Assembly (NCBI GenBank): GCA_024742275.1
Contig: JANSYS010000001.1
Location: 1-64,000 of the forward strand
Length of the DNA: 64,000 nucleotides
Direction: 5' to 3'
Source of the DNA: Alphaproteobacteria bacterium
GTDB taxonomy: Bacteria; Pseudomonadota; Alphaproteobacteria; Thalassobaculales; Thalassobaculaceae
Shown: positions 1 through 64,000 of the stretch, piece after piece
Numbering within the stretch: the stretch's first letter is position 1
How the letters are laid out: every line of letters begins with the position of its first letter
Notes under the pieces: model-generated
What the model was told of the DNA's origin: nothing
The model's input: the letters and a program-made list of their open reading frames with translations, nothing else
The model's database searches: none
Program-made: the position numbers and the translations under genes

Positions 1-142
1 AATCAGCGGCGATTTCCCATCGAAGGTCAGGCATCGCAATAGCACCACCATATTTCGCCAGAAGTGTCTGCTTCCTGTATCTGCCTAGACGGTCACATTT
101 CCCGCAGGACACATTCACAACATCAAACGGGTAATCAGCCAT
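1..142 (-). CDS. Small CxxC zinc-knuckle-like hypothetical protein (partial, C-terminus off the left edge)
   Basis: Reading leftward from an ATG at 142, an open frame of 47 codons runs off the window edge. The translation begins MADYPFDVVNVSCGKCDRLG and continues with a basic stretch (RYRKQTLLAKYG) and PDLRWEIAAD. A CxxC pair followed by GRYRK resembles small alphaproteobacterial proteins of unknown function that carry a rubredoxin-like knuckle and are often found near mobile or accessory DNA. No function can be assigned. Its start lies very close to the rightward gene that follows, so the two probably share a divergent promoter region. Confidence 0.55.
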   Translation of the reverse strand, partial: MADYPFDVVNVSCGKCDRLGRYRKQTLLAKYGGAIAMPDLRWEIAAD

Positions 143-262
143 CAAATATCCATGACTTGGCTGAATGACTCTTCCGGTGCAGAGGGCTTCTGCGTGTATG
201 ATGAGAGTCCTTGGCTGAGGCGTTTGACGGCCCCAACGGACGATCAGATACAGGATTCAATC

Positions 263-1186
263 ATGAAGGTCGCAGAGATTAAAGTTATAAAAGCCCGGCG
301 GGAACTTTTGAACAAAGCAAAATTGAGAAGAAACGATTTTTTCAATGATCACCTGATTTTGGTAAAAGACGCTGAAATCAAAACTGATTACGATTTTCTG
401 AATGTGATACAGGCGGAACAGTATATAAAAAAACTGAGCACCGATAACAATATCACGCAAATCCCTTTCAATTTTGTTGACGGAAAATTGGAGAAAAATC
501 GAGAAAACCTATTAACCACGCTCATCGACAATGAAAACGTCCTATGGAAAACCGCAGTAGAGTTTCGAGAGATCGAAAGGGAGTTGCTGCACTTTACCGA
601 GCTATTTTTTTGGAATCAGTACAGGATCGCTGTCAGCGGCCTCACATACCGGTTCTACCCAACGACCGATGAAGGAATGCACTTCGATACATTCAAGAAG
701 GGTCGACCGGGTCTATTCAAACCAGGAACTCGGGCGTTCAAGGTTTTCTTCAATGTCGACAAGGAAGACCGGATCTGGCGCGTTGGCCCTACCCTCCAAG
801 AGTTCTGCCTGAACATGAAAGACGATTTGCCCGATGAATTGCCGACCGACGTCAATTCGTTTTGTTATGTCGTGGATAAACTAGGCCTCCTTGACGGCGT
901 CAATGTTCAGGAAGTCGCAATCCCTCCCGGGGGCATGATGATCGCGAACGGGACAATGGCCGCTCATCAGGTTGTGTACGGCAATCGCATGGTTTGTCTT
1001 GAAGCTGCTATCAAAGCCATGGACGGGGTGCCGACTGTGCCGACAGAGCAGGATTCGTACCGGAGCATCGTAAGAAAATTGGGTCTCCGAACGACGGATG
1101 CGTTTGCCGATCTTGAAGAATTTCACGCGCTAGATGGATCCTACGAGAGGGCAAAGAAGCGTCTCGAGAACTCGGGCGCCGCATGA
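263..1186 (+). CDS. Probable 2OG-Fe(II) oxygenase-like protein, AT-rich
   Basis: A 307-residue protein with the layout of a double-stranded beta-helix oxygenase. An H-x-D pair sits at residues 140/142 (motif MHFDTF), a distal His at 235 (AAHQVVYG) and an Arg seven residues later (R242), the usual iron and 2-oxoglutarate ligands. The N-terminal 100 residues are lysine-rich and unassigned. I start at 263 because AGGA precedes that ATG at good spacing; an in-frame ATG at 152 would leave only 9 bases to the divergent gene. Base composition is much lower in GC than the rest of the window. It may form a pair with the GSCFA gene downstream, 134 bases away. The substrate is unknown, and the family call rests on spaced residues rather than overall similarity. 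Confidence 0.5.
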   Translation: MKVAEIKVIKARRELLNKAKLRRNDFFNDHLILVKDAEIKTDYDFLNVIQAEQYIKKLSTDNNITQIPFNFVDGKLEKNRENLLTTLIDNENVLWKTAVEFREIERELLHFTELFFWNQYRIAVSGLTYRFYPTTDEGMHFDTFKKGRPGLFKPGTRAFKVFFNVDKEDRIWRVGPTLQEFCLNMKDDLPDELPTDVNSFCYVVDKLGLLDGVNVQEVAIPPGGMMIANGTMAAHQVVYGNRMVCLEAAIKAMDGVPTVPTEQDSYRSIVRKLGLRTTDAFADLEEFHALDGSYERAKKRLENSGAA

Positions 1187-1320
1187 AACAGTCTGCGCAC
1201 CATATCACTGCCGATCGGGCCTGTTCCCAACACCGTTCCAACTGTGTCTCAAGGTGTGGCAGTGCAGCGCTACAGTGACGAATTTGCGACTATAACGTCT
1301 CTGAGGACAAGGTATAGTCT

Positions 1321-2562
1321 ATGAACGAAGTATCTTACTATGAAGGAAAGAGCAGAGACCTTCCGCGTAAAATGTACAGGGTTCTTATTGAGGATATTGC
1401 CGCGGCAGGCGGTGATATTCATTTGCGGAATCAGGTAATCAAAGCGTTCATCGACCGCGTTCGATCCAATCATGGCAGCGCGGACTACCTTGGATTGAAG
1501 CTTTGCCTTCCAGATAGCGTTAAAGCGTCTCTCTCAGCAGACGAACGGTCGGAAATTGACGCGGTATTTTCTGCGCTTCGTTCCCGCCGTGCCCGGCGGC
1601 TTTTTCCTATCTTTCCGGTTTGTACGGACGAGGTGTCCATCCGCCAGGAGTTCCTCGAATCGGTGTTTGACGGAACAAACGTTCCACTATTTGGACAGGA
1701 CACAAGAGTTCTGACAATGGGCTCATGTTTTGCCGTGAATATCAGTAAGTACCTATCTTCGGTAGGTTACAATAATATTTCCGGATTTCGAAGAGCAGAA
1801 GAAATAAATTCCGTAACCAGCAATCTTCTTATGCTGGAGGTCGCCGCGTTAAGCGAAAAAGAGCAGATTAAATTTTTTTCAGAAAATCTTTCTTTTTTTA
1901 ACGAATCAAAAAACCTAAAAGAATTTATTAGAATGGAGCTAAAGCAAATTCGATCCCTAAAAAAGAATATTTCTAGCGCCGAAGTAGTAGTGATTACGCT
2001 GGGAAATACGATTGACGGATATCTGCCCCAACCCATCAGTGCGGTAACGCGAAATTTGACGATTCCAAATCTGGTTCCAAGATTTCTTAAGGCATTTCAA
2101 TCGGAAAACATCAAGCATCAGGTAAAAGCGTTGAGTATCCTCAAGGAGCGGGGCGGAACCCTTCGCACCGGACGGCTATCTGAGGTTCTCAGAGCCATCA
2201 ATGCACTCATCGACGCCGTTTTCAAACTGAACGATAAAGCAAAAATCGTCATCACAGTATCACCTGTTCCAATCAATAATACTATGGGGTTGGAGAATCC
2301 AAATGGACTTGGCCCCGTGGAGATCGATTGTCAGATGAAGTCTACATTGCGTGCCTGCCTGGGCGAGATCCTTGAAGGTCGCAGAAACGAGAATCTCCAT
2401 TATTTTCCATCGTTCGAAATTGTTCGGTGGATCGGCGCCTATCTCTCTCGGTCCGCATTCGGCAACGAAGATGCCGCGACAGGTCATGTGTCGGATGAGA
2501 TTTTAAACTCGGTCTACAGACTCTTTCTAACGAGGCATGCTCTCAATCCGACTGCGCATTAA
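1321..2562 (+). CDS. GSCFA domain-containing protein
   Basis: A 413-residue protein with the signature GSCFA (about residue 133, in MGSCFAVNIS), which names PF08885. Further family-like blocks follow: VVVITLGNT, a ITVSPVP strand, and HYFPSFEIV near the C-terminus. GSCFA proteins are related to SGNH/GDSL hydrolases and are usually found with glycan or surface-polysaccharide genes; catalytic activity is inferred for the family, not shown. The middle of the gene is strikingly A-rich (runs of A around 1850-1970), unlike its neighbours. The ATG at 1321 starts just after an AAGGTAT sequence. It ends convergently with the kinase gene on the other strand. Likely horizontally acquired together with the preceding oxygenase-like gene. 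Confidence 0.85.
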   Translation: MNEVSYYEGKSRDLPRKMYRVLIEDIAAAGGDIHLRNQVIKAFIDRVRSNHGSADYLGLKLCLPDSVKASLSADERSEIDAVFSALRSRRARRLFPIFPVCTDEVSIRQEFLESVFDGTNVPLFGQDTRVLTMGSCFAVNISKYLSSVGYNNISGFRRAEEINSVTSNLLMLEVAALSEKEQIKFFSENLSFFNESKNLKEFIRMELKQIRSLKKNISSAEVVVITLGNTIDGYLPQPISAVTRNLTIPNLVPRFLKAFQSENIKHQVKALSILKERGGTLRTGRLSEVLRAINALIDAVFKLNDKAKIVITVSPVPINNTMGLENPNGLGPVEIDCQMKSTLRACLGEILEGRRNENLHYFPSFEIVRWIGAYLSRSAFGNEDAATGHVSDEILNSVYRLFLTRHALNPTAH

Positions 2563-2608
2563 GGCTATTGCTCGAGCCTTCTCCTGCATTCCGGACCGAG
2601 AAACGAGA

Positions 2609-4858
2609 TCACTTGTTGACCGCAATCCGGTTTTCGCGCGGGCGGCAGCGTTTGAGTGGGAAGATGATCCGGATCGCCGTCCCCACCCCAGGCTCGCTCT
2701 TGATCTTGATCTCGGCGCCGTGGATGTCGACGTAGCGGCGGACAAGATAGAGACCCAGACCGCTGCCTGCATGGCGCCGGGCGAATGCCCCCTCGACCTG
2801 ATAGAACGCCTCGAACAACTGGGTGAGGTTCTCCTGATCGATCCCAATCCCGTCGTCCGCGACTTCGATAAATGCCAAGCCGTTCAACGTCGAGCCGACT
2901 CGAACCGTCACCTTGCCGTTCTCCTCTGTGAACTTGTAGGCGTTCGGCAGCAGGTTGATGATCGCTTGCCGCATGAGCAGTTCGTCGCAGACCACGATCG
3001 GCACGCCGTACTCGACGAGGACCTCGATCTCGCGCTTTCCTCCGCGTGCGAACCCCGGCGCCAACTGACTGCACCAATGGGCGATATCGGCCAGGTTCAC
3101 TTCCCCGTCGCTGGTCTTGAGCATGCCCGCATCGACGCGGGAGACCTCGAGAATGGTATTGATGACCTCCAGCAGCATCGTGCCGCTCTGACCGATCAGA
3201 CCGGCGTATTCCTTGTAGGCTTTGGTCCCGACGGGCCCCATCTGTTCGGTCTCGATGACGTCGGCGAAACCAATGATCGCGTTGAGCGGGGTGCGGAGCT
3301 CATGGCTCATGTTGGACAGGAAGTCCGACTTCGCGCGCTGGATCCGCTCGCGCTCCTCAAGGGCGAGACGTTGCGTCTTCTCCGCGGCGCGCCGCATGCT
3401 GACATCCTGGAAGATGTAGGTCCGGAAGAGCTGTTCCACCGGCTCGGCCCAGAAAACGCGCGGTGGCAGAACCACGCGCGTCGTGCCAACGACAACCTCC
3501 AGAATCAGGGGGTCGCTTTCTTCGATGCGATACTCGACCTCACGTCGAACGACGTTTGCCTCGCCCATTTCAGAGCCCAGCAGGGCGAAAATCGGCACAT
3601 GATCGATCAATGATTTTCCGACCAGCGCCTTTGCCGGCTGGTTCAAGAGATTGGCGCCGGCCGGGCTAAGCCATTCGATCTTCTCTTCGGTATCGGTGAT
3701 GAGGACGCCGTCGAAGTTCTCCTGAACGACGGTTCGAAGCAGCGCGTCGCGCAGAACGGCCTGACCGTGCTGGTGGGCGATGGCCCTACCCTGTTCCTCC
3801 AGCCGCCCCATGAGCGTGACGAGCAGCCAAATGGCGACGGCCGAAAGCCAGGCGCCGATGTCGACGGCAACCGGTGCGACGTCCTGCAGAGCCAAAGCCG
3901 TCGCAAAGATGACGACGGCGACCCCGAGCAGGGCCACGGACGCCTGCCACCAGTCTAGTCTGATCAGAAAGTGACAGAGCCACATCAACAGGCTGAGACC
4001 CGCGATGGTGACCGGCAATCCGGTGCTCTGCAGCATTCGGTTTAAGACAATCGAACTGTAAGCGATGGCCTGCAGCTCGACACCGCTGATGTTTCCGTAG
4101 ACCGGTACGGTCAGCCGGTCCCCTGCGTCGATCGAAGTGGTGCCGATGATCGCCCGGGTGGCTCCAGCGGGAATGGATACCGTGCCGGCGATCAGGTCGG
4201 CCAGCCTAACCCTCGGTATGGTGGCCGGGTCTATGGAGAAGTCGACCAGGAAATCGTTGCTCTCAAAATTGCCGGTGCCCGCGAGAATCACGGCGATCGC
4301 GGCTTTGAAGTCACGGCCGACCCATTGACCAACCGGATACCGCCAGATCCTGCCGTCGCTGTCGGGAAACACGTTCACCGTGGCCAGTTCGGCCAGGGTG
4401 TCGAGAGGAGCGATCGGCTGACTAATGACCGCGCTCGTCTCTTCGAGAGCGCTCGCCCGTTGGCCATAAGTCGCTAAAACGACACGGTTTCCCCAGCGTC
4501 TGACGGACTCGGTCAGCGCCGCGTCTTCACGGTCGAGGGAACGGGAGGAGAAGTCCAGATCGATCGCGACCGTCTCGATCTGGCCTTCGAGCAGTCGGTC
4601 GATTGCGGACACGTAGACCGTCCTTGGCAACGGCCAAAAGCCGATCCTGTCGATTGAGGCGGCGTCCACCTCCACCAGGACAAGCGATGAATCAGCGGTG
4701 CGGTCCTGCAGGGAGAACCGTGCTTCCAGCAAAAACCGGTCCAGTGGGACCAGCAGCCCTGAGAGATCCAGGGAAAGAGCGATCAGCCCAACGACGACAG
4801 CGGCGGCTCCTCGCCAGCGGCTGCGTAGCAGGCTTACTTGATGCTGTTCATTCTCCAT
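2609..4858 (-). CDS. CHASE2 domain sensor histidine kinase
   Basis: A 749-residue membrane kinase. Order of parts: an N-terminal transmembrane helix (about 15-40), a periplasmic CHASE2 sensor (about 45-270, with the conserved VAIDLDFS region), three closely spaced transmembrane helices (about 285-352), a PAS domain (about 375-480), a HisKA domain with the phospho-acceptor His in SNMSHELRTPLNAIIGF (about residue 520) and a HATPase domain with N, G1 and G2 boxes (GIGID, GSGLGLYLVRRY). There is no receiver domain, so it must pass phosphate to a separate regulator. I prefer the ATG at 4858, preceded by AGGGG, over an in-frame GTG at 4879. CHASE2 proteins commonly follow FecR-domain genes, and the Gly/Asn-rich remnant just upstream fits that arrangement. 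Confidence 0.88.
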   Translation of the reverse strand: MENEQHQVSLLRSRWRGAAAVVVGLIALSLDLSGLLVPLDRFLLEARFSLQDRTADSSLVLVEVDAASIDRIGFWPLPRTVYVSAIDRLLEGQIETVAIDLDFSSRSLDREDAALTESVRRWGNRVVLATYGQRASALEETSAVISQPIAPLDTLAELATVNVFPDSDGRIWRYPVGQWVGRDFKAAIAVILAGTGNFESNDFLVDFSIDPATIPRVRLADLIAGTVSIPAGATRAIIGTTSIDAGDRLTVPVYGNISGVELQAIAYSSIVLNRMLQSTGLPVTIAGLSLLMWLCHFLIRLDWWQASVALLGVAVVIFATALALQDVAPVAVDIGAWLSAVAIWLLVTLMGRLEEQGRAIAHQHGQAVLRDALLRTVVQENFDGVLITDTEEKIEWLSPAGANLLNQPAKALVGKSLIDHVPIFALLGSEMGEANVVRREVEYRIEESDPLILEVVVGTTRVVLPPRVFWAEPVEQLFRTYIFQDVSMRRAAEKTQRLALEERERIQRAKSDFLSNMSHELRTPLNAIIGFADVIETEQMGPVGTKAYKEYAGLIGQSGTMLLEVINTILEVSRVDAGMLKTSDGEVNLADIAHWCSQLAPGFARGGKREIEVLVEYGVPIVVCDELLMRQAIINLLPNAYKFTEENGKVTVRVGSTLNGLAFIEVADDGIGIDQENLTQLFEAFYQVEGAFARRHAGSGLGLYLVRRYVDIHGAEIKIKSEPGVGTAIRIIFPLKRCRPRENRIAVNK

Positions 4859-4891
4859 CGTCCCCTGAGCCGGTCTCACGGCGTCGCCGAC

Positions 4892-5165
4892 TTATCCGCC
4901 GTTTCCACCGCCATTGCCGCCGGAGTTTCCGCCGCCATTGCCGCCAGAAATTCCGTTGCCGCCCGCGCTTACCACAATGGCCGCCGATGATGTCGCCGCC
5001 GCCGGGTTATTCGGGCGATCGGAGCGCCGCGAGGAGTTGCCTGGCGAACGATCGGAGACGCGCGCCGAGGAGGCAATTGAAGCGACCGCCGATCGAGCGC
5101 TGCTTGCCGCGTTGGCCGCGGCATTGCCCGCAGCCGCGGCGCTGTTCACACTGGGCGTGCCGACG
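4892..5165 (-). pseudogene. Remnant: Ala/Ser then Gly/Asn-rich C-terminal tail of a lost gene (FecR-like?)
   Basis: Reading leftward, roughly 90 residues are Ala/Ser/Asn-rich and then end in glycine-asparagine repeats (GGNGGGNSGGNGGGNGG) directly before a TAA at 4892-4894, 33 bases upstream of the kinase ATG. Such Gly/Asn tails are common at the C-termini of FecR-domain and other surface proteins that precede CHASE2 genes. Upstream of about 5165 the same frame is only the antisense of the binding-protein gene, so the body of this gene is missing. I read it as the surviving 3' end of a co-transcribed gene. The FecR identity is an inference from gene order and composition only. Confidence 0.45.
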
Positions 5166-5172
5166 GGGCCCG

Positions 5173-6021
5173 TGGCTGGCGAATGACCTCGGTCTGTATG
5201 ACAGAAACGGCGTGGCGGTGGACACGCGCCCGCTATCCTCGGGTGTCGAAGCCCTCGATCTCGTACAGAGCGGCGACCTTGACCTCGGCGCCAGTTCCGC
5301 ATTCGCGTTTGTCAGCCGTGCCATCCATGATCCCGGCTTGTGCGTTTACGCGACGATCTCCGCGTCGCGCACGATCCAACTCCTCGCGCGGGCAGACCGC
5401 GTGGGCGAAGGGGCCCAGGCGCTGCGCGGCAAGCGCATTGGAGTGACATTCGGCGCCGCGACCCGGTTTTTTCTCTGGCAGTACCTCGCGCTGGCGGGCG
5501 TGTCGGAGGACGAGGTGACCCTGGTCGACCTCAAGCCGGCAGAGGTGACGGTCGCCATGGTCGACGGGACGATCGACGCCGGAATCGTTTGGGAACCGCA
5601 TGCCACGAACATCCGGAACTCAATCGATTCTGGGCTGATCGAATATCCCGAGCAGAGCGATCAGCATTATTATTTCACCCTACAAGGGCGTTGCGATCTG
5701 GCCGAAACCAAGCCCGACCAACTTAGACGTGTGCTGAACGCCCTTGTGCAGGCCGAACGCGCCACAATCGACGATCCTTCCCGCGCCCAAGCGGTCTTCG
5801 CGCAGCGGTTCGGGTTGGAGGCAGGCGATGCATCGGCGATCTGGGCCAAGCACACGCTGAGTATCAGTCTTCCGCAGGACCTGCTTTACCTGATGGAACT
5901 GCAAGCCAAATGGCGGGCCTCGACCGGCTTGGATCCAGGGTCCACGCTGAACGTTCTCGAACGGATACGGACGGAGCCTTTGGCGCGCGTCGCGCCCAAC
6001 TCCGTTCAGATCATTCGGTAG
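5173..6021 (+). pseudogene. N-terminally truncated ABC-type substrate-binding protein (NMT1/THI5-like, SsuA-like)
   Basis: About 281 residues starting at LANDLGLYDRNGV match a periplasmic binding protein of the NMT1/THI5 type: GDLDLGASSAFAFV, LRGKRIGVTFG, and DGTIDAGIVWEPHA are the classical blocks. What normally precedes (signal peptide plus a WPGYEPLYLA-like strand) is absent in all frames, and no credible start codon or ribosome site exists near the 5' end, although the frame stays open further upstream through antisense DNA. The gene is followed after 6 bases by a hybrid kinase and has no permease or ATPase nearby, so when intact it probably served as the kinase's periplasmic ligand sensor rather than in transport. 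Without a signal peptide it should not reach the periplasm. Confidence 0.6.
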
Positions 6022-6027
6022 GGCGCA

Positions 6028-7924
6028 ATGAATCTGCGCGCGAAGATCCTGATTTTCAGTCTGACGATAGGGGCGACGGCGTTCGTTCTCGCAGGTCTCA
6101 GTGCCGGGACACTCTACCTGACCGCACGGGACCGGGACCGTTTGAATCTCGTCAGGCTGATCGACCGAGACATTCGGGATGCGGAGACCCTCGCCACCGA
6201 GATCCTCATCGACGGTGGAGAACGACCGTTTCGGCAGTGGCAGATCCTCTTCAAGGAGCTATCCGACCATATTGACGGACTGCGCGATCTACCAAACGTG
6301 TCTCCCGGCAGCGTGGAGGAGCTTCAAGGCCGGTTGCAGGCTCTGGACCGCGCTTTCGACCCGCATTTCCCAGGCCGGCGCGGTACAGGACACGCTCACC
6401 CGGTCGATCTTGGCGGGGCAGGTGCGGACCAACAAAGGCGCCCTGATCTCCCGTATCGCGGCGGTCGAGGCGCGCGTCCATGCCGCCCATGAGGAGACGT
6501 TCACATACATCGTCGCCGCGAACTCAATCGTTCTGATCGTTCTGTTGCTGTTGGGTGTCGGTCACCAGGCGGTTTTGCGCCGCTTCTCCTCCCGGGCGAT
6601 CGATCAACTGCTCGGAGCGATCCAGAAAATCGAGGACGGCCGCCTTTCGGAGCCGATCCGTTCCAGTCGGACCGACGAGATCGGCAGAATTCTGTCGTCC
6701 CTGGATGCGATGCGCGAGCAGCTCAATCAGCGGCTCATCGCCGAAGACAGCGCCAGACAGAAGGCGGAGGATCTTAGCCGGTCGAAATCCCAGTTCGTCG
6801 CCTCCGTGAGCCACGAGTTACGTACGCCGCTGATGGGCTTGCTCGGCATGCTCGACCTGGCGCGACGGCACGAGGATCCGGACCAAATCCAGAAGGATTT
6901 GGCGGCCGCCAAGAGTTCCGGCACCCATCTGCTCGATTTGGTCAACCAGATCCTGGACTTCTCGAAGATCGAAGCCGGAAAAATGGAGCTCGTGGAGAAG
7001 CCCTTCTCGCCCTCGGCCCTCATTGAGACGGTCCGCTCCGTGTTCTCGGTGCAGGCATCGGATAAGAAACTACAGTTCGACCTGCTGTCCCCCAGTCGCG
7101 GATCTCCGGATTTGTACGGCGATCCACAGCGGATCACGCAGATTGTCTTCAATCTGGTGGGCAATGCGATCAAGTTCACCGATCTCGGCGCCGTCGCCCT
7201 GCACTACAACGTAGAGCAGCGGCCCGATGGACGCTGGCGTCTCCGGGTCGATGTGATCGACACCGGCCCGGGGATCCCAGCCGACAAACAGGCCGAAGTC
7301 TTCGCGGAATTCGCCCAGGTCGGAGACCGGAGCGTCGTGGGTAAAGTGGGAACCGGTCTCGGGCTGACGATATCCAATCGCTTGGCCTCTCTGATGGGCG
7401 GTGAAATCGGCATTCTGCCCCGCAAGACGGGTGGGGCTCACTTCTACTTCTTCGTGGACCTACCGGAGGCGGAGGCCGAAGAGCCGACGGCGGCGGACCC
7501 CGCCCAATCGGAGGATGTCCGGCTCGAGCCTTGCAAAATCCTCATTACCGAGGACGTCACCATCAATCGGATGATCGTGTCGGAGTTCCTCAAGTTCGAC
7601 GGCCATTCCGTCGGAGAGGCGGAGAACGGTGCCGAATGCCTGGAACAGCTCGCGAAGGATCGCTTCGACGTCGTGCTGATGGACGTCAACATGCCGGTCA
7701 TGGACGGTGTCGAGGCGACCAGAGCGATCCGGCGGAGCCCGGAATCGTGGAGCGCCATTCCGATCGTGGGTCTGACCGCGAACGCATTTGAAGACCAGGT
7801 GAAGGACTATCTGGCCGCCGGTATGGATGCCTGCATATCGAAACCCGTGGTTCAAGAGGAACTGCGGTCTGCAATCGCGCAGTCCATCCGCAAGCGTCAA
7901 CCGGCGGCCGCCGAGCTCGTCTGA
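6028..7924 (+). pseudogene. Hybrid sensor histidine kinase with an internal frameshift
   Basis: The first about 110 codons (from ATG 6028) encode a transmembrane helix (LIFSLTIGATAFVLAGLSAG) and a periplasmic helical segment ending LQALDRAFD. The continuation ISQAGAVQDTLTRS is in the next frame, so a one-base shift lies near 6345-6370. The rest encodes a second transmembrane helix, a HAMP-like linker, HisKA (SVSHELRTPLMGLLGMLDLA), a HATPase (N box near NLVGNAIKFT, G box GTGLGLTISN) and a receiver domain with phospho-acceptor Asp in LMDVNMPVMDG and the conserved Lys in SKPV. The binding-protein gene 6 bases upstream is also damaged, which supports real decay, but a single-base sequencing error cannot be excluded. 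Confidence 0.7.
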
Positions 7925-7988
7925 TCCGGTCTCTGCCGAGGCCATCCGTAGCTCAAACACTCACTCGGTCGCGTAGACCCGCCCGGGA

Positions 7989-8384
7989 TCAGGCTGTCCC
8001 GGTATCGCCGGCTCGCAGCCAGGCCATCGCCTCGTCACGGTCCAGGAACCATCGGCGGATGTTGGGCTGATCGTCGTCAAAGCCTTCGGCCCACAGATGC
8101 ATGATGTACGAGTCGATCTCGGCTGCGATCAGGCAGGCGATCCGCAGACGCTTGTTCGGAGTCACGGCATTCTTCGTCACAAAGACCTCGCGCAGGGAGC
8201 AAGCCGTCAGGTAGCTCAGATCCGCCTGCCGGAGATCCCAGAGGACCCCAACGATTTCGCTGTAGCGGGCGTTGCGCTTGAGTTCCATGATTGCCGAAAG
8301 AATCGTCTCGGAAACGAACTTCTCCCAGAAGAAAACCGTGGCGACGTCTCCCTCAGGGTCCAGGTGTATCGAATACCCCGTCAT
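7989..8384 (-). CDS. STAS/SpoIIAA-like protein
   Basis: A 131-residue cytoplasmic protein. The pattern of an N-terminal two-stranded segment (YSIHLDPEGDVATVFFWEKF), a helix, then VVGVLWDLRQADLSYLT and a later strand/helix ending FLDRDEAMAWLRAG is that of the SpoIIAA-like STAS/CRAL-TRIO group, in which the C-terminal W-L element is common. No catalytic residue is evident. These proteins are usually of unknown function and sometimes act as anti-anti-sigma or lipid-binding modules. It sits between the damaged kinase and the PAS_5 gene and is transcribed on its own leftward strand; there is no operon partner within 100 bases downstream. Confidence 0.55.
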   Translation of the reverse strand: MTGYSIHLDPEGDVATVFFWEKFVSETILSAIMELKRNARYSEIVGVLWDLRQADLSYLTACSLREVFVTKNAVTPNKRLRIACLIAAEIDSYIMHLWAEGFDDDQPNIRRWFLDRDEAMAWLRAGDTGTA

Positions 8385-8490
8385 CTGCTGAATTCCGCCA
8401 TTTGCATACCTCGTACCGCGCCCGCTCCAGCCTCGGTTCGGTCATCGACGCGAGCAGGGAGGGCGGCTTAGCCGAATGCGCAAGCCTACG

Positions 8491-9033
8491 CTACAGATAC
8501 TTCCGCTTCTCTGGATAGGGCTCGAATTCCGCGTAGAAGACAAACGCGTACTCGCGGCGCGAAATCCGATAGGGCGTAATGAGCCGCCGCACCTGACGGA
8601 TGTAGTCGACCGCTCCGATATAGGGACCGGAGGAAAATACCGGGCCTCCGTGGCGAACCACCCAGCAGAATTCCCGGCGCATGACTTCCCGGTTCTTGAG
8701 CGGGAGTTCGCGCATCGGCCTGTTGTTTCCAAAGAAGCCGTTGTGGGTCTCGATGGCGCTGCCGATCGTCGCCACATGGAAGATGCGTTTCGGCGCGCCG
8801 ATCAGTTTGGTGAGACAAACATGCGGCCAGAGGGCCGGTGGCAGATTGAGAATGTCGAACGCGGAATAGGACGGCATCTCTCCTATTTCCCCGCCCGACG
8901 CGAACCATAGAGCCGTCAACTCCTGCCATGGCCCCGCAGGACCGTCGTCGGCATGGGTCAGCAGATGGCGGTACTCGGTGTCGTAACGACCCGCACCACC
9001 TCCCCGGCTCGTCTCGATCTCCTGTAGGTCCAT
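8491..9033 (-). CDS. PAS_5 family protein
   Basis: A 180-residue protein with the shape of the PAS_5 group (PF07310): LTALWFASGGEIGEMPSYS at the start, then a PAS core containing a GSAIETHNGFFGNNRPMREL segment and a C-terminal strand set ending RREYAFVFYAEFEPY. Members are soluble, frequent in Rhodospirillales and Rhizobiales, and unassigned; a ligand-sensing role is plausible but not demonstrated. The start ATG at 9033 has GGGAGA six bases upstream, which decides against the longer open frame that begins at 9291 inside the antisense of erpA. It is divergent from erpA, with about 70 bases between the starts. Confidence 0.7.
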   Translation of the reverse strand: MDLQEIETSRGGGAGRYDTEYRHLLTHADDGPAGPWQELTALWFASGGEIGEMPSYSAFDILNLPPALWPHVCLTKLIGAPKRIFHVATIGSAIETHNGFFGNNRPMRELPLKNREVMRREFCWVVRHGGPVFSSGPYIGAVDYIRQVRRLITPYRISRREYAFVFYAEFEPYPEKRKYL

Positions 9034-9102
9034 TGTATCTCCCCGTTGAAGCGAGGAACGCCGACGCCTATGTTGTACGTAGTTTCTTAAAGGATCGTAA
9101 CC

Positions 9103-9459
9103 ATGCCCGACGGAGCGACACAGGAACGCGTTTTCGGCATCACGCAGAATGCCGCCAAACGTATCGCTTTCCTGAGAACGCAAGAGGACGACGGCGATGC
9201 CCTCAAGATGCGGGTCTCGGTGCTGGGTGGTGGGTGCTCCGGTTTCCAGTACGTCTTCGATTTCGACCGGACCGTGAACGAGGACGACCATGTGTTCGAA
9301 CGGGACGGCGTCGAGGTCCTGGTCGACGACGTGTCGCTCGATCTGCTCGCGGGCGCGCAGCTGGACTACAAGGATGAACTGATAGGCGCCTATTTCGCGG
9401 TGGAGAACCCGAACGCGACAGCCTCCTGCGGCTGCGGAACGAGCTTCTCCGTCGGCTGA
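9103..9459 (+). CDS. erpA: Iron-sulfur cluster insertion protein ErpA
   Basis: A 118-residue A-type Fe-S carrier of the HesB/IscA/ErpA family. The three cluster-ligand cysteines are present in GGGCSGFQY and the C-terminal CGCGTSFS. The fold spans the whole protein: N-terminal ITQNAAKRIAFL helix, VSVLGGGCSGFQY strand, and DGVEVLVDDVSLDLL. It receives clusters from the Isc or Suf scaffold and delivers them to target apoproteins in the cytoplasm. The neighbouring xthA gene follows about 100 bases later on the same strand, an arrangement common in alphaproteobacteria. An AAAGGA precedes the ATG. Length is normal for the family. Confidence 0.95.
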   Translation: MPDGATQERVFGITQNAAKRIAFLRTQEDDGDALKMRVSVLGGGCSGFQYVFDFDRTVNEDDHVFERDGVEVLVDDVSLDLLAGAQLDYKDELIGAYFAVENPNATASCGCGTSFSVG

Positions 9460-9560
9460 TCGTCGCCTCCCTTTAGGCTTTCGAACCGGTCCCGTAGGGC
9501 TTGAAGTCGGCGCGCGTTTGCGCTGACCTTGCCGTCCCGCGACCCGTGAAAGCCGAGCCC

Positions 9561-10337
9561 ATGAAGATCGCCACCTGGAACGTCAACTCGATCAAGGCGC
9601 GTCTGCCCAATGTGCTCGATTGGCTGAAAACCGCCGAGCCGGACGTCGTTCTCCTGCAGGAGATCAAGACCGTCGACGATGGCTTTCCGCGTCTGGAGAT
9701 AGAGGCGCTCGGTTACGACTGCGCGGTCCACGGCCAGAAAAGCTACAACGGCGTTGCGATTCTCTCCCGGCGCGGCCTGGAGGATGTCTCCGCCGGCCTG
9801 CCGGGCGACGATGATGACCCGCAGGCCCGCTACCTGGAGGCGACGGTCGGCGGCGTTCGGGTGGCCACGATCTACCTGCCCAACGGCAATCCGGTCGACA
9901 CCGAGAAGTACCCCTACAAGTTGAGCTGGATGGCTCGGCTCAAAGACCGCGCGGCCGCCCTTCTCGCCGACGAAGGGCCGGTGGTGCTGGGCGGCGACTA
10001 CAACGTCATTCCGACCGACGACGACGTCCACGATCCGGTCGCCTGGCGGGGCGATGCGCTGATCAAGCCGGAAACCCGCGCGGCGTTCCGGGAGATCCTG
10101 TGGCTCGGCTACACCGACGCTTTTCGGGCCAAGGATCCGACGCCGCATCGCTATAGCTTCTGGGACTACCAGGGCGGCGCGTGGCAGAAGGACCACGGCA
10201 TCCGGATCGATCACCTGCTGCTGTCCCCCCAGGCGGCCGACCGACTCGCCGGCGCCGGCATCGATAGCAAGCCCCGGGGCAAGGAGAAGGCGAGCGATCA
10301 CACGCCGGTCTGGTGCGAGCTGGACGATTTACCCTGA
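9561..10337 (+). CDS. xthA: Exodeoxyribonuclease III
   Basis: A 258-residue member of the exonuclease III/AP endonuclease family. It starts MKIATWNVNSIKARL, carries the metal-binding LLQEIKT (Glu), the GGDYNVIPTDDDV loop, the catalytic region with a RYSFWDYQGGAW segment, and the C-terminal IRIDHLLLS and SDHTPVW (Asp-His pair). The enzyme cleaves DNA at abasic sites and degrades 3' ends during base excision repair. The ATG at 9561 is the family start; the frame is open 60 bases further upstream, but that extension does not match. Lies downstream of erpA and is probably co-transcribed with it. Confidence 0.95.
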   Translation: MKIATWNVNSIKARLPNVLDWLKTAEPDVVLLQEIKTVDDGFPRLEIEALGYDCAVHGQKSYNGVAILSRRGLEDVSAGLPGDDDDPQARYLEATVGGVRVATIYLPNGNPVDTEKYPYKLSWMARLKDRAAALLADEGPVVLGGDYNVIPTDDDVHDPVAWRGDALIKPETRAAFREILWLGYTDAFRAKDPTPHRYSFWDYQGGAWQKDHGIRIDHLLLSPQAADRLAGAGIDSKPRGKEKASDHTPVWCELDDLP

Positions 10338-10571
10338 GCGGTATGCTCCGGCACCACCGGCGGCTTGTGATCTAGGTCGGTAAGGGAGCGTCGGCGTCGA
10401 TCTCGTCCTTGTCTCGAATTCCGGTTCCGTTCGAGGTGTCGAGAGTTTGAACGGACTTGTGTCTCGGCCCAATAATCCCCGCGCCGAAAACCACGTATAA
10501 CGCGTATTTTTGTCGACATAATACTTTACTCAACCTAAGCTCGCGCCGACTAATCGCTCAGGCGCGGGACC

Positions 10572-11018
10572 ATGCCGATGATCAGAAGCCAAACGACCAT
10601 TGGGCGTTTTCGGACGGCCCTATCGGCGACGCTTCTAGCTCAATTGACACTCACGGCCTGCGCTCGGGTCGCGATCCATGCGGGAGACGGTGGCGTGTCC
10701 CTACACAACCATGCCGGTGTCCTGTCGATCGACGTCGAGCCGGGAACCACGCCCCAGATCATCGACCTGAGAGGTCTCGGAGTGTTCGCCCAGAACGGCG
10801 GCATGACCCTGGGCTACGTGTCTTCGAGCACGGCGGCCCTTCCCGCCACCGATTGCAGGCTCGTCGTCTGGATCGACGACGTGACGGCGGCACCCGCCCA
10901 GATCACCGCCCAGATCACCGCCCAGATCACCGCGCTGGTCGACGGAAGGGCGGACGTCTGCGCCGTCGGCCCGGGGACCGCGCCACGCACAACCACCGGG
11001 CCCGTGCGGCCAAAATGA
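10572..11018 (+). CDS. Hypothetical lipoprotein with a QITA tandem repeat
   Basis: A 148-residue protein with a signal peptide ending in a lipobox (LTLTAC, Cys at about residue 30), so probably lipid-anchored. Mature part: VAIHAGDGGVSLHNHAG, then GGMTLGYVSSS, and a short tandem repeat QITAQITAQITA encoded by three copies of a 12-base unit near 10907-10942. The C-terminus is Pro/Thr-rich. The GG-x-TLGY block recurs in the next gene, 22 bases downstream, suggesting the two lipoproteins are related and co-expressed. No family recognised. The 230 bases upstream are AT-rich at 10490-10540 and likely hold the promoter. Confidence 0.65.
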   Translation: MPMIRSQTTIGRFRTALSATLLAQLTLTACARVAIHAGDGGVSLHNHAGVLSIDVEPGTTPQIIDLRGLGVFAQNGGMTLGYVSSSTAALPATDCRLVVWIDDVTAAPAQITAQITAQITALVDGRADVCAVGPGTAPRTTTGPVRPK

Positions 11019-11040
11019 CCCCCACCCGAAGGAGGAATGC

Positions 11041-11475
11041 ATGAAACCGATCATCGCCGTCGCGGCCCTGAACTGTCTGGTCCTTGCCGCCTGCGGCAAC
11101 GTCAATGGTGCGGACTTGATCTTCGGGCAGCAGGAAGCGGTCGGATTGACGATTTCAGGGTCGGCGCCGCAGCAGGGCGGCGGGCTCACCCTTGGCTACC
11201 ACAGCCTGGATATCGCCGTCGTACCGGTCGTCGTGGAAACCCCGGACGGCGCCAAGGTCGTAAAGGGCGAAACCAAGTCCCTCGACGATCAGGGCGATTC
11301 CGCCGGCGGGCTTTCCGACGCGCTGTCGACCATCGGTCAGTTCGATCTGGACACCGGGACGGCGGGCACGGTCTCGGCCGGTCTGCAGAAATTCTTCGCT
11401 ACCGGCAATGCCGCCCAAATCCTGGCCCAGGGCTTCGCCGAGAAGATGGGTGCGGCCACACCCGCCGCGAAGTAG
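11041..11475 (+). CDS. Hypothetical lipoprotein
   Basis: A 144-residue protein with a short signal peptide and a clear lipobox (LVLAAC, Cys at about residue 18). The mature region contains GGGLTLGYHSLDIAVVPVVV, matching the GG-x-TLGY element of the preceding lipoprotein, then an acidic linker and an Ala/Gly-rich helix near the end. A strong ribosome site (GAAGGAGG) precedes the ATG. The strand pattern VGLTISG...LTLGYHSLDIAVVPV suggests a small beta-sheet domain. No enzymatic residues or named family seen. Co-transcribed with the upstream gene; ends 2 bases from the convergent MlrC-type gene. Confidence 0.65.
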   Translation: MKPIIAVAALNCLVLAACGNVNGADLIFGQQEAVGLTISGSAPQQGGGLTLGYHSLDIAVVPVVVETPDGAKVVKGETKSLDDQGDSAGGLSDALSTIGQFDLDTGTAGTVSAGLQKFFATGNAAQILAQGFAEKMGAATPAAK

Positions 11476-11477
11476 CC

Positions 11478-12974
11478 CTACCCTTTCCAGAGCGGTCCCA
11501 TCGGCGACAGGCGCATCCCCTTGCGCAGCCGTTTCCACGGCAGCTTCGCCGGGTCGGCGATCATCGGACCGGGCGCTGCGGCGACCAGGATCTCGAGGGC
11601 GATCGGCGCGAAATCGGCGCGAAAATGGACCGACGATTTGTTGACGAGGAGCGCCTGCTCTGTCGGTTCGATCCCGACAAAGCGATACAGATTCTGGTCG
11701 GCCATCTGAACCTTGTTGGTGGCGAGTGCGATCCGCACCCCGCCGATCCGCAGACAGGCGGACGGGCCCAGCCGCATGGTGGCGTTCTTGTAGAACGGGC
11801 CGGTTCCGGTCGTGTTCCCGTCATGCAGGGCCTCGACCGTATAGGTCGCCTGCAAAGGCGTGTCGCCGGGGATGCCAGAGCAGCCGCCGAGCGGGATGGT
11901 GATTTCCGCGCCCACACCGGCGGCATGGGCTGACTTGGCGGCCTCCGGGTCGATCATCAGGCCAAGTGCCGCTTTCTCCACCCCCGCATTGACCAGCGCC
12001 TTCAACATTCCGGCGGTGTCGCCATTTCCGCCGGCGCCGGGATTGTCCTGGGTGTCGGCGATGACGACCGGCTTCCCCGCCCCCATCGATAGCCGGACAG
12101 CTTCGGCGACCGCCGCGTCAGGATCGTAGATCTTGCCGGCGAATTCGGGTTCGAGCCGGGCGATATCGGCGGCGATGGCGTCGGCCGCCCGGTCCGCATC
12201 CTCCTGGGTGGCGCCATAGGCGAAGACGGTCGGTCCGCAGTCGTGGATGTCGGCCGCCGGAAAGCCGGGCAGATACGAGGTGGTCCACACCGCGCCGGTC
12301 TCCATCGCCGTCATCCGGTCGTAGACCGGGCCAGACGGCGCCATCATGGTGCATTGCCAGGAGAGCGGGATGAGGAAATCCAACTGGCGATAGGCCTTGG
12401 CCGGATTGCCTTCGGCGAGGATGCGATCCAGCACCGCTGCCGTGCGTCGCCCTGTATCGGCCATGTCCACATGGGGATAGGTTTTATAGGCGACGCAGGC
12501 GGTGACCAGGTCGTGGAACCGCCGGGTCATGTTGCCGTGCAGGTCGAGGGACGCGATGATCGGCACATCTGGGCCCACCACCTCGCGGACCCGCGCGACG
12601 GTCTCGCCCTCCCCGTCCTCATGGCTCTCCGTTACCATGGCGCCGTGCAGGCAGAGATAGACCGCGTCGATCGCGCCCGCCGCCCTGATGCCGTCGCAGA
12701 TCATCGCGGTGATCCGGTCGAAGGCGTCGTCAGTGACCTCGGCTGACGGAGACGCGGCCGCCCAGGTGGTCGGGATCAGCTCATGGCCGGCTGCCCTGGC
12801 CCCGTCGATGAACCCCGCGCAGGAGATATTGCGCCCCTCCATCGCAGCGAACAGGTCCGCCCCTGTGGTGACCGGCGGCCAGCCACCGCCGATATTGAAC
12901 GCGTCCCATCCCGCCTTGGTCGGCGCGAACGTGTTGGTCTCGTGCTGAAAGCCGCCGATCGCGATGCGCGCCAT
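11478..12974 (-). CDS. M81 family metallopeptidase (MlrC/microcystinase C-like)
   Basis: A 498-residue member of the MlrC family: N-terminal MARIAIGGFQHETNTFAPT, LCLHGAMVTESHEDGEGE, IASLDLHGNM (Asp and His metal ligands) and a C-terminal half with VVIADTQDNPGAGGNGDT and NKSSVHFRADF. MlrC was named for its role in the last step of microcystin breakdown, but most homologues sit in unrelated bacteria and their peptide or amide substrates are unknown. It is monocistronic on the minus strand here, convergent with the lipoprotein genes. Predicted cytoplasmic; no signal peptide. Length is normal for the family. Confidence 0.88.
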   Translation of the reverse strand: MARIAIGGFQHETNTFAPTKAGWDAFNIGGGWPPVTTGADLFAAMEGRNISCAGFIDGARAAGHELIPTTWAAASPSAEVTDDAFDRITAMICDGIRAAGAIDAVYLCLHGAMVTESHEDGEGETVARVREVVGPDVPIIASLDLHGNMTRRFHDLVTACVAYKTYPHVDMADTGRRTAAVLDRILAEGNPAKAYRQLDFLIPLSWQCTMMAPSGPVYDRMTAMETGAVWTTSYLPGFPAADIHDCGPTVFAYGATQEDADRAADAIAADIARLEPEFAGKIYDPDAAVAEAVRLSMGAGKPVVIADTQDNPGAGGNGDTAGMLKALVNAGVEKAALGLMIDPEAAKSAHAAGVGAEITIPLGGCSGIPGDTPLQATYTVEALHDGNTTGTGPFYKNATMRLGPSACLRIGGVRIALATNKVQMADQNLYRFVGIEPTEQALLVNKSSVHFRADFAPIALEILVAAAPGPMIADPAKLPWKRLRKGMRLSPMGPLWKG

Positions 12975-13059
12975 GGTTTCTCTCGTCAGAACCGCCAGAA
13001 TAGAGCACGAGCTTAACCGACGGCCCTGACTGCGGGAACCTGCGGATCGCGCCGACCGC

Positions 13060-15120
13060 CTAAGCTTCCCTGACCTCAGAGAGGAACTTGTCGACTTCCG
13101 TCCGCAGCTTGCTCGACAGCGTCGTCAGTTCCTGGGCGGATGAAGAGACTTGGCCTGCAGCGGCGCCGGTGGCGCTCGCCGCATTGCTCACCTCGGCGAT
13201 GTTCGTGTTCACCTCGCGAGCGCTTTCCGCGGCCTGTTGGACGTTGCCGCTGATCTGCGCTGTCGTGGCTCCCTGCTCGTCGACCGCTGTGGAGATGGCG
13301 TTCGCGATCTCGCTGACGCGGCTGATCGTCTGAGCAATGCTGTCGATCGATCCCGACATTTGAGAGGTGGCTGTCTGAACAGAACCTACCTGCGCCGCGA
13401 TGTCCGCCGTTGCCTTCTCCGTCTGGCTTGCGAGGTTCTTGACCTCGGATGCCACGACAGCGAAGCCCTTGCCGGCTTCTCCGGCGCGCGCGGCTTCGAT
13501 CGTCGCGTTCAGGGCTAGGAGGTTGGTTTGCTGCGCGACATCCGTAATCAACTTCACGATGTCGCCGATCTTCTCCGACATACTGCTTAGTTCGACCATG
13601 GCGCGGCTGACATTGCTTACCTCGCTGACAGCGGCTTGCGAGATCGCCGACGAATCCGCCACCTGACGCGAGATTTCCCTTACCGAGGCATCAAGCTCTT
13701 CCGTTGCACTGGCAACCGATTGAGCAGTTGCCGCCGCCTGTTCGGAAGCTGCGGAAACGACCGAGGACCGCTCCGATGTGGATTGCGCGTTCTCTGACAT
13801 GACCACAGACGCGGATTGCAGTTGGTTCGACGATGCCGAGAGGTTATCGACCACGCCACTGACACTCGCCTCGAAGCGGTTTGCAAGCGCCAACATGCTC
13901 TGCCGTCGCTCCTCCAAGGCTCTCGCCTTCTGGGCCGCCTGTTCCGCTTCCAGGCGTTCGACCTCCAACGCATTTCGCTTGAAGACTTCAACGGCGCCGG
14001 CCATCGATCCTATCTCGTCTCTCCTTTGAATTCCGGGAACATCGGTGCCGTTGTCACCATCCGCAATTCGGCGCATCGCGTCAGTCAGACCGCTCACAGG
14101 GACGGTGATAGACCGGACGACCACCGCGACAATTGCGAAGGTGACGAACAGAACGGCGAGAGTGACTGCCCCAAAGACAACCGCGTCGGCTTGGGCTTCG
14201 TCCGCCTGCCCCGAGGCCAGGTCAACGAGTCCAGCCGCGGTGAAGTCCTCTACCTTTTTCATGCGATCGATCTTGGCGGTGATGGCTGCGAACCAGTCGC
14301 TCGCAGAAATGCCGCCGAGCGACCCACTCTCGATAGACCCTAGGGCGACGTCCCGCATCCGCGCCACCTCGTCGACGACCGGTCCGGTCATCGTCTTGCC
14401 GTAGAAATCGGAGGCTTCCGGGGAGGCGTACTTGCGGAACGATGAGAAAAACGTCTCTTGGGCGGCGATCAATCCGACGAAGCGGTTGAAGACCGCCGGA
14501 CGGAACGCCCCAGCCCCGAACCCGGCCGCGCCCATCGCTCTCTCGAGCCCGGCGCGCTCTTTTCCCTGCAGGATATTGATGTAGGCAGAGATCTGCCGGG
14601 AAACTGTCTCGCTCTGCGTTAGGCGAAGCGTCTCATCGACGATCGAGAGCAGGGATCCGATCGTTCCCGTGTAGTATCCCGCCATTTCGGGGACCGTCAT
14701 CTGAAGGCCATCGATGGCGGAACGCTTGCTGTCCAGTTCGGCCACGCGTGCCAGTGACGCGTCGACCGCTTTCCGGAGACTGGCGTCATAGTCTGAAAAA
14801 TCGAAAGCGGCGACCGCGTCCATCAGAGCCGACCGATTCTCATCTGTCGCTTTCCGCTGATCCGGTAGTCGGTCTGCGAAGGACACTCCTTTGGACGCGA
14901 TGAAACCGGCGGACTGCCCCCGCTCACGTTGCATCTCGTGAACCACGGCGCTGATCTTTGGCGTGAAGTTAGCCAAGGCGGCAACACGAGACATCTCCTG
15001 AGAATAGGAGATTTTGTCGCCAAGAAGAGTTCCGGCGTAAGCGATCATACAAAGCACCGGGATAGAGACCCCGATGATGATCCTCCAACCAATCTTTATG
15101 TTTAAAAGAGTTGTGAGCAC
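13060..15120 (-). CDS. Methyl-accepting chemotaxis protein with NIT sensor domain
   Basis: A 686-residue chemoreceptor. TM1 is at about 13-33, the periplasmic NIT-like domain at about 45-290 (signature [18 protein letters not shown]), TM2 at about 305-328, HAMP to about 385, then the long coiled-coil signalling domain with the hairpin tip [32 protein letters not shown] (shown here in parts; tip near residue 555). NIT domains bind nitrate or nitrite in characterised cases; ligand here is unproven. It starts with GTG at 15120, preceded by GGAGG eight bases away. No CheA/CheW genes are adjacent, so it is an orphan receptor feeding a distant array. Confidence 0.92.
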
Positions 15121-15440
15121 GAAAAGTCCTCCATGTCGCCGTTTCCGGCGCCGATGGACCGATGCCGTAGTTTTACGGTCGAATATCTAGGAAGGTTCTT
15201 TCGATCCGGTTAATTTTGTTAAAAATAAAAATAGTTGATTCCATTTTTATTATGCGACTTTCGATTGATTTCGATCGAAGGAGCGTCAAAGGCAGCGACA
15301 GCAGAGAAGCGGGCAACGTGAGCCAATCCTTAGAAAACAACAGCTTGCTGCGCTTTCGTGCTCGAACCAGCTGGCCGGGAGCACGGGAGACGCGTCTCTC
15401 CTCCTGAGGAGAGGTGACGGACGACCGTGCTAGTAATCGC
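15121..15440. promoter_or_regulatory. 320-base intergenic region upstream of the chemoreceptor
   Basis: No gene seen. The part nearest the receptor (about 15200-15260) is markedly AT-rich with A/T runs and probably holds its leftward promoter. A near-perfect inverted repeat, CTCTCCTC then GAGGAGAG with a two-base centre (15396-15413), lies 28 bases past the end of the hydrolase gene; it may be a terminator or an operator, but no T-run follows on the minus strand. Confidence 0.35.
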
Positions 15441-16103
15441 CTATCGCTCGAAACGCCCCGTTCGCAAGAAGGCGACGATTTGACGGTGAACGTCGCGCCG
15501 CCAGGGCAGCATCGCGTGGCTGACCGGTAGGACGATGTGGTCGGCCATGCCGTCCAGCCGGGTGCGCTCAACAGCCACCCGGCCATCATGCGGCCCGTCG
15601 AACAAGAATTGTGCGACCGGGTAGGGCCACCCAGCATTTCCCGCAATGATCCCGATGGGATAGTCGCACCGGGCGGGGGTCGCATCCTGCCATGCGGTGG
15701 TCAACTGGAGGCCGGCGGGGCCGTAGAACCAGTGATAAGGCTTCAGTCGCGCCATGAAATCAGCGACTTCGCTTCCACGGTGCGGCGGACCTATCATGAC
15801 CGCCCGCCCCTCCCAGTCCGAAGGAGACGCCGACGATGCAAGATAGTCCCGCAGCACGAGACCGCCCATTGAATGGGTGACGAAGTGAACCGGACGGCCG
15901 GAAGACCAAACGTTGGTTTTCTCCAGGTAGTCCGACAGGTGCTTCGCCAGAGCACCGGTGTGGTGGCGAAGGGAGGGATAGCCGAAAGGGCGAGCCTCGA
16001 AGCCCGCCTTGTTTAGGGCCCAAGCGATGCCGAGCATGTTCCAGCGGGTCTGACCGATCCCGTGAAGGATCACGACGAACGGCTCGTCCCCTGCGCGGCG
16101 CAT
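15441..16103 (-). CDS. Alpha/beta hydrolase, lipase-like
   Basis: A 220-residue alpha/beta hydrolase. It has the oxyanion-side FVVILHGIGQTRWNM, a nucleophile elbow THSMGGLVLRDYL (Ser in G/H-S-M-G-G) and a C-terminal His in VSHAMLPWRRDV; the acid is probably in the DGPHDGRVAV strand. The arrangement resembles PGAP1/LipA-type esterases with a GPPHRGSEVADF loop typical of triacylglycerol lipase-like proteins. No signal peptide is visible from the ATG at 16103. It begins 5 bases after the valS stop on the same strand and is likely co-transcribed from the valS promoter. Substrate unknown. Confidence 0.8.
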   Translation of the reverse strand: MRRAGDEPFVVILHGIGQTRWNMLGIAWALNKAGFEARPFGYPSLRHHTGALAKHLSDYLEKTNVWSSGRPVHFVTHSMGGLVLRDYLASSASPSDWEGRAVMIGPPHRGSEVADFMARLKPYHWFYGPAGLQLTTAWQDATPARCDYPIGIIAGNAGWPYPVAQFLFDGPHDGRVAVERTRLDGMADHIVLPVSHAMLPWRRDVHRQIVAFLRTGRFER

Positions 16104-16108
16104 GCCGT

Positions 16109-18772
16109 CTAGCCGACCTGCTCCAAGCGGCTGAGCGCGGCGGCAAGACGGTCGCGGCGTTCCCGCTCCTCGGCGAGGCGCTCCTTATTCTCCTCGACCA
16201 CGGCCTCCGGCGCCTTGGCGAGAAAGCCCTGGTTCGACAGCTTCTTGTCGATCTTGGCCATCTCGCCTTCGGTTTTGGCGATCTCCTTGGACAGGCGGGC
16301 CCGCTCCTGAGCGATGTCGATTACGTCGGCGATCGGCAGCACCAGGGTCGCCTCGTCCAGCACGCCCTGAACCGCACCCGCCGGTGACTGACCTCCGGTT
16401 CCGATCGACGACAGGCGCGCGAGACGGGTGATCAGGTCCCGGTGCGTCTCCGCCCGGGCGGTCGTTTCGGAGCTGGCGCCGATCAACAGAAGCGGTATCT
16501 GTGCGGATGGCGGCACGTTCATCTCCGCCCGGATCGAGCGGACCTCGGAAATCAGCCGCACGACCCAATCCATCTCCGCCGAGGCATTGGCGTCTACGGT
16601 GTCGCCGCCAAAGGACGGCCAGGGACGGGAGACAAGAAGCTGATCCGCCTCCTCGCCGAAACTGGCCCACAGCTCCTCGGTGATGTACGGCATCACCGGA
16701 TGCAGCAGATGCAGCGCCCGATTCAAAGCCCAGGCCGTCGTCGCCCGTGTCTCCGCCGCGCTCGGATGTTCCGCCGCGCCCTCGGCTGTCTGCAGGATCG
16801 GTTTGGTGAATTCGAGGTACCAGTCGCAGAATGTGCCCCAGAAGAACTGGTAGAGGGCGGCAGCCGCTTCGTTGAACCTGTAGCTTTCCATCGCCTGGGC
16901 GACGCTGTCCGCCGTCTTGGAAACTTCGCCGACGATCCAACGGTTGACAGTCTCCCGGCAGACGGCTGGATCGTAGGACGGGTCCGCCTTGCAGCCGTTC
17001 ATCTCGCAGAAACGGGCGGCGTTCCAGATCTTGGTCGCGAAGTTGCGATAGCCTTCCACCCGGCCCTCGGCCAGCTTGATGTCGCGGCCTTGGGCGGCCA
17101 TGGCGGCAAGAGTGAAACGCAGGGCGTCAGTGCCGTAGGTCTCGATCAGATCGAGCGGATCGATGACGTTGTTCTTCGACTTCGACATCTTCTGACCCTT
17201 GGCGTCGCGCACCAGGGCGTGGATGTAGACGGTGTGGAACGGCACCTCCTTCATGAAGTGCAGTCCCATCATCATCATCCGGGCGACCCAGAAGAAGATG
17301 ATGTCGAAGCCCGTGACCAGCACGTCTCCAGGATAGTAGCGGGCCAGTTCCGGCGTTTCGTCGGGCCAGCCGAGCGTCGAGAACGGCCAGAGGGCCGACG
17401 AGAACCAGGTGTCGAGCACATCCTCGTCGCGGGTCAGTTCGACCGCCTTGCCATAGTGCTTCTCCGCGGCGGCGGCGGCCTCCGCCTCGCTCTCGGCGAC
17501 GAAAACCTCGCCGTCCGGCCCGTACCAGGCGGGGATCTGATGACCCCACCAGAGCTGGCGCGAGATGCACCACGGCTGGATGTTGCGCATCCACTCGAAA
17601 TAGGTCTTCTCCCAGTTCTTCGGGACGAAGACGGTCTTGCCGGTCTCCACCGCTTCGATGGCAGGTTTTGCCAGGGTGGCCGCGTCGCAGTACCACTGAT
17701 CGGTCAGCCAGGGTTCGAGCGGGACGCCGCCGCGGTCGCCATGCGGGACCATGTGGCGGTGCGGCTCGATCTTCTCGAGAAGTCCGGCCTCCTCCATGTC
17801 GGCGACGACCGCCTTGCGGGCGGCGAACCGCTCCATGCCGCGATACTTCTCCGGCACCTGGTCGTTCAGATGCGCGTGGGCATCCATGATGTTGATCATC
17901 TCGAGGTCATGGCGCTTGCCAACCTCGAAATCGTTGAAGTCGTGGGCCGGGGTGATCTTCACCGCGCCGGAACCCTGCTCCGGATCCGCATAATCGTCGC
18001 CGACGATCGGAATACGGCGACCGACCAGCGGCAGGATGGCGAACTGACCGATCAGATCCTTGTATCGCTCGTCTTCCGGATGCACGGCGATGGCGGTGTC
18101 GCCAAGCATCGTCTCCGGCCGGGTGGTCGCGACGATGATGTGCTTGCCCGGATCGCTCTCCAGAGGATAGCGGAAGTGCCAGAGATTGCCGTCGACCTCC
18201 TTCGGCTCGACCTCCAGGTCGGAGATCGCCGTGACCATCTTCGGATCCCAGTTCACCAGCCGCTTGTCGCGGTAGATCAGGCCCTCGTTGTAGAGCTGCA
18301 CGAACACCTTGAGCACCGCCTTGGACAGCCCCTCGTCCATGGTGAAGCGCTCGCGCTCCCAGTCGGGGCTGGCGCCGAGGCGGCGGAGCTGGTTTACGAT
18401 CGTGCCGCCAGACTGAGCCTTCCACTCCCAGACCTTGTCGACGAAGGCGTCGCGGCCGATGTCCCGGCGGTCGATGCCCTCGGCCGCGAGGTTGCGCTCG
18501 ACGACCATCTGAGTGGCGATCCCGGCATGGTCGGTACCCGGCTGCCACAGCGCGTCTCGACCGGCCATGCGGTTATAGCGGGTGAGGATGTCCTGCACCG
18601 TCATCGTCAGGGCATGGCCCATGTGCAGGCTGCCGGTGACGTTCGGCGGCGGCATCATGATCGTGTAGGGCGCCGCGTTCGACGCCGGGTCGCAGGCGAA
18701 GGCGCCGGACCGCTCCCAGCGATCGTACAGCCGGGCCTCGACATCGGCGGGCGAATAGGTCTTCTCAAGCAT
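16109..18772 (-). CDS. valS: Valine--tRNA ligase
   Basis: An 887-residue class I aminoacyl-tRNA synthetase. The HIGH-type signature is in [14 protein letters not shown] (about residue 47), and the KMSKS loop in [14 protein letters not shown]. The editing (CP1) domain lies between, an anticodon-binding domain follows (WAGR.. region to about 790) and a C-terminal coiled-coil arm ([20 protein letters not shown]) ends the protein, as is normal for ValRS. It charges tRNA-Val and hydrolyses mischarged threonine. Gene order valS-popZ-tolC is conserved in alphaproteobacteria. A GTC-rich antisense frame of 836 codons overlaps it, but is a composition artefact. Confidence 0.98.
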
Positions 18773-18955
18773 CGCTCGGGTCCTAGAGGGGAGCGGCGCC
18801 CCACCGGGAACCCGGCCCGGGGCTGCCTGCGTTCTGCACTATTGACGGAGGCCGTTCATAGGCCAAGCGCGCGCGAAACGCCACACCCGGACGGCACAAA
18901 TTGGCACGCAAGGTCGTCAGATCGACTTCAGCGTTCGGTCGGCAGCGCCTGAACC

Positions 18956-19627
18956 TTACCAGCGGTCGCGGCGTTGGGAGAGCATCACCAGACGTTCGAT
19001 CTCTTCCCGCACCAGGCGCTCGACCATCGACGGCAGATGTTGGTCGAGCCAATCCTTCAGCATCGGCCGCATGAGCTCTCGCGTCAGGCGCTCAAGAGTA
19101 ACCGCACCGTTGCCGAGCGGCAGTTCCTGATAGTCCTCGTTGAGCTTGGCCTGAAGCTCGGAGAACGAATGCACGGTCTCCTGGGCTTGTGGCGGAGAGA
19201 CCAATCCCTGGGGCTGTGGTGCCGGTCGCGTCGCAGGCGGTGGCGGCGGGGCGTAGACCGGCTGCGGCTCAGGTTCGGGTTCGGGTTCCGGAAGCGGTTC
19301 CGGCTCAGGTTCCGGTTCGGGTTCCGGCTCGGAGTACCGCTGTTCGTCGAAAAGAGGTTCGGCCTCCTCATCATCCTCGTCGGCTTCCATATCCGACAGG
19401 TCGAGGACGTCCTCCTCCTCTTCTTCGTCTTCAAGCTCGATTTCGGCTTCCGGCTCGGGCTCTGGGTCCGGCTCGGGCTCCGGCTCTGGGTCCGTCTCGG
19501 GTTCGGGTTCGGGCGCGGCGGCTTCCTCTTCCGCCGGCGCTTCCTCCTCCTCGTCCCCATCCTCGGAGATGATCCGGCGAATCGACGCCAGGATCTCTTC
19601 CATCGATGGTTCTTGCGTATCGCTCAT
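18956..19627 (-). CDS. popZ: PopZ polar organizing protein (DUF2497)
   Basis: A 223-residue PopZ-family protein. The N-terminal helix EPSMEEILASIRRIISED is the conserved partner-binding region, the middle (about 25-140) is an acidic Pro/Glu/Asp-rich disordered linker dominated by PEPEPE repeats, and the C-terminus (LTRELMRPMLKDWLDQHLPSMVERLVREEIERLV) is the oligomerisation region. PopZ forms a polar microdomain that anchors ParB/centromere and cell-cycle kinases. The linker is encoded by an imperfect hexanucleotide repeat (about 19260-19545), so its length may vary between strains. It lies between valS and the tolC homologue, as in related bacteria. Confidence 0.9.
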   Translation of the reverse strand: MSDTQEPSMEEILASIRRIISEDGDEEEEAPAEEEAAAPEPEPETDPEPEPEPDPEPEPEAEIELEDEEEEEDVLDLSDMEADEDDEEAEPLFDEQRYSEPEPEPEPEPEPLPEPEPEPEPQPVYAPPPPPATRPAPQPQGLVSPPQAQETVHSFSELQAKLNEDYQELPLGNGAVTLERLTRELMRPMLKDWLDQHLPSMVERLVREEIERLVMLSQRRDRW

Positions 19628-19721
19628 GACTTCGCCCCGGCGACCCTGGCTGTCCGGTACATTCGAATCTGAAGATTACCTGATAAACGACTGTCCGGCC
19701 AATGGTTCACGCGAATCGCCG

Positions 19722-21119
19722 TCAGTTGCCCGGCATCGTGCCCGGAGGCTCCGTCCCGTAGTACTTCGACTCGACCGCAAGGTAGTGCCGATCGTAATCG
19801 TAGATCTCGACCGGGAGGGCCAGATCCTGCGCCGTCAGGCGCCCCAGTGCGGACAGCAGAGAGAACGCGGCCACAACCGCGTTTCGGTCGGCTGTTACCA
19901 GGCTAACCTGAGCGTCGAGCAGTTCCTGCTCCGCGTCGAGAACATCGAGCACCGTCCGCGCGCCGACCGTGGCTTCCTGCTGAACACCGTCGAGTGCGAT
20001 CTCCGCCGACTGGACTTCCGACCGAAGAGACTCGATCTGTGCCAGTGCAGTCTTGTAGTCCTCGAAAGCGCTGGCAGCGGTCTCCACCACCACTCGACGC
20101 GTGTTATCGACCAGCAAGCGCACCCGATTCACGTTCTCCTTGGCCGCACGGACCTGGGAGTAGACGACGCCCCGTTGGTAGATCGGTACCGAAAGCTGAA
20201 GCTCCGCCGAGAGCGTGCTGACCTCGTTGTCGCCGCCGCTGGTGTTGTAGGTCTGCTCAGCCTGCGCGACCAAATTCAGATCCGGGAGCAGGCTGCCCTC
20301 GGCCTGGGTCACCACATGCTGCGCCGCGAGTTCCTGAAACTTCGCCTGGATCAGCGAGAAGCTCTCCTGCACCGCAATATCCACGGCCTCGTCGCGCGTC
20401 TCCGGCAACCCCGGCGGGAACGACGGTTCGGTAAGAGTGGCCGGCGCGACCCCAACCACACGCTCGAACGCGACTCGAGAGGTTATAAGATTACCCTCGG
20501 CCTGGGTCCGGTCGGCCTCCGACCGCGCCCGGCGCGCCTCCGCCTGGGCGACGTCCGTCCGGGTGACTTCGCCGACCCGGAAACGATCGCGCGTCGCTTC
20601 CAATTGCTTGTCCAGGCGCTGCACGTTGTTGACCTGCAGTTCGAGGATCGACGTGTCGCGGATCACGTTCACGTAGGCCACGACCGCATCGAGAAGGGTG
20701 TTCTGCTCGGATGCGAACAGGCCTGCGCGCGCCGCCTGAATATTGGCATCCGCCTCGTCGACCTCTGCATCAACGCGACCGAACGTGTAGATCGGTTGAG
20801 AGATGTTCAGCGATCCGGTCAGCGGAAAAGAATGATCGTCGGTCGTCGTGGTCCCGTTGCTCTCGGCGGTCACGTCGGTAATGCCGAAGCTACCGGTCGC
20901 CGAAATGTTGGGCCGCCAGCCACCGCGTGCCTGCGGGGCCGTCTCGTCCGTCCGTCTCAGGTCGGCACGCGCCGCCAGCAGTTCCGGGTTGGTTTCGTAG
21001 GCCAGCGCCAAAGCCTCTTCAAGTGACTGCGCCAAGGCCACGGGGGCGCCCGCGGACATCCCTGCGACTATGGCCAGCACGGCGGCCGACGAACGGAGCG
21101 ACTTCGCGAACGAGGTCAT
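19722..21119 (-). CDS. tolC: TolC family outer membrane protein
   Basis: A 465-residue outer-membrane channel component of type I secretion and efflux systems. It has a Sec signal peptide (LRSSAAVLAIVAGMSAGAPVALA), then two OEP repeats starting SLEEALALAYETNPELLAARA and ending with the DVLDAEQELLDAQVSLVTADRNAV hairpin typical of the TolC exit tunnel. The ATG at 21119 has AGGAAG seven bases upstream, favouring it over the longer frame from 21140. The gene follows pcm on the same strand, and popZ comes after, an arrangement conserved in alphaproteobacteria. No inner-membrane partner is adjacent. Confidence 0.93.
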   Translation of the reverse strand: MTSFAKSLRSSAAVLAIVAGMSAGAPVALAQSLEEALALAYETNPELLAARADLRRTDETAPQARGGWRPNISATGSFGITDVTAESNGTTTTDDHSFPLTGSLNISQPIYTFGRVDAEVDEADANIQAARAGLFASEQNTLLDAVVAYVNVIRDTSILELQVNNVQRLDKQLEATRDRFRVGEVTRTDVAQAEARRARSEADRTQAEGNLITSRVAFERVVGVAPATLTEPSFPPGLPETRDEAVDIAVQESFSLIQAKFQELAAQHVVTQAEGSLLPDLNLVAQAEQTYNTSGGDNEVSTLSAELQLSVPIYQRGVVYSQVRAAKENVNRVRLLVDNTRRVVVETAASAFEDYKTALAQIESLRSEVQSAEIALDGVQQEATVGARTVLDVLDAEQELLDAQVSLVTADRNAVVAAFSLLSALGRLTAQDLALPVEIYDYDRHYLAVESKYYGTEPPGTMPGN

Positions 21120-21185
21120 GGACTTCCTTTCAGCTTGCAATAGTCCTGGCTACGGAAGGTTAACGATGACGCTTGCGGTTGGCGA

Positions 21186-21845
21186 CTAAAAGACAAACCC
21201 GGCATCCTGTCGGAAACCGTTCAGCAAAGGCGTTCCGGCGTCGAACAGAATGCGGCGACCAATCCGACCGCCGAGCTTTTCGTAGAGCACCGCCACCCCC
21301 GGTTCCGTCGGCGAGCCTCCTTCGACGGTCACCAGCCGCCCCCCATCGGACAGTTCGTCGAACAGCGCCGGCGGCACCACTTCCACAGCGCCGTCGATCA
21401 GGATCACGTCGTACGGCGCCTGCTTGGCATATCCGGCGTGGAGCGGACCGTTGACGATCGCCGCGTTGTCGATCTGCAGCGCCTCCAGATTGGCATTGCC
21501 CGCGTCCGCAAGGCTTTGATCCTCTTCGACGCCGACGACCATGCCGACAAGCTTCGAAAGAACCACGGTGGCATAGCCCGTACCGCAGGCAACGTCGAGC
21601 GCGACTTCTCCCGCTTTGGGCAATGCGGCCTGCAGCAGACGAGCGAGCACCATCGGCTCCAGCATGTATCGTCCGCCGCCGATCTCGAGTGCCTCGTCCA
21701 CATAAGCGATGCCGCGCTTCGACTTGGGAACGAAAAGCTCGCGCGGAATCGTATCGAACGCATCGATCAGCGCCGGGTCGGTAACCTTGTTGGTCCTGAT
21801 CTGGCTTTCCACCATGTTCAGGCGCGCCAGGGCATAGTCGACCAT
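21186..21845 (-). CDS. pcm: Protein-L-isoaspartate O-methyltransferase family protein
   Basis: A 219-residue SAM-dependent methyltransferase of the PCMT family. It starts MVDYALARLNMVESQIRTN, with the substrate-side IPRELFVP and motif I LDVACGTGYATVVLSKLVG, then VVGVEEDQSLADAGNANL and post-I DVILIDGAVEVVP. In this family it repairs isoaspartyl residues, although the alphaproteobacterial copies next to tolC often lack some substrate-binding residues and may act differently. The start at 21845 is preceded by GAGGAAT; the in-frame ATG at 21911 gives an unlikely Cys/Arg-rich extension. Co-transcribed with the tolC homologue downstream. Confidence 0.88.
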   Translation of the reverse strand: MVDYALARLNMVESQIRTNKVTDPALIDAFDTIPRELFVPKSKRGIAYVDEALEIGGGRYMLEPMVLARLLQAALPKAGEVALDVACGTGYATVVLSKLVGMVVGVEEDQSLADAGNANLEALQIDNAAIVNGPLHAGYAKQAPYDVILIDGAVEVVPPALFDELSDGGRLVTVEGGSPTEPGVAVLYEKLGGRIGRRILFDAGTPLLNGFRQDAGFVF

Positions 21846-22099
21846 CGCATTCCTCGTCAAACGGGCGCCGCATCGACCGCACGATGATCGGCACCGACAA
21901 AACCTAGACAAGCTTTATAGGCAAGACCCTGGCCCGACACAATGAACTCCGGGGCTGAAATGCCGCGGATGCTCGCGCCGCTCGAAGCGGATGCATCGTT
22001 GAAGGATTCTTGGCACCAGCACCGCTCCGTTCGCTGAATCGCGTCTCCATCTGGTTTGACGCCCGCGCAAACTGCGGCTGTCGCACCGGACTTCTTGCG

Positions 22100-23035
22100 T
22101 CAGAGCCTTCCTGAAGGCGGATGGAGCGCATGCCAGTGTTCCGCGATCTCGATACGCCGCGTGATCCAGGTCGCTCCCTTCGCCTGAACATGGTCCAGGA
22201 ACTTGGCCAGGGCCCGCGCCCGGCCCGGACGGCCGACCAATCGCTGGTGCAACCCGATCGACAGCAAACGCGGGCGCTCCGCCCCCTCGTCCCAGAGCTG
22301 ATCGAACGCGTCCGTGATGTAACGGAAGAAGTCTTCACCAGAGCCGTACGAGGCGGGTGCTCCGAACTTCACGTCGTTGGTATCGAGCGCATACGGAATC
22401 ACCAGATGGTCGGCCCCGTCGACATCCACCCAATAGGGGAGGTCGTCGCTGTAACTGTCACTGTCGTAACGGAAACCGCCGGCTTCAACCAGCAGCCGCC
22501 GCGTGTTCGGACTGGGAGCGTAGCGACAGTACCACCCCTTCAGGCGCTGGCCGGTCATGCGTTCGGTGATCTCGATGGCGCGGGCTATGTGCTCGCGCTC
22601 TTCCTCTTCACTGAGTTCGTAGTGGTTGATCCAGCGCCAGCCATGCCCGGCGAACTCCCAGCCCGCTTCCGCCATGGCCTCGGTGGCGACCGGGTTTCTC
22701 TCCAGCGCCATGGCGCAGGCGTAGACGGTTAGCGGTAGATTGCGTTCCGTGAACAATCGGTGGATACGCCAGAAACCGGCCCTCGGCCCATAGTCGTAGA
22801 GCGACTCCATGCCGAGATCACGCTGTCCCGCCGGATGGCGGCCGCCGACCACTTCCGACAGGCCGCCCTCGTTCCTGATGTCGCCGTGAAGGACATTGGT
22901 TTCGGACCCCTCCTCCACGTTGAGGACGAAGCTGAGAGCCACGCGGGCGCCCCCCGGCCATCGGGCGTGCGGCGGTTCGGCGCCATAGCCGACAAGGTCT
23001 CTTGGATAGTCGTCCATGCCGCCAACCGAGATCAT
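22100..23035 (-). CDS. puuE: PuuE-type allantoinase / polysaccharide deacetylase family protein
   Basis: A 311-residue NodB-fold protein. It has the PuuE hallmarks YPRDLVGYGAEPP, WPGGARVALSFVLNVEEGSE, RAGFWRIHRLF and AGHGWRWINHYELSEEEE, with SIGLHQRLVGRPGRA near the C-terminus. PuuE enzymes are metal-independent allantoinases opening the allantoin hydantoin ring, and many relatives act on other amides. It is the last gene of the long leftward operon and its ATG overlaps the stop of the preceding flavoprotein gene by ATGA. Beside HyuA/HyuB it probably acts on a cyclic amide or ureide, but no urate oxidase or allantoicase gene is in view, so true allantoin use is not supported. Confidence 0.8.
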   Translation of the reverse strand: MISVGGMDDYPRDLVGYGAEPPHARWPGGARVALSFVLNVEEGSETNVLHGDIRNEGGLSEVVGGRHPAGQRDLGMESLYDYGPRAGFWRIHRLFTERNLPLTVYACAMALERNPVATEAMAEAGWEFAGHGWRWINHYELSEEEEREHIARAIEITERMTGQRLKGWYCRYAPSPNTRRLLVEAGGFRYDSDSYSDDLPYWVDVDGADHLVIPYALDTNDVKFGAPASYGSGEDFFRYITDAFDQLWDEGAERPRLLSIGLHQRLVGRPGRARALAKFLDHVQAKGATWITRRIEIAEHWHALHPPSGRL

Positions 23036-24450
23036 GAGGATGCTCCACGTTGCCGGTTCAGTGCCACCTGTGCCGCCTGATCTCCCGCGATCCGCCCGAA
23101 TGCAACCGCGGTGAGCAACCCGTTCCCGGACAGGTATCCCTCGACGCCGCTCCCCGACAGGCCCACCGCCGCGCCGCCGCCAGCAAATAGGTTCGGCAAC
23201 TGCGTACCCTGAGCGGTGAGCACCCGCGCGGTGGTATCGATCGTCAATCCGCCCTGGGTATGAAACAAGGCTCCGGTCACGCGCACCGCATAATAGGGCG
23301 GCGCGTCGAGTGTTGGCGCGGTGGTAAAGTCGCGCCCGAACGGATCGGCCCGCGTACCGGCAGCGGCCCCCGACGCCTGATCGAGCGTCTCGCCCAACGT
23401 CGCTTCCGGACAGCCGATGAGCTTGGCGAGACCAGTCAGATCCGGCACTTCCCGGACCGCGCCCATCTCGTTGGCCCGGCGGTAGTCTTCGTGTCCCATC
23501 CCCAATTCGTGTAGCCGGCGATCGTAGACGTTCCACGCAATCTGGCCGGGTTGGGCGAGCACCTTGAGGGACTGTTCCGAATAGCCCTCGTGCTCATTGG
23601 AGAACCGCCGCCCTTCGGCGTTCACCTGAACTCCGCCCTCCATCATGATCGCCCAGGAGACCAGAACGCCATGCGGATGAGCGACCGACCCGTGCCCCTG
23701 ATAGCTCCCCATCTGGGCGATCGCCGCGCCCAATTCCGTGCCCCAGCTCACCGCGTCTCCCCGGTTGCCGGTATGGCCGAAATACAGAGCGTCGGCCATC
23801 TCTGGGATGTAGGTCCGTACCATATCCGGATTGCCGCCATAGCCATTGCAGGCCAGCACCAGCGCGTCGCAGCCGATCTCGTCGGTCGATCCGTCCGGAC
23901 GCTCCACGACGACACCGAGAACCCGACCATCCGCCGTCGCCAGCACGTCGCGGACGGCGGCATCGCAGACGATGTCGATCCCGGCCCTCTCGGCGGCTGC
24001 CGCCAGGGAGCCGACCAGAGCGGCTCCCGTTTTCTCCGGGTGGGAATGCATCCGGAAGGCGGTATGCCCGGGATAGCGGAATTTGGTTTCCAGAACGAAT
24101 TCCTGCCCATGCCTGTCGGCCAACCATTCCAGCGCAGGCCCGGACGCGGCGCAGGCGGCCCGGCCGAGTACCGGGTCTCCTTCGTCATGGTTCTTCTTCT
24201 GGATGTCCCCGAGCATCCGATCGATGCTGTCTTCAGCCTGCGCTTCGCTCTGCCAACGTGTTCCGCAAGCGGGAATGTAGCCGGCGGAAAGGGATGTCGA
24301 GCCTGACGGAACCGGATCTCGCTCGAGGACCATGACCTCGGCGCCCGCGTCGTGGGCCGCGAGCGCAGCGGTCAGGCCGCATGCCCCCGCACCGACGACC
24401 AGCACTGGTACATGCGCCTTGGGGGCGGCTTCGCGCCGAACGACGGACAT
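23032..24450 (-). CDS. FAD-dependent oxidoreductase, fumarate reductase/succinate dehydrogenase flavoprotein family
   Basis: A 472-residue flavoprotein. The N-terminal Rossmann motif VLVVGAGACGLTAALAAHDAGAEVMVLERD binds FAD; an HPEKTG-type region, VLACNGYGG and the C-terminal NLFAGGGAAVGLSGSGVEGYLSGNGL complete the fold. RVTGALFHTQGGLTIDTTARV is the usual active-site neighbourhood of fumarate-reductase, urocanate-reductase and 3-ketosteroid dehydrogenase relatives, which add or remove hydrogen across an activated C=C bond. Its ATG overlaps the preceding stop as TGATG. In this operon it may saturate or desaturate an unsaturated acid or imide made by the ring-opening enzymes; the substrate is unknown. 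Confidence 0.82.
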   Translation of the reverse strand: MSVVRREAAPKAHVPVLVVGAGACGLTAALAAHDAGAEVMVLERDPVPSGSTSLSAGYIPACGTRWQSEAQAEDSIDRMLGDIQKKNHDEGDPVLGRAACAASGPALEWLADRHGQEFVLETKFRYPGHTAFRMHSHPEKTGAALVGSLAAAAERAGIDIVCDAAVRDVLATADGRVLGVVVERPDGSTDEIGCDALVLACNGYGGNPDMVRTYIPEMADALYFGHTGNRGDAVSWGTELGAAIAQMGSYQGHGSVAHPHGVLVSWAIMMEGGVQVNAEGRRFSNEHEGYSEQSLKVLAQPGQIAWNVYDRRLHELGMGHEDYRRANEMGAVREVPDLTGLAKLIGCPEATLGETLDQASGAAAGTRADPFGRDFTTAPTLDAPPYYAVRVTGALFHTQGGLTIDTTARVLTAQGTQLPNLFAGGGAAVGLSGSGVEGYLSGNGLLTAVAFGRIAGDQAAQVALNRQRGASS

Positions 24451-25070
24451 CAGGCTGCCTCCCAAGCGGCGGCTACATCGGCAATCGTGGCGACCTTGCT
24501 GACGGGGCGCAGAGCGTCGATGGCGGTGCGATGGATCTCATCCGAGAATGCGGCGCACCCGTCCTCGAGGACGACGGTGTCCAGATCGCGGACATGGGCG
24601 TCGCGGACCGTCGACGCCACGCCGCCATTGGTGACGATCCCGCCGACGATCAGCGAGGTAATGCCGGCCTTCCTAAGTACCCACTCGAGCCTACTCATGT
24701 AAAATGCTGAAAAAGCGACTTTCTCTACCTTTATATCGATCGGCTGTAGTGCCTCTACGACGTCATGCCCCCACCCGCCCGACACGAAGTCGCCGTTGGT
24801 GAGAAAGGGGCGGATCGCCTTCAGATGCGGCGAGATCAGCGGCGCCCCACCCTTGCCTGCGACGAGGGTGAAATGGGTCGAGACGATCCATCCTCCCTTC
24901 GTCCGGACCGCGTTCGCAAGCGGTGCCAAGCGGGCCGGCAGCGCGGCGATTTCGTCCGACGTCGCACCCCCTCGGGCATATGCGCCGTCAGGATGGATGA
25001 AGTCGTTCTGCAGATCCACGAGCAGCAACGCCGTACCTTCGGGGTTGGGAAAGGCAAGATCGCCGCTCAT
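24450..25070 (-). CDS. Isochorismatase-fold (cysteine hydrolase superfamily) protein lacking the catalytic Cys
   Basis: A 206-residue protein of the isochorismatase/nicotinamidase fold: LLLVDLQNDFIHPDG with Asp19, a lysine near KVAFSAF (Lys117), and the GGIVTNGGVASTVRDAHVRD strand-helix. In amidohydrolases this last motif reads VTNxCV and its Cys is the nucleophile; here residue 150 is Gly (codon GGC). Gly at this place is known in PhzD-type isochorismatases, which cleave a vinyl ether by acid catalysis and need no Cys. The protein should therefore not act as a carbamoyl amidase. It is translationally coupled (ATGA overlap with hyuA upstream, TGATG with the flavoprotein downstream). Confidence 0.85.
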   Translation of the reverse strand: MSGDLAFPNPEGTALLLVDLQNDFIHPDGAYARGGATSDEIAALPARLAPLANAVRTKGGWIVSTHFTLVAGKGGAPLISPHLKAIRPFLTNGDFVSGGWGHDVVEALQPIDIKVEKVAFSAFYMSRLEWVLRKAGITSLIVGGIVTNGGVASTVRDAHVRDLDTVVLEDGCAAFSDEIHRTAIDALRPVSKVATIADVAAAWEAA

Positions 25071-27130
25071 CCGTTTTCCCCAATCAGGACGTTGCCGTAG
25101 GTGTCGACCTCGCCGACCAAACCAGGCTCGATAAGGATGGTCGTGTCGCTCTGTTCGAGTACGGCCGGGCCTTCGATTCGGGCGCCCGCCGGCAGAGACA
25201 GACGATCGACAATCGTCGCCTCGTGCCAGGCACCGTCGACGTACACAGTTCTTGTTCCCCGAATCGCGTCTTCGACCGTGGTCCCGGCCTCCGGCGCGAG
25301 CAGAGACAGATCGAAGCGGGGGCGCCTGCCGACCACGGCGACCCTGAGATTCATGATTCGCATGGAGATGCCTGCCAGGAGGCGTCCGTAAGTCGCGGAA
25401 TACGCGGCTTCGAAAGCCGCCCGAACGGCGTCCTTGTCGATCGCCGTGCCGGGGCTGGCGTCGATCGGGACCGCCACCGTGTGGGTCTGTCCGACATAAA
25501 GCATGTCCAGCTCGACCACCGTTTCGATACCGTCGAGCGTAACGCCGGCACCGCGTACCGTTCTCTTGCCCTCCTCCGACAAGCGGTCAATGGCCGAGCG
25601 AAGAGCGTCGGCGTCCAGATCGTCCAACAGCACGTTCCAGGTCTCGACGAAGTCCTGTCGCAAGTCTGCGATCGTGCAGCCGAGCGCGCTTGTGACACCC
25701 GGATAGCGCGGGACCAGTGCCTTCTTCAGTCCGACTTCGCGGATCAACGCGCCGGCATGGAGGGATCCGCCCCCGCCGAACGGCACGGCCACGAACTCTT
25801 TCGGGTCGTGACCGCGCTCGATGGAGACGACGCGGATGGCGCCGGCCATCTTGGCGTTCGCCACCCTGATGATGGCCTCGGCAGCGGCTTCGGCGCTTGC
25901 CAGCCCTAAGGGCACCGCGACATGGTCGCTGATCGCGCGGCGGGCCGCGTCCACGTCGAGCCGGTCGAGCTTGCCGCCGATCGGCCGGTCGGCATTGATC
26001 CGACCGAGCACCAGATTGGCATCGGTCACCGTCGGCCGCGTGTTGCCGAGGCCATAGCAAACCGGCCCCGGGTCCGACCCCGCGCTCTCCGGCCCCACTT
26101 GCAGGAGTCCGCCGGCATCGACACGCGCGATCGAGCCGCCGCCGGCTCCTATGGTGATGATTTCGATCATCGGCGAGCGCACAACGAGACCGAAGTCGAT
26201 CGAGGTCTGGGCAGCCAGGGCGCTTTGCCCGTCGACCACCAGGGACACGTCGAAGGAGGTTCCGCCCATGTCGCAGGTGATCAGGTTCGGATAGCCCGCT
26301 GACGAGCCGATATGGGCCGCAGCCGTCACGCCCGCTGCCGGGCCGGACAGTGCCGTGCGCACCGGCACCCTGCGCGCGGTGTCGATGCTCATGACGCCGC
26401 CGTTGGACTGAACGATCAGAACCTGGGCCGGCGACGCAGCCTCGCCGAGCGCCTGTTCAAGGCGTGCCAGGTATCGACCGACCGGCGGTTGCAGGTAGGC
26501 GTTGAGAGCCGCGGTCGAGCTCCGCTCGAACTCGCGGATTTCCGGGACGATCTGATGGCTAGCCGTGATGTAGTTGTTCGGCCATACCTCTCGCAGCGCC
26601 GCTAGGGCCGTCCGTTCGTTCTCGGCATTGGCGTAGGCATTGATGAAGACGATCGCCACGGCCTCGCAGCCAAGCTCATGAAGGCGCAGGGCCGCCGCTT
26701 TGACCTCGGCCGGATCGACCGTGTGGCGCACGGTGCCGTCGGCCAACGTCCGCTCCGCCACTTCCAGGCGCCGGTCGCGCGGGACGACGGGGACGAACTG
26801 CCCCCACAACCCCCAGGTTTGCGGTCGGTCGCGCCGGCGCATCTCCAGGACGTCACGGAACCCAGCGGTCGTGATCACGCCGGTCGCCGCACCCTTGCGT
26901 TCGAGCAGGGCGTTGGTGCCGACGGTCGTGCCGTGAACGACCGTGGAGAGCGCCGTAAGATCGCCCGCGCCCGCCTCCAGACCCGACAGGAATCCGACCG
27001 CCTGGTTGGCCGGGGTGGACGGGACTTTGGCGACGCGCGCCGTTCCGGCGGCCTCGTCCAGAACGAAGACGTCGGTGAAGGTTCCGCCGACGTCCACGCC
27101 GGCGATCAGATGGGGATTATCGGTACTCAT
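25067..27130 (-). CDS. hyuA: Hydantoinase/oxoprolinase subunit A family protein
   Basis: A 687-residue protein of the HyuA/OplA family, which has an actin-like ATPase fold. Motifs: GVDVGGTFTDVFVLDE at the N-terminus, VVHGTTVGTNALLERKGA, the LSGPAAGVTAAAHIGSSAG block, CDMGGTSFDVSLV, and VPFGGGGSLHAGALIRE. With HyuB it forms an ATP-dependent amidohydrolase or carboxylase complex (5-oxoprolinase, N-methylhydantoinase, acetophenone carboxylase and caprolactamase are characterised members). ATG at 27130 overlaps the hyuB stop by ATGA, indicating equimolar expression of both subunits. The substrate cannot be read from the sequence. Confidence 0.92.
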   Translation of the reverse strand: MSTDNPHLIAGVDVGGTFTDVFVLDEAAGTARVAKVPSTPANQAVGFLSGLEAGAGDLTALSTVVHGTTVGTNALLERKGAATGVITTAGFRDVLEMRRRDRPQTWGLWGQFVPVVPRDRRLEVAERTLADGTVRHTVDPAEVKAAALRLHELGCEAVAIVFINAYANAENERTALAALREVWPNNYITASHQIVPEIREFERSSTAALNAYLQPPVGRYLARLEQALGEAASPAQVLIVQSNGGVMSIDTARRVPVRTALSGPAAGVTAAAHIGSSAGYPNLITCDMGGTSFDVSLVVDGQSALAAQTSIDFGLVVRSPMIEIITIGAGGGSIARVDAGGLLQVGPESAGSDPGPVCYGLGNTRPTVTDANLVLGRINADRPIGGKLDRLDVDAARRAISDHVAVPLGLASAEAAAEAIIRVANAKMAGAIRVVSIERGHDPKEFVAVPFGGGGSLHAGALIREVGLKKALVPRYPGVTSALGCTIADLRQDFVETWNVLLDDLDADALRSAIDRLSEEGKRTVRGAGVTLDGIETVVELDMLYVGQTHTVAVPIDASPGTAIDKDAVRAAFEAAYSATYGRLLAGISMRIMNLRVAVVGRRPRFDLSLLAPEAGTTVEDAIRGTRTVYVDGAWHEATIVDRLSLPAGARIEGPAVLEQSDTTILIEPGLVGEVDTYGNVLIGENG

Positions 27131-28872
27131 GCTGCGCGATCCGCCCGGAGCTTGTTGGTCGCCTGTTCGTCCAGGGTGCCGTCATCCGCGACGGCGACCC
27201 GGTATCTCTCCCGCGCGGCCGCGGGGCTGACGTAGCCGAGGCGAACGTCCTCGGCCACACGCGCCGGATCGCGCTCCACCGGCGGGCCGTAGCCCCCGCC
27301 ACCGGGCGTTTCCAGCACGACCGATTGACCCTCGATCAGGTTGATGCCGACCATTTTGGAGGCCATCGGCGGATGCGCCTCGCCGCCGTCCGGACCGGCC
27401 GGATACGTGAACCGGTTGAGCGCCGCCGCCTCGCCGCCGACCACGCCGGCCGGCGCGTAGCGACCACGTTCGCCGAACAGGAATGCCTCGGCCTTGCTCT
27501 CCAGCAGCTCGATTTCGTAGACCGCCCCGAGACCGCCCCTGTTCCGTCCTGGCCCGCCAGAATCGGCGCGCAGCGCCCACTGTTTGAACATGACCGGATA
27601 GGCCGCCTCTAGAATCTCCAGCGGCGGTATCGTCGCGGTGGAGATCGGCGCGTTACCGTGGTTCAGGCCGTCGCCCTCCGGATGACCGCCATGGCCGCCG
27701 CCGAAGAAGCTGAACATCACCCAGCGACGTCCGTCCTCGCGCCGGTACCCGGCGAGCGAGAGGGCGTTGATGGTTCCGTAGGCGCAACCGTTGACCCGCT
27801 CCGGCGCGGCCTGGGCCAAAGCCTGGAAGCTGAGATCGATCAGCCGCAGGATCGTCTCGGTGTAGCCGCCGACCGGACGCGGTGCCCTGGCGGCAAGGAT
27901 CGACCCCTCGGGAATGACGAAGTCGATCGGTTCCAGCACACCGGCATTGGCCGGGACCTCCTGGAAGATGTGCTTCATCGCCACGTAACAGGCCGCGACG
28001 GTGGTCGACCGGGCAATGTTGACCGGACCGAGACAGGCGGGTGCCGAGCCTGAAAAATCCAGCGTCAGCCGGTTGCCGGCCACGGTGATCGCCAGTTTCA
28101 GGGGCAGCGCCTCGTCCACGATGCCGTCATTGTCGAGAAAGTCGCTCGCCCGGTAGGTGCCGTCCGGCAATGCGGCGATCTGCGCCCGCATAAGGGTGGC
28201 GGCACGCGCCTTCAGTTCCTCGAAAGCCGTGGCCACGGTGGCGTCGCCATACTCGTCAAGAAGATCACGCAGCCGCCCTTCGCCCAACTTGAGAGCGTTG
28301 ATCTGCCCGTTCAGGTCACCATAAAGGCTGTTGGGCAGCCGCGAGTTGGCCTGCAGGATGTCGACCACGTCCTGACGAAATCTGCCCGCCTCGAACAGCT
28401 TCACCGGCGGCATCAGGAACCCTTCCTGGAAGCTCTCGGTGGCCGCCGGGTTGTAGTTCCCCGGAACGTTGCCGCCGACATCATGATAATGACCGACCGA
28501 AGCCAGGTAGCAGAACACCTTGCCGTCCCGGAAGATCGGCTGCACCAGCCTGAAATCCGACAGATGGGTGCCGCCGTCGTAGGGATCGTTGAAGATGTAG
28601 ACGTCACCCTCAGCCAGATCGCCGTCCCGGGCGGCCTTGTCGATCACGGTCTTCACGGCGAACGCCATGGCGCCGACGAAGATAGGCAGTCCCGATTTGC
28701 CCTGCACCAGCGTCTCGCCTGTCTCGGCGTGGTACAGTCCGTGCGACGCGTCATGCGCCTCGGCGATGATCGGGTTGAAGGCGCTGCGGAACAGGGTCGC
28801 GTCCATTTCGTCCGCGATCTGCTCCAGCCGCCCGTTCAAGACGGCAAGCGTGACGGGATCAATCGTCCCCAT
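27127..28872 (-). CDS. hyuB: Hydantoinase B/oxoprolinase family protein
   Basis: A 581-residue HyuB protein, partner of HyuA. It begins IDPVTLAVLNGRLEQIADEMDATLFRSAFNPIIAEAHDASHGLY and includes DVYIFNDPYDGGTHLSDF, NARN-like NSLYGDLNGQINALK, GGGHGGHPEGDGLNHGNAP and the C-terminal TPGGGGYGPPVERDP typical of the family. ATG at 28872 follows AGGAACC and is 20 codons inside the longer open frame. The gene overlaps the upstream lyase gene by 14 bases and hyuA by 4, so the three are tightly coupled. The HyuA/HyuB pair would open a cyclic amide or imide using ATP. Confidence 0.92.
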   Translation of the reverse strand: MGTIDPVTLAVLNGRLEQIADEMDATLFRSAFNPIIAEAHDASHGLYHAETGETLVQGKSGLPIFVGAMAFAVKTVIDKAARDGDLAEGDVYIFNDPYDGGTHLSDFRLVQPIFRDGKVFCYLASVGHYHDVGGNVPGNYNPAATESFQEGFLMPPVKLFEAGRFRQDVVDILQANSRLPNSLYGDLNGQINALKLGEGRLRDLLDEYGDATVATAFEELKARAATLMRAQIAALPDGTYRASDFLDNDGIVDEALPLKLAITVAGNRLTLDFSGSAPACLGPVNIARSTTVAACYVAMKHIFQEVPANAGVLEPIDFVIPEGSILAARAPRPVGGYTETILRLIDLSFQALAQAAPERVNGCAYGTINALSLAGYRREDGRRWVMFSFFGGGHGGHPEGDGLNHGNAPISTATIPPLEILEAAYPVMFKQWALRADSGGPGRNRGGLGAVYEIELLESKAEAFLFGERGRYAPAGVVGGEAAALNRFTYPAGPDGGEAHPPMASKMVGINLIEGQSVVLETPGGGGYGPPVERDPARVAEDVRLGYVSPAAARERYRVAVADDGTLDEQATNKLRADRAA

Positions 28873-29779
28873 CGGTTCCTGTTCCTTTGTGAGTTGACCT
28901 CGTCGCCACCGCAGCGGCGTCGTACTTGGCACCCTCCGCCAGCATCTCCGGCGTGCCCAAAACGTCGTTGAGTTCCGTCAGGTTGAGCATGCGGTCGCGC
29001 CAGGGAGCGGTTGTGCCGTGCTGCTTCAGCGACGCGAAGTACCCCTGCAGAGCCGGCACCATCGCTCGGGCCGTTCCGCCCGGGAAGATCACCACCTTGA
29101 AGCCGAACGCCGACATCTGATCGGTCGAGCGGATCGGCGTTGCGCCACCCTCGACCATGTTCGCCAGCAGCGGCACCCGATGGGCGAACCGTCGGGAAAT
29201 CTCGGCGAGTTGCGCGTCGCTCTCGGGCGCCTCGACGAACAGCAGATCGACACCGGCCTCGACATAGCGCTCGGCTCTGTCCAGGGCGGCCTCGAAGCCT
29301 TCGACCGCGATGGCATCCGTCCGGGCCATGATCAGGGAGGCGCGCCGTGTGTCGAGCGCCGCTTGCAGCTTTCCGACCATCTCGTCGGCGCTGACCAACG
29401 ATTTGCCCTTGAGGTGGCCGCAGCGTTTGGGAAGCGACTGGTCTTCCAGTTGAATGACGTCGGCCCCGGCCCGCTCGTATTCCCGGATCGTGCGCTGGAC
29501 GCTCAGCGCATTGCCGTGTCCGTTGTCGCCATCGACGATCATCGGGATGCCGATCCGCTCTCGGATGGCGGTCAGGGTATCGGCGATCTCGCGCAGGCCC
29601 ATGAGCCCGATATCCGGTCGGCCGAGCCTGGAATAGGCGATCCCCGCGCCGCTGACATAGGCAGCTTCGAAGCCCGCCTGTTCGATCAGCAGGCCCGTCA
29701 GCGCATCCCAGCAGCCGGGAGCGAGAACAACGCCTTCGCGCCGCAGCAGAGCGCGCATGTGTTCCGTCGTTTCGGTCAT
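28859..29779 (-). CDS. Isocitrate lyase/PEP mutase superfamily protein
   Basis: A 306-residue TIM-barrel enzyme of the ICL/PEPM superfamily. It has LAPGCWDALTGLLIEQAGFEAAYVSGAG, the metal-binding IVDGDNGHGNA, the ADVIQLEDQSLPKRCGH loop with catalytic Cys120 in KRCGH, and IMARTDAIAVEG. The KRCGH Cys marks the lyase branch (2-methylisocitrate lyase, dimethylmalate lyase, isocitrate lyase) as opposed to hydrolases and mutases. It would cleave a substituted malate or isocitrate-like acid by retro-aldol reaction. The position next to an MmgE/PrpD gene repeats the dehydratase-lyase pairing of the methylcitrate cycle, but no methylcitrate synthase is present. Confidence 0.85.
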   Translation of the reverse strand: MTETTEHMRALLRREGVVLAPGCWDALTGLLIEQAGFEAAYVSGAGIAYSRLGRPDIGLMGLREIADTLTAIRERIGIPMIVDGDNGHGNALSVQRTIREYERAGADVIQLEDQSLPKRCGHLKGKSLVSADEMVGKLQAALDTRRASLIMARTDAIAVEGFEAALDRAERYVEAGVDLLFVEAPESDAQLAEISRRFAHRVPLLANMVEGGATPIRSTDQMSAFGFKVVIFPGGTARAMVPALQGYFASLKQHGTTAPWRDRMLNLTELNDVLGTPEMLAEGAKYDAAAVATRSTHKGTGTDGDD

Positions 29780-29783
29780 GCGC

Positions 29784-31151
29784 CTATTCCCCCGCCTCGG
29801 CAAGGGAGACCGCGTTGAGTCGGCGCGTCAGCGCATTGATGTCGTCCAGTTTCTCCAGACGGAAGCAGTCCTCGTAGACGCCGCGGGCGACGGCCTCCGG
29901 CCAGACCAGACTGCTAAGCTCCGCGTACTTCCGATCCAACTCGGCGTCGTCGTAGGGATCCTCGGTATCGCCGCGGTTGGTCTTGGTCTCCGCTTCCAGA
30001 ACCGACCCATCGATCAGGGTCACAATCACCCGCGCCGGGCGGAAATCCGGCATCATGGCGGTCAGGCTAGGATCCTCGGCCACCTCGACCTTGTCGGCAA
30101 AAGCCTGGATCCGGTCGTCGAGCACCTTGTCCCAGGTAAAACTCTCCACGCCGCTCGATCCGTTGATCAGGGTCGAGGCCACCGCGAAGGGCACGGAGAA
30201 CTTCCCCGCCAAGGTATTCTTCGGCGAGGTGTCGCTGAGTTGGGCGGCAAGGGAGTACGTCTCGACCCGCACCTTCTGCACTTCTTCCGGCGCAAGTCCG
30301 CCTCGCCGGTCGACGATCATCGCCAGCGCGTCGAGCGTGCCGTGGTTGTAGCGGCAGCAGGCGTGACGCTTGAAGTAGTTGCGGGCGATCTCCCAGCGCG
30401 ATCCGAGTTCGCGCGTCATCTCCTCCGGTTTCCATTCGGTGGAAATCACCGTTCCCCAGATGGTCGACAGACCGTCTGCCTCACCGGTGAAGCCGCTCTC
30501 GACCATCTGCCAGGCGAGGATGCCCATCTGACCGGAGAATCCGGCAAAGGAATTCCGGACGGTCCCGCCCTGCAACATGGTCTGGCGGCTGGTCGCGAGG
30601 CCCAGCGAGGAAGCGACGTTGATGGCTTCCCTAATCTGCGCGGAGTCGGCTCCGGCCAGTTTGGCGACCGCCACGGCGGCCCCGACCGTGCCCCAGGTTC
30701 CGTGCGGGTGCATGGTCGGCAGGATCTTCGCCGCGATGCCGATGCGCGCGCCGATTTCATACCCGAGGATGACGGCGGTCAACACATCGGCGCCGGAGCA
30801 CCCATGAGCCTCTCCCCAGGCGAGAGCCGCCGGGATCGCGTGGATTCCGGGGTGCCCTCGGCTGTACTGGTTGCCCTCGTCCAGTTCCAGAAAGGTTCCC
30901 GCCGTTCCGTTCAGGAATGCCGCCTTGGCAGGGTCGGTGCGCTGACCGGTGCCGATGATGCTGCTCTCGCCGCCCGGCGTCGGTACGATCTTCGCCTTGA
31001 GTGCCTGCACTTCCGGCTCGCGGGCACCGGCGCCGACGGCAGCCATGGTATCGGCGAAGACACGGTGTCCGCGGTCGATCGCCGCCGGTGCAACATCGGC
31101 GAGCGTGGTATCGGCGATGAAGTCGCAAACCGTATCGAGGTATCCGCTCAT
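29784..31151 (-). CDS. MmgE/PrpD family protein
   Basis: A 455-residue MmgE/PrpD-fold protein, a family that includes 2-methylcitrate dehydratase, cis-aconitate decarboxylase and iminodisuccinate epimerase. It shows GTAGTFLELDEGNQYSRGHPG (metal-free active-site His/Asp region), ALAWGEAHGCSGADVLTAV, MHPHGTWGTVGAAVAVAKL and NYFKRHACCRYNHGTLDAL, then the C-terminal alpha/beta lid with DPSL...FRPARV. The sequence alone does not separate dehydratase, decarboxylase and epimerase. A strong GGGAGGA precedes the ATG. It sits between the transporter genes and the lyase gene, four bases upstream of the latter. Confidence 0.87.
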   Translation of the reverse strand: MSGYLDTVCDFIADTTLADVAPAAIDRGHRVFADTMAAVGAGAREPEVQALKAKIVPTPGGESSIIGTGQRTDPAKAAFLNGTAGTFLELDEGNQYSRGHPGIHAIPAALAWGEAHGCSGADVLTAVILGYEIGARIGIAAKILPTMHPHGTWGTVGAAVAVAKLAGADSAQIREAINVASSLGLATSRQTMLQGGTVRNSFAGFSGQMGILAWQMVESGFTGEADGLSTIWGTVISTEWKPEEMTRELGSRWEIARNYFKRHACCRYNHGTLDALAMIVDRRGGLAPEEVQKVRVETYSLAAQLSDTSPKNTLAGKFSVPFAVASTLINGSSGVESFTWDKVLDDRIQAFADKVEVAEDPSLTAMMPDFRPARVIVTLIDGSVLEAETKTNRGDTEDPYDDAELDRKYAELSSLVWPEAVARGVYEDCFRLEKLDDINALTRRLNAVSLAEAGE

Positions 31152-31188
31152 TTCATCCTCCCTTGGTGTCCCAACTCGATATGCCCGC

Positions 31189-31875
31189 TCAGCGGGCTGA
31201 CATCATCCGCCGCTCGAGCCGCGAGAGCAGGCGGACCATGGGCCACAACATCAACAGGTAGATGGCCGCGACCGCGATGAGCGGCGTGGCGTTGTAGACC
31301 AGTCCCTGAGCCACGCGGCCCATGCGCAGCAGTTCCGGCAGGGCGACGACGCTGGCGATGGACGTCGCCTTGATCAACTCGATGGTGTTCGACGTCAGAT
31401 CGGGTGCCACGTTGCGCAGCGCCTGGGGCAGAATGACGTAGATCATCGCCTGAATCCGGCTCAGACCGGTGGATCGAGCGGCTTCCATCTGGCCGGCAGG
31501 GATACTTTCGATGCCGGCGCGCACGATCTCCCCGTAATAGCTACCGGAGTTGAAGGTGAACGCCACCAGCACCGCAGCGAAAGGCGGCACGTCCCAGCCG
31601 AAGAACGGCAATCCGTAGGTCACATAGATCAATAGTACCAGCGGCGGGATCGATCGGAAGAAGTCGACGAAGACCACCAGGAACCCGTTGATCCCGGGCA
31701 CTCGGAAGCTGTGAAGCGTCGCCAGGAAGACTCCGAAGAGGAATCCGAGAGGAACCACGGCGAGGCAGAGTTTGATCGTCATTCCCCAGCCGCTCAGCAG
31801 CAGCGGATAGATCTCACGCAGACTGTCAGCGTTGAAGAAACTGAACTTGATGACTTCCCAGTCGAGCATGTCCAT
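31189..31875 (-). CDS. Polar amino-acid-type ABC transporter permease (HisM/GlnP family)
   Basis: A 228-residue inner-membrane permease of the HAAT/PAAT family. Predicted helices cover LLSGWGMTIKLCLAVVPLGFLFGV, VVFVDFFRSIPPLVLLIYVTYGL and VALPELLRM...IYLLMLWPMV; the EAA loop that docks the ATPase reads EAARSTGLSRIQAMIYVILPQALRNVAPDL. The start at 31875 is preceded by GAGGGGAG. It partners with the second permease upstream (11-base gap), an ATPase and a binding protein, and is followed by the MmgE/PrpD gene. The importer is probably dedicated to the substrate or precursor of the catabolic enzymes that share its operon. Confidence 0.9.
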   Translation of the reverse strand: MDMLDWEVIKFSFFNADSLREIYPLLLSGWGMTIKLCLAVVPLGFLFGVFLATLHSFRVPGINGFLVVFVDFFRSIPPLVLLIYVTYGLPFFGWDVPPFAAVLVAFTFNSGSYYGEIVRAGIESIPAGQMEAARSTGLSRIQAMIYVILPQALRNVAPDLTSNTIELIKATSIASVVALPELLRMGRVAQGLVYNATPLIAVAAIYLLMLWPMVRLLSRLERRMMSAR

Positions 31876-31883
31876 CACTCCCC

Positions 31884-32555
31884 TCAACGTTTCCAGGCGT
31901 AGCGGGTCTCAACCCAGCGCGACGCCATGGTCAGCGGGAAGAAGATCAGCAGGTAGCCGATGGCGGCCATGGTCAGCGGCGACGTGTTGGCGGCGTAGGC
32001 GAGCGATGTCTGGGCGACCGTGAGCATCTCCTCCACGGTCACCACACTGGCCAACGCCGTATTCTTGGTGATGGCGATGGTCCGGTTGGTGAGCGGCGGA
32101 ATCGTCATGCGGATCGCCTGCGGGATCACCACGTAGAACAGCGTTCCGGTGAATCCGAGACCGGTCGACCGTGCGGCCTCCCACTGCCCCTTGTTCACCG
32201 ACGTAATCCCGGCCCAGTAAATCTCTTCCGCGAAGGCGGCCAAAACCGACGCCAACACGATCCAGGCGATGACGAAAGCCGACATTGTGATGCCGATGAA
32301 CGGCAGGCCGAAATAGAAGATGATGAGGATCACCAGCGGCGGCAGCGCCCGGTAGAGATCGACGAACAGAATGATGAGCCAGTTCACTGGTCTGATCTGG
32401 AAAGCCCGGATGACCGCGAGCAGGAGTCCGAGCAACAAGCCCGTGACGATCACGGAGAGCGCAAGTTGGATGGTGACCACGAAACCCGCCGCGACGTCCG
32501 GCAGGTATCTGGCCATGACTTCCAGATTGAAGAACTGATCGAGAAACCGCTCCAT
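31884..32555 (-). CDS. Polar amino-acid-type ABC transporter permease
   Basis: A 223-residue inner-membrane permease related to its downstream neighbour. It has helices over AGFVVTIQLALSVIVTGLLLGLLLAV, LYRALPPLVILIIFYFGLPFIG and MLTVAQTSLAYAANTSPLTMAAIGYLLIFFPL; the EAA loop reads EAARSTGLGFTGTLFYVVIPQAIRMTIPPL. Two unlike permease subunits form the heterodimeric channel of this importer. It starts at 32555, 10 bases after the ATPase gene stop, and ends 8 bases before the next permease start, so all are on one transcript. Confidence 0.9.
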   Translation of the reverse strand: MERFLDQFFNLEVMARYLPDVAAGFVVTIQLALSVIVTGLLLGLLLAVIRAFQIRPVNWLIILFVDLYRALPPLVILIIFYFGLPFIGITMSAFVIAWIVLASVLAAFAEEIYWAGITSVNKGQWEAARSTGLGFTGTLFYVVIPQAIRMTIPPLTNRTIAITKNTALASVVTVEEMLTVAQTSLAYAANTSPLTMAAIGYLLIFFPLTMASRWVETRYAWKR

Positions 32556-32564
32556 CGTCGCGCC

Positions 32565-33326
32565 TCAGTGCCCGGTGACGCTGTGCAGGAACGACTTCAG
32601 CCGGTCGGAGCGGGGATCGGTGAAAATCCGCTCCGGCGTCCCCTCCTCCACGATCAAACCGCCATCCATGAAGATCACCCGGTCCGCCGCATCGCGCGCG
32701 AAACGCATCTCATGGCTGACCACGACCATCGTCATGCCGCTCTCACGAAGTTCGCGCATGACCTCCAAGACGGAACCGACCAACTCCGGATCGAGCGCGG
32801 ATGTCGGTTCATCGAACAGAATCACGTCTGGTTCCATAGCGATGGCGCGGGCGATGGCGACCCGCTGCTGCTGACCGCCCGACAACTCGGTCGGATGATT
32901 GCCGGCCTTGTCGGCCAAACCGACCCGTTTTAGAGCCGCGTGGGCCCGGTCCTCGGCCTCGCTGCGCGCCATTTTCTTCACCTTGCGCAGTGCCAGCGAG
33001 ACGTTTCCGAGCGCCGACATGTGGGGGTAGAGATTGAACTGCTGGAAGACCATCCCGATGCGCTGACGGACCTCGTTGATGTCGACGCCTCGGCTTGTGA
33101 TCTCCTCGCCCGTGATTTTCACCTGCCCGCGGCTCGGCTGCTCCAGGAGATTGCAGCAGCGCAGCATGGTGCTCTTGCCCGACCCGGACGGCCCGATGAT
33201 GAAGACAAGTTCCTGGGGCGCGACGGTCAAGTTCACGCCTTTCAACGCTTCGAAGTCGCCGAAGGACTTGTGGATATCATAGGCTTCTACGACGAATTTA
33301 GAAGCAATATCATGGGCATGCGCCAT
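32565..33326 (-). CDS. Amino-acid-type ABC transporter ATP-binding protein
   Basis: A 253-residue ATPase of the GlnQ/HisP type. Walker A is GPSGSGKST, the Q-loop lies in [19 protein letters not shown], the signature is [14 protein letters not shown], Walker [16 protein letters not shown] and the switch His in [12 protein letters not shown]. The ATG at 33326 (AGAGG upstream) is the family start; the open frame extends 40 codons further with no homology. It is preceded by a strong stem-loop after the binding-protein gene, which probably lowers expression of this and later genes relative to the binding protein. Confidence 0.93.
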
Positions 33327-33371
33327 GGGAACCTCTGGCGGGTGGACGTCGGCGGGAGATGGAAGGAAGAA

Positions 33372-33399
33372 CCGCCGGCCGTGCAGTGACGGCCGGCGG
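33372..33399 (-). terminator. Perfect 11-bp stem-loop between binding-protein and ATPase genes
   Basis: CCGCCGGCCGT and ACGGCCGGCGG form a perfect 11-base-pair stem with a 6-base loop, 15 bases past the stop of the binding-protein gene. No long T-run follows on the minus strand, so it is more likely an mRNA-stabilising or partial-termination element than a full terminator. Confidence 0.65.
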
Positions 33400-33414
33400 G
33401 TAACTGCCGTCGGA

Positions 33415-34248
33415 TCAGCAGCCGCTGCCCGACGGGGTCTCGTCATAGCCGGGCATGCCCGGAACGCCGATGCCCGGAACGACCTTATAAGCGGCTCCGC
33501 CCTCGACAGGCTTCTGACCGGTCCACTTCTCGTGGATCTTGGCGACGGTACCGTCGGCCTTCATGCACTCGACAATCTTCTCCATCTTCGCGCGCAGTTC
33601 GGCGTTCGACGGGTCGAATGCGAATGCGCCGACCCTGCCGGACGAGATCACGAGGGTTGACGGCTCCACGAGCGGGTTCTTCTTCGCCGTCCAGCCGGCC
33701 ACGGTGTCGCCGGCAAAATTGGCATCCGCGCGACCGGCGGCAACGGCGGCGATGGCGTCGGCGTTCTTGCCGAAACGCTCGATTTTCCAGCCGTACTCGG
33801 CCTCACGCTCGCTGAGCCACTTGTCGTAGAAGTTGCCCTTGTTGACCGCGATCGTCTTGCCCTTCAGGTCTTCCAGCTTCTCGACCTGCGGCGCGCCCTT
33901 CTTGATCAGAAACTGGTAGTTCACCTCAAAATAGGGCTCTCCGAAGAGCATCTTCTCGGCGCGTTCCGTGGTTACGGTCGTCGGAGCGATGATCGCAACG
34001 TACTTGCCAGCGGCCAGCCCGGCGAAAATGCCCGACCACTCCTGATCGATGATCTCGTAGTCGACCCCCATCCGCTTGGCGATCTCGGCGGTCAGGTCGA
34101 CGTTGTATCCTTCGACCCCGCCCGACGGCGACGCCATGACGTGTGGCGCATAGCCCACATCGGCAGCAAATTTCATGGTCTCGGCGGACGCCGGCGCTGC
34201 GGCAAGGCCCAACGCCGCGATGGCGCCCAGGATCATTGATTTCTTCAT
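33415..34248 (-). CDS. Extracellular solute-binding protein, amino-acid ABC transporter family 3
   Basis: A 277-residue periplasmic binding protein. A Sec signal peptide ([23 protein letters not shown]) is followed by the SBP_bac_3 fold: [71 protein letters not shown] and IHEKWTG. The C-terminal 30 residues, including a [20 protein letters not shown] tail, are unusual and end in Cys. GGAGGT lies well placed before the ATG at 34248. It is the first gene of the operon and defines the importer's specificity; the amino-acid-like or small zwitterionic ligand cannot be named from sequence. Confidence 0.9.
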
Positions 34249-34344
34249 TTCATACCTCCGGTTCATCTTCAGGTTCTGGCGATCTACGCCGTTAAAGCGG
34301 CCCCCGTTCTCGCGCGGGAATCCGCGATTCTAGCTCGTACTCTC

Positions 34345-35253
34345 CTATTTCCCGCCGTCGCCGACCGCGCGCCAGGAATCGACCGGCGGCGCCGGTATCC
34401 CGGAAACGGCATCGGCCGACCACTCCGTCTCCGGGTCGTCGCCCCGACTCAACGTCATGGACAGTCGATAGAGGTCGGATCGGTACAGGGCGACCAGCAG
34501 TTCGATCGATCGGCCGTCACGGTCGCGCACGACTCGCCTCGTCCGCAGCAGCGGCGCCCCGACATCGACATTGAGGCGCTGCGCGACCACCATGTCGGCC
34601 AGCGTCGCGGTCACCGTCTGGTCGGCATCGGCGGGAACGATACCGGCCCGCTCGAAGAGCGACAGAAGGGGTGTTTCCGCCAGGTCGGCGCGATCGAAGG
34701 TGCGCCCGATCTCTTCCGGCACGTAGGTCGTCAGGTGCGAAAACGGATCACCGCCAACGGACCGCACACGCACCGCCCGCTGTACGGGCGTTCCGACGCG
34801 AATGCCGAGTGCGTCGGCGACATCCTGAACGGCCGGCCCATAACCGAACTCCTTGACCATGACTTCTGTCGCTCCGCCCATCGCGAGCAGCGGGTCGAAC
34901 GCGCCTGTGCCCTGGCCGGAAATCCTCACGCCGGTCCTGCCCTCGACGAGCCTTGTGCCGCGACCGCGCTCTCGCACCACGAGACCGTCCTTGGCGAGTT
35001 CGTCGAGGGCGCGCTTGGCGGTGATGCGGGAGACGCCGTGAAATTCCGCAAGCTCCTGCTCGCTAGGCACCGTGCCAGACGTTCCGAATTCGCCGTCTGC
35101 GATGCGCTGGCGCATGATCAGGTAGATCTGATGATAGAGCGGGGAGCGGAACCTGCCGAGCGCGCCAGCCTCTCCTGCGGTTCGGTCAGAACCGCTCTGC
35201 CCAACCTTCGGGGCGCGTGAGAGTGCGTTGGCAACGGTCGACCGGGATCTCAT
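34345..35253 (-). CDS. GntR family transcriptional regulator (HutC/UTRA subfamily)
   Basis: A protein of about 302 residues with an N-terminal winged helix (SPLYHQIYLIMRQRIADGEF, then VPSEQELAEFHGVSRITAKRALDELAKDGLVVRERGRGTRL) and a C-terminal UTRA ligand-binding domain (PVQRAVRVRSVGG... LLRTRRVVRDRDGRSIELLVALYRSDLY). About 40 residues before the DNA-binding domain are unassigned and the start is uncertain (ATG 35253 or 35289). It lies upstream of, and on the same strand as, the catabolic operon and is its probable local regulator, responding to a pathway intermediate. AT-rich sequence at 35255-35280 may hold its promoter and operator. Confidence 0.88.
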   Translation of the reverse strand: MRSRSTVANALSRAPKVGQSGSDRTAGEAGALGRFRSPLYHQIYLIMRQRIADGEFGTSGTVPSEQELAEFHGVSRITAKRALDELAKDGLVVRERGRGTRLVEGRTGVRISGQGTGAFDPLLAMGGATEVMVKEFGYGPAVQDVADALGIRVGTPVQRAVRVRSVGGDPFSHLTTYVPEEIGRTFDRADLAETPLLSLFERAGIVPADADQTVTATLADMVVAQRLNVDVGAPLLRTRRVVRDRDGRSIELLVALYRSDLYRLSMTLSRGDDPETEWSADAVSGIPAPPVDSWRAVGDGGK

Positions 35254-35433
35254 GAAATGATCTAATGATATATCTTTCGGTCTTGGCAATCCCTGAAATG
35301 CGGCTGACGCAAAAAGAAAGTCCCGCCTCCGGCTCGTCCCAATGACCGCTTAGGGAGCGACAACACCGCAGCGGATGGAACCCCCTTGCACGGGTCCCTC
35401 GCCTCGGGTATCACGCCTGTCCCGCTCAGAGAC

Positions 35434-35507
35434 GGCCCCGTGGCAGAGTGGTTATGCAGAGGACTGCAAATCCTTGTACATCGGTTCGATTCCGGTCGGG
35501 GCCTCCA
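35434..35507 (+). tRNA. tRNA-Cys (GCA)
   Basis: A 74-base cloverleaf with acceptor GGCCCCG pairing CGGGGCC, anticodon GCA at 35466-35468, T-loop GGTTCGATTCC, discriminator U73 (characteristic of tRNA-Cys) and an encoded CCA end. Confidence 0.95.
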
Positions 35508-35587
35508 GCGTGGGATTTTGAGCGCGTTTTCAGGGCATATTCGCCTTGAACGACATCGGACGGGACGCTATACAGCGCCGTCTCTGG

Positions 35588-35662
35588 TCCCGGGTAGCTC
35601 AGTGGTAGAGCGAGCGGCTGTTAACCGCTTGGTCGGGGGTTCGAATCCCTCCCCGGGAGCCA
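35588..35662 (+). tRNA. tRNA-Asn (GTT)
   Basis: A 75-base cloverleaf with acceptor TCCCGGG pairing CCCGGGA, D-arm GCTCAGTGGTAGAGC, anticodon GTT in CTGTTAA, T-loop GGTTCGAATCC, discriminator G and an encoded CCA. It follows tRNA-Cys by 80 bases. Confidence 0.95.
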
Positions 35663-35856
35663 CAACCACCAATTCATTTTTGGATCCGACCAGGAACGGT
35701 CCGCACATGGCGGGCCGGCGCCGCGCGACATTATGGTTTTCGCTTTGCGATCATGCATAATGGGTCGGCGGTTTAACAGGCGCGCGGGGTTCCCAAATTC
35801 CGTTCGCCGTTTCGCCGCGCAGACAGTGCCAACAGAAGCCGACAAATGATTTGTTG

Positions 35857-36648
35857 ATGATCAATCCACGTCAATGTCGCGCAGGCCGCGCCCTTCTGGG
35901 GATTACTCAACAGAAACTGGCCGAGCTGGCCGGTGTCAGTAAGCGGACGGTGATCGAGTTCGAAGGCGCCATCCGGGTGCCGCAACCGAACACGACGGCG
36001 AGCCTCCGCATCGCCCTGGAAGCCGAAGGGATCGAGTTCTTGCAGGGCGACGGCGCCGGATCGGGTGTGCGTTTCCGCGATCCCGATTTCGAAGCCGCTA
36101 TGGCTCCGCAGCTCGTTTCCCGACGCCAGGCGATGGGGCGAGCCGGATTGCTCGGCGCCAGCGCGGTAGTGGCGGGGACGCTAATAGGCGATGCGCGGGC
36201 AAGCGGACCCGCCAAGAAGATCCCCGGCTCTTTCGCCGCCACGGAAATGTCGGCAAGACGGTTCGAGACGCTCGCGTCGCCGGAACAGAAGCAGGCGCTA
36301 GAGTTGTTTCAATCCGGGATTATGACGATTCCAGACGCCGTGGCTCGACGGGCGACGCTTGTCCAGTTCGACGGTTCGCGTCAGATCATCGTTTGGCAGG
36401 GCAACGGTATCCGCCTTTTCCCCAAGGCACGTAGCCTCTGCGGCACGCCGATGGCGGAGCAACCCGATAGAAATTACGGACGGTGGGCGGAAAGCCGTGT
36501 GAACCGCGCTTTCGAACTAGGCGAACCGGTGTTCGAGTTATGCCGGGGTTTGGTCGAGGTCGATGGGAGCCGAACCGTTTGGCGGTATTATTCACTCCGG
36601 CTCCCCCGCCCGGATGGGTCGACCCTGAACGTTACAACGACCGCATGA
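35857..36648 (+). CDS. HTH (Xre-type) protein with internal twin-arginine/hydrophobic segment and PAS-like C-terminal domain
   Basis: A 263-residue protein. Residues 1-60 form a helix-turn-helix of the Xre type (GRALLGITQQKLAELAGVSKRTVIEFE, then LEAEGIEFL, as in small alphaproteobacterial regulators). Residues 88-118 read VSRRQAMGRAGLLGASAVVAG..., a twin-arginine pair followed by a 15-residue hydrophobic stretch and an ARA site, just like a Tat signal but internal. The last 140 residues (QIIVWQGNGIRLFPKAR...GEPVFELCRGLVEVDG...YYSLRLPRPDGS) look PAS-like. It may be a single-pass membrane-anchored transcription factor with a periplasmic sensor, or two fused proteins. The first ATG is at 35857; TTG codons precede it. 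Confidence 0.6.
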   Translation: MINPRQCRAGRALLGITQQKLAELAGVSKRTVIEFEGAIRVPQPNTTASLRIALEAEGIEFLQGDGAGSGVRFRDPDFEAAMAPQLVSRRQAMGRAGLLGASAVVAGTLIGDARASGPAKKIPGSFAATEMSARRFETLASPEQKQALELFQSGIMTIPDAVARRATLVQFDGSRQIIVWQGNGIRLFPKARSLCGTPMAEQPDRNYGRWAESRVNRAFELGEPVFELCRGLVEVDGSRTVWRYYSLRLPRPDGSTLNVTTTA

Positions 36649-37270
36649 AGTCATCCGCCTGACGACGCGCGAACTCTTTAGATGCGTAGCCGAATAGTCG
36701 CGGCAGCCCGAACGGCTGTCCCGAGCGGTACCATTCTACCTCCGGCTCGAGCCGTTCCGGTCGGAATCGAACGCCCAGTCCCGGAATATTCGGTTTCACC
36801 ATGAAGACGAAGTGCGGGGCATCCCAACGCTCGATTCCAAGCGATCGCCCAACCATCGGCAGCATCCAGACCAGCATCTTCGAAGTCTCGGTCTTGCGCA
36901 TGTCCGGTGTAACGACGATACCCCCCGAGAATACCGCCATGTCACGGATTCGGTCGGTCAGATCCCTCGCCGATCCGGCCACCCGCCATCGGTCGCTCGA
37001 CGAGGGGTACCAGCCTTCCAGCTCGATATGGCTGGTGAGGGTATCCGACAGCACCATGGGGTAGGCCCCATAGGTGGCGATCGGCCGACCGTGTAGTCGG
37101 GCCTCGATCCAGAAGCCATCCGGCGAGTTCTGTGGCGTAAAACCGCTGAAAACGGGTTGACCACCCCGGTCCATGTTCAAAGGTTCGAGCGCCTCGAATC
37201 CGTCGTGCAGAACGAGTTCGAGATCCAGACCCCGCAGGAATGCATTCGTCTCGACAAAGATTTGCCTCAT
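36632..37270 (-). CDS. Conserved hypothetical protein, possibly acetyltransferase-like fold
   Basis: A 212-residue soluble protein starting MRQIFVETNAFLRGLDLELVLHDGFEALEPLN. The segment GGIVVTPDMRKTETSKMLVWMLPMVGRSLGIERW has the strand-loop-helix spacing of a GNAT acetyl-CoA site, and a later strand set precedes PGLGVRFRPERL, but the P-loop-like R-x-x-G-x-G/A is not convincing. I do not recognise a family. It has a good ribosome site (GAGGGAGAG) before the ATG at 37270 and overlaps the preceding HTH gene by 17 bases in convergent orientation. The following 160 bases to sixA hold no gene. Confidence 0.45.
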   Translation of the reverse strand: MRQIFVETNAFLRGLDLELVLHDGFEALEPLNMDRGGQPVFSGFTPQNSPDGFWIEARLHGRPIATYGAYPMVLSDTLTSHIELEGWYPSSSDRWRVAGSARDLTDRIRDMAVFSGGIVVTPDMRKTETSKMLVWMLPMVGRSLGIERWDAPHFVFMVKPNIPGLGVRFRPERLEPEVEWYRSGQPFGLPRLFGYASKEFARRQADDFMRSL

Positions 37271-37431
37271 CCAACTCTCCCTCGACCCTCAGGCCGTCGC
37301 TAGGTTTCGCAAAGCGACCGGACCCGACATCAGGCCCGCGAGAGACGCGGAGAGCGGTCGAGAAGGCCGCTCGAAATACTATCTTTGGAAGAATTGAAAA
37401 ATGACCGCTCGTCTTGGTTTTACAACTCCGA

Positions 37432-37920
37432 TTAAACAAGGTCCTTCGGCACCACAAAGCGGCGAAGGGAAGCCGTCCGAGGCCCAAGCGCTGGCCATCC
37501 GGCGCTGCTGACGAGCGTGGCCAGCGCCCCAGTTGGAAACTTTGTCGCCGCAGGATGTCCCGTCAGAAGCCGGACGGCATCCTCCATACCGGGGTTGTGC
37601 CCAATCACCATCGCCACTCTCGCCTTGACCGGTATCCGCTTCAGCCTGGAGACGATCTCGGAGGCGCCAACTTCGTACAGGTCTCCTGTGACCTCGACGG
37701 ATACACCGTCAGGCAATCCGCCCTGCAGGATCTTCAGCGTCTCAAGAGTCCGCCTCGCGGACGAACAGAGGACGATATCAGGGGCTATGCCCTGTTGACG
37801 GCAATACACGGCCATAGCGGCTGCTGCGCGCTCCCCCCGCGCAGCCAAGCGTCGTTCATGGTCCGCCTCGTCGCCGTCCCAGTCGGACTTGGCGTGGCGC
37901 ACGAGGTGGAGCGTAATCAC
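37432..37920 (-). CDS. sixA: SixA-type phosphohistidine phosphatase
   Basis: A 162-residue histidine phosphatase. The RHG-type signature is LVRHAKSDW (His, Arg, His-like), followed by the LAARGERAAAAMAVY helix, SSARRTLETLKIL, and IGHNPGMEDAVRLL containing the second catalytic His. SixA in E. coli removes phosphate from phosphohistidine of the PTSNtr protein NPr and the ArcB HPt domain. The start is GTG at 37920, overlapping the upstream stop as GTGA, so it is translationally coupled to the hydrolase-OsmC gene. Length is typical. Confidence 0.9.
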   Translation of the reverse strand: MITLHLVRHAKSDWDGDEADHERRLAARGERAAAAMAVYCRQQGIAPDIVLCSSARRTLETLKILQGGLPDGVSVEVTGDLYEVGASEIVSRLKRIPVKARVAMVIGHNPGMEDAVRLLTGHPAATKFPTGALATLVSSAGWPALGPRTASLRRFVVPKDLV

Positions 37921-39170
37921 CCCGTTTCCTCCCCCTCTCCGCTTCCTTCATCGTCCATCGTCGTGACGATCGAAATCTCGGAGTGAAGGGTCCGATGGAC
38001 CGGGCATTTGTCCGCTATTTCGCGCAGCTTCGTTTTTTGTTCTTTGTCGAGCGAACCCTCGATGACGAGACGTCGCTCGATCTGGTCCACTTTTCCCTGT
38101 TCGGTTTCGCATTCGGCGCAATCCTCGGCATGAATCTTCGCGTGCCGGAGATGGGTCTCGAGTCGGTCGAGCGGCCATCCTTTGCGATTCGCATACATCT
38201 TGATGGTCATGTTAGTGCAGGTCCCAAGGGCCGCCAGGAGCAGGTCGTAAGGTGTAGGACCGGAATCGGTGCCTCCGACCGATACCGGCTCGTCGGCCCT
38301 CAAACGGTGATCCGGGCCGATCCCGACCCATTGCGGGAACAGGCCGTCTCCGGCATCCGCCACCAGCACCTCTCCGACGGACGCCCGCACATCGGACGGC
38401 ACCACTGCGGGTAGGAACCTCTCCGCCCAGCCCGACAGAACGGCGGCCACGTAATCGCTGTCAGACCTGCGGGTCAGGAGGTGGTCTGCCTTGTCCAGAG
38501 ACACGAAACTCTTCGGGTGCTTGGCCGCGACGAAGATCTCCGTCGCGCTTGAGATCCCGACCGTCTCGTCGCGCGGCGCATGAAAGATCAGTAGGTCTTT
38601 TCGGAGTTTCGACACCATATCGGTGAGCCGATGCTCCTTCAGGTCGTCGATGAATGTTTTCCGGACCCGGAACGGGCGTCCGCCCAGTTCGACCTCCGCC
38701 TCACCATTCGTCTCGATATCCGCGATCCGGTCGCCGAAATTGTGGACAACATGAAGCGGATCTGACGGCGCCCCGATGGTGGCAACGCCTTTGACCTCAT
38801 CGATCCGCCCGGCAGCGGCAAGGACCGCAGCCCCGCCGAGCGAATGGCCAACGAGAATTGCGGGCGCCCTTAGCGTCCGGCGCATGTGGTCGGCGGCAGC
38901 GATCAGGTCGTCGACGTTGGAGGCGAAGGTCGTGTTGGCGAACTCCCCTTCGCTATGGCCGAGCCCCGTGAAGTCGAATCGCAATACGGCGATCCCGCGT
39001 TCGGCCAATCCCGAGGCGATACGGCGAGCCGCCGCCAGATCCTTCGAACAGGTGAAGCAATGGGCGAACAGCGCATATCCGCGCACGGCGCCGGACGGGT
39101 AATCGATCCGTGCCGAGAGAGAATCTCCCAAGGCTCCGGTGAAGTTGACACTTTCCGTACGCACAGCCAT
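37917..39170 (-). CDS. Bifunctional alpha/beta hydrolase-OsmC family protein
   Basis: A 417-residue fusion. Residues 1-250 are an alpha/beta hydrolase (YALFAHCFTCSKDLAAARR, nucleophile Ser in VGHSLGGAAVLAA, acid/base region VSLDKADHLLT). Residues 280-410 are an OsmC-like peroxiredoxin domain with the first Cys in LLAALGTCTNMTIKMYANRKGWPLD and second Cys in CAECETEQGKVDQIERRL, plus KCPVHRTL. OsmC proteins reduce organic hydroperoxides with a Cys pair. The fusion is known in several proteobacteria; the hydrolase may release a hydroperoxide or thioester substrate. ATG at 39170 has GAGG upstream. Translationally coupled to sixA. Confidence 0.92.
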   Translation of the reverse strand: MAVRTESVNFTGALGDSLSARIDYPSGAVRGYALFAHCFTCSKDLAAARRIASGLAERGIAVLRFDFTGLGHSEGEFANTTFASNVDDLIAAADHMRRTLRAPAILVGHSLGGAAVLAAAGRIDEVKGVATIGAPSDPLHVVHNFGDRIADIETNGEAEVELGGRPFRVRKTFIDDLKEHRLTDMVSKLRKDLLIFHAPRDETVGISSATEIFVAAKHPKSFVSLDKADHLLTRRSDSDYVAAVLSGWAERFLPAVVPSDVRASVGEVLVADAGDGLFPQWVGIGPDHRLRADEPVSVGGTDSGPTPYDLLLAALGTCTNMTIKMYANRKGWPLDRLETHLRHAKIHAEDCAECETEQGKVDQIERRLVIEGSLDKEQKTKLREIADKCPVHRTLHSEISIVTTMDDEGSGEGEETG

Positions 39171-39213
39171 GGTCGACCTCACGGTTTGGCGGGGTTAGTC
39201 GGGGTTCTACCAC

Positions 39214-39750
39214 ATGGCGGTTGAGGAGGGAGCGCTCGCCGACGGCGGCCGGGATCCAGCGACCGTCGATATACGCTTCGCGATACCGTCCGACGCAGAC
39301 GCCCTCGCCCTCCTTAGCCAGGAATTGCTCGCCTTCTATTCCCTGCCGGTCCACTACCAGCGCTCCTATATGGCACATGTGATTGCCGACAAGGCGTTCC
39401 GCGATCCGCCGACGGTCGAGATCCTGATCGCCACCGGCGCCGATCGAGCGCTCGGTTTTCTCGCCTTCAACGAAACCTTCGCGCTGGCCAACTGTCAGAG
39501 TGCGGTCTTCATCCAAGACCTGTTCGTCACCCGCAAGGCGCGGACCGCGGGGGTCGGCCGCCGCCTGATGACACGATTGGCGGAGATCTGCGTCGAGCGC
39601 GGCGTCACCCAGCTCGACTGGACCGCCGATCCTTGGAACGACAAGGCACGCAGCTTCTACGAGGCCATGGGTCCGCTGCTGAAGAGCGAGAAGATGTACT
39701 ACCGGCTGCTCGGTCCGCATCTGGCCAGGTTGGCGGACGCCCAAGGGTGA
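39214..39750 (+). CDS. GNAT family N-acetyltransferase
   Basis: A 178-residue acetyltransferase. Beta-strand 1 is IRFAIPSDADALALLSQELLAFY, and motif A carries IQDLFVTRKARTAGVGRRLMTRLAEICVERG with the acetyl-CoA-binding R-x-x-G-V-G. C-terminal motif B is DPWNDKARSFYEAMGPLL. The acceptor is unknown; close relatives of this type act on diamines or aminoglycosides, among others. It precedes cysK by 200 bases on the same strand and may be co-transcribed. The start at 39214 has only a weak ribosome site, so the true start may be slightly downstream. Confidence 0.85.
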   Translation: MAVEEGALADGGRDPATVDIRFAIPSDADALALLSQELLAFYSLPVHYQRSYMAHVIADKAFRDPPTVEILIATGADRALGFLAFNETFALANCQSAVFIQDLFVTRKARTAGVGRRLMTRLAEICVERGVTQLDWTADPWNDKARSFYEAMGPLLKSEKMYYRLLGPHLARLADAQG

Positions 39751-39952
39751 CGCTGGACATCCCCGTCGCACGCCGAGCGAACCGCATCGCACCTTGGCGA
39801 CCCTTGATGCGGATCCGCGATCACAGTTTTTACCTGCTCCAGGCCGCCAAAGCCTCGCCTGCCCTTTATCCGCGCGCGCCGTCCGGCTAGGCTCCGCCGA
39901 CGGATTAGGCGCGGTTGGCGCCGGCCCAATGGTGACGGATGGAGACGCCCCC

Positions 39953-40957
39953 ATGGACGTGCGCGACGGATTCATCGACGCGATCGGCAATACCCCCCTG
40001 ATCAAGCTCAAGGCGGCGTCGGAGCGAACCGGCTGCACGATCCTGGGCAAGGCCGAGTTCCTGAATCCGGGCGGCTCCGTCAAGGATCGTGCTGCGTTGG
40101 CGATCGTTCGCGACGCCGAGGAGAAGGGGCTTCTGCGTCCGGGCGGCGTGATCGTCGAAGGCACCGCCGGCAACACCGGCATCGGCCTGACCCTGGTCGG
40201 CAACGCCCTCGGCTACCGCAGCGTGATCGTCATGCCGGAGACCCAGAGCCAGGAGAAGAAGGACATGCTTCGCCTGTGCGGCGCTGACCTCCGGCTGGTC
40301 CCGGCCGTGCCGTACAAGGATCCGAACAACTACGTGCGCTTCTCCGGGCGTCTCGCCGAGGAAATCGCCGCGACGGAGCCGAACGGTGCCATCTGGGCCA
40401 ATCAGTTCGACAACGTGGCCAACCGAAAGGGCCACTACGAGACCACGGGGCCCGAAATCTGGGATCAGACCAACGGCACGGTCGACGGTTTCATCTGCGC
40501 TGTCGGTAGTGGAGGCACGCTGGGCGGGGTCAGTTTGGCCCTGAAGGAGCGCAACAAGGACATCCAGATCGGTCTTGCCGATCCGATGGGCAGCGCGATC
40601 TTCGAGTACTATGCCCATGGCGATCTGAAGTCCGAAGGAACATCGATCACCGAGGGAATCGGCCAGGGCCGGATCACCGCCAATCTCGAGGACATCGTCG
40701 TTGACCAGCCGTTTCAGGTCACGGACGAAGAGGCTTTGCCGGTTGTGTTCGACCTGTTGAAGGACGAGGGCCTCTGCCTCGGTGGTTCCAGCGGCATCAA
40801 TGTGATGGGCGCGATCAAGCTGGCCGAGAAGATGGGTCCCGGTCACACCATTGTCACCATCCTTTGCGACGGCGGCGCGCGGTACCAGTCGAAGCTGTTC
40901 AACCCTGCCTTCCTGCGCGAGAAGAACCTGCCCGTTCCGGCGTGGCTGGACGACTGA
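39953..40957 (+). CDS. cysK: Cysteine synthase A (O-acetylserine sulfhydrylase)
   Basis: A 334-residue PLP-dependent beta-synthase. The Schiff-base Lys44 is in LNPGGSVKDRAAL, the phosphate-binding loop is GTAGNTG (EGTAGNTGIGL), and the ligand-binding VGSGGTLGGVSLALKE and SSGINVMGAI segments follow. It makes L-cysteine from O-acetyl-L-serine and sulfide in the cytoplasm. ATG at 39953 has GGAGA nine bases upstream; the frame is open further upstream without homology. It is followed 14 bases later by a mercaptopyruvate sulfurtransferase, linking cysteine synthesis and turnover in one operon. A full CysK length would be about 310; the extra C-terminal tail is common in alphaproteobacteria. Confidence 0.92.
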   Translation: MDVRDGFIDAIGNTPLIKLKAASERTGCTILGKAEFLNPGGSVKDRAALAIVRDAEEKGLLRPGGVIVEGTAGNTGIGLTLVGNALGYRSVIVMPETQSQEKKDMLRLCGADLRLVPAVPYKDPNNYVRFSGRLAEEIAATEPNGAIWANQFDNVANRKGHYETTGPEIWDQTNGTVDGFICAVGSGGTLGGVSLALKERNKDIQIGLADPMGSAIFEYYAHGDLKSEGTSITEGIGQGRITANLEDIVVDQPFQVTDEEALPVVFDLLKDEGLCLGGSSGINVMGAIKLAEKMGPGHTIVTILCDGGARYQSKLFNPAFLREKNLPVPAWLDD

Positions 40958-40971
40958 GAGGACCAGAGACC

Positions 40972-41832
40972 ATGACCGACGCACTCGTTTCGACAGACTG
41001 GCTGGCCGCGCATCTCGACGACCCGAAAGTTGTAGTCCTCGACGGGACCTATCACCTGCCGACCGCAAAGCGCGACGCCGATACCGAGTTTCCTGAAGGC
41101 CACATCCCGGGCGCGCAGCGGTTCGACATCGACAAGGTCTGTGACCCGGACGACCCCCTGCCCCACATGGCTCCCAGCGCCGAGCTATTCGCCAGGGCGG
41201 CGAGCGCGCTCGGCATCGACAGCGACACGACGGTCGTTGCCTACGATGTCTACGGTCTGCAGTCGGCGGCCCGCACCTGGTGGATGTTCCGCCTCTTCGG
41301 CCACGACAAGGTGGCGGTGCTCGACGGCGGTATGCCGAAGTGGCAAGCGGAAGGCCGCCCGATGGAAACCGGTCCGGCCAAGGCGCGCCCCGAGACAGAC
41401 TTCAAAGCGAATTTCCGCCCGGAACTTGTGAAGTCGCGAAACGACGTGCTGGCGGCGGTGGAGGCCGGCGACATCCAGGTCGTCGACGCCCGACCCGCGG
41501 GCCGCTTCACCGGCGATGAGCCGGAACCGCGCCCGGGAATGCGTTCCGGCCATATCCCTGGCTCGCGTTCCATGCCGAGTAGCGGTTTCACCGACAAGAC
41601 GACCAAGACCATGGTGGATACAGAGACCCTTGCGGCGCAGTTCGAGGCCGCCGGGATCGATCCGTCTAAGCCGACGATCTCGTCCTGTGGTTCCGGCGTG
41701 ACCGCCTGCATCGTCGCGCTCTCGGCCTTCCGTCTCGGCAACCCGGACATGGCGATCTATGACGGCTCCTGGTCCGAATGGGGCTCGCGCCAGGACACGC
41801 CGGTCGAGACCGGACCGGCCAACCCCGTATGA
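40972..41832 (+). CDS. sseA: 3-mercaptopyruvate sulfurtransferase
   Basis: A 286-residue two-domain rhodanese. The N-terminal inactive domain begins VSTDWLAAHLDDPKVVVLDGTYHLP, and the C-terminal domain carries catalytic Cys239 in SCGSGVTACIVAL, the CG(S/T)GVT loop that marks mercaptopyruvate sulfurtransferases rather than thiosulfate ones. It transfers sulfur from 3-mercaptopyruvate, a cysteine catabolite, to thiols or cyanide. Its start is 14 bases after the cysK stop and its stop overlaps the next ATG (ATGA), so all three are one operon. Confidence 0.93.
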   Translation: MTDALVSTDWLAAHLDDPKVVVLDGTYHLPTAKRDADTEFPEGHIPGAQRFDIDKVCDPDDPLPHMAPSAELFARAASALGIDSDTTVVAYDVYGLQSAARTWWMFRLFGHDKVAVLDGGMPKWQAEGRPMETGPAKARPETDFKANFRPELVKSRNDVLAAVEAGDIQVVDARPAGRFTGDEPEPRPGMRSGHIPGSRSMPSSGFTDKTTKTMVDTETLAAQFEAAGIDPSKPTISSCGSGVTACIVALSAFRLGNPDMAIYDGSWSEWGSRQDTPVETGPANPV

Positions 41833-42872
41833 GTCTGACCTTCCGACCGATCCGGGACCAGGATGTCGACTCGGTCGTCGACCTCTGGCGGCGCTGCGAC
41901 CTCACGGTTTCCTACAACGACCCGCATCGCGACATCGAGTCGGCGCGTCGGGCGCCGGATTCCGACCTGCTTGTCGCCGAGGTGCTCGGAAAAGTCATCG
42001 CCTCGGTCATGGTCGGCTATGACGGCCATCGCGGCTGGCTCTACTACGTCGCCGTCGATCCCGACAGACGGCGGGAGCGTCTGGGCCTCCAAGTAATGGA
42101 AGCCGCAGAGGACTGGATGAAGGCGCGCGGGGTGCCCAAGGCCATGCTGATGGTGCGGCCGACGAACCAGCAGGCGCTCGGGTTCTATGCCAAGATCGGC
42201 TGGAACGAAATGCCGACGCATGTCCACAGCAAAACGTTCGACGATGTTCCCGCCATCGGACTCGGCACGGTCGACACGGTCGTTACCTCGCTGGAGATGC
42301 TGCACCGGCCGACCCGGCCCTCGCCGCATCCACCGGGCGGGATGCGTACGGCCCTGATCCGGGCGGAACCGCCGACCGTCTCGTTCTACCGATATCTCTA
42401 CAACACGGTGGGAGCGGACTGGACCTGGATTTCCCGTCGATTGATGGCCGACGCGGACTTGTTGGGACACATCGCCGATCCAGCGGTGGAAGTCTACGTT
42501 CTCTATGTTGATGGGGCTCCGGCTGGCTACGGCGAGATCGACCGGCGTCAGAGTGGCGGCGATGTGGAACTGGCCTATTTCGGCCTCCTGCCCGATTTCA
42601 TCGGAAGAGGTGTCGGCCGCTATCTGCTGGACACGATCGTCGACATCGCTTGGACCGGCCCCACGCGCCGCTTGTGGGTCCATACGTGCGATCTCGACCA
42701 CCCGCGGGCCATCGGCACCTATCAGCGAGCCGGTTTCCAACCGTTCGACCAGTATATCGAAACCCTGCCCGATCCCCGGCTTGCCGGCCTGCCGATGCCG
42801 AAACGTCGACCTGCGCCGTCCGATACGGTAGTGGCCTCAGGGGATGACTCGGTGACGCCGATACGCCGCTAA
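41829..42872 (+). CDS. Tandem GNAT acetyltransferase (two GNAT domains)
   Basis: A 347-residue protein with two acetyltransferase folds. Residues 1-145 resemble YpeA-type GNATs (LTFRPIRDQDVDSVVDLWRRC, VAVDPDRRRERLGLQVMEAAEDWM, LMVRPTNQQALGFYAKIGWNEM). Residues 175-330 form a second domain (VYVLYVDGAPAGYGEIDRR, LAYFGLLPDFIGRGVGRYLLDTIVDIAW, LWVHTCDLDHPRAIGTYQRAGFQ) with the R-G-V-G acetyl-CoA loop. In the first domain the loop is RRRERLG, a weaker match. The start overlaps the sseA stop as ATGA. The last 36 bases overlap the convergent PRISE-type gene. Confidence 0.83.
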   Translation: MSLTFRPIRDQDVDSVVDLWRRCDLTVSYNDPHRDIESARRAPDSDLLVAEVLGKVIASVMVGYDGHRGWLYYVAVDPDRRRERLGLQVMEAAEDWMKARGVPKAMLMVRPTNQQALGFYAKIGWNEMPTHVHSKTFDDVPAIGLGTVDTVVTSLEMLHRPTRPSPHPPGGMRTALIRAEPPTVSFYRYLYNTVGADWTWISRRLMADADLLGHIADPAVEVYVLYVDGAPAGYGEIDRRQSGGDVELAYFGLLPDFIGRGVGRYLLDTIVDIAWTGPTRRLWVHTCDLDHPRAIGTYQRAGFQPFDQYIETLPDPRLAGLPMPKRRPAPSDTVVASGDDSVTPIRR

Positions 42873-43898
42873 TGCGCCGAGCAGGCTCTCTCGGCTGGAG
42901 AAGACCGCGTTGAACCCGGCGCGGCGAATCTTGACCGTGGACGACATGTCGTCCCATGTAGCCGAGAACGTGGTGTCGCCGTATGGACCGCTGGCGATCC
43001 GACCGATATCTGGTTCGCTCAAGCCCTCGCGCGCTGCCATCGCCCGCCAGGCATCCGCCGCGGTCGAGAAGGAGTTCGTGAGGCTCTCGGTTTCGACCCC
43101 ACCCGCTTCCAAGCCGAAGAAATCTGCGATCGCCGGCCAGACGTCCCTCCATCGGAAATAGTCGGCGTTGATCACGTTGTAAGGTTGGTTCGCCGCGCGG
43201 GGATCGGTGGCGCACCAGCGCATGGCATCGACCAGGAGTTCGATGTCAGTCACTTGGGATACCCTGTGGAAGTGGCCCTCCGTGCCCGGGAAAGTCAGCG
43301 GGCGACCCTGCTCGCGGCACAGCACCGCGTGAACAGCGACCACACTCAGGATGTTGTGCGGATAACCGAGAGAAAAGCCGATCAACAGATGCGGTCGGGT
43401 GGTCGACCAGGCAAAGCCGCGCTTCGGGGCTTCCGCCTCCAGCCAATCCTGTTGGTCGAAATAGAAGTTCGGCACCGGGCAGCGCGGATCGTCCTCCTCA
43501 GCCGGCGTTTTGAACGGCCCGACATGGCTGCCGTACCACTTCGTACCGTGTACCGCATGCACATGGGCAAGCGGTGCTCCGGCCGCTGTGACAGCGTCCA
43601 CGGTATTGACCAGCATCGCGGTGTTGCGCGCCGCCTCGACGGCGGGGTCGGGGTCGGGCGCGCGGCCGGCATAGAAGACATGGGTAACGCGCCCAGCCGT
43701 ATCGCCGAGTCTGGTCCGCAGGCCCATGCCATCCGCCATATCGGCGCTCACATGCTCCAAGCCGTCGATCGGCGGCTTCGGCGGTGTGCGCGACAGGCCG
43801 ACCACCTGCCACCCTTCCGCCAGCAACCGAGTGGCGATACCGCGTCCGACTATACCGGAGACGCCCGCGATGAGAGCGACACCCTTTCCCGCCACCAT
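42837..43898 (-). CDS. PRISE-family SDR (progesterone 5-beta-reductase/iridoid synthase-like)
   Basis: A 353-residue extended short-chain dehydrogenase. NADPH binding is in VALIAGVSGIVGRGIATRLLAEG. The family blocks are HVFYAGRAPDPDP, HGTKWYGSHVGPFKTPAEEDDPR with the catalytic Lys in GTKWY, PNFYFDQQDWL (the NFYY-type motif with Tyr), and VTDIELLVDAMRWCATDPRAANQPYNVINADYFRWRDVWP. PRISE enzymes reduce enones such as 2-oxo-2-enes; bacterial members have few known substrates. ATG at 43898 sits behind AGGAGG; a GTG further upstream is less likely. Monocistronic. Confidence 0.85.
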   Translation of the reverse strand: MVAGKGVALIAGVSGIVGRGIATRLLAEGWQVVGLSRTPPKPPIDGLEHVSADMADGMGLRTRLGDTAGRVTHVFYAGRAPDPDPAVEAARNTAMLVNTVDAVTAAGAPLAHVHAVHGTKWYGSHVGPFKTPAEEDDPRCPVPNFYFDQQDWLEAEAPKRGFAWSTTRPHLLIGFSLGYPHNILSVVAVHAVLCREQGRPLTFPGTEGHFHRVSQVTDIELLVDAMRWCATDPRAANQPYNVINADYFRWRDVWPAIADFFGLEAGGVETESLTNSFSTAADAWRAMAAREGLSEPDIGRIASGPYGDTTFSATWDDMSSTVKIRRAGFNAVFSSRESLLGALAAYRRHRVIP

Positions 43899-44040
43899 AG
43901 CCTCCTCCCGGTTCACCCGATTGTTGATTGTCGAAAGCAGTAGGTGCGCACCGGCTGACCGGTACGCCCCCAGGACCGCCCCCGCCCCCCGCGGGTTTGG
44001 CCGTCTCGTTGCCGCTGGCCGCGTCGGCGGCCGAGCGCGG

Positions 44041-44835
44041 TCAGTGGGCCAGGATCTGGCTCAGGAACAGCTTTGTACGATCGGACTTCGGGTTCGTGAA
44101 GAACTCGTCCGGCGTGTTCTGCTCCACGATCTCGCCCTGGTCCATGAAAATCACGCGGTCGGCGACCCGTTTGGCGAAGCCCATCTCGTGGGTGACCACA
44201 AGCATGGTCATCCCGCTCTCCGCCAGGCCGACCATAACGTCCAGCACTTCCGAAATCATCTCCGGATCCAGCGCCGACGTGGGCTCGTCGAAGAGCATGA
44301 TCGTCGGGCTCATGCACAACGATCGGGCGATGGCCACACGCTGCTGCTGTCCGCCGGAAAGTTGGCCCGGATACTTCTGGGCCTGTTCCGGAATCTTCAC
44401 ACGCTCGAGATACTGCATGGCGATCTTCTCGGCTTCGGCCTTGGGCATATTCTTGACCCAGATCGGAGCCAGCGTGCAGTTCTCCAGAACCGTCAGATGG
44501 GGGAACAGATTGAACTGCTGGAACACCATGCCGACATCGCGCCGGATAGCGTCGATGTTCTTCAGGTTGTTCCCCATCTCTGTACCGTTGACGATGATAT
44601 CGCCCGCCTGGTGCTCCTCCAGGCGGTTGATGCAACGGATCATGGTCGATTTGCCGGACCCGGACGGGCCGCAGATGACGATCCGCTCACCCTTGTTCAC
44701 CGAGAGATTGATGTCCTTGAGGACATGAAACTCCCCGTACCACTTGTTCACGCCGGCGAGTTCGATCACGACCACGTCGGAGATGGCGGAGGCGACGTGA
44801 ACGACGTCGTCGAGAGCTTGAGTATCGATGCTCAT
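44041..44835 (-). CDS. aapP: General L-amino acid ABC transporter ATP-binding protein
   Basis: A 264-residue ATPase of the AapP/GlnQ group: Walker [11 protein letters not shown]-loop in [23 protein letters not shown], signature [14 protein letters not shown], Walker [16 protein letters not shown], switch [26 protein letters not shown] is typical of AapP. It powers import of a broad range of L-amino acids through AapQM. Last gene of aapJQMP; start at 44835 (44856 is an in-frame alternative). 45 bases separate it from aapM. Confidence 0.94.
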
Positions 44836-44879
44836 GGGCACATTCCCTGTTCGCATTCTTAGCTTTTGTTATCGGTCCG

Positions 44880-46229
44880 TCACCGCCGGCCGTAGCCGCC
44901 GCCGATCGTCCGCTCGAGATGCTGGCTGTACTTCGACATGGCGAAGCAGAGGACGAAGAAGAACATCGCCGTGAACAGCAGCGGTTCCGTGTGGAAACCG
45001 AGCCAATTCGGGTTCTGTCCCGCCGCCTTGCCCATCAGCAGGATGTCGTAGAGGCCGATGATCGAGACCAGGGTGGTGTCTTTCATCAACCCCATGAAGC
45101 TGCCGACGATGTTCGGGATCATCAGCTTCAGGGCCTGCGGCATGACGATGAGGGCCATCATCTTCCAGAAGTTAAGCCCCATGGCCTGTGCAGCTTCGTA
45201 CTGACCCTTGTTCACGGCCTGCAGACCGCCACGCACTGTCTCCGCCATATAGGCGGCGGCGAAGATACACACGGCGACGATGACCATGGCCAGTTTCGGC
45301 GGGTTGAGCTCAACCGGCAGGAACAGCGGCATCATGGTGACAGCCATGAAAAGGATCGTAATCAGGGGGACCGACCGGAACAGCTCGATGAACGCCGTGC
45401 AGAACACTCGTATGACCGGCATTTTGGAGCGGCGGCCAAGCGCGAGCAGAATCCCGTTCGGCAACGCCGAGGCGATGCCGATACCCGAGATCACCAGGGT
45501 CAGGAACAGGCCGCCCCAGATTGTCGTCGGGATTTCGACCAGGTCCCACGACCCCAAATACACCAGCGACAGGACGAACCCGACGCCGAACGCTCCGAGC
45601 AACACGTACTTGTGCAGACGGTCGTCCTTGCCCGCAAAACCGGTCGCCGAAACCAGCAGCTCCGCCAGAGATCTGCCGAAGACGTAGGTGGTGGCGACAT
45701 GGAGCCAGACCGCGGCGAAAAGCGTCAGAGCGACAGAGGCCATGACGTGCAGGAAGATCCCGAACTCGCCGCCGAGGAAAAGTGCTGCGCCGAGGAACGG
45801 GAAGGTCAGGACGGCGGACATGCCGATCTGGATCTTACCCGTGATCTTCGGTAGCCAGAACGGTATCAGCCAAAGCAACAGAATGATCCCGCCGAGATTG
45901 ACGCGCCACTGCTCCTCATCCGGATAGCGGCCGTACATCATGCTGTTGAACCAGACCCCGATACCGGCCCAGCACGCCCCCTCTCCGCGATTGATGTCGA
46001 GGCATTCCCGGTACGTGTCCGCGGACCAGATCGCGTTGATGATCCCGTACTCGATCGCGAACTGAACGATCAGGTAGACGAGATATAGGCTGACGACGGT
46101 CAGGATCGTATCGACCGGCCCGCCGAACAGGTTCTTTCGCAGCCAACCGACCGCGCCGACCGTATTGGCCGGCGGCGGTAGGCTGGGCTTCGGGCGAAAG
46201 GCGGTGTCGGATTGAGTCGCATCCGTCAT
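44880..46229 (-). CDS. aapM: General L-amino acid ABC transporter permease
   Basis: A 449-residue AapM permease, much longer than HisM-type permeases because of extra N-terminal helices (about residues 38-250), as in Rhizobium AapM. The C-terminal permease core has LFRSVPLITILFMAVTMMPLFLP, AAAYMAETVRGGLQAVNKGQYEAAQAMGLNFWKMMALIVMPQALKLMIPN and LIGLYDILLMGKAAG. AAGGAG precedes the ATG at 46229. It sits 3 bases after the aapQ stop. Confidence 0.93.
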   Translation of the reverse strand: MTDATQSDTAFRPKPSLPPPANTVGAVGWLRKNLFGGPVDTILTVVSLYLVYLIVQFAIEYGIINAIWSADTYRECLDINRGEGACWAGIGVWFNSMMYGRYPDEEQWRVNLGGIILLLWLIPFWLPKITGKIQIGMSAVLTFPFLGAALFLGGEFGIFLHVMASVALTLFAAVWLHVATTYVFGRSLAELLVSATGFAGKDDRLHKYVLLGAFGVGFVLSLVYLGSWDLVEIPTTIWGGLFLTLVISGIGIASALPNGILLALGRRSKMPVIRVFCTAFIELFRSVPLITILFMAVTMMPLFLPVELNPPKLAMVIVAVCIFAAAYMAETVRGGLQAVNKGQYEAAQAMGLNFWKMMALIVMPQALKLMIPNIVGSFMGLMKDTTLVSIIGLYDILLMGKAAGQNPNWLGFHTEPLLFTAMFFFVLCFAMSKYSQHLERTIGGGYGRR

Positions 46230-46232
46230 GGC

Positions 46233-47438
46233 TCACCGCTCCTTAATCTGAACGATCTTGTTGTAGTAGTTCAGCGCCGCCGAAATCGTGAGGCTGACGG
46301 TCATGTAGAACAGCATGACCATGGCCACGATCTCGATCGCATGGCCGGACTGGTTCAGCGACGTCTGCATGAAGACGGCGACAAGATCCGGGTATCCGAT
46401 GGCGATCGCCAAGGACGAGTTCTTCACCACGTTCATCCAGTTGCTGATCATGGGCGGAACCACCGCGCGCATGGCCTGCGGGATGACGACGAGGCGCAGG
46501 GTCCAACTCGGCTTCAAGCCGAGCGAATAGGACGCCTCCGTCTGGCCGTGGCTGACAGACAGGATGCCGGCTCGCACCGCCTCCGCCATGAATACCGTGT
46601 GGTACAGGACGAGCGCGAAAAGCAGTGCGCAGAAAGCCCGGGGCACATCGGCGCCGCCCTGGAAGTTGAAACCCTGAAGCGACGGGTAGTCGAAGCTCAG
46701 CGGTGAGCCAAGGGCGACGAACGCCACCAGGGGCAATCCGATGATCAGACCGACCCCGGTCCAGAACGCGGGGAACTTCTGACCGGTATCCAACTGCCGC
46801 TTCTTCGCCCAGACGCTCACGCCATACGCGGCCGCGATGCCGATAAGCGCCATGATCACGACGATGTTGAAGCCCTCGCCCGGCACCGGCGCGGGAACAT
46901 ACAGACCGCGGTTGTTCAGGAAGACGCTGTCGAACAGCGCGATCTGGTTCTCCTTGTCCCTCGGGCTCGGAAGGGCCGCAGAGAGCGTGAACCAGAACAG
47001 AATGTGAAGCAGCAGCGGGACGTTCCGCATGACCTCGACAAAGGCCGACGCCAATTTCGAGACCAGGAAGTTCTTCGACAACCGCATGACGCCGACGATG
47101 AAACCGAAGAACGTCGTCGCGATGATCGCAAAGAAAGAAACGATGAGCGTGTTCGCGATGCCGACCAGATAGACGTCGAAATAGGTGTCGCCGGCTTCAT
47201 AGTCGATGATCGACCACGCGATGGAAAATCCGGCTGTGGAGCCGAGGAACCCGAAGCCGGCGGACATGCCGCGCGCTTGCAAGTTTTCTGCGGTATTCGT
47301 GATGAGGTAGTTCGCCGTCCAGATCACCGCGAGTGCGACGATGACCTGATAGAAGACGGAGCGGTACCGCTCATCGTTTAAGATCTCTGAGAACGATCGC
47401 GCGTCCTTGCGCGGGCCAGCCTTATCGACCACGGCCAT
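46233..47438 (-). CDS. aapQ: General L-amino acid ABC transporter permease
   Basis: A 401-residue AapQ permease, also carrying extra helices compared with the minimal HAAT permease. The core includes FVEVMRNVPLLLHILFWF, a long insert (residues 150-260), and the EAA loop AVRAGILSVSHGQTEASYSLGLKPSWTLRLVVIPQAMRAVVPPMISNW. With AapM it forms the transmembrane channel. GGAGGG precedes the ATG at 47438; an in-frame TTG two codons earlier is possible. It follows the aapJ stem-loop. Confidence 0.93.
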   Translation of the reverse strand: MAVVDKAGPRKDARSFSEILNDERYRSVFYQVIVALAVIWTANYLITNTAENLQARGMSAGFGFLGSTAGFSIAWSIIDYEAGDTYFDVYLVGIANTLIVSFFAIIATTFFGFIVGVMRLSKNFLVSKLASAFVEVMRNVPLLLHILFWFTLSAALPSPRDKENQIALFDSVFLNNRGLYVPAPVPGEGFNIVVIMALIGIAAAYGVSVWAKKRQLDTGQKFPAFWTGVGLIIGLPLVAFVALGSPLSFDYPSLQGFNFQGGADVPRAFCALLFALVLYHTVFMAEAVRAGILSVSHGQTEASYSLGLKPSWTLRLVVIPQAMRAVVPPMISNWMNVVKNSSLAIAIGYPDLVAVFMQTSLNQSGHAIEIVAMVMLFYMTVSLTISAALNYYNKIVQIKER

Positions 47439-47482
47439 CGCCAAGCCCTCCGATCCGAAACAAATTGTCTAACGAAAACGGA

Positions 47483-47513
47483 CGGTGCCCGATCGACCAG
47501 CGATCGGGCACCG
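47483..47513 (-). terminator. Perfect 13-bp stem-loop between aapJ and aapQ
   Basis: CGGTGCCCGATCG and CGATCGGGCACCG form a perfect 13-base-pair stem with a 5-base loop, beginning 14 bases after the aapJ stop, followed on the minus strand by TCCGTTTTCG. It is probably a partial terminator or a 3'-end stabiliser that makes more binding protein than permease. Confidence 0.75.
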
Positions 47514-47527
47514 AAACGTTCAGACGA

Positions 47528-48568
47528 TCACCGGAACGGCGGGGAGTACATCAGCCCACCGCGGGTCCACAGGTCGTTGACCGACCCCGGACGCGGGATG
47601 TTCATGACGGTCTTCGCACCCATGTACTCTTCGTAGTTCTCGCCGTAGTTGCCCACCATCTTGATGATGTTGTAGGCCCACTCCGGCTCGAGGCCGAGAC
47701 CCTTGTTCAGGTCGCCCTCGACGCCAAGCATACGCTTGACTTCCGGATTGGTGCTGCTGGCCTTGATCTCGTCGATGTTGCTGGAGCTGATGCCCAGTTC
47801 CTCGGCGTTGACCATGGCGAACACCGACCACATCACGATGTCGTTCCACTGGCTGTCGTTCTGACGAACGACCGGGCCGAGCGGCTCCTTGGAGATGGTC
47901 TCCGGGAGAATCGTGAAGATCGACTGATCCGGCGCCTTGGCGCGGATCGAGGCCAGGCCGGACTTGTCGTTGGTGACCGCATCGCAGCCGCCGGAGAAGA
48001 ACGTGCTGTCACGCACGTTGCTGTCTTCGAAGACGACCGGCTGCATGTCCAGGCTGTTGGTCCGGCTGTAGTCCGTCAGGTTCAATTCGGTCGTCGTACC
48101 GGTCAGAACGCAGACGGTGGCACCGGCGAGCTCCATAGCGCTGCTAACGCCGAGGTCGTTGGAAACCATGAAGCCCTGGCCGTCGTAGAAGTTCACCGTG
48201 GTGAAATCCAGGCCGAGCTGCGTGTCGCGGAACAGGGTCCACGTGGTGGTACGCGACAGAACGTCGGACTCACCGTTCGCCATGGCCGTGAAGCGCACGG
48301 CCGAGGTGACCGACTGGTACTCGATCTTGTCCGGATCGCCGAAGATCGCCGCGGAGATCGCGCGGCAGTTCTCGACGTCGAAGCCCGACCACTTGCCGTC
48401 GTCAGACAGCGAATAGAAGCCAGGAGCCGGCGTGCCGACCTGGCAACGCAGGATGCCGCGGTTCTTGACGATTTCGAGCGTGCTCTCCTGCGCCAGAACC
48501 GGCTCGGGAGTAAACGCGAGGCTTGCCAGGAACCCCGCGCCCAGAGCCAAAAGGCTGACCTTCTTCAT
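47528..48568 (-). CDS. aapJ: General L-amino acid ABC transporter substrate-binding protein
   Basis: A 346-residue periplasmic binding protein with a signal peptide (MKKVSLLALGAGFLASLAF...VLAQ). AapJ-type blocks: GILRCQVGTPAPGFYSLSDDGKWSGFDVENCRAISAAIFGD, SRTTTWTLFRDTQLGLDF, YDGQGFMV, and CDAVTNDKSGLASIRA; the C-terminus ends DLWTRGGLMYSPPFR as in the family. It binds many L-amino acids with broad specificity. The operon aapJQMP runs leftward and is divergent from metC, a common alphaproteobacterial layout. Two Cys pairs (Cys42 region and Cys154/Cys186 region) may form disulfides. Confidence 0.95.
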   Translation of the reverse strand: MKKVSLLALGAGFLASLAFTPEPVLAQESTLEIVKNRGILRCQVGTPAPGFYSLSDDGKWSGFDVENCRAISAAIFGDPDKIEYQSVTSAVRFTAMANGESDVLSRTTTWTLFRDTQLGLDFTTVNFYDGQGFMVSNDLGVSSAMELAGATVCVLTGTTTELNLTDYSRTNSLDMQPVVFEDSNVRDSTFFSGGCDAVTNDKSGLASIRAKAPDQSIFTILPETISKEPLGPVVRQNDSQWNDIVMWSVFAMVNAEELGISSSNIDEIKASSTNPEVKRMLGVEGDLNKGLGLEPEWAYNIIKMVGNYGENYEEYMGAKTVMNIPRPGSVNDLWTRGGLMYSPPFR

Positions 48569-48913
48569 GATGTGAAACCCACCCAGGTTATCGTTGTAAC
48601 TGGATCGACCGATGCGATCCTGGGATCCCGCTTTCGCAAAGACCTTGCCAGGACAGCATTGACCGAATTCCGCGACTCTCCATCCCCCGACACGCCCGAC
48701 AACTGCCTAATAGGCGTGCAATTGCCGAAAGGCTGCCAATTAACGGAGCAGTCCGCCCGGAACGTGGTCATTCCAACATGGCGTTAACGTGAAAAGCAAG
48801 CTTTCCGGCGCTCGCGTGCTCTTGCCCCCGACCCCGGAGAAATCGACACTGCACTCTCAACAGGATACAGCGGCATTTTCGACCGCTCGCGCAACAACCC
48901 GATCGAGGATCCA
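48569..48913. promoter_or_regulatory. 345-base divergent promoter region of aapJQMP and metC
   Basis: No gene seen. The region between the two divergent starts must hold both promoters. I looked for a sigma-54 site for aapJ and found none with correct spacing. The stretch 48700-48790 has several AT-rich elements (GCCAATTAACGG, GCGTTAACGTG) that could be promoter or operator half-sites. No convincing riboswitch was found upstream of metC. Confidence 0.4.
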
Positions 48914-50137
48914 ATGGCCGACGACCGCCCGCACAAGACCAGAACGCGTCTCATACATGCCGGCCGTACGCCGCATGAGTTCAAGGGCGTCGTGAACACG
49001 CCGGTCTTTCACGCGTCAACGGTTCTCGCTCCCTCCCTGAACGCCTGGCGCACAGTTCGTTCGGCGCCCCCGCCCAACTATCCCGAGGGGATCGACGCGC
49101 CGATCACCTATGGCGTCAGCGGCACACCGACCACGTATCGTCTCGAAGCCGCCCTGTGCGAGATCTACAAGGCGGGCGACGTGGTGATGACATCGTCCGG
49201 TCTGTCGGCGATCACCGCCGGCCTGCTTGCCGTTCTCCAGGCTGGAGATCATCTCCTGATGACGGACACCGCCTATTTCCCGACCCGCAAATTCTGTGAT
49301 CAGGTGCTCGCGAAGTACGGTGTCGAGACGACCTACTACGATCCGCGCATCGGCGCTGGGATCGCTCATCTGATCAGACCGAATACGAAATGCGTCTACA
49401 CCGAAAGCCCCGGTTCGCAGACGTTCGAGATACAGGACATTCCCGCGATCGCCGAACAAGCTCATAAGGCCGGCGCCGCGGTCATGATGGACAATACCTG
49501 GGGAACGCCGTTGTTCTGTGATCCGTTCGCGCTCGGCGTCGACATCGTCAACGAGGCGGTCACCAAGTACATCGGTGGCCATTCCGACGTGATCATGGGG
49601 CTGATTGCCAGCACGCGGGAGTACGCGGGTCAGATCCGCGCGACCGTCCGTCTCCACGGGCACTACGTGGCACCGGACGATCTCTATCTCGCCGCCCGTG
49701 GCCTCCGCACGATGGAGTTCCGGCTCCGACAGACCGGACAGACCGGCCTCGCGCTCGCCACATGGCTCGAGAATCGTCCCGAGATCGAGACCGTCCTTCA
49801 CCCGGCCCTGGAAAGCCATCCCGATCACGCCCTATGGCAACGGGATTTCAGTGGATGCAGCGGCCTTTTCTCCGCCGTATTCAAACCTGTCCCCGATCAG
49901 GCGCTCGCGGCGTTCTACGATGGACTCGCCCTGTTCGGCATGGGGGCGAGCTGGGGCGGTTTCGAGAGCCTGGTAAAACCGACCGACGTCTCGTTGGAGC
50001 GCAGCGCCACCGAATGGCCCTACGAAGGTCCGATTGTTCGTTTCTACACCGGGCTGGAGGACCCCGAAGACCTGATCGCCGATGTCGAGGCGGGTCTCGA
50101 CCGCCTTCGAAGAGTGGCTGAGGCCGCCGGAGCGTGA
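48914..50137 (+). CDS. metC: Cystathionine beta-lyase
   Basis: A 407-residue PLP-dependent Cys/Met metabolism enzyme. The PLP lysine is in TKYIGGHSDVIMG; upstream are SSGLSAITAGLLAVL, YTESPGSQTFEIQDIP and VMMDNTWGTPLFC (Asp for the pyridine nitrogen). It cleaves cystathionine to homocysteine, ammonia and pyruvate, feeding methionine synthesis; broad beta-lyase activity is typical. GAGG lies five bases before the ATG. Divergent from aapJ. Confidence 0.92.
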   Translation: MADDRPHKTRTRLIHAGRTPHEFKGVVNTPVFHASTVLAPSLNAWRTVRSAPPPNYPEGIDAPITYGVSGTPTTYRLEAALCEIYKAGDVVMTSSGLSAITAGLLAVLQAGDHLLMTDTAYFPTRKFCDQVLAKYGVETTYYDPRIGAGIAHLIRPNTKCVYTESPGSQTFEIQDIPAIAEQAHKAGAAVMMDNTWGTPLFCDPFALGVDIVNEAVTKYIGGHSDVIMGLIASTREYAGQIRATVRLHGHYVAPDDLYLAARGLRTMEFRLRQTGQTGLALATWLENRPEIETVLHPALESHPDHALWQRDFSGCSGLFSAVFKPVPDQALAAFYDGLALFGMGASWGGFESLVKPTDVSLERSATEWPYEGPIVRFYTGLEDPEDLIADVEAGLDRLRRVAEAAGA

Positions 50138-50209
50138 TGCGTTAGCCGATCGTAAACGGAAGAGCGTATATTTGCCGACGCCCCGTGGAAGTCCCTGTGA
50201 GGTGATCCG

Positions 50210-51340
50210 TTGGCCGACACCTGTCTCGGCACTGAACGCAAGTGGCGGATGGTCTTCTGCACCAGCCGACCGTCGCGCTATTCGGCCGTGCTGAATACCC
50301 TCAGACAAACCTTCACGATCACGGTCACCGGCAGCGGGCCAGCCGCCACGGCCGCAATAGAGACCGCCCCCGACGTGGTGATCATCGAGGACCAGCTCAT
50401 CGGCGGAAACGGTGCCTGGCTGGCCCAGCAGGCGAGGATGGTGGGCCAGGGCAGATCGAACACGGTGGTCATGGTCGGGCACCAAAACGCCGCAACCACT
50501 CGCCTGTTGGAGGAAGGCATGATCGATGCCGCTTTCTCCGACGATCTTAGCGCCGGCGAGTTCCTTCAGCAGTTCTGGCGGGTCTTCGGCACCGGTGAGG
50601 AAGACAGTCGGATCAGCTTGATCTCGAAGCCCGCTGCCCGGGTCATGGACGATGGCCGGAAGATGTACAGCCGGCTGGAGGAGATGGTGATCGACGGCGG
50701 TATCGGCCGGGAGGGACGCATGGTCGTGGCGGCGACGGCCGATAGCGTCGTCAGCCTCGCTGACGATCCGAGCGTCGCGCCGATGCTGCACCAGCTTCGT
50801 GGCCATCACGACAGCACGTTCGCTCACAGCCTCAGAGTCGGCATCCTCATGGCCTCGTTCGGCAGGGCCATCGGCGTCCCGGACGATCAGCTCCGGCTAA
50901 TGGCGGAAACAGGCCTGCTGCACGACGTCGGCAAACTGAAAATCCCGTTGTCGGTTCTCGCCAAACCGGGGCGACTGACCGAGGAGGAGCGGCGCGAGAT
51001 CAGGCTGCATCCCGAGATCGGCGCCCAACTCGTCATCGAGGGATACAGCGACCTTCCCGACCTAGTTACGGCCGTCCGCCACCACCACGAGAAGCTCGAC
51101 GGTTCCGGATATCCGGACGGACAGGCCTATGGCGAGATCCATGAAATGTCACTCTGTACGGCGGTGGTCGACGTCTATTCGGCCCTGACCGACCAGCGGG
51201 ACTACAAGCAGGCCATGGACCAGGAGGACGCTTTCGAGATCATGGATTCGCTATCGGGACATCATCTCGAACCGCGCCTCTACAAACGCTTCCGTGAACT
51301 CGTGATGGACGGCCGACACGTTGGCGCAGCCGCGCGCTAG
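50210..51340 (+). CDS. HD-GYP domain protein with receiver-like N-terminus
   Basis: A 376-residue protein. Residues 10-120 form a CheY-like receiver fold (VVIIEDQLIGGNGAWLAQ, VVMVGHQNAATTRLLEEGM); the phospho-acceptor position is Asp in EDQL, but the usual acidic pocket is weak. Residues 190-370 form an HD-GYP domain (HSLRVGILMASFGRAIG, LLHDVGKLKIP with the HD, HLHPEIG-like, and HHHEKLDGSGYPDG with HHE and GYP). HD-GYP proteins hydrolyse cyclic di-GMP. The start is TTG at 50210, behind a perfect GAGGTGAT; the first ATG (50248) lacks a good site. Confidence 0.88.
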   Translation: MADTCLGTERKWRMVFCTSRPSRYSAVLNTLRQTFTITVTGSGPAATAAIETAPDVVIIEDQLIGGNGAWLAQQARMVGQGRSNTVVMVGHQNAATTRLLEEGMIDAAFSDDLSAGEFLQQFWRVFGTGEEDSRISLISKPAARVMDDGRKMYSRLEEMVIDGGIGREGRMVVAATADSVVSLADDPSVAPMLHQLRGHHDSTFAHSLRVGILMASFGRAIGVPDDQLRLMAETGLLHDVGKLKIPLSVLAKPGRLTEEERREIRLHPEIGAQLVIEGYSDLPDLVTAVRHHHEKLDGSGYPDGQAYGEIHEMSLCTAVVDVYSALTDQRDYKQAMDQEDAFEIMDSLSGHHLEPRLYKRFRELVMDGRHVGAAAR

Positions 51341-51377
51341 ACGATTGAGTCCCGTCAGCCCCCGGCTCAGCCCTTGT

Positions 51378-52979
51378 TCAGGCGGCCGGAAAATGGCGAA
51401 AGCTGATACCGCCCGACTTCTTGATCTGCTCCACCAGCGCGACCTCCCAGGAGAGATAGTCGTTCATCGCCTTCTCGATCTCGGCCTTGTTGGTCCGGTC
51501 GTAGGGCCGAAGGTAGCTGTCGTTCGGCTCCGACAGCACGGCGGTCATGCCACTCTGCATGGGGAGACCCGCCGCCTCCCACGCCGAAGTTCCTCCGTCG
51601 ACCAGGCGCACGTCGCGTCCGCTGCTCGCCAGATCGGATCCGGCAAACCGGGCAAGCATGCCATCCGGTGAGGTAAGCAGAATGATCTTGTCTGCCGGGA
51701 TCTTGGAAAGATTGTCAGCGATGGCGACCCGACCGGCCCACCAGGCGCCCTGAGGATGGCCGTCGCGGTAGTCCAGAGCCTTGGCGAGATCGAGCATCAC
51801 CGCGCCACCATCGACCAATGCCTTCGCCTGGGCCGGGGCGATCGACGGAACGGCGTTCAACGCATCCAGCCCAAGAATCGTCTTCGCGGACGGACCCGAG
51901 GCGGTTGGCTGCCCGTCTAGGCCGGACGTCAGGACATAGACATCGTCCCATCCCAACTGGACCAGCCAACTCGCGGTCATCAGTGCCCGGACCTTGCGAT
52001 CGTCCACGAGCACCACCCTGGCGTTTCGGACCGGCAGGTAGCTGTCGGTCGCCTGGACAAGCTGTCCGCCGGGCGCGTGGCGGCTATCGGCGATACGGAG
52101 TGCCGCGAACTCCTCGGCGGTGCGCACGTCCAGGATCGAGAGGGTCCGGCTGTCTCGCTGATCGCGCCAGGTATCGAGGGTCTCGGCATCGATGGTCTTG
52201 ACACCAAAGCGGCGGGCGCACGCTTCGGCCCGGGCAAGCGCCTGATCCAGGGTGTCATCGGTCGGGGCCGGAGCGGTGCGGCCGTTGCCGTGCTCTAGCT
52301 GGTAACCGGACAGGTGCCAGCCCATGGTGCCGTTTCGGAGCGCGACAACTCTGTTTGGGATGCCGGCATTGATCAGCGACTGTGCGCCGATGATCGAGCG
52401 GGTTCGCCCGGCACAGTTGACCACGACGGTCGTTTCGGGATCCGGCGCAACCTCGCCCACCCGAAAAACCAGTTCCGCCCCCGGCACGTCGATTCCGGTC
52501 GGAATATTCATCACCCGGTATTCGTCCATTGGCCGACTGTCCAGGACCACCAGCTTCTCGCCACCGTCCATCATCGCCTTCAATTCATCGGCCGAGACCG
52601 ACGGAGTTTCGTAGGCATGCTCGACGAACTCGCCGAATGCCTTGGACGGAACGTACATCCCGCTGAACAGTTCGAACCCGGCTGCCGCCCAGGCCGGCGT
52701 GCCGCCGTCAAGCACGGCAACGTCGGTGTATCCAAAGCCCTCCAAGAGAGCCGCCGCGCGCTGGGCAAGTCCCTCGCCCGCATCCTCGACCACGATCGGT
52801 GTCGACCGCCGAGGAATCAGCTCGCCGACCCGCATCTCGATCTGCGCCAACGGAATGTTCGCGGCCAGGATCGGGTGCGACGCGCCGTATTCCGCCTGCT
52901 CCCGGACGTCGATCAGTGCGATCTCTCCAGCACCGTCCAGCATCGACTTCAGGCTTACGGCATCGATCGTCTTGGCCAT
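51378..52979 (-). CDS. Protein of four tandem rhodanese domains, one catalytic
   Basis: A 533-residue protein with four rhodanese domains (about 1-105, 120-230, 255-355, 375-480). Only the second keeps the active-site Cys (Cys189, in VVVNCAGRTRS). The equivalents in the other three are Asp/Glu (65-66), Asp (326-327) and Ser/Thr (436-437). Proteins of this kind carry sulfur between partners or act as scaffolds. It is soluble, begins behind a GGGGAGG site at 52979 and ends convergently with the HD-GYP gene. The C-terminal 50 residues (NDYLSWEVALVEQIKKSGGISFRHFP) are outside the rhodanese folds. Confidence 0.87.
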   Translation of the reverse strand: MAKTIDAVSLKSMLDGAGEIALIDVREQAEYGASHPILAANIPLAQIEMRVGELIPRRSTPIVVEDAGEGLAQRAAALLEGFGYTDVAVLDGGTPAWAAAGFELFSGMYVPSKAFGEFVEHAYETPSVSADELKAMMDGGEKLVVLDSRPMDEYRVMNIPTGIDVPGAELVFRVGEVAPDPETTVVVNCAGRTRSIIGAQSLINAGIPNRVVALRNGTMGWHLSGYQLEHGNGRTAPAPTDDTLDQALARAEACARRFGVKTIDAETLDTWRDQRDSRTLSILDVRTAEEFAALRIADSRHAPGGQLVQATDSYLPVRNARVVLVDDRKVRALMTASWLVQLGWDDVYVLTSGLDGQPTASGPSAKTILGLDALNAVPSIAPAQAKALVDGGAVMLDLAKALDYRDGHPQGAWWAGRVAIADNLSKIPADKIILLTSPDGMLARFAGSDLASSGRDVRLVDGGTSAWEAAGLPMQSGMTAVLSEPNDSYLRPYDRTNKAEIEKAMNDYLSWEVALVEQIKKSGGISFRHFPAA

Positions 52980-53006
52980 GCGAATTCCTCCCCTTTAGGG
53001 TCAATC

Positions 53007-54893
53007 TCAGGCGGCGGCGGACTCAAGCGCCTCGGCTGTCTCCAGCCAGTGTTCTTCGGCCTTCTCGATGGCGGCGTCCAATTCCGCCTTGCGCTGGATC
53101 AGACGCTGCAACTCCGCGGTCGAGCCGTCATAGGTCGTCGCGTCTCCGAGTTTCGCCACGACGGCGTCCCGCTGCTCCACCAGCTTCTCCAGCGCCTTCT
53201 CCGCGTCCTTCGCTGCTTTGCGGAGTTCCGCATTCTGGCGGCGCACCTCGGCGTTCTGACGCCGCTGGTCCTTCTTGTTGACCTTGTCTGCGTCCCTGTC
53301 CCTGGACTTCTCGCCCCGACGGTCGTCTCGGATGCGATCGCGGTAGGCGGCGAGATCGCCCTCGAAACGCGACACAGTACCGTCGGCCACCAGCCAAAGC
53401 CGGTCGACGGTCAACTCCATCAGGCGGCGATCGTGGCTGATCAGGATCACGGCGCCTGGAAAGTCGTTCATCGCCTGCACCAGAGCCGTGCGGGCATCGA
53501 TGTCGAGGTGGTTGGTCGGTTCGTCGAGCACCAGAACGTGCGGATCGTCGGCCATGACGAGCGCGAGCGACAGCCTCGCCTTCTCCCCGCCGGACAGTGC
53601 GCCGACCCGAGTGGTCTGCTTGTCCTGGGTCAGGCCGACGGAACCGAGGCGGGCCCGCACTCGATCCACCGGTTGGCCCTTGAGACGGCGCGACAGATGG
53701 TCGACGGCGGTGTCGGCCGGGTCGAGTTCGTCTGCATGATGCTGGGCGACGTATCCGACCCGGAGCTTGGCGGCCCGATGGACTTCCCCGGTCTCGGCGT
53801 GAAGTTCGCCGGCGATCAGTCGAGCGAGCGTGGTCTTGCCGTTGCCATTGGCGCCGAGCAGGCCAATGCGGTCATCCGGGTCCAGGCGGAGGTCCAGGTG
53901 CCGCAGGATCGGCTTGCCCGGCTCGTAGGAGACCGAGGCCTTGTCGATGGCGAGCAAGGGCGGAGCCAACTCGTCCGGCTCGGGGAAGCGGAACCGGGTC
54001 TCCGGATCGGCGACCGCGGCCGGGATCACCTCCATCTTCTCCAGCATCTTGATCCGGCTCTGGGCCTGGCGGGCTTTTGAAGCCTTGTAGCGGAAACGAT
54101 CAACGAAGGCCTGAAGGTGTTTGCGCTGCGCGTCCTGTTTGGTGCGTTCGGCCTCGATCTGCGACAGCCGTTCCTCGCGCATCCGCTCGAAGGTGTCGTA
54201 GTTGCCCGTGTACTGCGTCAGTCCAAGCCGCTCGACATGCAGGATGGAGGTCGGCACCGCGTTCAACAGGTCGCGGTCATGACTGACGATGATCAGCGTC
54301 TTGGGATACGCTTTGAGGTGCTGTTCCAGCCAGACCGTGGTCTCAAGATCCAGATGGTTGGTCGGCTCGTCGAGCAGCAGAAGTTCCGGTTCCTGGAACA
54401 GGACCGCGGCCAGCGCGACGCGCATTCGCCAACCGCCCGAGTACTCCGAAAGCGGCCTCTGCTGCATTGCCTCGGTGAATCCGAGGCCTGCCAGGATCCG
54501 AGCTGCCCGCGCCGGAGCGGCGTGGGCGTCGATATCCACCAGACGCGTCTGAATCTCGGCAATTCGGTGCGGGTCGGTCGCAGTCTCCGCCTCGGTCAGC
54601 AGTGCCGCCCGCTCCCGGTCGGCGGCTAGGACGTGATCGATCGGAGTTTCATTGCCGCCCGGCGCCTCCTGACGCACCCAGCCGATCGCGTTGTTCAACG
54701 CGAACGGACCGGTGAGGCTGACCGATCCGGTATCGGTCTGAAGCTCGCCAACGATAACTTTCAGCAACGTCGACTTGCCGGTGCCGTTGCGGCCGACAAG
54801 ACCGACTCTGTGGCCGGGTGGAATCGTCGCAGTCGCGTCCTCGATCAGGATACGGCCAGCCACGCGCACGGTGATGTTGCGGATCGACAGCAT
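53007..54893 (-). CDS. ABC-F family ATPase (Uup/YheS-like)
   Basis: A 628-residue cytosolic protein of two fused ABC domains and no membrane segment. Walker A motifs GRNGTGKST and GANGNGKTT, signatures YSGGWRMRVALA and LSGGEKARLSLA, Walker B EPELLLLDEPTNHLD and DPHVLVLDEPTNHLD. Between them is a basic linker (QDAQRKHLQAFVDRFRYKASKARQAQSR) as in YheS, and the C-terminal coiled coil runs from about residue 520. ABC-F proteins bind the ribosomal E site and rescue or regulate stalled translation. The 980-codon frame from 55949 is an open extension; the homologous start is 54893. Confidence 0.93.
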   Translation of the reverse strand: MLSIRNITVRVAGRILIEDATATIPPGHRVGLVGRNGTGKSTLLKVIVGELQTDTGSVSLTGPFALNNAIGWVRQEAPGGNETPIDHVLAADRERAALLTEAETATDPHRIAEIQTRLVDIDAHAAPARAARILAGLGFTEAMQQRPLSEYSGGWRMRVALAAVLFQEPELLLLDEPTNHLDLETTVWLEQHLKAYPKTLIIVSHDRDLLNAVPTSILHVERLGLTQYTGNYDTFERMREERLSQIEAERTKQDAQRKHLQAFVDRFRYKASKARQAQSRIKMLEKMEVIPAAVADPETRFRFPEPDELAPPLLAIDKASVSYEPGKPILRHLDLRLDPDDRIGLLGANGNGKTTLARLIAGELHAETGEVHRAAKLRVGYVAQHHADELDPADTAVDHLSRRLKGQPVDRVRARLGSVGLTQDKQTTRVGALSGGEKARLSLALVMADDPHVLVLDEPTNHLDIDARTALVQAMNDFPGAVILISHDRRLMELTVDRLWLVADGTVSRFEGDLAAYRDRIRDDRRGEKSRDRDADKVNKKDQRRQNAEVRRQNAELRKAAKDAEKALEKLVEQRDAVVAKLGDATTYDGSTAELQRLIQRKAELDAAIEKAEEHWLETAEALESAAA

Positions 54894-55028
54894 GAGCCGG
54901 GTGATAGCACCGCTCGCGGCAGCGGGCCAAGCGGGATCCCGCAACGGGACAGGTAGGCGCGACAAGACGGAGCGGAACGCAGGCGCCGCGCACATTCCCA
55001 CAGCTTCCCTCCCCCTTGCCATCGGCGT

Positions 55029-55937
55029 ATGACTTGCCGGATGGCCTCTCCCGCTTTGTCCACCTCGGCTCCCGTGACCGCCGCCAGAGCCATCCTTATG
55101 ATGGTGGCGGCCGCCGGCATCCTCACGGTGAACGACGCGATCGCCAAATGGCTGACCGAACGCTACCCGGTGGGTCAGGTTCTGGCGATCCGCGGCATCC
55201 TGGTCGTATCGCTGGTCTACGGCTGGGCCGTGGTTTCGGGCAGGACCTCTGCGTTGCGGGTCAGAAGTTGGAAGCTGAACCTGACGCGCGGCGGCCTGAT
55301 GGCCCTGTCGACCTTCCTGTTCGTCACGTCGTTGTCCCTGATGCCGATCGCCGATGCCATCGCGATCTCGTTTGCCGGCCCCATCTTCGCGACTGCGCTG
55401 GCCGCTCTCATCCTGGCGGAACCTGTCGGATGGCGGCGCTGGAGCGCGGTTGCCGTCGGCTTCGCCGGCGTAGTCGTTATGCTCAGGCCGACGCCGGAGA
55501 TGTTCAGGCTGGTCGCCCTGATCCCAATCGTGGCGGCCTTCGTTGGCGCCTTGCGCGATATCGTCACCCGGAAGATGGGAACCGGCGGGGAATCTACCCT
55601 GATGGTCCTGATCGTATCGACCAGCGTCGTCGCGTTTGCCGGATTGCTCACGCTCCCGTTCGGTTGGGTCGTGCCGACACCTGCGGACCTGGCGCTGTTC
55701 GTTCTCACCTCGGCTCTGGTCGCCGTGGCGCAGGGGTTGATGATCGAGAGCCTGAAACACGGCGAGGTCGGCCTGGTCGGTCCGTTCAAATACACCAGCC
55801 TGTTGTGGGCGATTGTCCTTGGACTGCTTGTTTGGGGAGACGTTCCCGGCCTGTGGACATGGGTCGGCGCCGCGTTGGTCATAGCCAGTGGGCTCTATAT
55901 CTGGCACCGGGAAACCATGGTCAGACGCCGCGACTAG
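55029..55937 (+). CDS. DMT superfamily transporter (EamA)
   Basis: A 302-residue integral membrane protein with ten predicted helices in two EamA repeats (first repeat AILMMVAAAGILTVNDAIAKWL..., second LVALIPIVAAFVGALRDI...). It probably exports metabolites such as amino acids. Divergent from the ABC-F gene with 135 bases between. The start may be 55029 or 55041. It precedes the SAM aptamer region on the same strand, so the riboswitch-controlled gene needs its own promoter. Confidence 0.88.
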   Translation: MTCRMASPALSTSAPVTAARAILMMVAAAGILTVNDAIAKWLTERYPVGQVLAIRGILVVSLVYGWAVVSGRTSALRVRSWKLNLTRGGLMALSTFLFVTSLSLMPIADAIAISFAGPIFATALAALILAEPVGWRRWSAVAVGFAGVVVMLRPTPEMFRLVALIPIVAAFVGALRDIVTRKMGTGGESTLMVLIVSTSVVAFAGLLTLPFGWVVPTPADLALFVLTSALVAVAQGLMIESLKHGEVGLVGPFKYTSLLWAIVLGLLVWGDVPGLWTWVGAALVIASGLYIWHRETMVRRRD

Positions 55938-55988
55938 ACCAACGACCAAAAAAACTTGACCCAGCGTGGCGTCAGCAACATTTTACTG

Positions 55989-56041
55989 ACAGCGCCGATT
56001 TGCTTCCTGCTTGCGGGCGCTTAACAAATGCGGCTAAACGG
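55989..56041 (+). promoter_or_regulatory. SAM-II riboswitch aptamer
   Basis: A 53-base element with the SAM-II layout. P1 pairs AGCGCC (55991-55996) with GGCGCT (56016-56021). The loop contains GATTT (55997-56001), CC and TTGC (56011-56014). The 3' tail has AACAAA (56023-56028) and GCTAAA (56033-56038) followed by CGG, the pseudoknot strand. Order and spacing match the known alphaproteobacterial SAM-II consensus of about 52 bases. It lies upstream of the DmdA-like gene. Confidence 0.85.
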
Positions 56042-56088
56042 ATCGACAAATCCGTCCGGCCGTAACGGCTTTTGGGGCGGTTTTTTTT
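56038..56088 (+). terminator. Antiterminator/intrinsic terminator switch downstream of the SAM-II aptamer
   Basis: CCGTCC (56052-56057) pairs with GGGCGG (56075-56080), followed by eight T residues (56081-56088). The loop contains an inner hairpin GCCG-TAA-CGGC. The competing hairpin pairs ACGGAT (56038-56043), which includes the aptamer's pseudoknot G residues, with ATCCGT (56050-56055), which includes the terminator's 5' strand. The two structures exclude each other. Confidence 0.8.
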
Positions 56089-56128
56089 ATCCGTCGATAC
56101 TGAAACTTGGGCCTGGTCCTCCCCGACG

Positions 56129-56202
56129 GACCCCCGGTGATTTGAGGGGCAGCTTGCTCCGGGTCAACAAAAGCTAAAGCGCTTCGGCACGACCGGCCCC
56201 TC
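56129..56202 (+). promoter_or_regulatory. Second SAM-II/SAM-V-like aptamer
   Basis: P1 pairs GACCC (56129-56133) and GG (56136-56137) with CC (56159-56160) and GGGTC (56161-56165). The loop has GATTT (56139-56143) and TTGC (56154-56157). The tail has AACAAA (56166-56171) and GCTAAA (56173-56178), the same motifs in the same order as the first aptamer. GAGGGGC (56144-56150) can pair with GCCCCTC (56196-56202) as a pseudoknot. A GAGGAG sequence and ATG follow at 56215 and 56228. Confidence 0.65.
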
Positions 56203-56476
56203 GAAGAAACGAATGAGGAGTCCAGAGATGTCGCGCCAAAGACACCAAACATCCGAAAATCGACAGTTCGGCACTGCCGCCCGCTTCAACGGCAGCGAAA
56301 AATTGTCAAAATTGAACAAGAAGTCGCCTACAGAACAAAATAGCGAATTTTGCTCGAATCCGAAGTCTTCGTCGCGCTTTGAACAGACCGATACCGCATC
56401 TCCCTCCAACGATTACTGCGTAGATAAAGAAATGTCGCCCGAACAACGGACGACGCAAGGGAAGGAGAGCGCATCC
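56203..56476 (+). other. Leader or N-terminal extension before the DmdA-like gene
   Basis: After the second aptamer the sequence is lower in GC and has no stop in the frame of the downstream gene. An ATG at 56228 has a good GAGGAG site and would add 83 Ser/Gln/Lys-rich residues without known homology. It is either a real extension, translated under control of the second aptamer, or an untranslated leader. Confidence 0.4.
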
Positions 56477-57664
56477 ATGATCGACCCAGCAGCCACACTT
56501 GCGTGCGCCGACACGCCATCTCCCAGTCTCGTCTTTGGACCGCGAGTGCGCACATCGCCCTATTTCGCGGCAACGAAGCGATGGGGAGCGAGCGCGTTCA
56601 CGATCTACAACCACATGTACATGCCGGTCGCCTATCGCGGCGAAGCCGATTACTGGTCGCTGATTCACGACGTGACAATCTGGGATGTCGCTGCCGAGCG
56701 CCAGGTTGAGATAACGGGAACGGACGCCGCAGCCTTCGTTCAGTACATCACGCCTCGCGACCTATCCAAGATGCAGGCTGGACAGGCGAAATACGTCCTG
56801 CTCTGCGATCACGACGGCGGCGTACTCAACGATCCTGTGCTCCTGAAACTTGCCGACGACCGCTACTGGTTGTCCCTCGCCGACGGCGACCTGCTGCTTT
56901 GGGTCAAAGCACTGGCTCGAGCCGGAGACTGGCGTGTGTCGGTGAGCGAGCCGGACGTCTCTCCGCTGCAGATCCAGGGGCCGAAGGCTGGAACACTGAT
57001 GCAGCGGGTGTTCGGCGACTGGATCGCCGACCTGAAGTACTTCCGCTTCGTTGAGACCGATTTGGACGGCGCCCCGGTCGTGGTCGCCAGAACCGGCTGG
57101 TCCGGAGAGTTCGGGTACGAGATCTTCCTGCGCGACGGTCGCTACGGCGACGCTCTCTGGGAACGGCTGTTCGAGTTGGGATCCGACCTCGGTGTCGCTC
57201 CCGCGGGCCCGAACGCCATCCGTCGGATCGAGGCGGGCCTGCTTTCCTACGGCGCCGACATGACGGCCGAAAACAATCCTTTCGAACTCGGTCTCGACCG
57301 GTTGATCTCCCTGGATCTGGACGTCGACTTCATCGGCAAGGACGCGCTTCGGGAGATAGCCGCCAAGGGGGTGACCCGCCGGCTCGTCGGCATAGAGATT
57401 CTGGGCGATCCGATCCAGGCGAATGTCGAACACTGGACCGCGAGGTTCGGCGGCGAAGGAAATACCGGTTTGGTAACCAGCGCGATCTATTCCCCGCGCC
57501 TGCACCGAAACATCGCGATCGGGTACGCGCCCGAGGGCGATCATATCGTCGGGACGGGCCTAATCGTCGACACGGCGGACGGTCCACGTGCGGCAACCGT
57601 CGTGCCGATGCCGTTCGTCGATCCTGCGAAGGAACTGGCAAAGGGAACCGCCAAAGCCGCCTGA
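56477..57664 (+). CDS. GcvT-fold methyltransferase, DmdA-like
   Basis: A 395-residue tetrahydrofolate-dependent methyltransferase. It has RVRTSPYFAATKRWGASAFTIYNHMYMPV, DVTIWDVAAERQVEITG, YITPRDLSKMQAGQAKYVLLCDHDGGVLNDPV, and TGWSGEFGYEIFLRDG, the pattern of the DMSP-demethylase/aminomethyltransferase group. DmdA proteins demethylate DMSP to methylmercaptopropionate, giving 5-methyl-THF. Close paralogues act on other methylated substrates, so the substrate is not proven. AAGGAG precedes the ATG at 56477. The upstream aptamers indicate SAM repression, fitting a source of methyl groups for methionine. Confidence 0.8.
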   Translation: MIDPAATLACADTPSPSLVFGPRVRTSPYFAATKRWGASAFTIYNHMYMPVAYRGEADYWSLIHDVTIWDVAAERQVEITGTDAAAFVQYITPRDLSKMQAGQAKYVLLCDHDGGVLNDPVLLKLADDRYWLSLADGDLLLWVKALARAGDWRVSVSEPDVSPLQIQGPKAGTLMQRVFGDWIADLKYFRFVETDLDGAPVVVARTGWSGEFGYEIFLRDGRYGDALWERLFELGSDLGVAPAGPNAIRRIEAGLLSYGADMTAENNPFELGLDRLISLDLDVDFIGKDALREIAAKGVTRRLVGIEILGDPIQANVEHWTARFGGEGNTGLVTSAIYSPRLHRNIAIGYAPEGDHIVGTGLIVDTADGPRAATVVPMPFVDPAKELAKGTAKAA

Positions 57665-57707
57665 TTTCGGTCGTCTATTCCAGCGGCACGCCGTCGCTCC
57701 CTTTCCA

Positions 57708-57731
57708 GCCGGATGGCCCTCGCCATCCGGC
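57708..57731 (+). terminator. Hairpin downstream of the DmdA-like gene
   Basis: GCCGGATGGC and GCCATCCGGC form a perfect 10-base-pair stem with a 4-base loop, 43 bases after the stop. The T-run is weak (GTTCCT). Confidence 0.6.
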
Positions 57732-57816
57732 GTTCCTGCGGGATCGACATCCCAGCCAAGCCCGCTAGGCTTGGGGGCCTGATCGAGTTCGAACGATCAA
57801 GCCACGGTGGGAAGCG

Positions 57817-58464
57817 ATGGTGACCGACTACGACAGGATTTTGCGCGGCGACGGACGGGTCTCGAAGGACGGGGCCACCAATGCCGAAAGCTATGACGCC
57901 TGGGCCAGCGACTACGACCGCCAGCTCGCCGACTGGGGGTACGAGGCCCCGACCCGTGCCGCCGGCCTCCTTGCCCGACACCTCGACGGCTTCGCGCAGG
58001 CCCGCGTTCTGGACTGCGGCTGCGGCACGGGAATGACAGGCGCGGCGTTGCGAGACTCAGGCTTCGGCGGACCGATCACCGGTTTCGACATGTCCACCGC
58101 GAGTCTCGAGATCGCCCGCGCCAAGGGCATTTACGCAGACCTTGAGCAGGTCGACCTCAATGCCCCCCTACCGATCGAGGCCGACAGCATGGACGGCATC
58201 CTGTGTGTCGGCGTTCTCACCTACATCGAGGAAGCACCGTTGCTGAAGGAATGGATGCGGGTGCTTCGGCCGGGCGGCGTCGCGGTGTTCACCTGTCGCA
58301 CCGACTTCTGGGAGAGCCGTGGGTTCGAAAAAACACTGACGGACCTGGAAAAGATGGGGACTCTGCGCCGGCTGGAGACCACGCAGCCCCTGCCCTACAT
58401 TCCCGGAAACCCCGAGTTCGGCACCAAAATCCAGATTATCTACGGGGTCGTCGGCTCGATCTGA
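57817..58464 (+). CDS. Class I SAM-dependent methyltransferase
   Basis: A 215-residue Rossmann-fold methyltransferase with SYDAWASDYDRQLADWGYEAPTRAAGLL, motif I VLDCGCGTGMTGAALRDSG, FDMSTASLEIAR, and RPGGVAVFTCRTDFWESRG. It resembles the WBSCR27-like small methyltransferases that act on unknown small molecules. GGGAAG precedes the ATG. Stands alone, 150 bases after the DmdA-like gene and separated from it by the terminator hairpin. Confidence 0.83.
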   Translation: MVTDYDRILRGDGRVSKDGATNAESYDAWASDYDRQLADWGYEAPTRAAGLLARHLDGFAQARVLDCGCGTGMTGAALRDSGFGGPITGFDMSTASLEIARAKGIYADLEQVDLNAPLPIEADSMDGILCVGVLTYIEEAPLLKEWMRVLRPGGVAVFTCRTDFWESRGFEKTLTDLEKMGTLRRLETTQPLPYIPGNPEFGTKIQIIYGVVGSI

Positions 58465-58632
58465 GACGGTCCCCGGTTCTTCGTCCGCTCCCATTTGCGG
58501 GGCACCGGCGCAGCAATCGACCGAGGGTGTTCGGAGTGGCGAAGTCCCGTCTCGCACGGTAACCGCCCACGCTCCGACCCGGACGATATCTTCTCCACAT
58601 CAACAGCCGATCGCCAGACCCGTCGGGAAAAG

Positions 58633-58709
58633 TGGCGCGCCCAGCAGGACTCGAACCTGCAACCGTCCGCTTAGAAGGCGGATGCTCTATCCAGTTGAGC
58701 TATGGGCGC
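58633..58709 (-). tRNA. tRNA-Arg (TCT)
   Basis: A 77-base cloverleaf on the minus strand. Acceptor GCGCCCA pairs TGGGCGC, anticodon stem TCCGC/GCGGA with loop CTTCTAA (anticodon TCT, 58673-58675), T-stem GCAGG/CCTGC with TTCGAGT, discriminator G and encoded CCA. Confidence 0.95.
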
Positions 58710-58743
58710 CCTGCGCATCGGACGAACCAGTGCTGTGCCGCCG

Positions 58744-59049
58744 TCAGTGGGTCCAGTTGCCGCGGCGGTTGAAAGCGAAATTGTCAGCATACGCTTTCGG
58801 CGTCAGCTTACGTTCGCGCGGTTCCTGCACGATGAAGGCGAAACCATGCTTGCGGGCGAAAGCGATCGCCTCGTCCTTGGTTTCGAAAGGGATCCGGACC
58901 TGATTGGTCGTGTCGCCGGCCGATACCCAGCCCATCAGAGGTTCGGGGATGCGCCGGCTCTCGGCACGATATTCCAGCAGCCAGTCCTTTGTCTTAGCCC
59001 GTCCGGACTGCATGGCGGTCTTCGCCGGCTTGTAGATCCGCACCATCAT
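58744..59049 (-). CDS. NADH dehydrogenase (complex I) NDUFS4-like accessory subunit
   Basis: A 101-residue protein with RIYKPAKTAMQSGRAKTKDWLLEYRAE, PLMGWVSAGDTTNQVRIPFETKDEAIAFARKHG and C-terminal PKAYADNFAFNRRGNWTH. This is the conserved region of the eukaryotic 18-kDa complex I subunit NDUFS4, found in alphaproteobacteria as an assembly or accessory factor. It sits between tRNA-Arg and tRNA-Pro on the same strand. Start at 59049 or 59046 (two adjacent ATG codons). Confidence 0.92.
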   Translation of the reverse strand: MMVRIYKPAKTAMQSGRAKTKDWLLEYRAESRRIPEPLMGWVSAGDTTNQVRIPFETKDEAIAFARKHGFAFIVQEPRERKLTPKAYADNFAFNRRGNWTH

Positions 59050-59137
59050 CGCTAGGCAGCTCCTTGTCCTCGCGCCGCAGATTCCAACCCACCCGGAACT
59101 CTGATTGCCGGATCTCCGGTGAGTGTATCCCAAGTCG

Positions 59138-59214
59138 TGGTCGGGGTGGACGGATTCGAACCGCCGGCCCTCTGCTCCCAAAGCAGATGCGCTACCAGGC
59201 TGCGCTACACCCCG
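59138..59214 (-). tRNA. tRNA-Pro (TGG)
   Basis: A 77-base cloverleaf on the minus strand. Acceptor CGGGGTG pairs CACCCCG, anticodon stem TCTGC/GCAGA with loop TTTGGGA (anticodon TGG, 59178-59180), T-loop GGTTCGAATCC, discriminator A and encoded CCA. Confidence 0.95.
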
Positions 59215-59431
59215 TGACCCCGTCATCGGTATGGATGGATATCCGCACCGCAGCGCCATCGCAAGCCCGGTGTGATCGATGGAGGGTGCCGCGGATCGGC
59301 GAGCCTCTGTTTTCCGCCTGGCGAAACGTCTTGCGGAGAGCCAGGACGGGAACGTTCTCCGAACTTGGTATTCATGAAGACCGCTGACCCGGCTACCGTG
59401 CCGTCGACACCGATTTCAGGACGAGAGCAAC

Positions 59432-60097
59432 GTGGCCAACCGTACCCTTACCTTCGACCAAAGACTCCACACCTACCTGACCGGCATGGGCGGGCGGGAG
59501 CCGGACGTGGCGGCCCGATTGAGGGCCGAAACCGCAGGCATGGCGGAGGCCGGCATGCAGATCTCGGCCGACCAGGGTAACGTGATGGCGTTTCTCGTCG
59601 AACTGCTGGGCGTCACCAAGGCGGTTGAGGTCGGAACGTTCACCGGCTACTCGGCGCTGCGCATGGCGCTGGCCCTGCCGGAAGACGGGAGCCTTATCTG
59701 CTGCGACGTCAGCGACGACTTCACCCGGGTCGGCCGACCGTATTGGGAAGAAGCCGGAGTCGCCGGGCGGATCGACCTCAGGCTCGCGCCGGCGACGGAG
59801 ACCCTGCAGGCGATGATCGACGCTGGCGAGGCGAACACGGTCGACCTCATGTTCATCGATGCCGACAAGCCGAACTATGATGCCTACTACGAGCAGGCCT
59901 TGGTTCTGGTCCGCCCCGGCGGGCTCATCCTGGTGGACAACGTGCTCTGGTCCGGCGCCGTTGCGGATCCGGAAAACCAGCAAGAAAGCACGCAAGTCAT
60001 CCGCAGCCTCAACGCCAAGATCCGAAACGACGACCGGGTGTCCATGGCAATGCTGGGGATCGGCGACGGGCTGACCATGGTGCGAAAACGGCCGTAG
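59432..60097 (+). CDS. O-methyltransferase (caffeoyl-CoA OMT-like)
   Basis: A 221-residue methyltransferase with AVEVGTFTGYSALRMALALPEDG (SAM site), CDVSDDFTRVGRPYWEEAGV, DLMFIDADKPNYDAYYEQALVLVRPGGLILVDNVLW and the metal-binding Asp residues of the cation-dependent OMT family. Substrate unknown in bacteria. It starts with GTG at 59432 behind AGGACGAGA. Predicted cytoplasmic, and no operon partner is adjacent. Confidence 0.88.
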   Translation: MANRTLTFDQRLHTYLTGMGGREPDVAARLRAETAGMAEAGMQISADQGNVMAFLVELLGVTKAVEVGTFTGYSALRMALALPEDGSLICCDVSDDFTRVGRPYWEEAGVAGRIDLRLAPATETLQAMIDAGEANTVDLMFIDADKPNYDAYYEQALVLVRPGGLILVDNVLWSGAVADPENQQESTQVIRSLNAKIRNDDRVSMAMLGIGDGLTMVRKRP

Positions 60098-60137
60098 AAC
60101 GGGGGCTTGGCCGCACTCTCCCGCTATGGCCGGACCA

Positions 60138-60575
60138 CTACCGCATCGCGTCTGACGTCACGAGCGCCCCTTCCCCGATACCAAGACGTTCCGCCGTTCC
60201 GCCGACGAGTTCGAGGACGTAGCGCACCCGACGGCGGGAGGCGATGGTCGCTTCAGAATACGGCACCGCGCGTTCATGGATTTGTTCCACCCGTCCGTCG
60301 TCGCCAATGAAAAGCATGTCGAGCGGAATACGAGTGTTCCGCATCCACATGGTGATCCGCTCTCGGCGAGGAAACACGAACAACATCCCGCGATCCGCGG
60401 CTAGCTCGTCGCGATGCATCAGTCCTCGCCCGCGCTCCTCCGGCGTATCGGCGATCTCCACCTGGAACACATGGGCCTCACCCGTTCCGGTGGTAACGGT
60501 CAGCGGCACCAGCGATCCGGCCCAAGATTCGGACGCTAGGAGGACGAGAGCGAGCAGGAAGACGGAAATTCTCAT
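60138..60575 (-). CDS. DUF192 family protein
   Basis: A 145-residue protein with a signal peptide (MRISVFLLALVLLASESWAG) and the DUF192 core FQVEIADTPEERGRGLMHRDELAADRGMLFVFPRRERITMWMRNTRIPLDMLFI. The family is secreted or membrane-associated and has no assigned biochemical role. The ATG overlaps the upstream gene's stop (ATGA), so it is translationally coupled to the deacetylase-like gene. Confidence 0.88.
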   Translation of the reverse strand: MRISVFLLALVLLASESWAGSLVPLTVTTGTGEAHVFQVEIADTPEERGRGLMHRDELAADRGMLFVFPRRERITMWMRNTRIPLDMLFIGDDGRVEQIHERAVPYSEATIASRRRVRYVLELVGGTAERLGIGEGALVTSDAMR

Positions 60576-61792
60576 GGCGACAGCACAGCCTCGGCCAGTC
60601 GGTAGATGTGGTCCCGGACAGGCCCCGGGTTCGGCGGATCGGCGATCGTCGTGAACCAGTGCTCCGGCGGGTTCCGGCCCCGGCTGTGGTTCCACTCCAA
60701 CCGTCGCAGCACCTGCTCTGGCGCCCCATCCAAAGGGACATCCGGATCGATCCCGTTGAGCGTCGCCCAGATTCCGGTCCAGGCTCGAGCCACGGACCAG
60801 GGATTGTATCCTCCTCCGCCGACCACGAGTACCCGCGGCGCGCAATGGACAAGCCGCTCGACGGCCGACCAGAGCGCCCGGTTCGAAAGCTCCAGTTTTG
60901 CCTGCGGATCGTCCGCCAATCCGTCGGCACCGGTCTGGATGACCAGCGCATCCGGAAAGAACCGTTCGACGAGCGGAACCACCGCCCGATCGATCAGACA
61001 GTCCAATTCGCTGTCGTTGAGCCCCTGCGGCACCGGAAGGTTGCGGGCCATGCCGCCCGCCCGATCGTCGACCGCACCCGTACGTGGCCACCGTCCATGC
61101 TCGTGAATCGAGACCGTCAGGACCCTGTCGTCGTGGTGGAAGGCGTCTTGCACACCGTCGCCGTGATGGGCGTCGAGGTCGACATAGGCCACGCGCTCCA
61201 GGCCGTGATCGAGCATCGCCAGGATGCCGAGCACCGGATCATTGAAGAAGCAGAAACCCCAGGCCATGGCGCGGCGGCCGTGGTGGGTGCCGCCCGCGAG
61301 CGAATGGATCACGCCGCGCTCAACGCCGGCCAAAAGCGTGCCGGCCAGGATCGAGGCGCCGGAAGAGGTCGCCGGGCGCCTGAAAATCTCCGCAAAGACC
61401 GGATTGCCGTTGCGCCCAATGTTGTAGCGATCCCGGATCTCTTCCGGGACATGCCGGGTCCGCTCGGCTTCGGCGACCGCTTCGACGTAGTCCGGGTCAT
61501 GGAACCGGAGGAGTTGGTCGGGTCCCGCCTGCCGACAATCGAGATACTGCGATCCGTCCAGCCATCCGAGCGACCGGGCGAGATCCAGCACCGGCGTCAC
61601 CCGCTGAATCGAGAGCGGATGGCGGCGGCCGTAGACGGAATGCCGGTAGATCTCGTTGGCAATCAGAATGGGTCGACGCGGAAAAACAGCCGGCGCCGGG
61701 GTCAGCACGCCGGTTGTCCAGGCCGGATCCCGCCGGGCGGTGACGGAAGGATCGACGATGGGGCTCTCGGGTGCGGGGCGGGCCATAACCAT
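60572..61792 (-). CDS. Histone deacetylase superfamily protein
   Basis: A 406-residue zinc hydrolase of the HDAC/AcuC/APAH superfamily. Motifs: HPLSIQRVTPVLDLARSLG, SLAGGTHHGRRAMAWGFCFFND (two active-site His), YVDLDAHHGDGVQDAF (Asp and His zinc ligands), QTGADGLADDP (second Asp) and VLVVGGGGYNP. It deacetylates acetyl-amines or proteins such as acetyl-CoA synthetase in AcuC-like relatives. The start is 61792 (or 61786); the frame is open to 62185, but that overlaps the TPP riboswitch and thiX. Coupled to DUF192. Confidence 0.88.
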   Translation of the reverse strand: MVMARPAPESPIVDPSVTARRDPAWTTGVLTPAPAVFPRRPILIANEIYRHSVYGRRHPLSIQRVTPVLDLARSLGWLDGSQYLDCRQAGPDQLLRFHDPDYVEAVAEAERTRHVPEEIRDRYNIGRNGNPVFAEIFRRPATSSGASILAGTLLAGVERGVIHSLAGGTHHGRRAMAWGFCFFNDPVLGILAMLDHGLERVAYVDLDAHHGDGVQDAFHHDDRVLTVSIHEHGRWPRTGAVDDRAGGMARNLPVPQGLNDSELDCLIDRAVVPLVERFFPDALVIQTGADGLADDPQAKLELSNRALWSAVERLVHCAPRVLVVGGGGYNPWSVARAWTGIWATLNGIDPDVPLDGAPEQVLRRLEWNHSRGRNPPEHWFTTIADPPNPGPVRDHIYRLAEAVLSP

Positions 61793-61891
61793 GGGCGCAA
61801 TCTGGATCGCCGATCCGGCCTTGCCAAGTGGCGCCGTCTCGATGTCTGCGATTGCCAAGGTCCCGCCGGCGGTCCATTCTGGCGTCTGCCA

Positions 61892-61978
61892 CTTCGGGGG
61901 AGCCGCATTCCGCGGCTGAGAGGTCCGATCGTCGGACGACCCCAGGAACCTGATCCGGTTTGTACCGGCGTAGGGAGC
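61892..61978 (+). promoter_or_regulatory. TPP riboswitch (THI element)
   Basis: The two conserved TPP-binding arms are present: GGGGGAGCC...GGCTGAGAGG (CTGAGA at 61916-61921) and GAACCTGATCCGG (to 61958) with ACCGGCGTAGGGA (61964-61976). A hairpin with GTCCGA and TCGGAC lies between. GGAGG and the thiX ATG follow within 15 bases, so it may control translation start as well as transcription. Confidence 0.95.
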
Positions 61979-61990
61979 AAGGAGGCCTGA

Positions 61991-62782
61991 ATGCGCGCCC
62001 GCGCACCCGACCGTCAGTCCGACCAAACCGCTATCGCCAGCCTGCGGCCGCTTGTCATCGCGGCGGGTCTCGTCTCGGCTTGGCAACTCGTGGTCTGGTT
62101 CAGCGGTGCGCCGCCCTACATCCTTCCCGGCCCGCTGGAGGTTGCACAGACGTGGGTCGAGCGATCGCCGATCATCCTGCGTCACGCCGGCATCACGCTG
62201 TTGGAGATCGTGCTCGGCCTAGCGATCGGCGTCTTGGTCGGGCTGGGAACAGCTGTGTTGCTGTCCGAGTGGCGTCGGCTGCGCCCCTGGCTTCTGCCGG
62301 TGCTGGTGATCAGCCAGGCGATTCCCGTCTTCGCGCTCGCTCCGATCCTGGTCCTATGGCTCGGTTACGGCATGGCGAGCAAGGTCGCCATGGCCGCCCT
62401 CATCATCTTCTTTCCCGTCACCTCCGCCCTGTATGACGGGCTCCGCCGGGTCGACCCGCTGTGGCTCGAAGCCGCGAGATCGCTGGGCTGCACCGGCATA
62501 CGACTGTTTCGACGGGTACGCCTTCCCGCCGCTTTGCCCGCCTTCGCCTCGGGGCTTCGGGTGGCAACGGCCGTGGCGCCGATCGGCGCGGTCGTTGGCG
62601 AATGGGTCGGGTCCTCCGCTGGTCTCGGCTACCTGATGCTGCACGCCAACGCGCGGCTGCAGATCGACCTCATGTTCGCCGCCCTTCTCACCCTCGCCGT
62701 CATGGCGGTGGCGCTCTACGCCGCCGTCGACACCATCCTCAGGCGCGCCGTGGCCTGGCAGCCCGGCGAGGCCAATTCCTGA
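61991..62782 (+). CDS. thiX: Thiamine-precursor ABC transporter permease
   Basis: A 263-residue permease of the TauC/SsuC/ThiX family: helices cover LVIAAGLVSAWQLVVWFSG, ITLLEIVLGLAIGVLVGLGTAVLLS and LPVLVISQAIPVFALAPILVLWLGYG; the EAA loop is EAARSLGCTGIRLFRRVRLPAALPAFASGL. It is the channel part of an importer for a thiamine precursor (a hydroxymethylpyrimidine-type compound), by analogy with ThiXYZ. Directly downstream of the TPP riboswitch. GGAGG precedes the ATG. Confidence 0.92.
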   Translation: MRARAPDRQSDQTAIASLRPLVIAAGLVSAWQLVVWFSGAPPYILPGPLEVAQTWVERSPIILRHAGITLLEIVLGLAIGVLVGLGTAVLLSEWRRLRPWLLPVLVISQAIPVFALAPILVLWLGYGMASKVAMAALIIFFPVTSALYDGLRRVDPLWLEAARSLGCTGIRLFRRVRLPAALPAFASGLRVATAVAPIGAVVGEWVGSSAGLGYLMLHANARLQIDLMFAALLTLAVMAVALYAAVDTILRRAVAWQPGEANS

Positions 62783-62805
62783 CCCCGCCAACTGGAGACA
62801 AACGC

Positions 62806-63738
62806 ATGCGCCTTCTGATCGCCACCCTGCTGGTTCTCGCGCTCGCCACCCCGGCGCGAGCGGCAGACAAGATCACGATCCTCCTCGACTGGTTCGTGAA
62901 CCCGGACCACGCGCCCCTCTATGTCGCCGAAGCGATCGGCGCCTTCGAAGCAGAGGGGCTGGAGGTCGAGATGATCGCTCCGGCAGACCCGAACGATCCG
63001 CCGAAGCTCGTCGCCGCCGGGAAAGCCGAGATCGCCATCTCCTACCAGCCGCAACTCCACCTTCAGGCGGCGGCGGGTCTGCCTCTCGTGCGCTTCGGGA
63101 CGCTGGTCGCCACGCCGCTGAACACGCTGGTGGTCCTCGATGACGGCCCGATCAAGGAGATCGCCGACCTCAAGGGGCGCAAGATCGGCTTCTCGGTCGG
63201 CGGCTTCGAACATGCCGTCCTTGGTGCGATCCTGAAGGACGCCGGGCTCGGCAAGGACGACTACGAACTGGTCAACGTCAACTTCTCGCTCTCCCCCTCC
63301 CTGATCTCCGGCCAGGTCGACGCGGTTATCGGCGCCTATCGGAACTTCGAGCTGAACCAGATGGACATCGTCGGTCGGCCGGGCCGCGCCTTCTACGTGG
63401 AGGAGCATGGCGTACCGCCCTATGACGAACTGATCTACCTGACCAACAAGGAACTCGTTGGAGACCCCCGCCTCAAGCGCTTCCTCGATGCCATCGAGAT
63501 GGGCACCCAGTATCTGGTCAACCATCCGGACGACTCCTGGACCAAGTTCATCGAACTGAACCCTGACCTGGACGACGAGCTCAACAGGCGGGCCTGGCGG
63601 GACACCCTGCCCCGCTTCGCCCTGCGCCCCGCCGCCCTGGACATCGGCCGCTACGAACGGTTCGCAGCTTTCATGCAGGAGGCCGGACTGATCGACACCA
63701 TTCCGCCGGTCGAGACCTACGCCACTGCCTTGCGATAG
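62806..63738 (+). CDS. thiY: Thiamine-precursor ABC transporter substrate-binding protein
   Basis: A 310-residue periplasmic protein with a signal peptide (MRLLIATLLVLALATPARA). The NMT1/THI5 fold shows ITILLDWFVNPDHAPLYVAEAIGAFEAEGLEVEMIAPADPNDPPKLVAAGKAEIAISYQP, LKGRKIGFSVGGFEHAVLGAIL and DAVIGAYRNFELNQMDI. ThiY binds formylaminopyrimidine-type precursors. GGAGA precedes the ATG, 23 bases after the thiX stop. It overlaps the convergent aminotransferase gene by 22 bases. No ThiZ ATPase gene is present here. Confidence 0.93.
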   Translation: MRLLIATLLVLALATPARAADKITILLDWFVNPDHAPLYVAEAIGAFEAEGLEVEMIAPADPNDPPKLVAAGKAEIAISYQPQLHLQAAAGLPLVRFGTLVATPLNTLVVLDDGPIKEIADLKGRKIGFSVGGFEHAVLGAILKDAGLGKDDYELVNVNFSLSPSLISGQVDAVIGAYRNFELNQMDIVGRPGRAFYVEEHGVPPYDELIYLTNKELVGDPRLKRFLDAIEMGTQYLVNHPDDSWTKFIELNPDLDDELNRRAWRDTLPRFALRPAALDIGRYERFAAFMQEAGLIDTIPPVETYATALR

Positions 63739-64000
63739 GCGCTGCCGGCGCTCGGCACGCGGCTCGCCTCGACATGGGCCGCGTACAGATCATGGGCGGC
63801 GCGGAAGATCGGTCCCGGCTGAAGCTCCCGCGCCTCCCACCCCGTCACGGCCTGCACCTTCCCGGCGTTGCCCGTCATGAAGATCTCGTCGGCCGCGTCC
63901 AAGTCGGCCGGCGTGATCACCTGCTGCTCGACCGCGATCCCGGCGCCCTTCAGGAGAGAGATCACCCGGTTCTTCGTGATGCCGTCCAGGAATGTGCCGT
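63717..64000 (-). CDS. Branched-chain/D-amino acid aminotransferase class IV (partial, N-terminus off the right edge)
   Basis: The C-terminal 94 residues of a PLP aminotransferase. The frame enters at the window's right edge with GTFLDGITKNRV, then TPADLDAADEIFMTGNAGKVQAVTGWEARELQPGPIFRAAHDLYAAHVEAS. The GNAGKVQPVT-type loop is typical of IlvE or D-amino-acid transaminase, which cannot be separated from this part alone. It runs leftward and converges with thiY. Confidence 0.85.
   Translation of the reverse strand, partial: GTFLDGITKNRVISLLKGAGIAVEQQVITPADLDAADEIFMTGNAGKVQAVTGWEARELQPGPIFRAAHDLYAAHVEASRVPSAGSAYRKAVA

Follow-up and report, generated by a model that had tools for sequence, protein, structure and literature searches.

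The 64,000-nucleotide stretch analyzed here (the window) comes from contig C61 of a marine alphaproteobacterium with a genome of 4.7 Mb. Between an EamA-type transporter gene and a gene for a DmdA-like aminomethyltransferase it holds a leader (55982-56230) that, judged by its sequence, is a tandem pair of SAM-II riboswitches placed before the DmdA-like gene (Table 1). The tandem elements (55982-56058 and 56124-56202) and the terminator between them confirm an observation made in an earlier first-pass annotation of this DNA. That annotation had also called the gene DmdA/GcvT-like, and this much stands: the protein carries GCV_T (175 bits) and GCV_T_C (52.7 bits) domains, and its nearest PDB match is 3tfh (290 bits, vs. 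152 bits for the best GcvT chain), an entry deposited as a GcvT-like protein that we take to be the Pelagibacter DmdA structure. With the DMSP demethylase model PRK12486, an NCBIfam equivalog, it reaches 407.4 bits, 2.6 bits short of the cut-off of 410. By these scores the protein is nearer to DmdA than to GcvT, and we name it DmdA-like, the name DmdA itself being borderline. A class I methyltransferase gene adjoins the 3′ side of the DmdA-like gene, and a TPP riboswitch (61886-61994; RF00059, 68.4 bits) lies farther along, upstream of transporter-like genes.

Table 1. Features of the tandem leader and its surroundings (positions in the window)
Feature	Positions	Strand	Basis or detail
EamA-type transporter gene	55029-55937		upstream of leader
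SAM-II aptamer copy 1 (ordinary type)	55982-56058	+	RF00521 33.1 bits; kept in three relatives
Copy 1 P1	AGCGCC 55991-55996 with GGCGCU 56016-56021	+	6 bp, read from sequence
Copy 1 pseudoknot	UUGC 56011-56014 with GCGG 56030-56033	+	read from sequence
Copy 1 pseudoknot	UCC 56005-56007 with GGA 56040-56042	+	read from sequence
Antiterminator hairpin	56038-56055	+	ACGGAU 56038-56043 with AUCCGU 56050-56055, exact
Intrinsic terminator	56052-56088	+	folds; CCGUCC 56052-56057 with GGGCGG 56075-56080
Terminator inner hairpin and T run	T8 at 56081-56088	+	GCCG-UAA-CGGC, then T8
P0 hairpin, flush with copy 2 P1	56115-56132	+	GGUCC/GGACC; own vs. swapped complementarity, 20 families
SAM-II aptamer copy 2 (enlarged subtype)	56133-56202	+	RF00521 23.9 bits; R1 53.0 bits
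Copy 2 P1	CCCGG 56133-56137 with CCGGG 56159-56163	+	
Copy 2 conserved core	GATTTGA 56139-56145, AGCTTGC 56151-56157, GCTAAAG 56173-56179	+	
Loop strand GAGGGGC, two possible partners	56144-56150	+	sequence
Loop partner, canonical P2b place	GCUUC 56181-56185	+	pairs GGGGC only, two G-U
Loop partner, distal	GCCCCUC 56196-56202	+	7 bp; distal pairing supported across families
Candidate anti-SD GGCCCCUC	56195-56202	+	pairs GAGGAGUC (56215-56222) at 7 of 8 positions
Shine-Dalgarno SD1, GAGGAG	56215-56220	+	sequence; ATG1 at 56228
DmdA-like aminomethyltransferase gene	56228-57664	+	from ATG1, 478 aa
In-frame N-terminal extension	56228-56476	+	83 codons, AT-rich
Second SD and ATG2	56462-56479	+	AAGGAG 56462-56467, ATG2 56477; start in relatives
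Class I methyltransferase gene	57817-58464		just downstream of DmdA-like gene

Close orthologues of the DmdA-like gene were found in the window's own genome and, at 77-84% identity, in three others: Thalassobaculum litoreum DSM 18839 (G002 = L036), a Thalassobaculaceae MAG (G003 = L035), and an alphaproteobacterial MAG (G010 = L037), the nearest relatives by this locus. All four genomes keep both copies, the intervening terminator, and a start codon after copy 2, the aptamer cores are nearly invariant among them, and the leader as a whole is kept in all three relatives. Within the genomes sampled, the association of SAM-II with a DmdA-like gene appears to be confined to this small group of four, because none of the 12 more distant homologues (≤57% identity) has a SAM-II leader that reaches the gathering score; the only positive among the homologues checked at that score, L037, is the same locus as that of G010. 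On these grounds, the idea that SAM-II widely accompanies dmdA-like genes was rejected.

A search of the 64 kb for the motifs in their order, GATTTG-N2..10-GCTTGC-N12..26-GCTAAA, gives two places and no more, 55997-56038 and 56139-56178; 100 shuffles of the window that preserved its dinucleotides gave none. In a search of 701 bases, the Rfam model RF00521 (SAM_alpha) matches copy 1 at 55982-56058 (33.1 bits, E 1.3e-5) and copy 2 at 56124-56198 (23.9 bits, E 0.0041), in agreement with the original claim of two SAM-class aptamers in series. Both scores fall under the gathering score of 36 bits, and for this reason a default Rfam scan lists neither copy; the copy 1 orthologue of G010 exceeds the cut-off at 39.1 bits, and copy 2 scores 22.4-23.9 bits across the four species, below 36 in each. 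The first-pass annotation had likened the leader to SAM-II/SAM-V tandems, and here the covariance models went against a SAM-V partner: SAM-V (RF01826) has no match at E≤10 in 55700-56400, a SAM-V identity for copy 2 was rejected for want of that match, and the pair is SAM-II followed by SAM-II. The variant family of SAM-II with long loops (RF01726; PMC2864571) was rejected likewise, having no match in the genome at E≤1. The genome has SAM-II matches at two further places: on C34 (43.6 bits), where the protein encoded downstream resembles, by eye, a MetY-type sulfhydrylase, and on C55 (33.4 bits), before a CysG gene.

Copy 1 has both the P1 stem and the pseudoknot P2, conserved in the four species. 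The antiterminator described at first pass proved exact, and it overlaps the 3′ strand of the pseudoknot and the 5′ strand of the terminator, sharing bases with each; the terminator, likewise as described, has a G+C-rich stem followed by T8, with equivalents in G002, G003, and G010. A simple terminator scan did not list the terminator at 56052-56088, the stem of which encloses a second hairpin. The minimum-energy fold of the nascent RNA is the antiterminator hairpin in the window, G002, and G003, and when the pseudoknot bases are blocked, the terminator forms in the folds of the window, G002, and G010. The constrained fold of G003 has no terminator, since other bases pair, and is therefore not by itself support for a switch at copy 1. 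When SAM is absent, the ACGGAU strand would pair as the antiterminator and the terminator would be blocked; when SAM is present, the pseudoknot would take up GGA, and the terminator would form. This would be the ordinary OFF logic of SAM-II (PMC1273637, PMC9373788).

Copy 2 has the SAM-II core of GATTTG, GCTTGC, and GCTAAA around a P1 stem, and its stretch from P1 to GCTAAAG is almost unchanged across the four species, the most conserved part of the leader. The claim that both copies share the same motifs, each set with a P1 stem, holds for the stems and for these three motifs but not for AACAAA, which is out of register, copy 2 being shorter there by 2 nt. When the SAM-II matches of the family were compared side by side, they fell into two kinds. 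The ordinary kind, by eye, is usually followed by a terminator and often has a MetY-like gene downstream. The second kind is marked by the series CGCGG..ATTTGA..GGGCAGCTTGC..CCGCG..CCAA..GCTAAAGCGCCACGG-loop-CCGTGGGCCC; tandems have it as their second partner, and it also stands by itself before genes for CysG and CysH. In G030, G033, G006, G017, and G025, other tandems of the family precede an O-succinylhomoserine sulfhydrylase-like gene (one protein tested).

On these sequence comparisons, copy 2 is a member of a distinct SAM-II subtype with extra helices. The subtype has an extra 5′ hairpin, P0, and its typical members add a helix P3 before the distal strand that pairs with the loop, with the anti-SD carried by the 3′ half of P3. 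A strong P3 with an anti-SD so placed is absent from the DmdA leaders: there P3 is reduced to ~4 bp, and the candidate anti-SD is in the distal strand itself, with pairings comparable to GGCCCCUC/GAGGAGUC in G002, G003, and G010. The GAGGAG-ATG noted after copy 2 is where it was reported; this SD lies outside the aptamer, and the strand that may hide it sits between GCTAAAG and the SD.

A covariance model, R1, was built from 18 members with the DmdA leaders left out; the MAFFT alignment A1 displaces P1 in some members, and so the subset A2 was used. With R1, the window's copy 2 reaches 53.0 bits (E 4.5e-8 per genome); at E≤0.01 the model has matches in 116 of the 385 sampled genomes of the class, a figure that is not a count of the subtype, as weaker matches take in ordinary SAM-II. 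Above 50 bits, about 65 listed places in more than 20 families remain (read from the table), and several genomes have two matches within ~250 bases. Strong subtype matches precede cysG, cysH, metZ, metX, and metN in many families, and seven proteins encoded after subtype members were CysG (twice), CysH, MetZ, MetX, a nitrite/sulfite reductase-type protein, and a MetN-like protein that scores under its cut-off. The element before the CysG gene of the window's own genome, L002 (G000:C55:63202-63276), is of the enlarged type, below the Rfam cut-off, and reaches 98.4 bits with R1 as one of its training sequences. The gene after the SAM-II leaders L143, L152, L156, L161, L162, and L164 encodes a protein with the sequence LDGGTGTELEKRGVPMDPGAWCG, which by eye is of the homocysteine S-methyltransferase type; at L160 and L163 the enlarged type is followed by a gene for a small protein (in L160 it reads SLAKTVSWRVTAT), a departure from the methionine and sulfur genes usually found there.

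Each pairing of the subtype was compared between a leader's own strands and partners swapped between families, with one leader drawn per family; several such tests were made, and all assume that families are independent, an assumption that holds only approximately. P0 gave 13.55 for own strands vs. 11.45 for swapped strands (sd 0.55, 0 of 1000 permutations, 20 families), and P3 gave 19.56 vs. 15.93 (0 of 1000), a difference inflated by the placement of P3 with the same score. The loop and the distal strand gave 12.11 vs. 11.0 (1.1% of permutations); for the loop and the canonical strand, which hardly varies, own and swapped pairings did not differ. The 3′ half of P3 pairs with its own SD at -9.30 kcal/mol vs. 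-7.36 with the SDs of other families (0.2% of permutations as good, 17 families), as in CGAACUCCG with CGGAGUUCG or AAUGCUCCG with CGGAGCAUU. A first anti-SD test, drawn mostly from one family (own -9.7, swapped -8.5), was discarded as too weak and confounded by relatedness. In the window, L114, and L116, where P3 and the distal strand could not be placed automatically, the distal strand was read by eye. At the level of sequence, the comparison between families thus supports P0 and P3, the pairing of the loop with the distal strand (distal P2), and the anti-SD in P3 of the subtype. In the divergent leaders L200-L203 (family f71), the loop and canonical strand seem by eye to covary (AU/AU, GU/AC).

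Our main reading, to which we give a probability of about 0.6, is that the tandem leader lowers expression of the gene for the DmdA-like demethylase, an enzyme of the tetrahydrofolate type, when SAM is plentiful, by a terminator step and then an SD step. Copy 1 probably stops transcription, and copy 2 probably blocks translation; we infer SAM as the ligand, both switching steps, and the direction of the second. At that second step, without SAM, the loop UUUGAGGGGC would pair with the distal GCCCCUCGAA, leaving the anti-SD occupied and SD1 open; with SAM, GGGGC of the loop would pair with the canonical GCUUC, and the freed anti-SD GGCCCCUC would pair with SD1. Genes for methionine and sulfur supply are usually repressed by SAM. 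We prefer OFF for copy 2, a plausible direction, because of the genes controlled and because of copy 1; folding is no proof of it, and distal pairing in the SAM-bound form would free the SD. The two-step OFF control proposed at first pass therefore stands as plausible for copy 2, with the qualification that folds in which the distal pairing is made free the SD.

Opening energies of the SD, which ignore pseudoknots and cotranscriptional folding, were computed again with both pairing schemes, and neither scheme was decisive; for G010 the wrong SD was picked, and its value counts neither way. Blocking the loop and the canonical P2b strand raises the cost of opening from 3.4 to 4.9 kcal/mol in the window and from 2.2 to 4.3 kcal/mol in G003; against the OFF model, it lowers the cost from 8.1 to 6.7 in G002, where the SD opens more easily. 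Over 59 leaders, this constraint made the SD harder to open in 30 and easier in 13.

An unlikely reading is one in which copy 1 works as proposed and copy 2 is activated by SAM: the distal P2 strand, together with P3 in typical members, would take the anti-SD away in the bound form and free the SD. The cross-family support for P3 and for the distal pairing (1.1% of permutations) favors this reading over the OFF model, as does the SD being easier to open in 34 of the 59 leaders, and harder in 13, when the distal strand is occupied; a first accessibility run with a similar constraint, the distal strand serving as the bound form, pointed the same way in all four DmdA leaders. On the other hand, the genes tested serve methionine and sulfur supply and would normally be SAM-repressed, activation would run against step 1 of its own leader, the canonical strand CGCC hardly varies, and the covariation seen by eye in f71 is what one would expect if the canonical pairing were the bound form. 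As a long shot, copy 2 could represent an undescribed, widespread SAM-II subclass with its platform within the aptamer (GCUAAAG to distal P2), activated by SAM or responding to another ligand; if so, the tandem leader would combine two opposing or two different signals at one gene.

It seems quite improbable that copy 1 is the sole working switch and copy 2 a degraded or constitutively folded relic. The low RF00521 score of copy 2 (23.9 bits, the lowest), the 2 nt missing between P1 and GCTAAAG, and the weak P3 would fit such a relic, but the same copy is the most conserved stretch of the leader in four species and belongs to a widespread subtype. That copy 2 binds a different ligand from copy 1, so that the leader combines two signals, is highly improbable: the helices of the subtype, and its strand ahead of GCTAAAG, are not those of ordinary SAM-II, and ligand-changed variants are known for another type of SAM riboswitch (PMC10853860), but the SAM-II core of GATTTGA, CTTGC, and GCTAAAG is retained and the genes are of the same kind as for SAM-II.

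The 83-codon extension between the two possible starts of translation recurs in G003 (L115), equal in length and strongly diverged in sequence, and is missing from G002 and G010; ATG1 and ATG2 are 249 nt apart in the window and in G003. Its G+C content is 0.50 in the window and 0.45 in G003, vs. 0.63, and the shuffling chance of its being open is 0.023 and 0.005, respectively, two values that are not independent. Because the extension stays open yet has diverged strongly in these two genomes, the sequence favors translation from ATG1, notwithstanding the second SD before ATG2; that second SD and ATG, 249 nt downstream, might bypass step 2, a point against the preferred reading.

DMSP demethylase removes a methyl group from the algal compound DMSP. 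The leader would tie the level of SAM to a gene resembling that of this demethylase, which takes part in the flow of sulfur and one-carbon units in the sea. One paper reports that the level of DmdA protein in Pelagibacter did not respond to sulfur limitation (PMC5069961), so that SAM control of a demethylase should not be taken for granted. Beyond this gene, many families of alphaproteobacteria have the enlarged SAM-II form, often below the Rfam cut-off and mostly missed by standard RNA searches, ahead of the sulfate-assimilation genes cysG and cysH and of methionine genes, and if it is confirmed, the regulon maps of alphaproteobacteria that carry it need to be redrawn. In a 2014 survey, SAM_alpha was confined to Rhizobiales and Rhodobacterales, and its core target was metY (PMC4239095). 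The literature searched, which included few subscription papers, contained no paper on SAM-II with inserted hairpins or on SAM-II control of dmdA.

SAM-II has been described as one stem and one pseudoknot forming a probable OFF switch (PMC1273637). Both copies resemble that description (RF00521) in P1 and in GATTTG/GCTTGC/GCTAAA, and copy 1 also in its pseudoknot, for which the loop of copy 2 has two possible partners; they lie likewise upstream of methionine and sulfur genes, and copy 1 has the usual terminator platform; they differ in falling below the Rfam cut-off, and copy 2 differs in adding P0 and a distal loop-pairing strand, with P3 in typical members. In the metA leader of Sinorhizobium meliloti (PMC9373788), as here, the SD adjoins the SAM-II aptamer, with AUG1 near and an in-frame AUG2 downstream; translation there starts at AUG2, 74 nt downstream, whereas the longer space of 249 nt described above stays open in two species. 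The SAM-II/SAM-V leader of Pelagibacter bhmT (PMC5069961, PMC11508383) is alike in having a transcription step and then a translation step at a SAM-regulated sulfur gene, but the second copy here is SAM-II-like. Tandems of SAM-II that combine two platforms have a precedent: PMC9481103 gives 44 SAM-II tandems, some with a terminator first and a ribosome-binding-site platform second. Our leader is like these in its two SAM-II aptamers and in the probable order of its platforms, and, relative to the papers searched, what is new here is the dmdA-like target and a second aptamer of the enlarged subtype.
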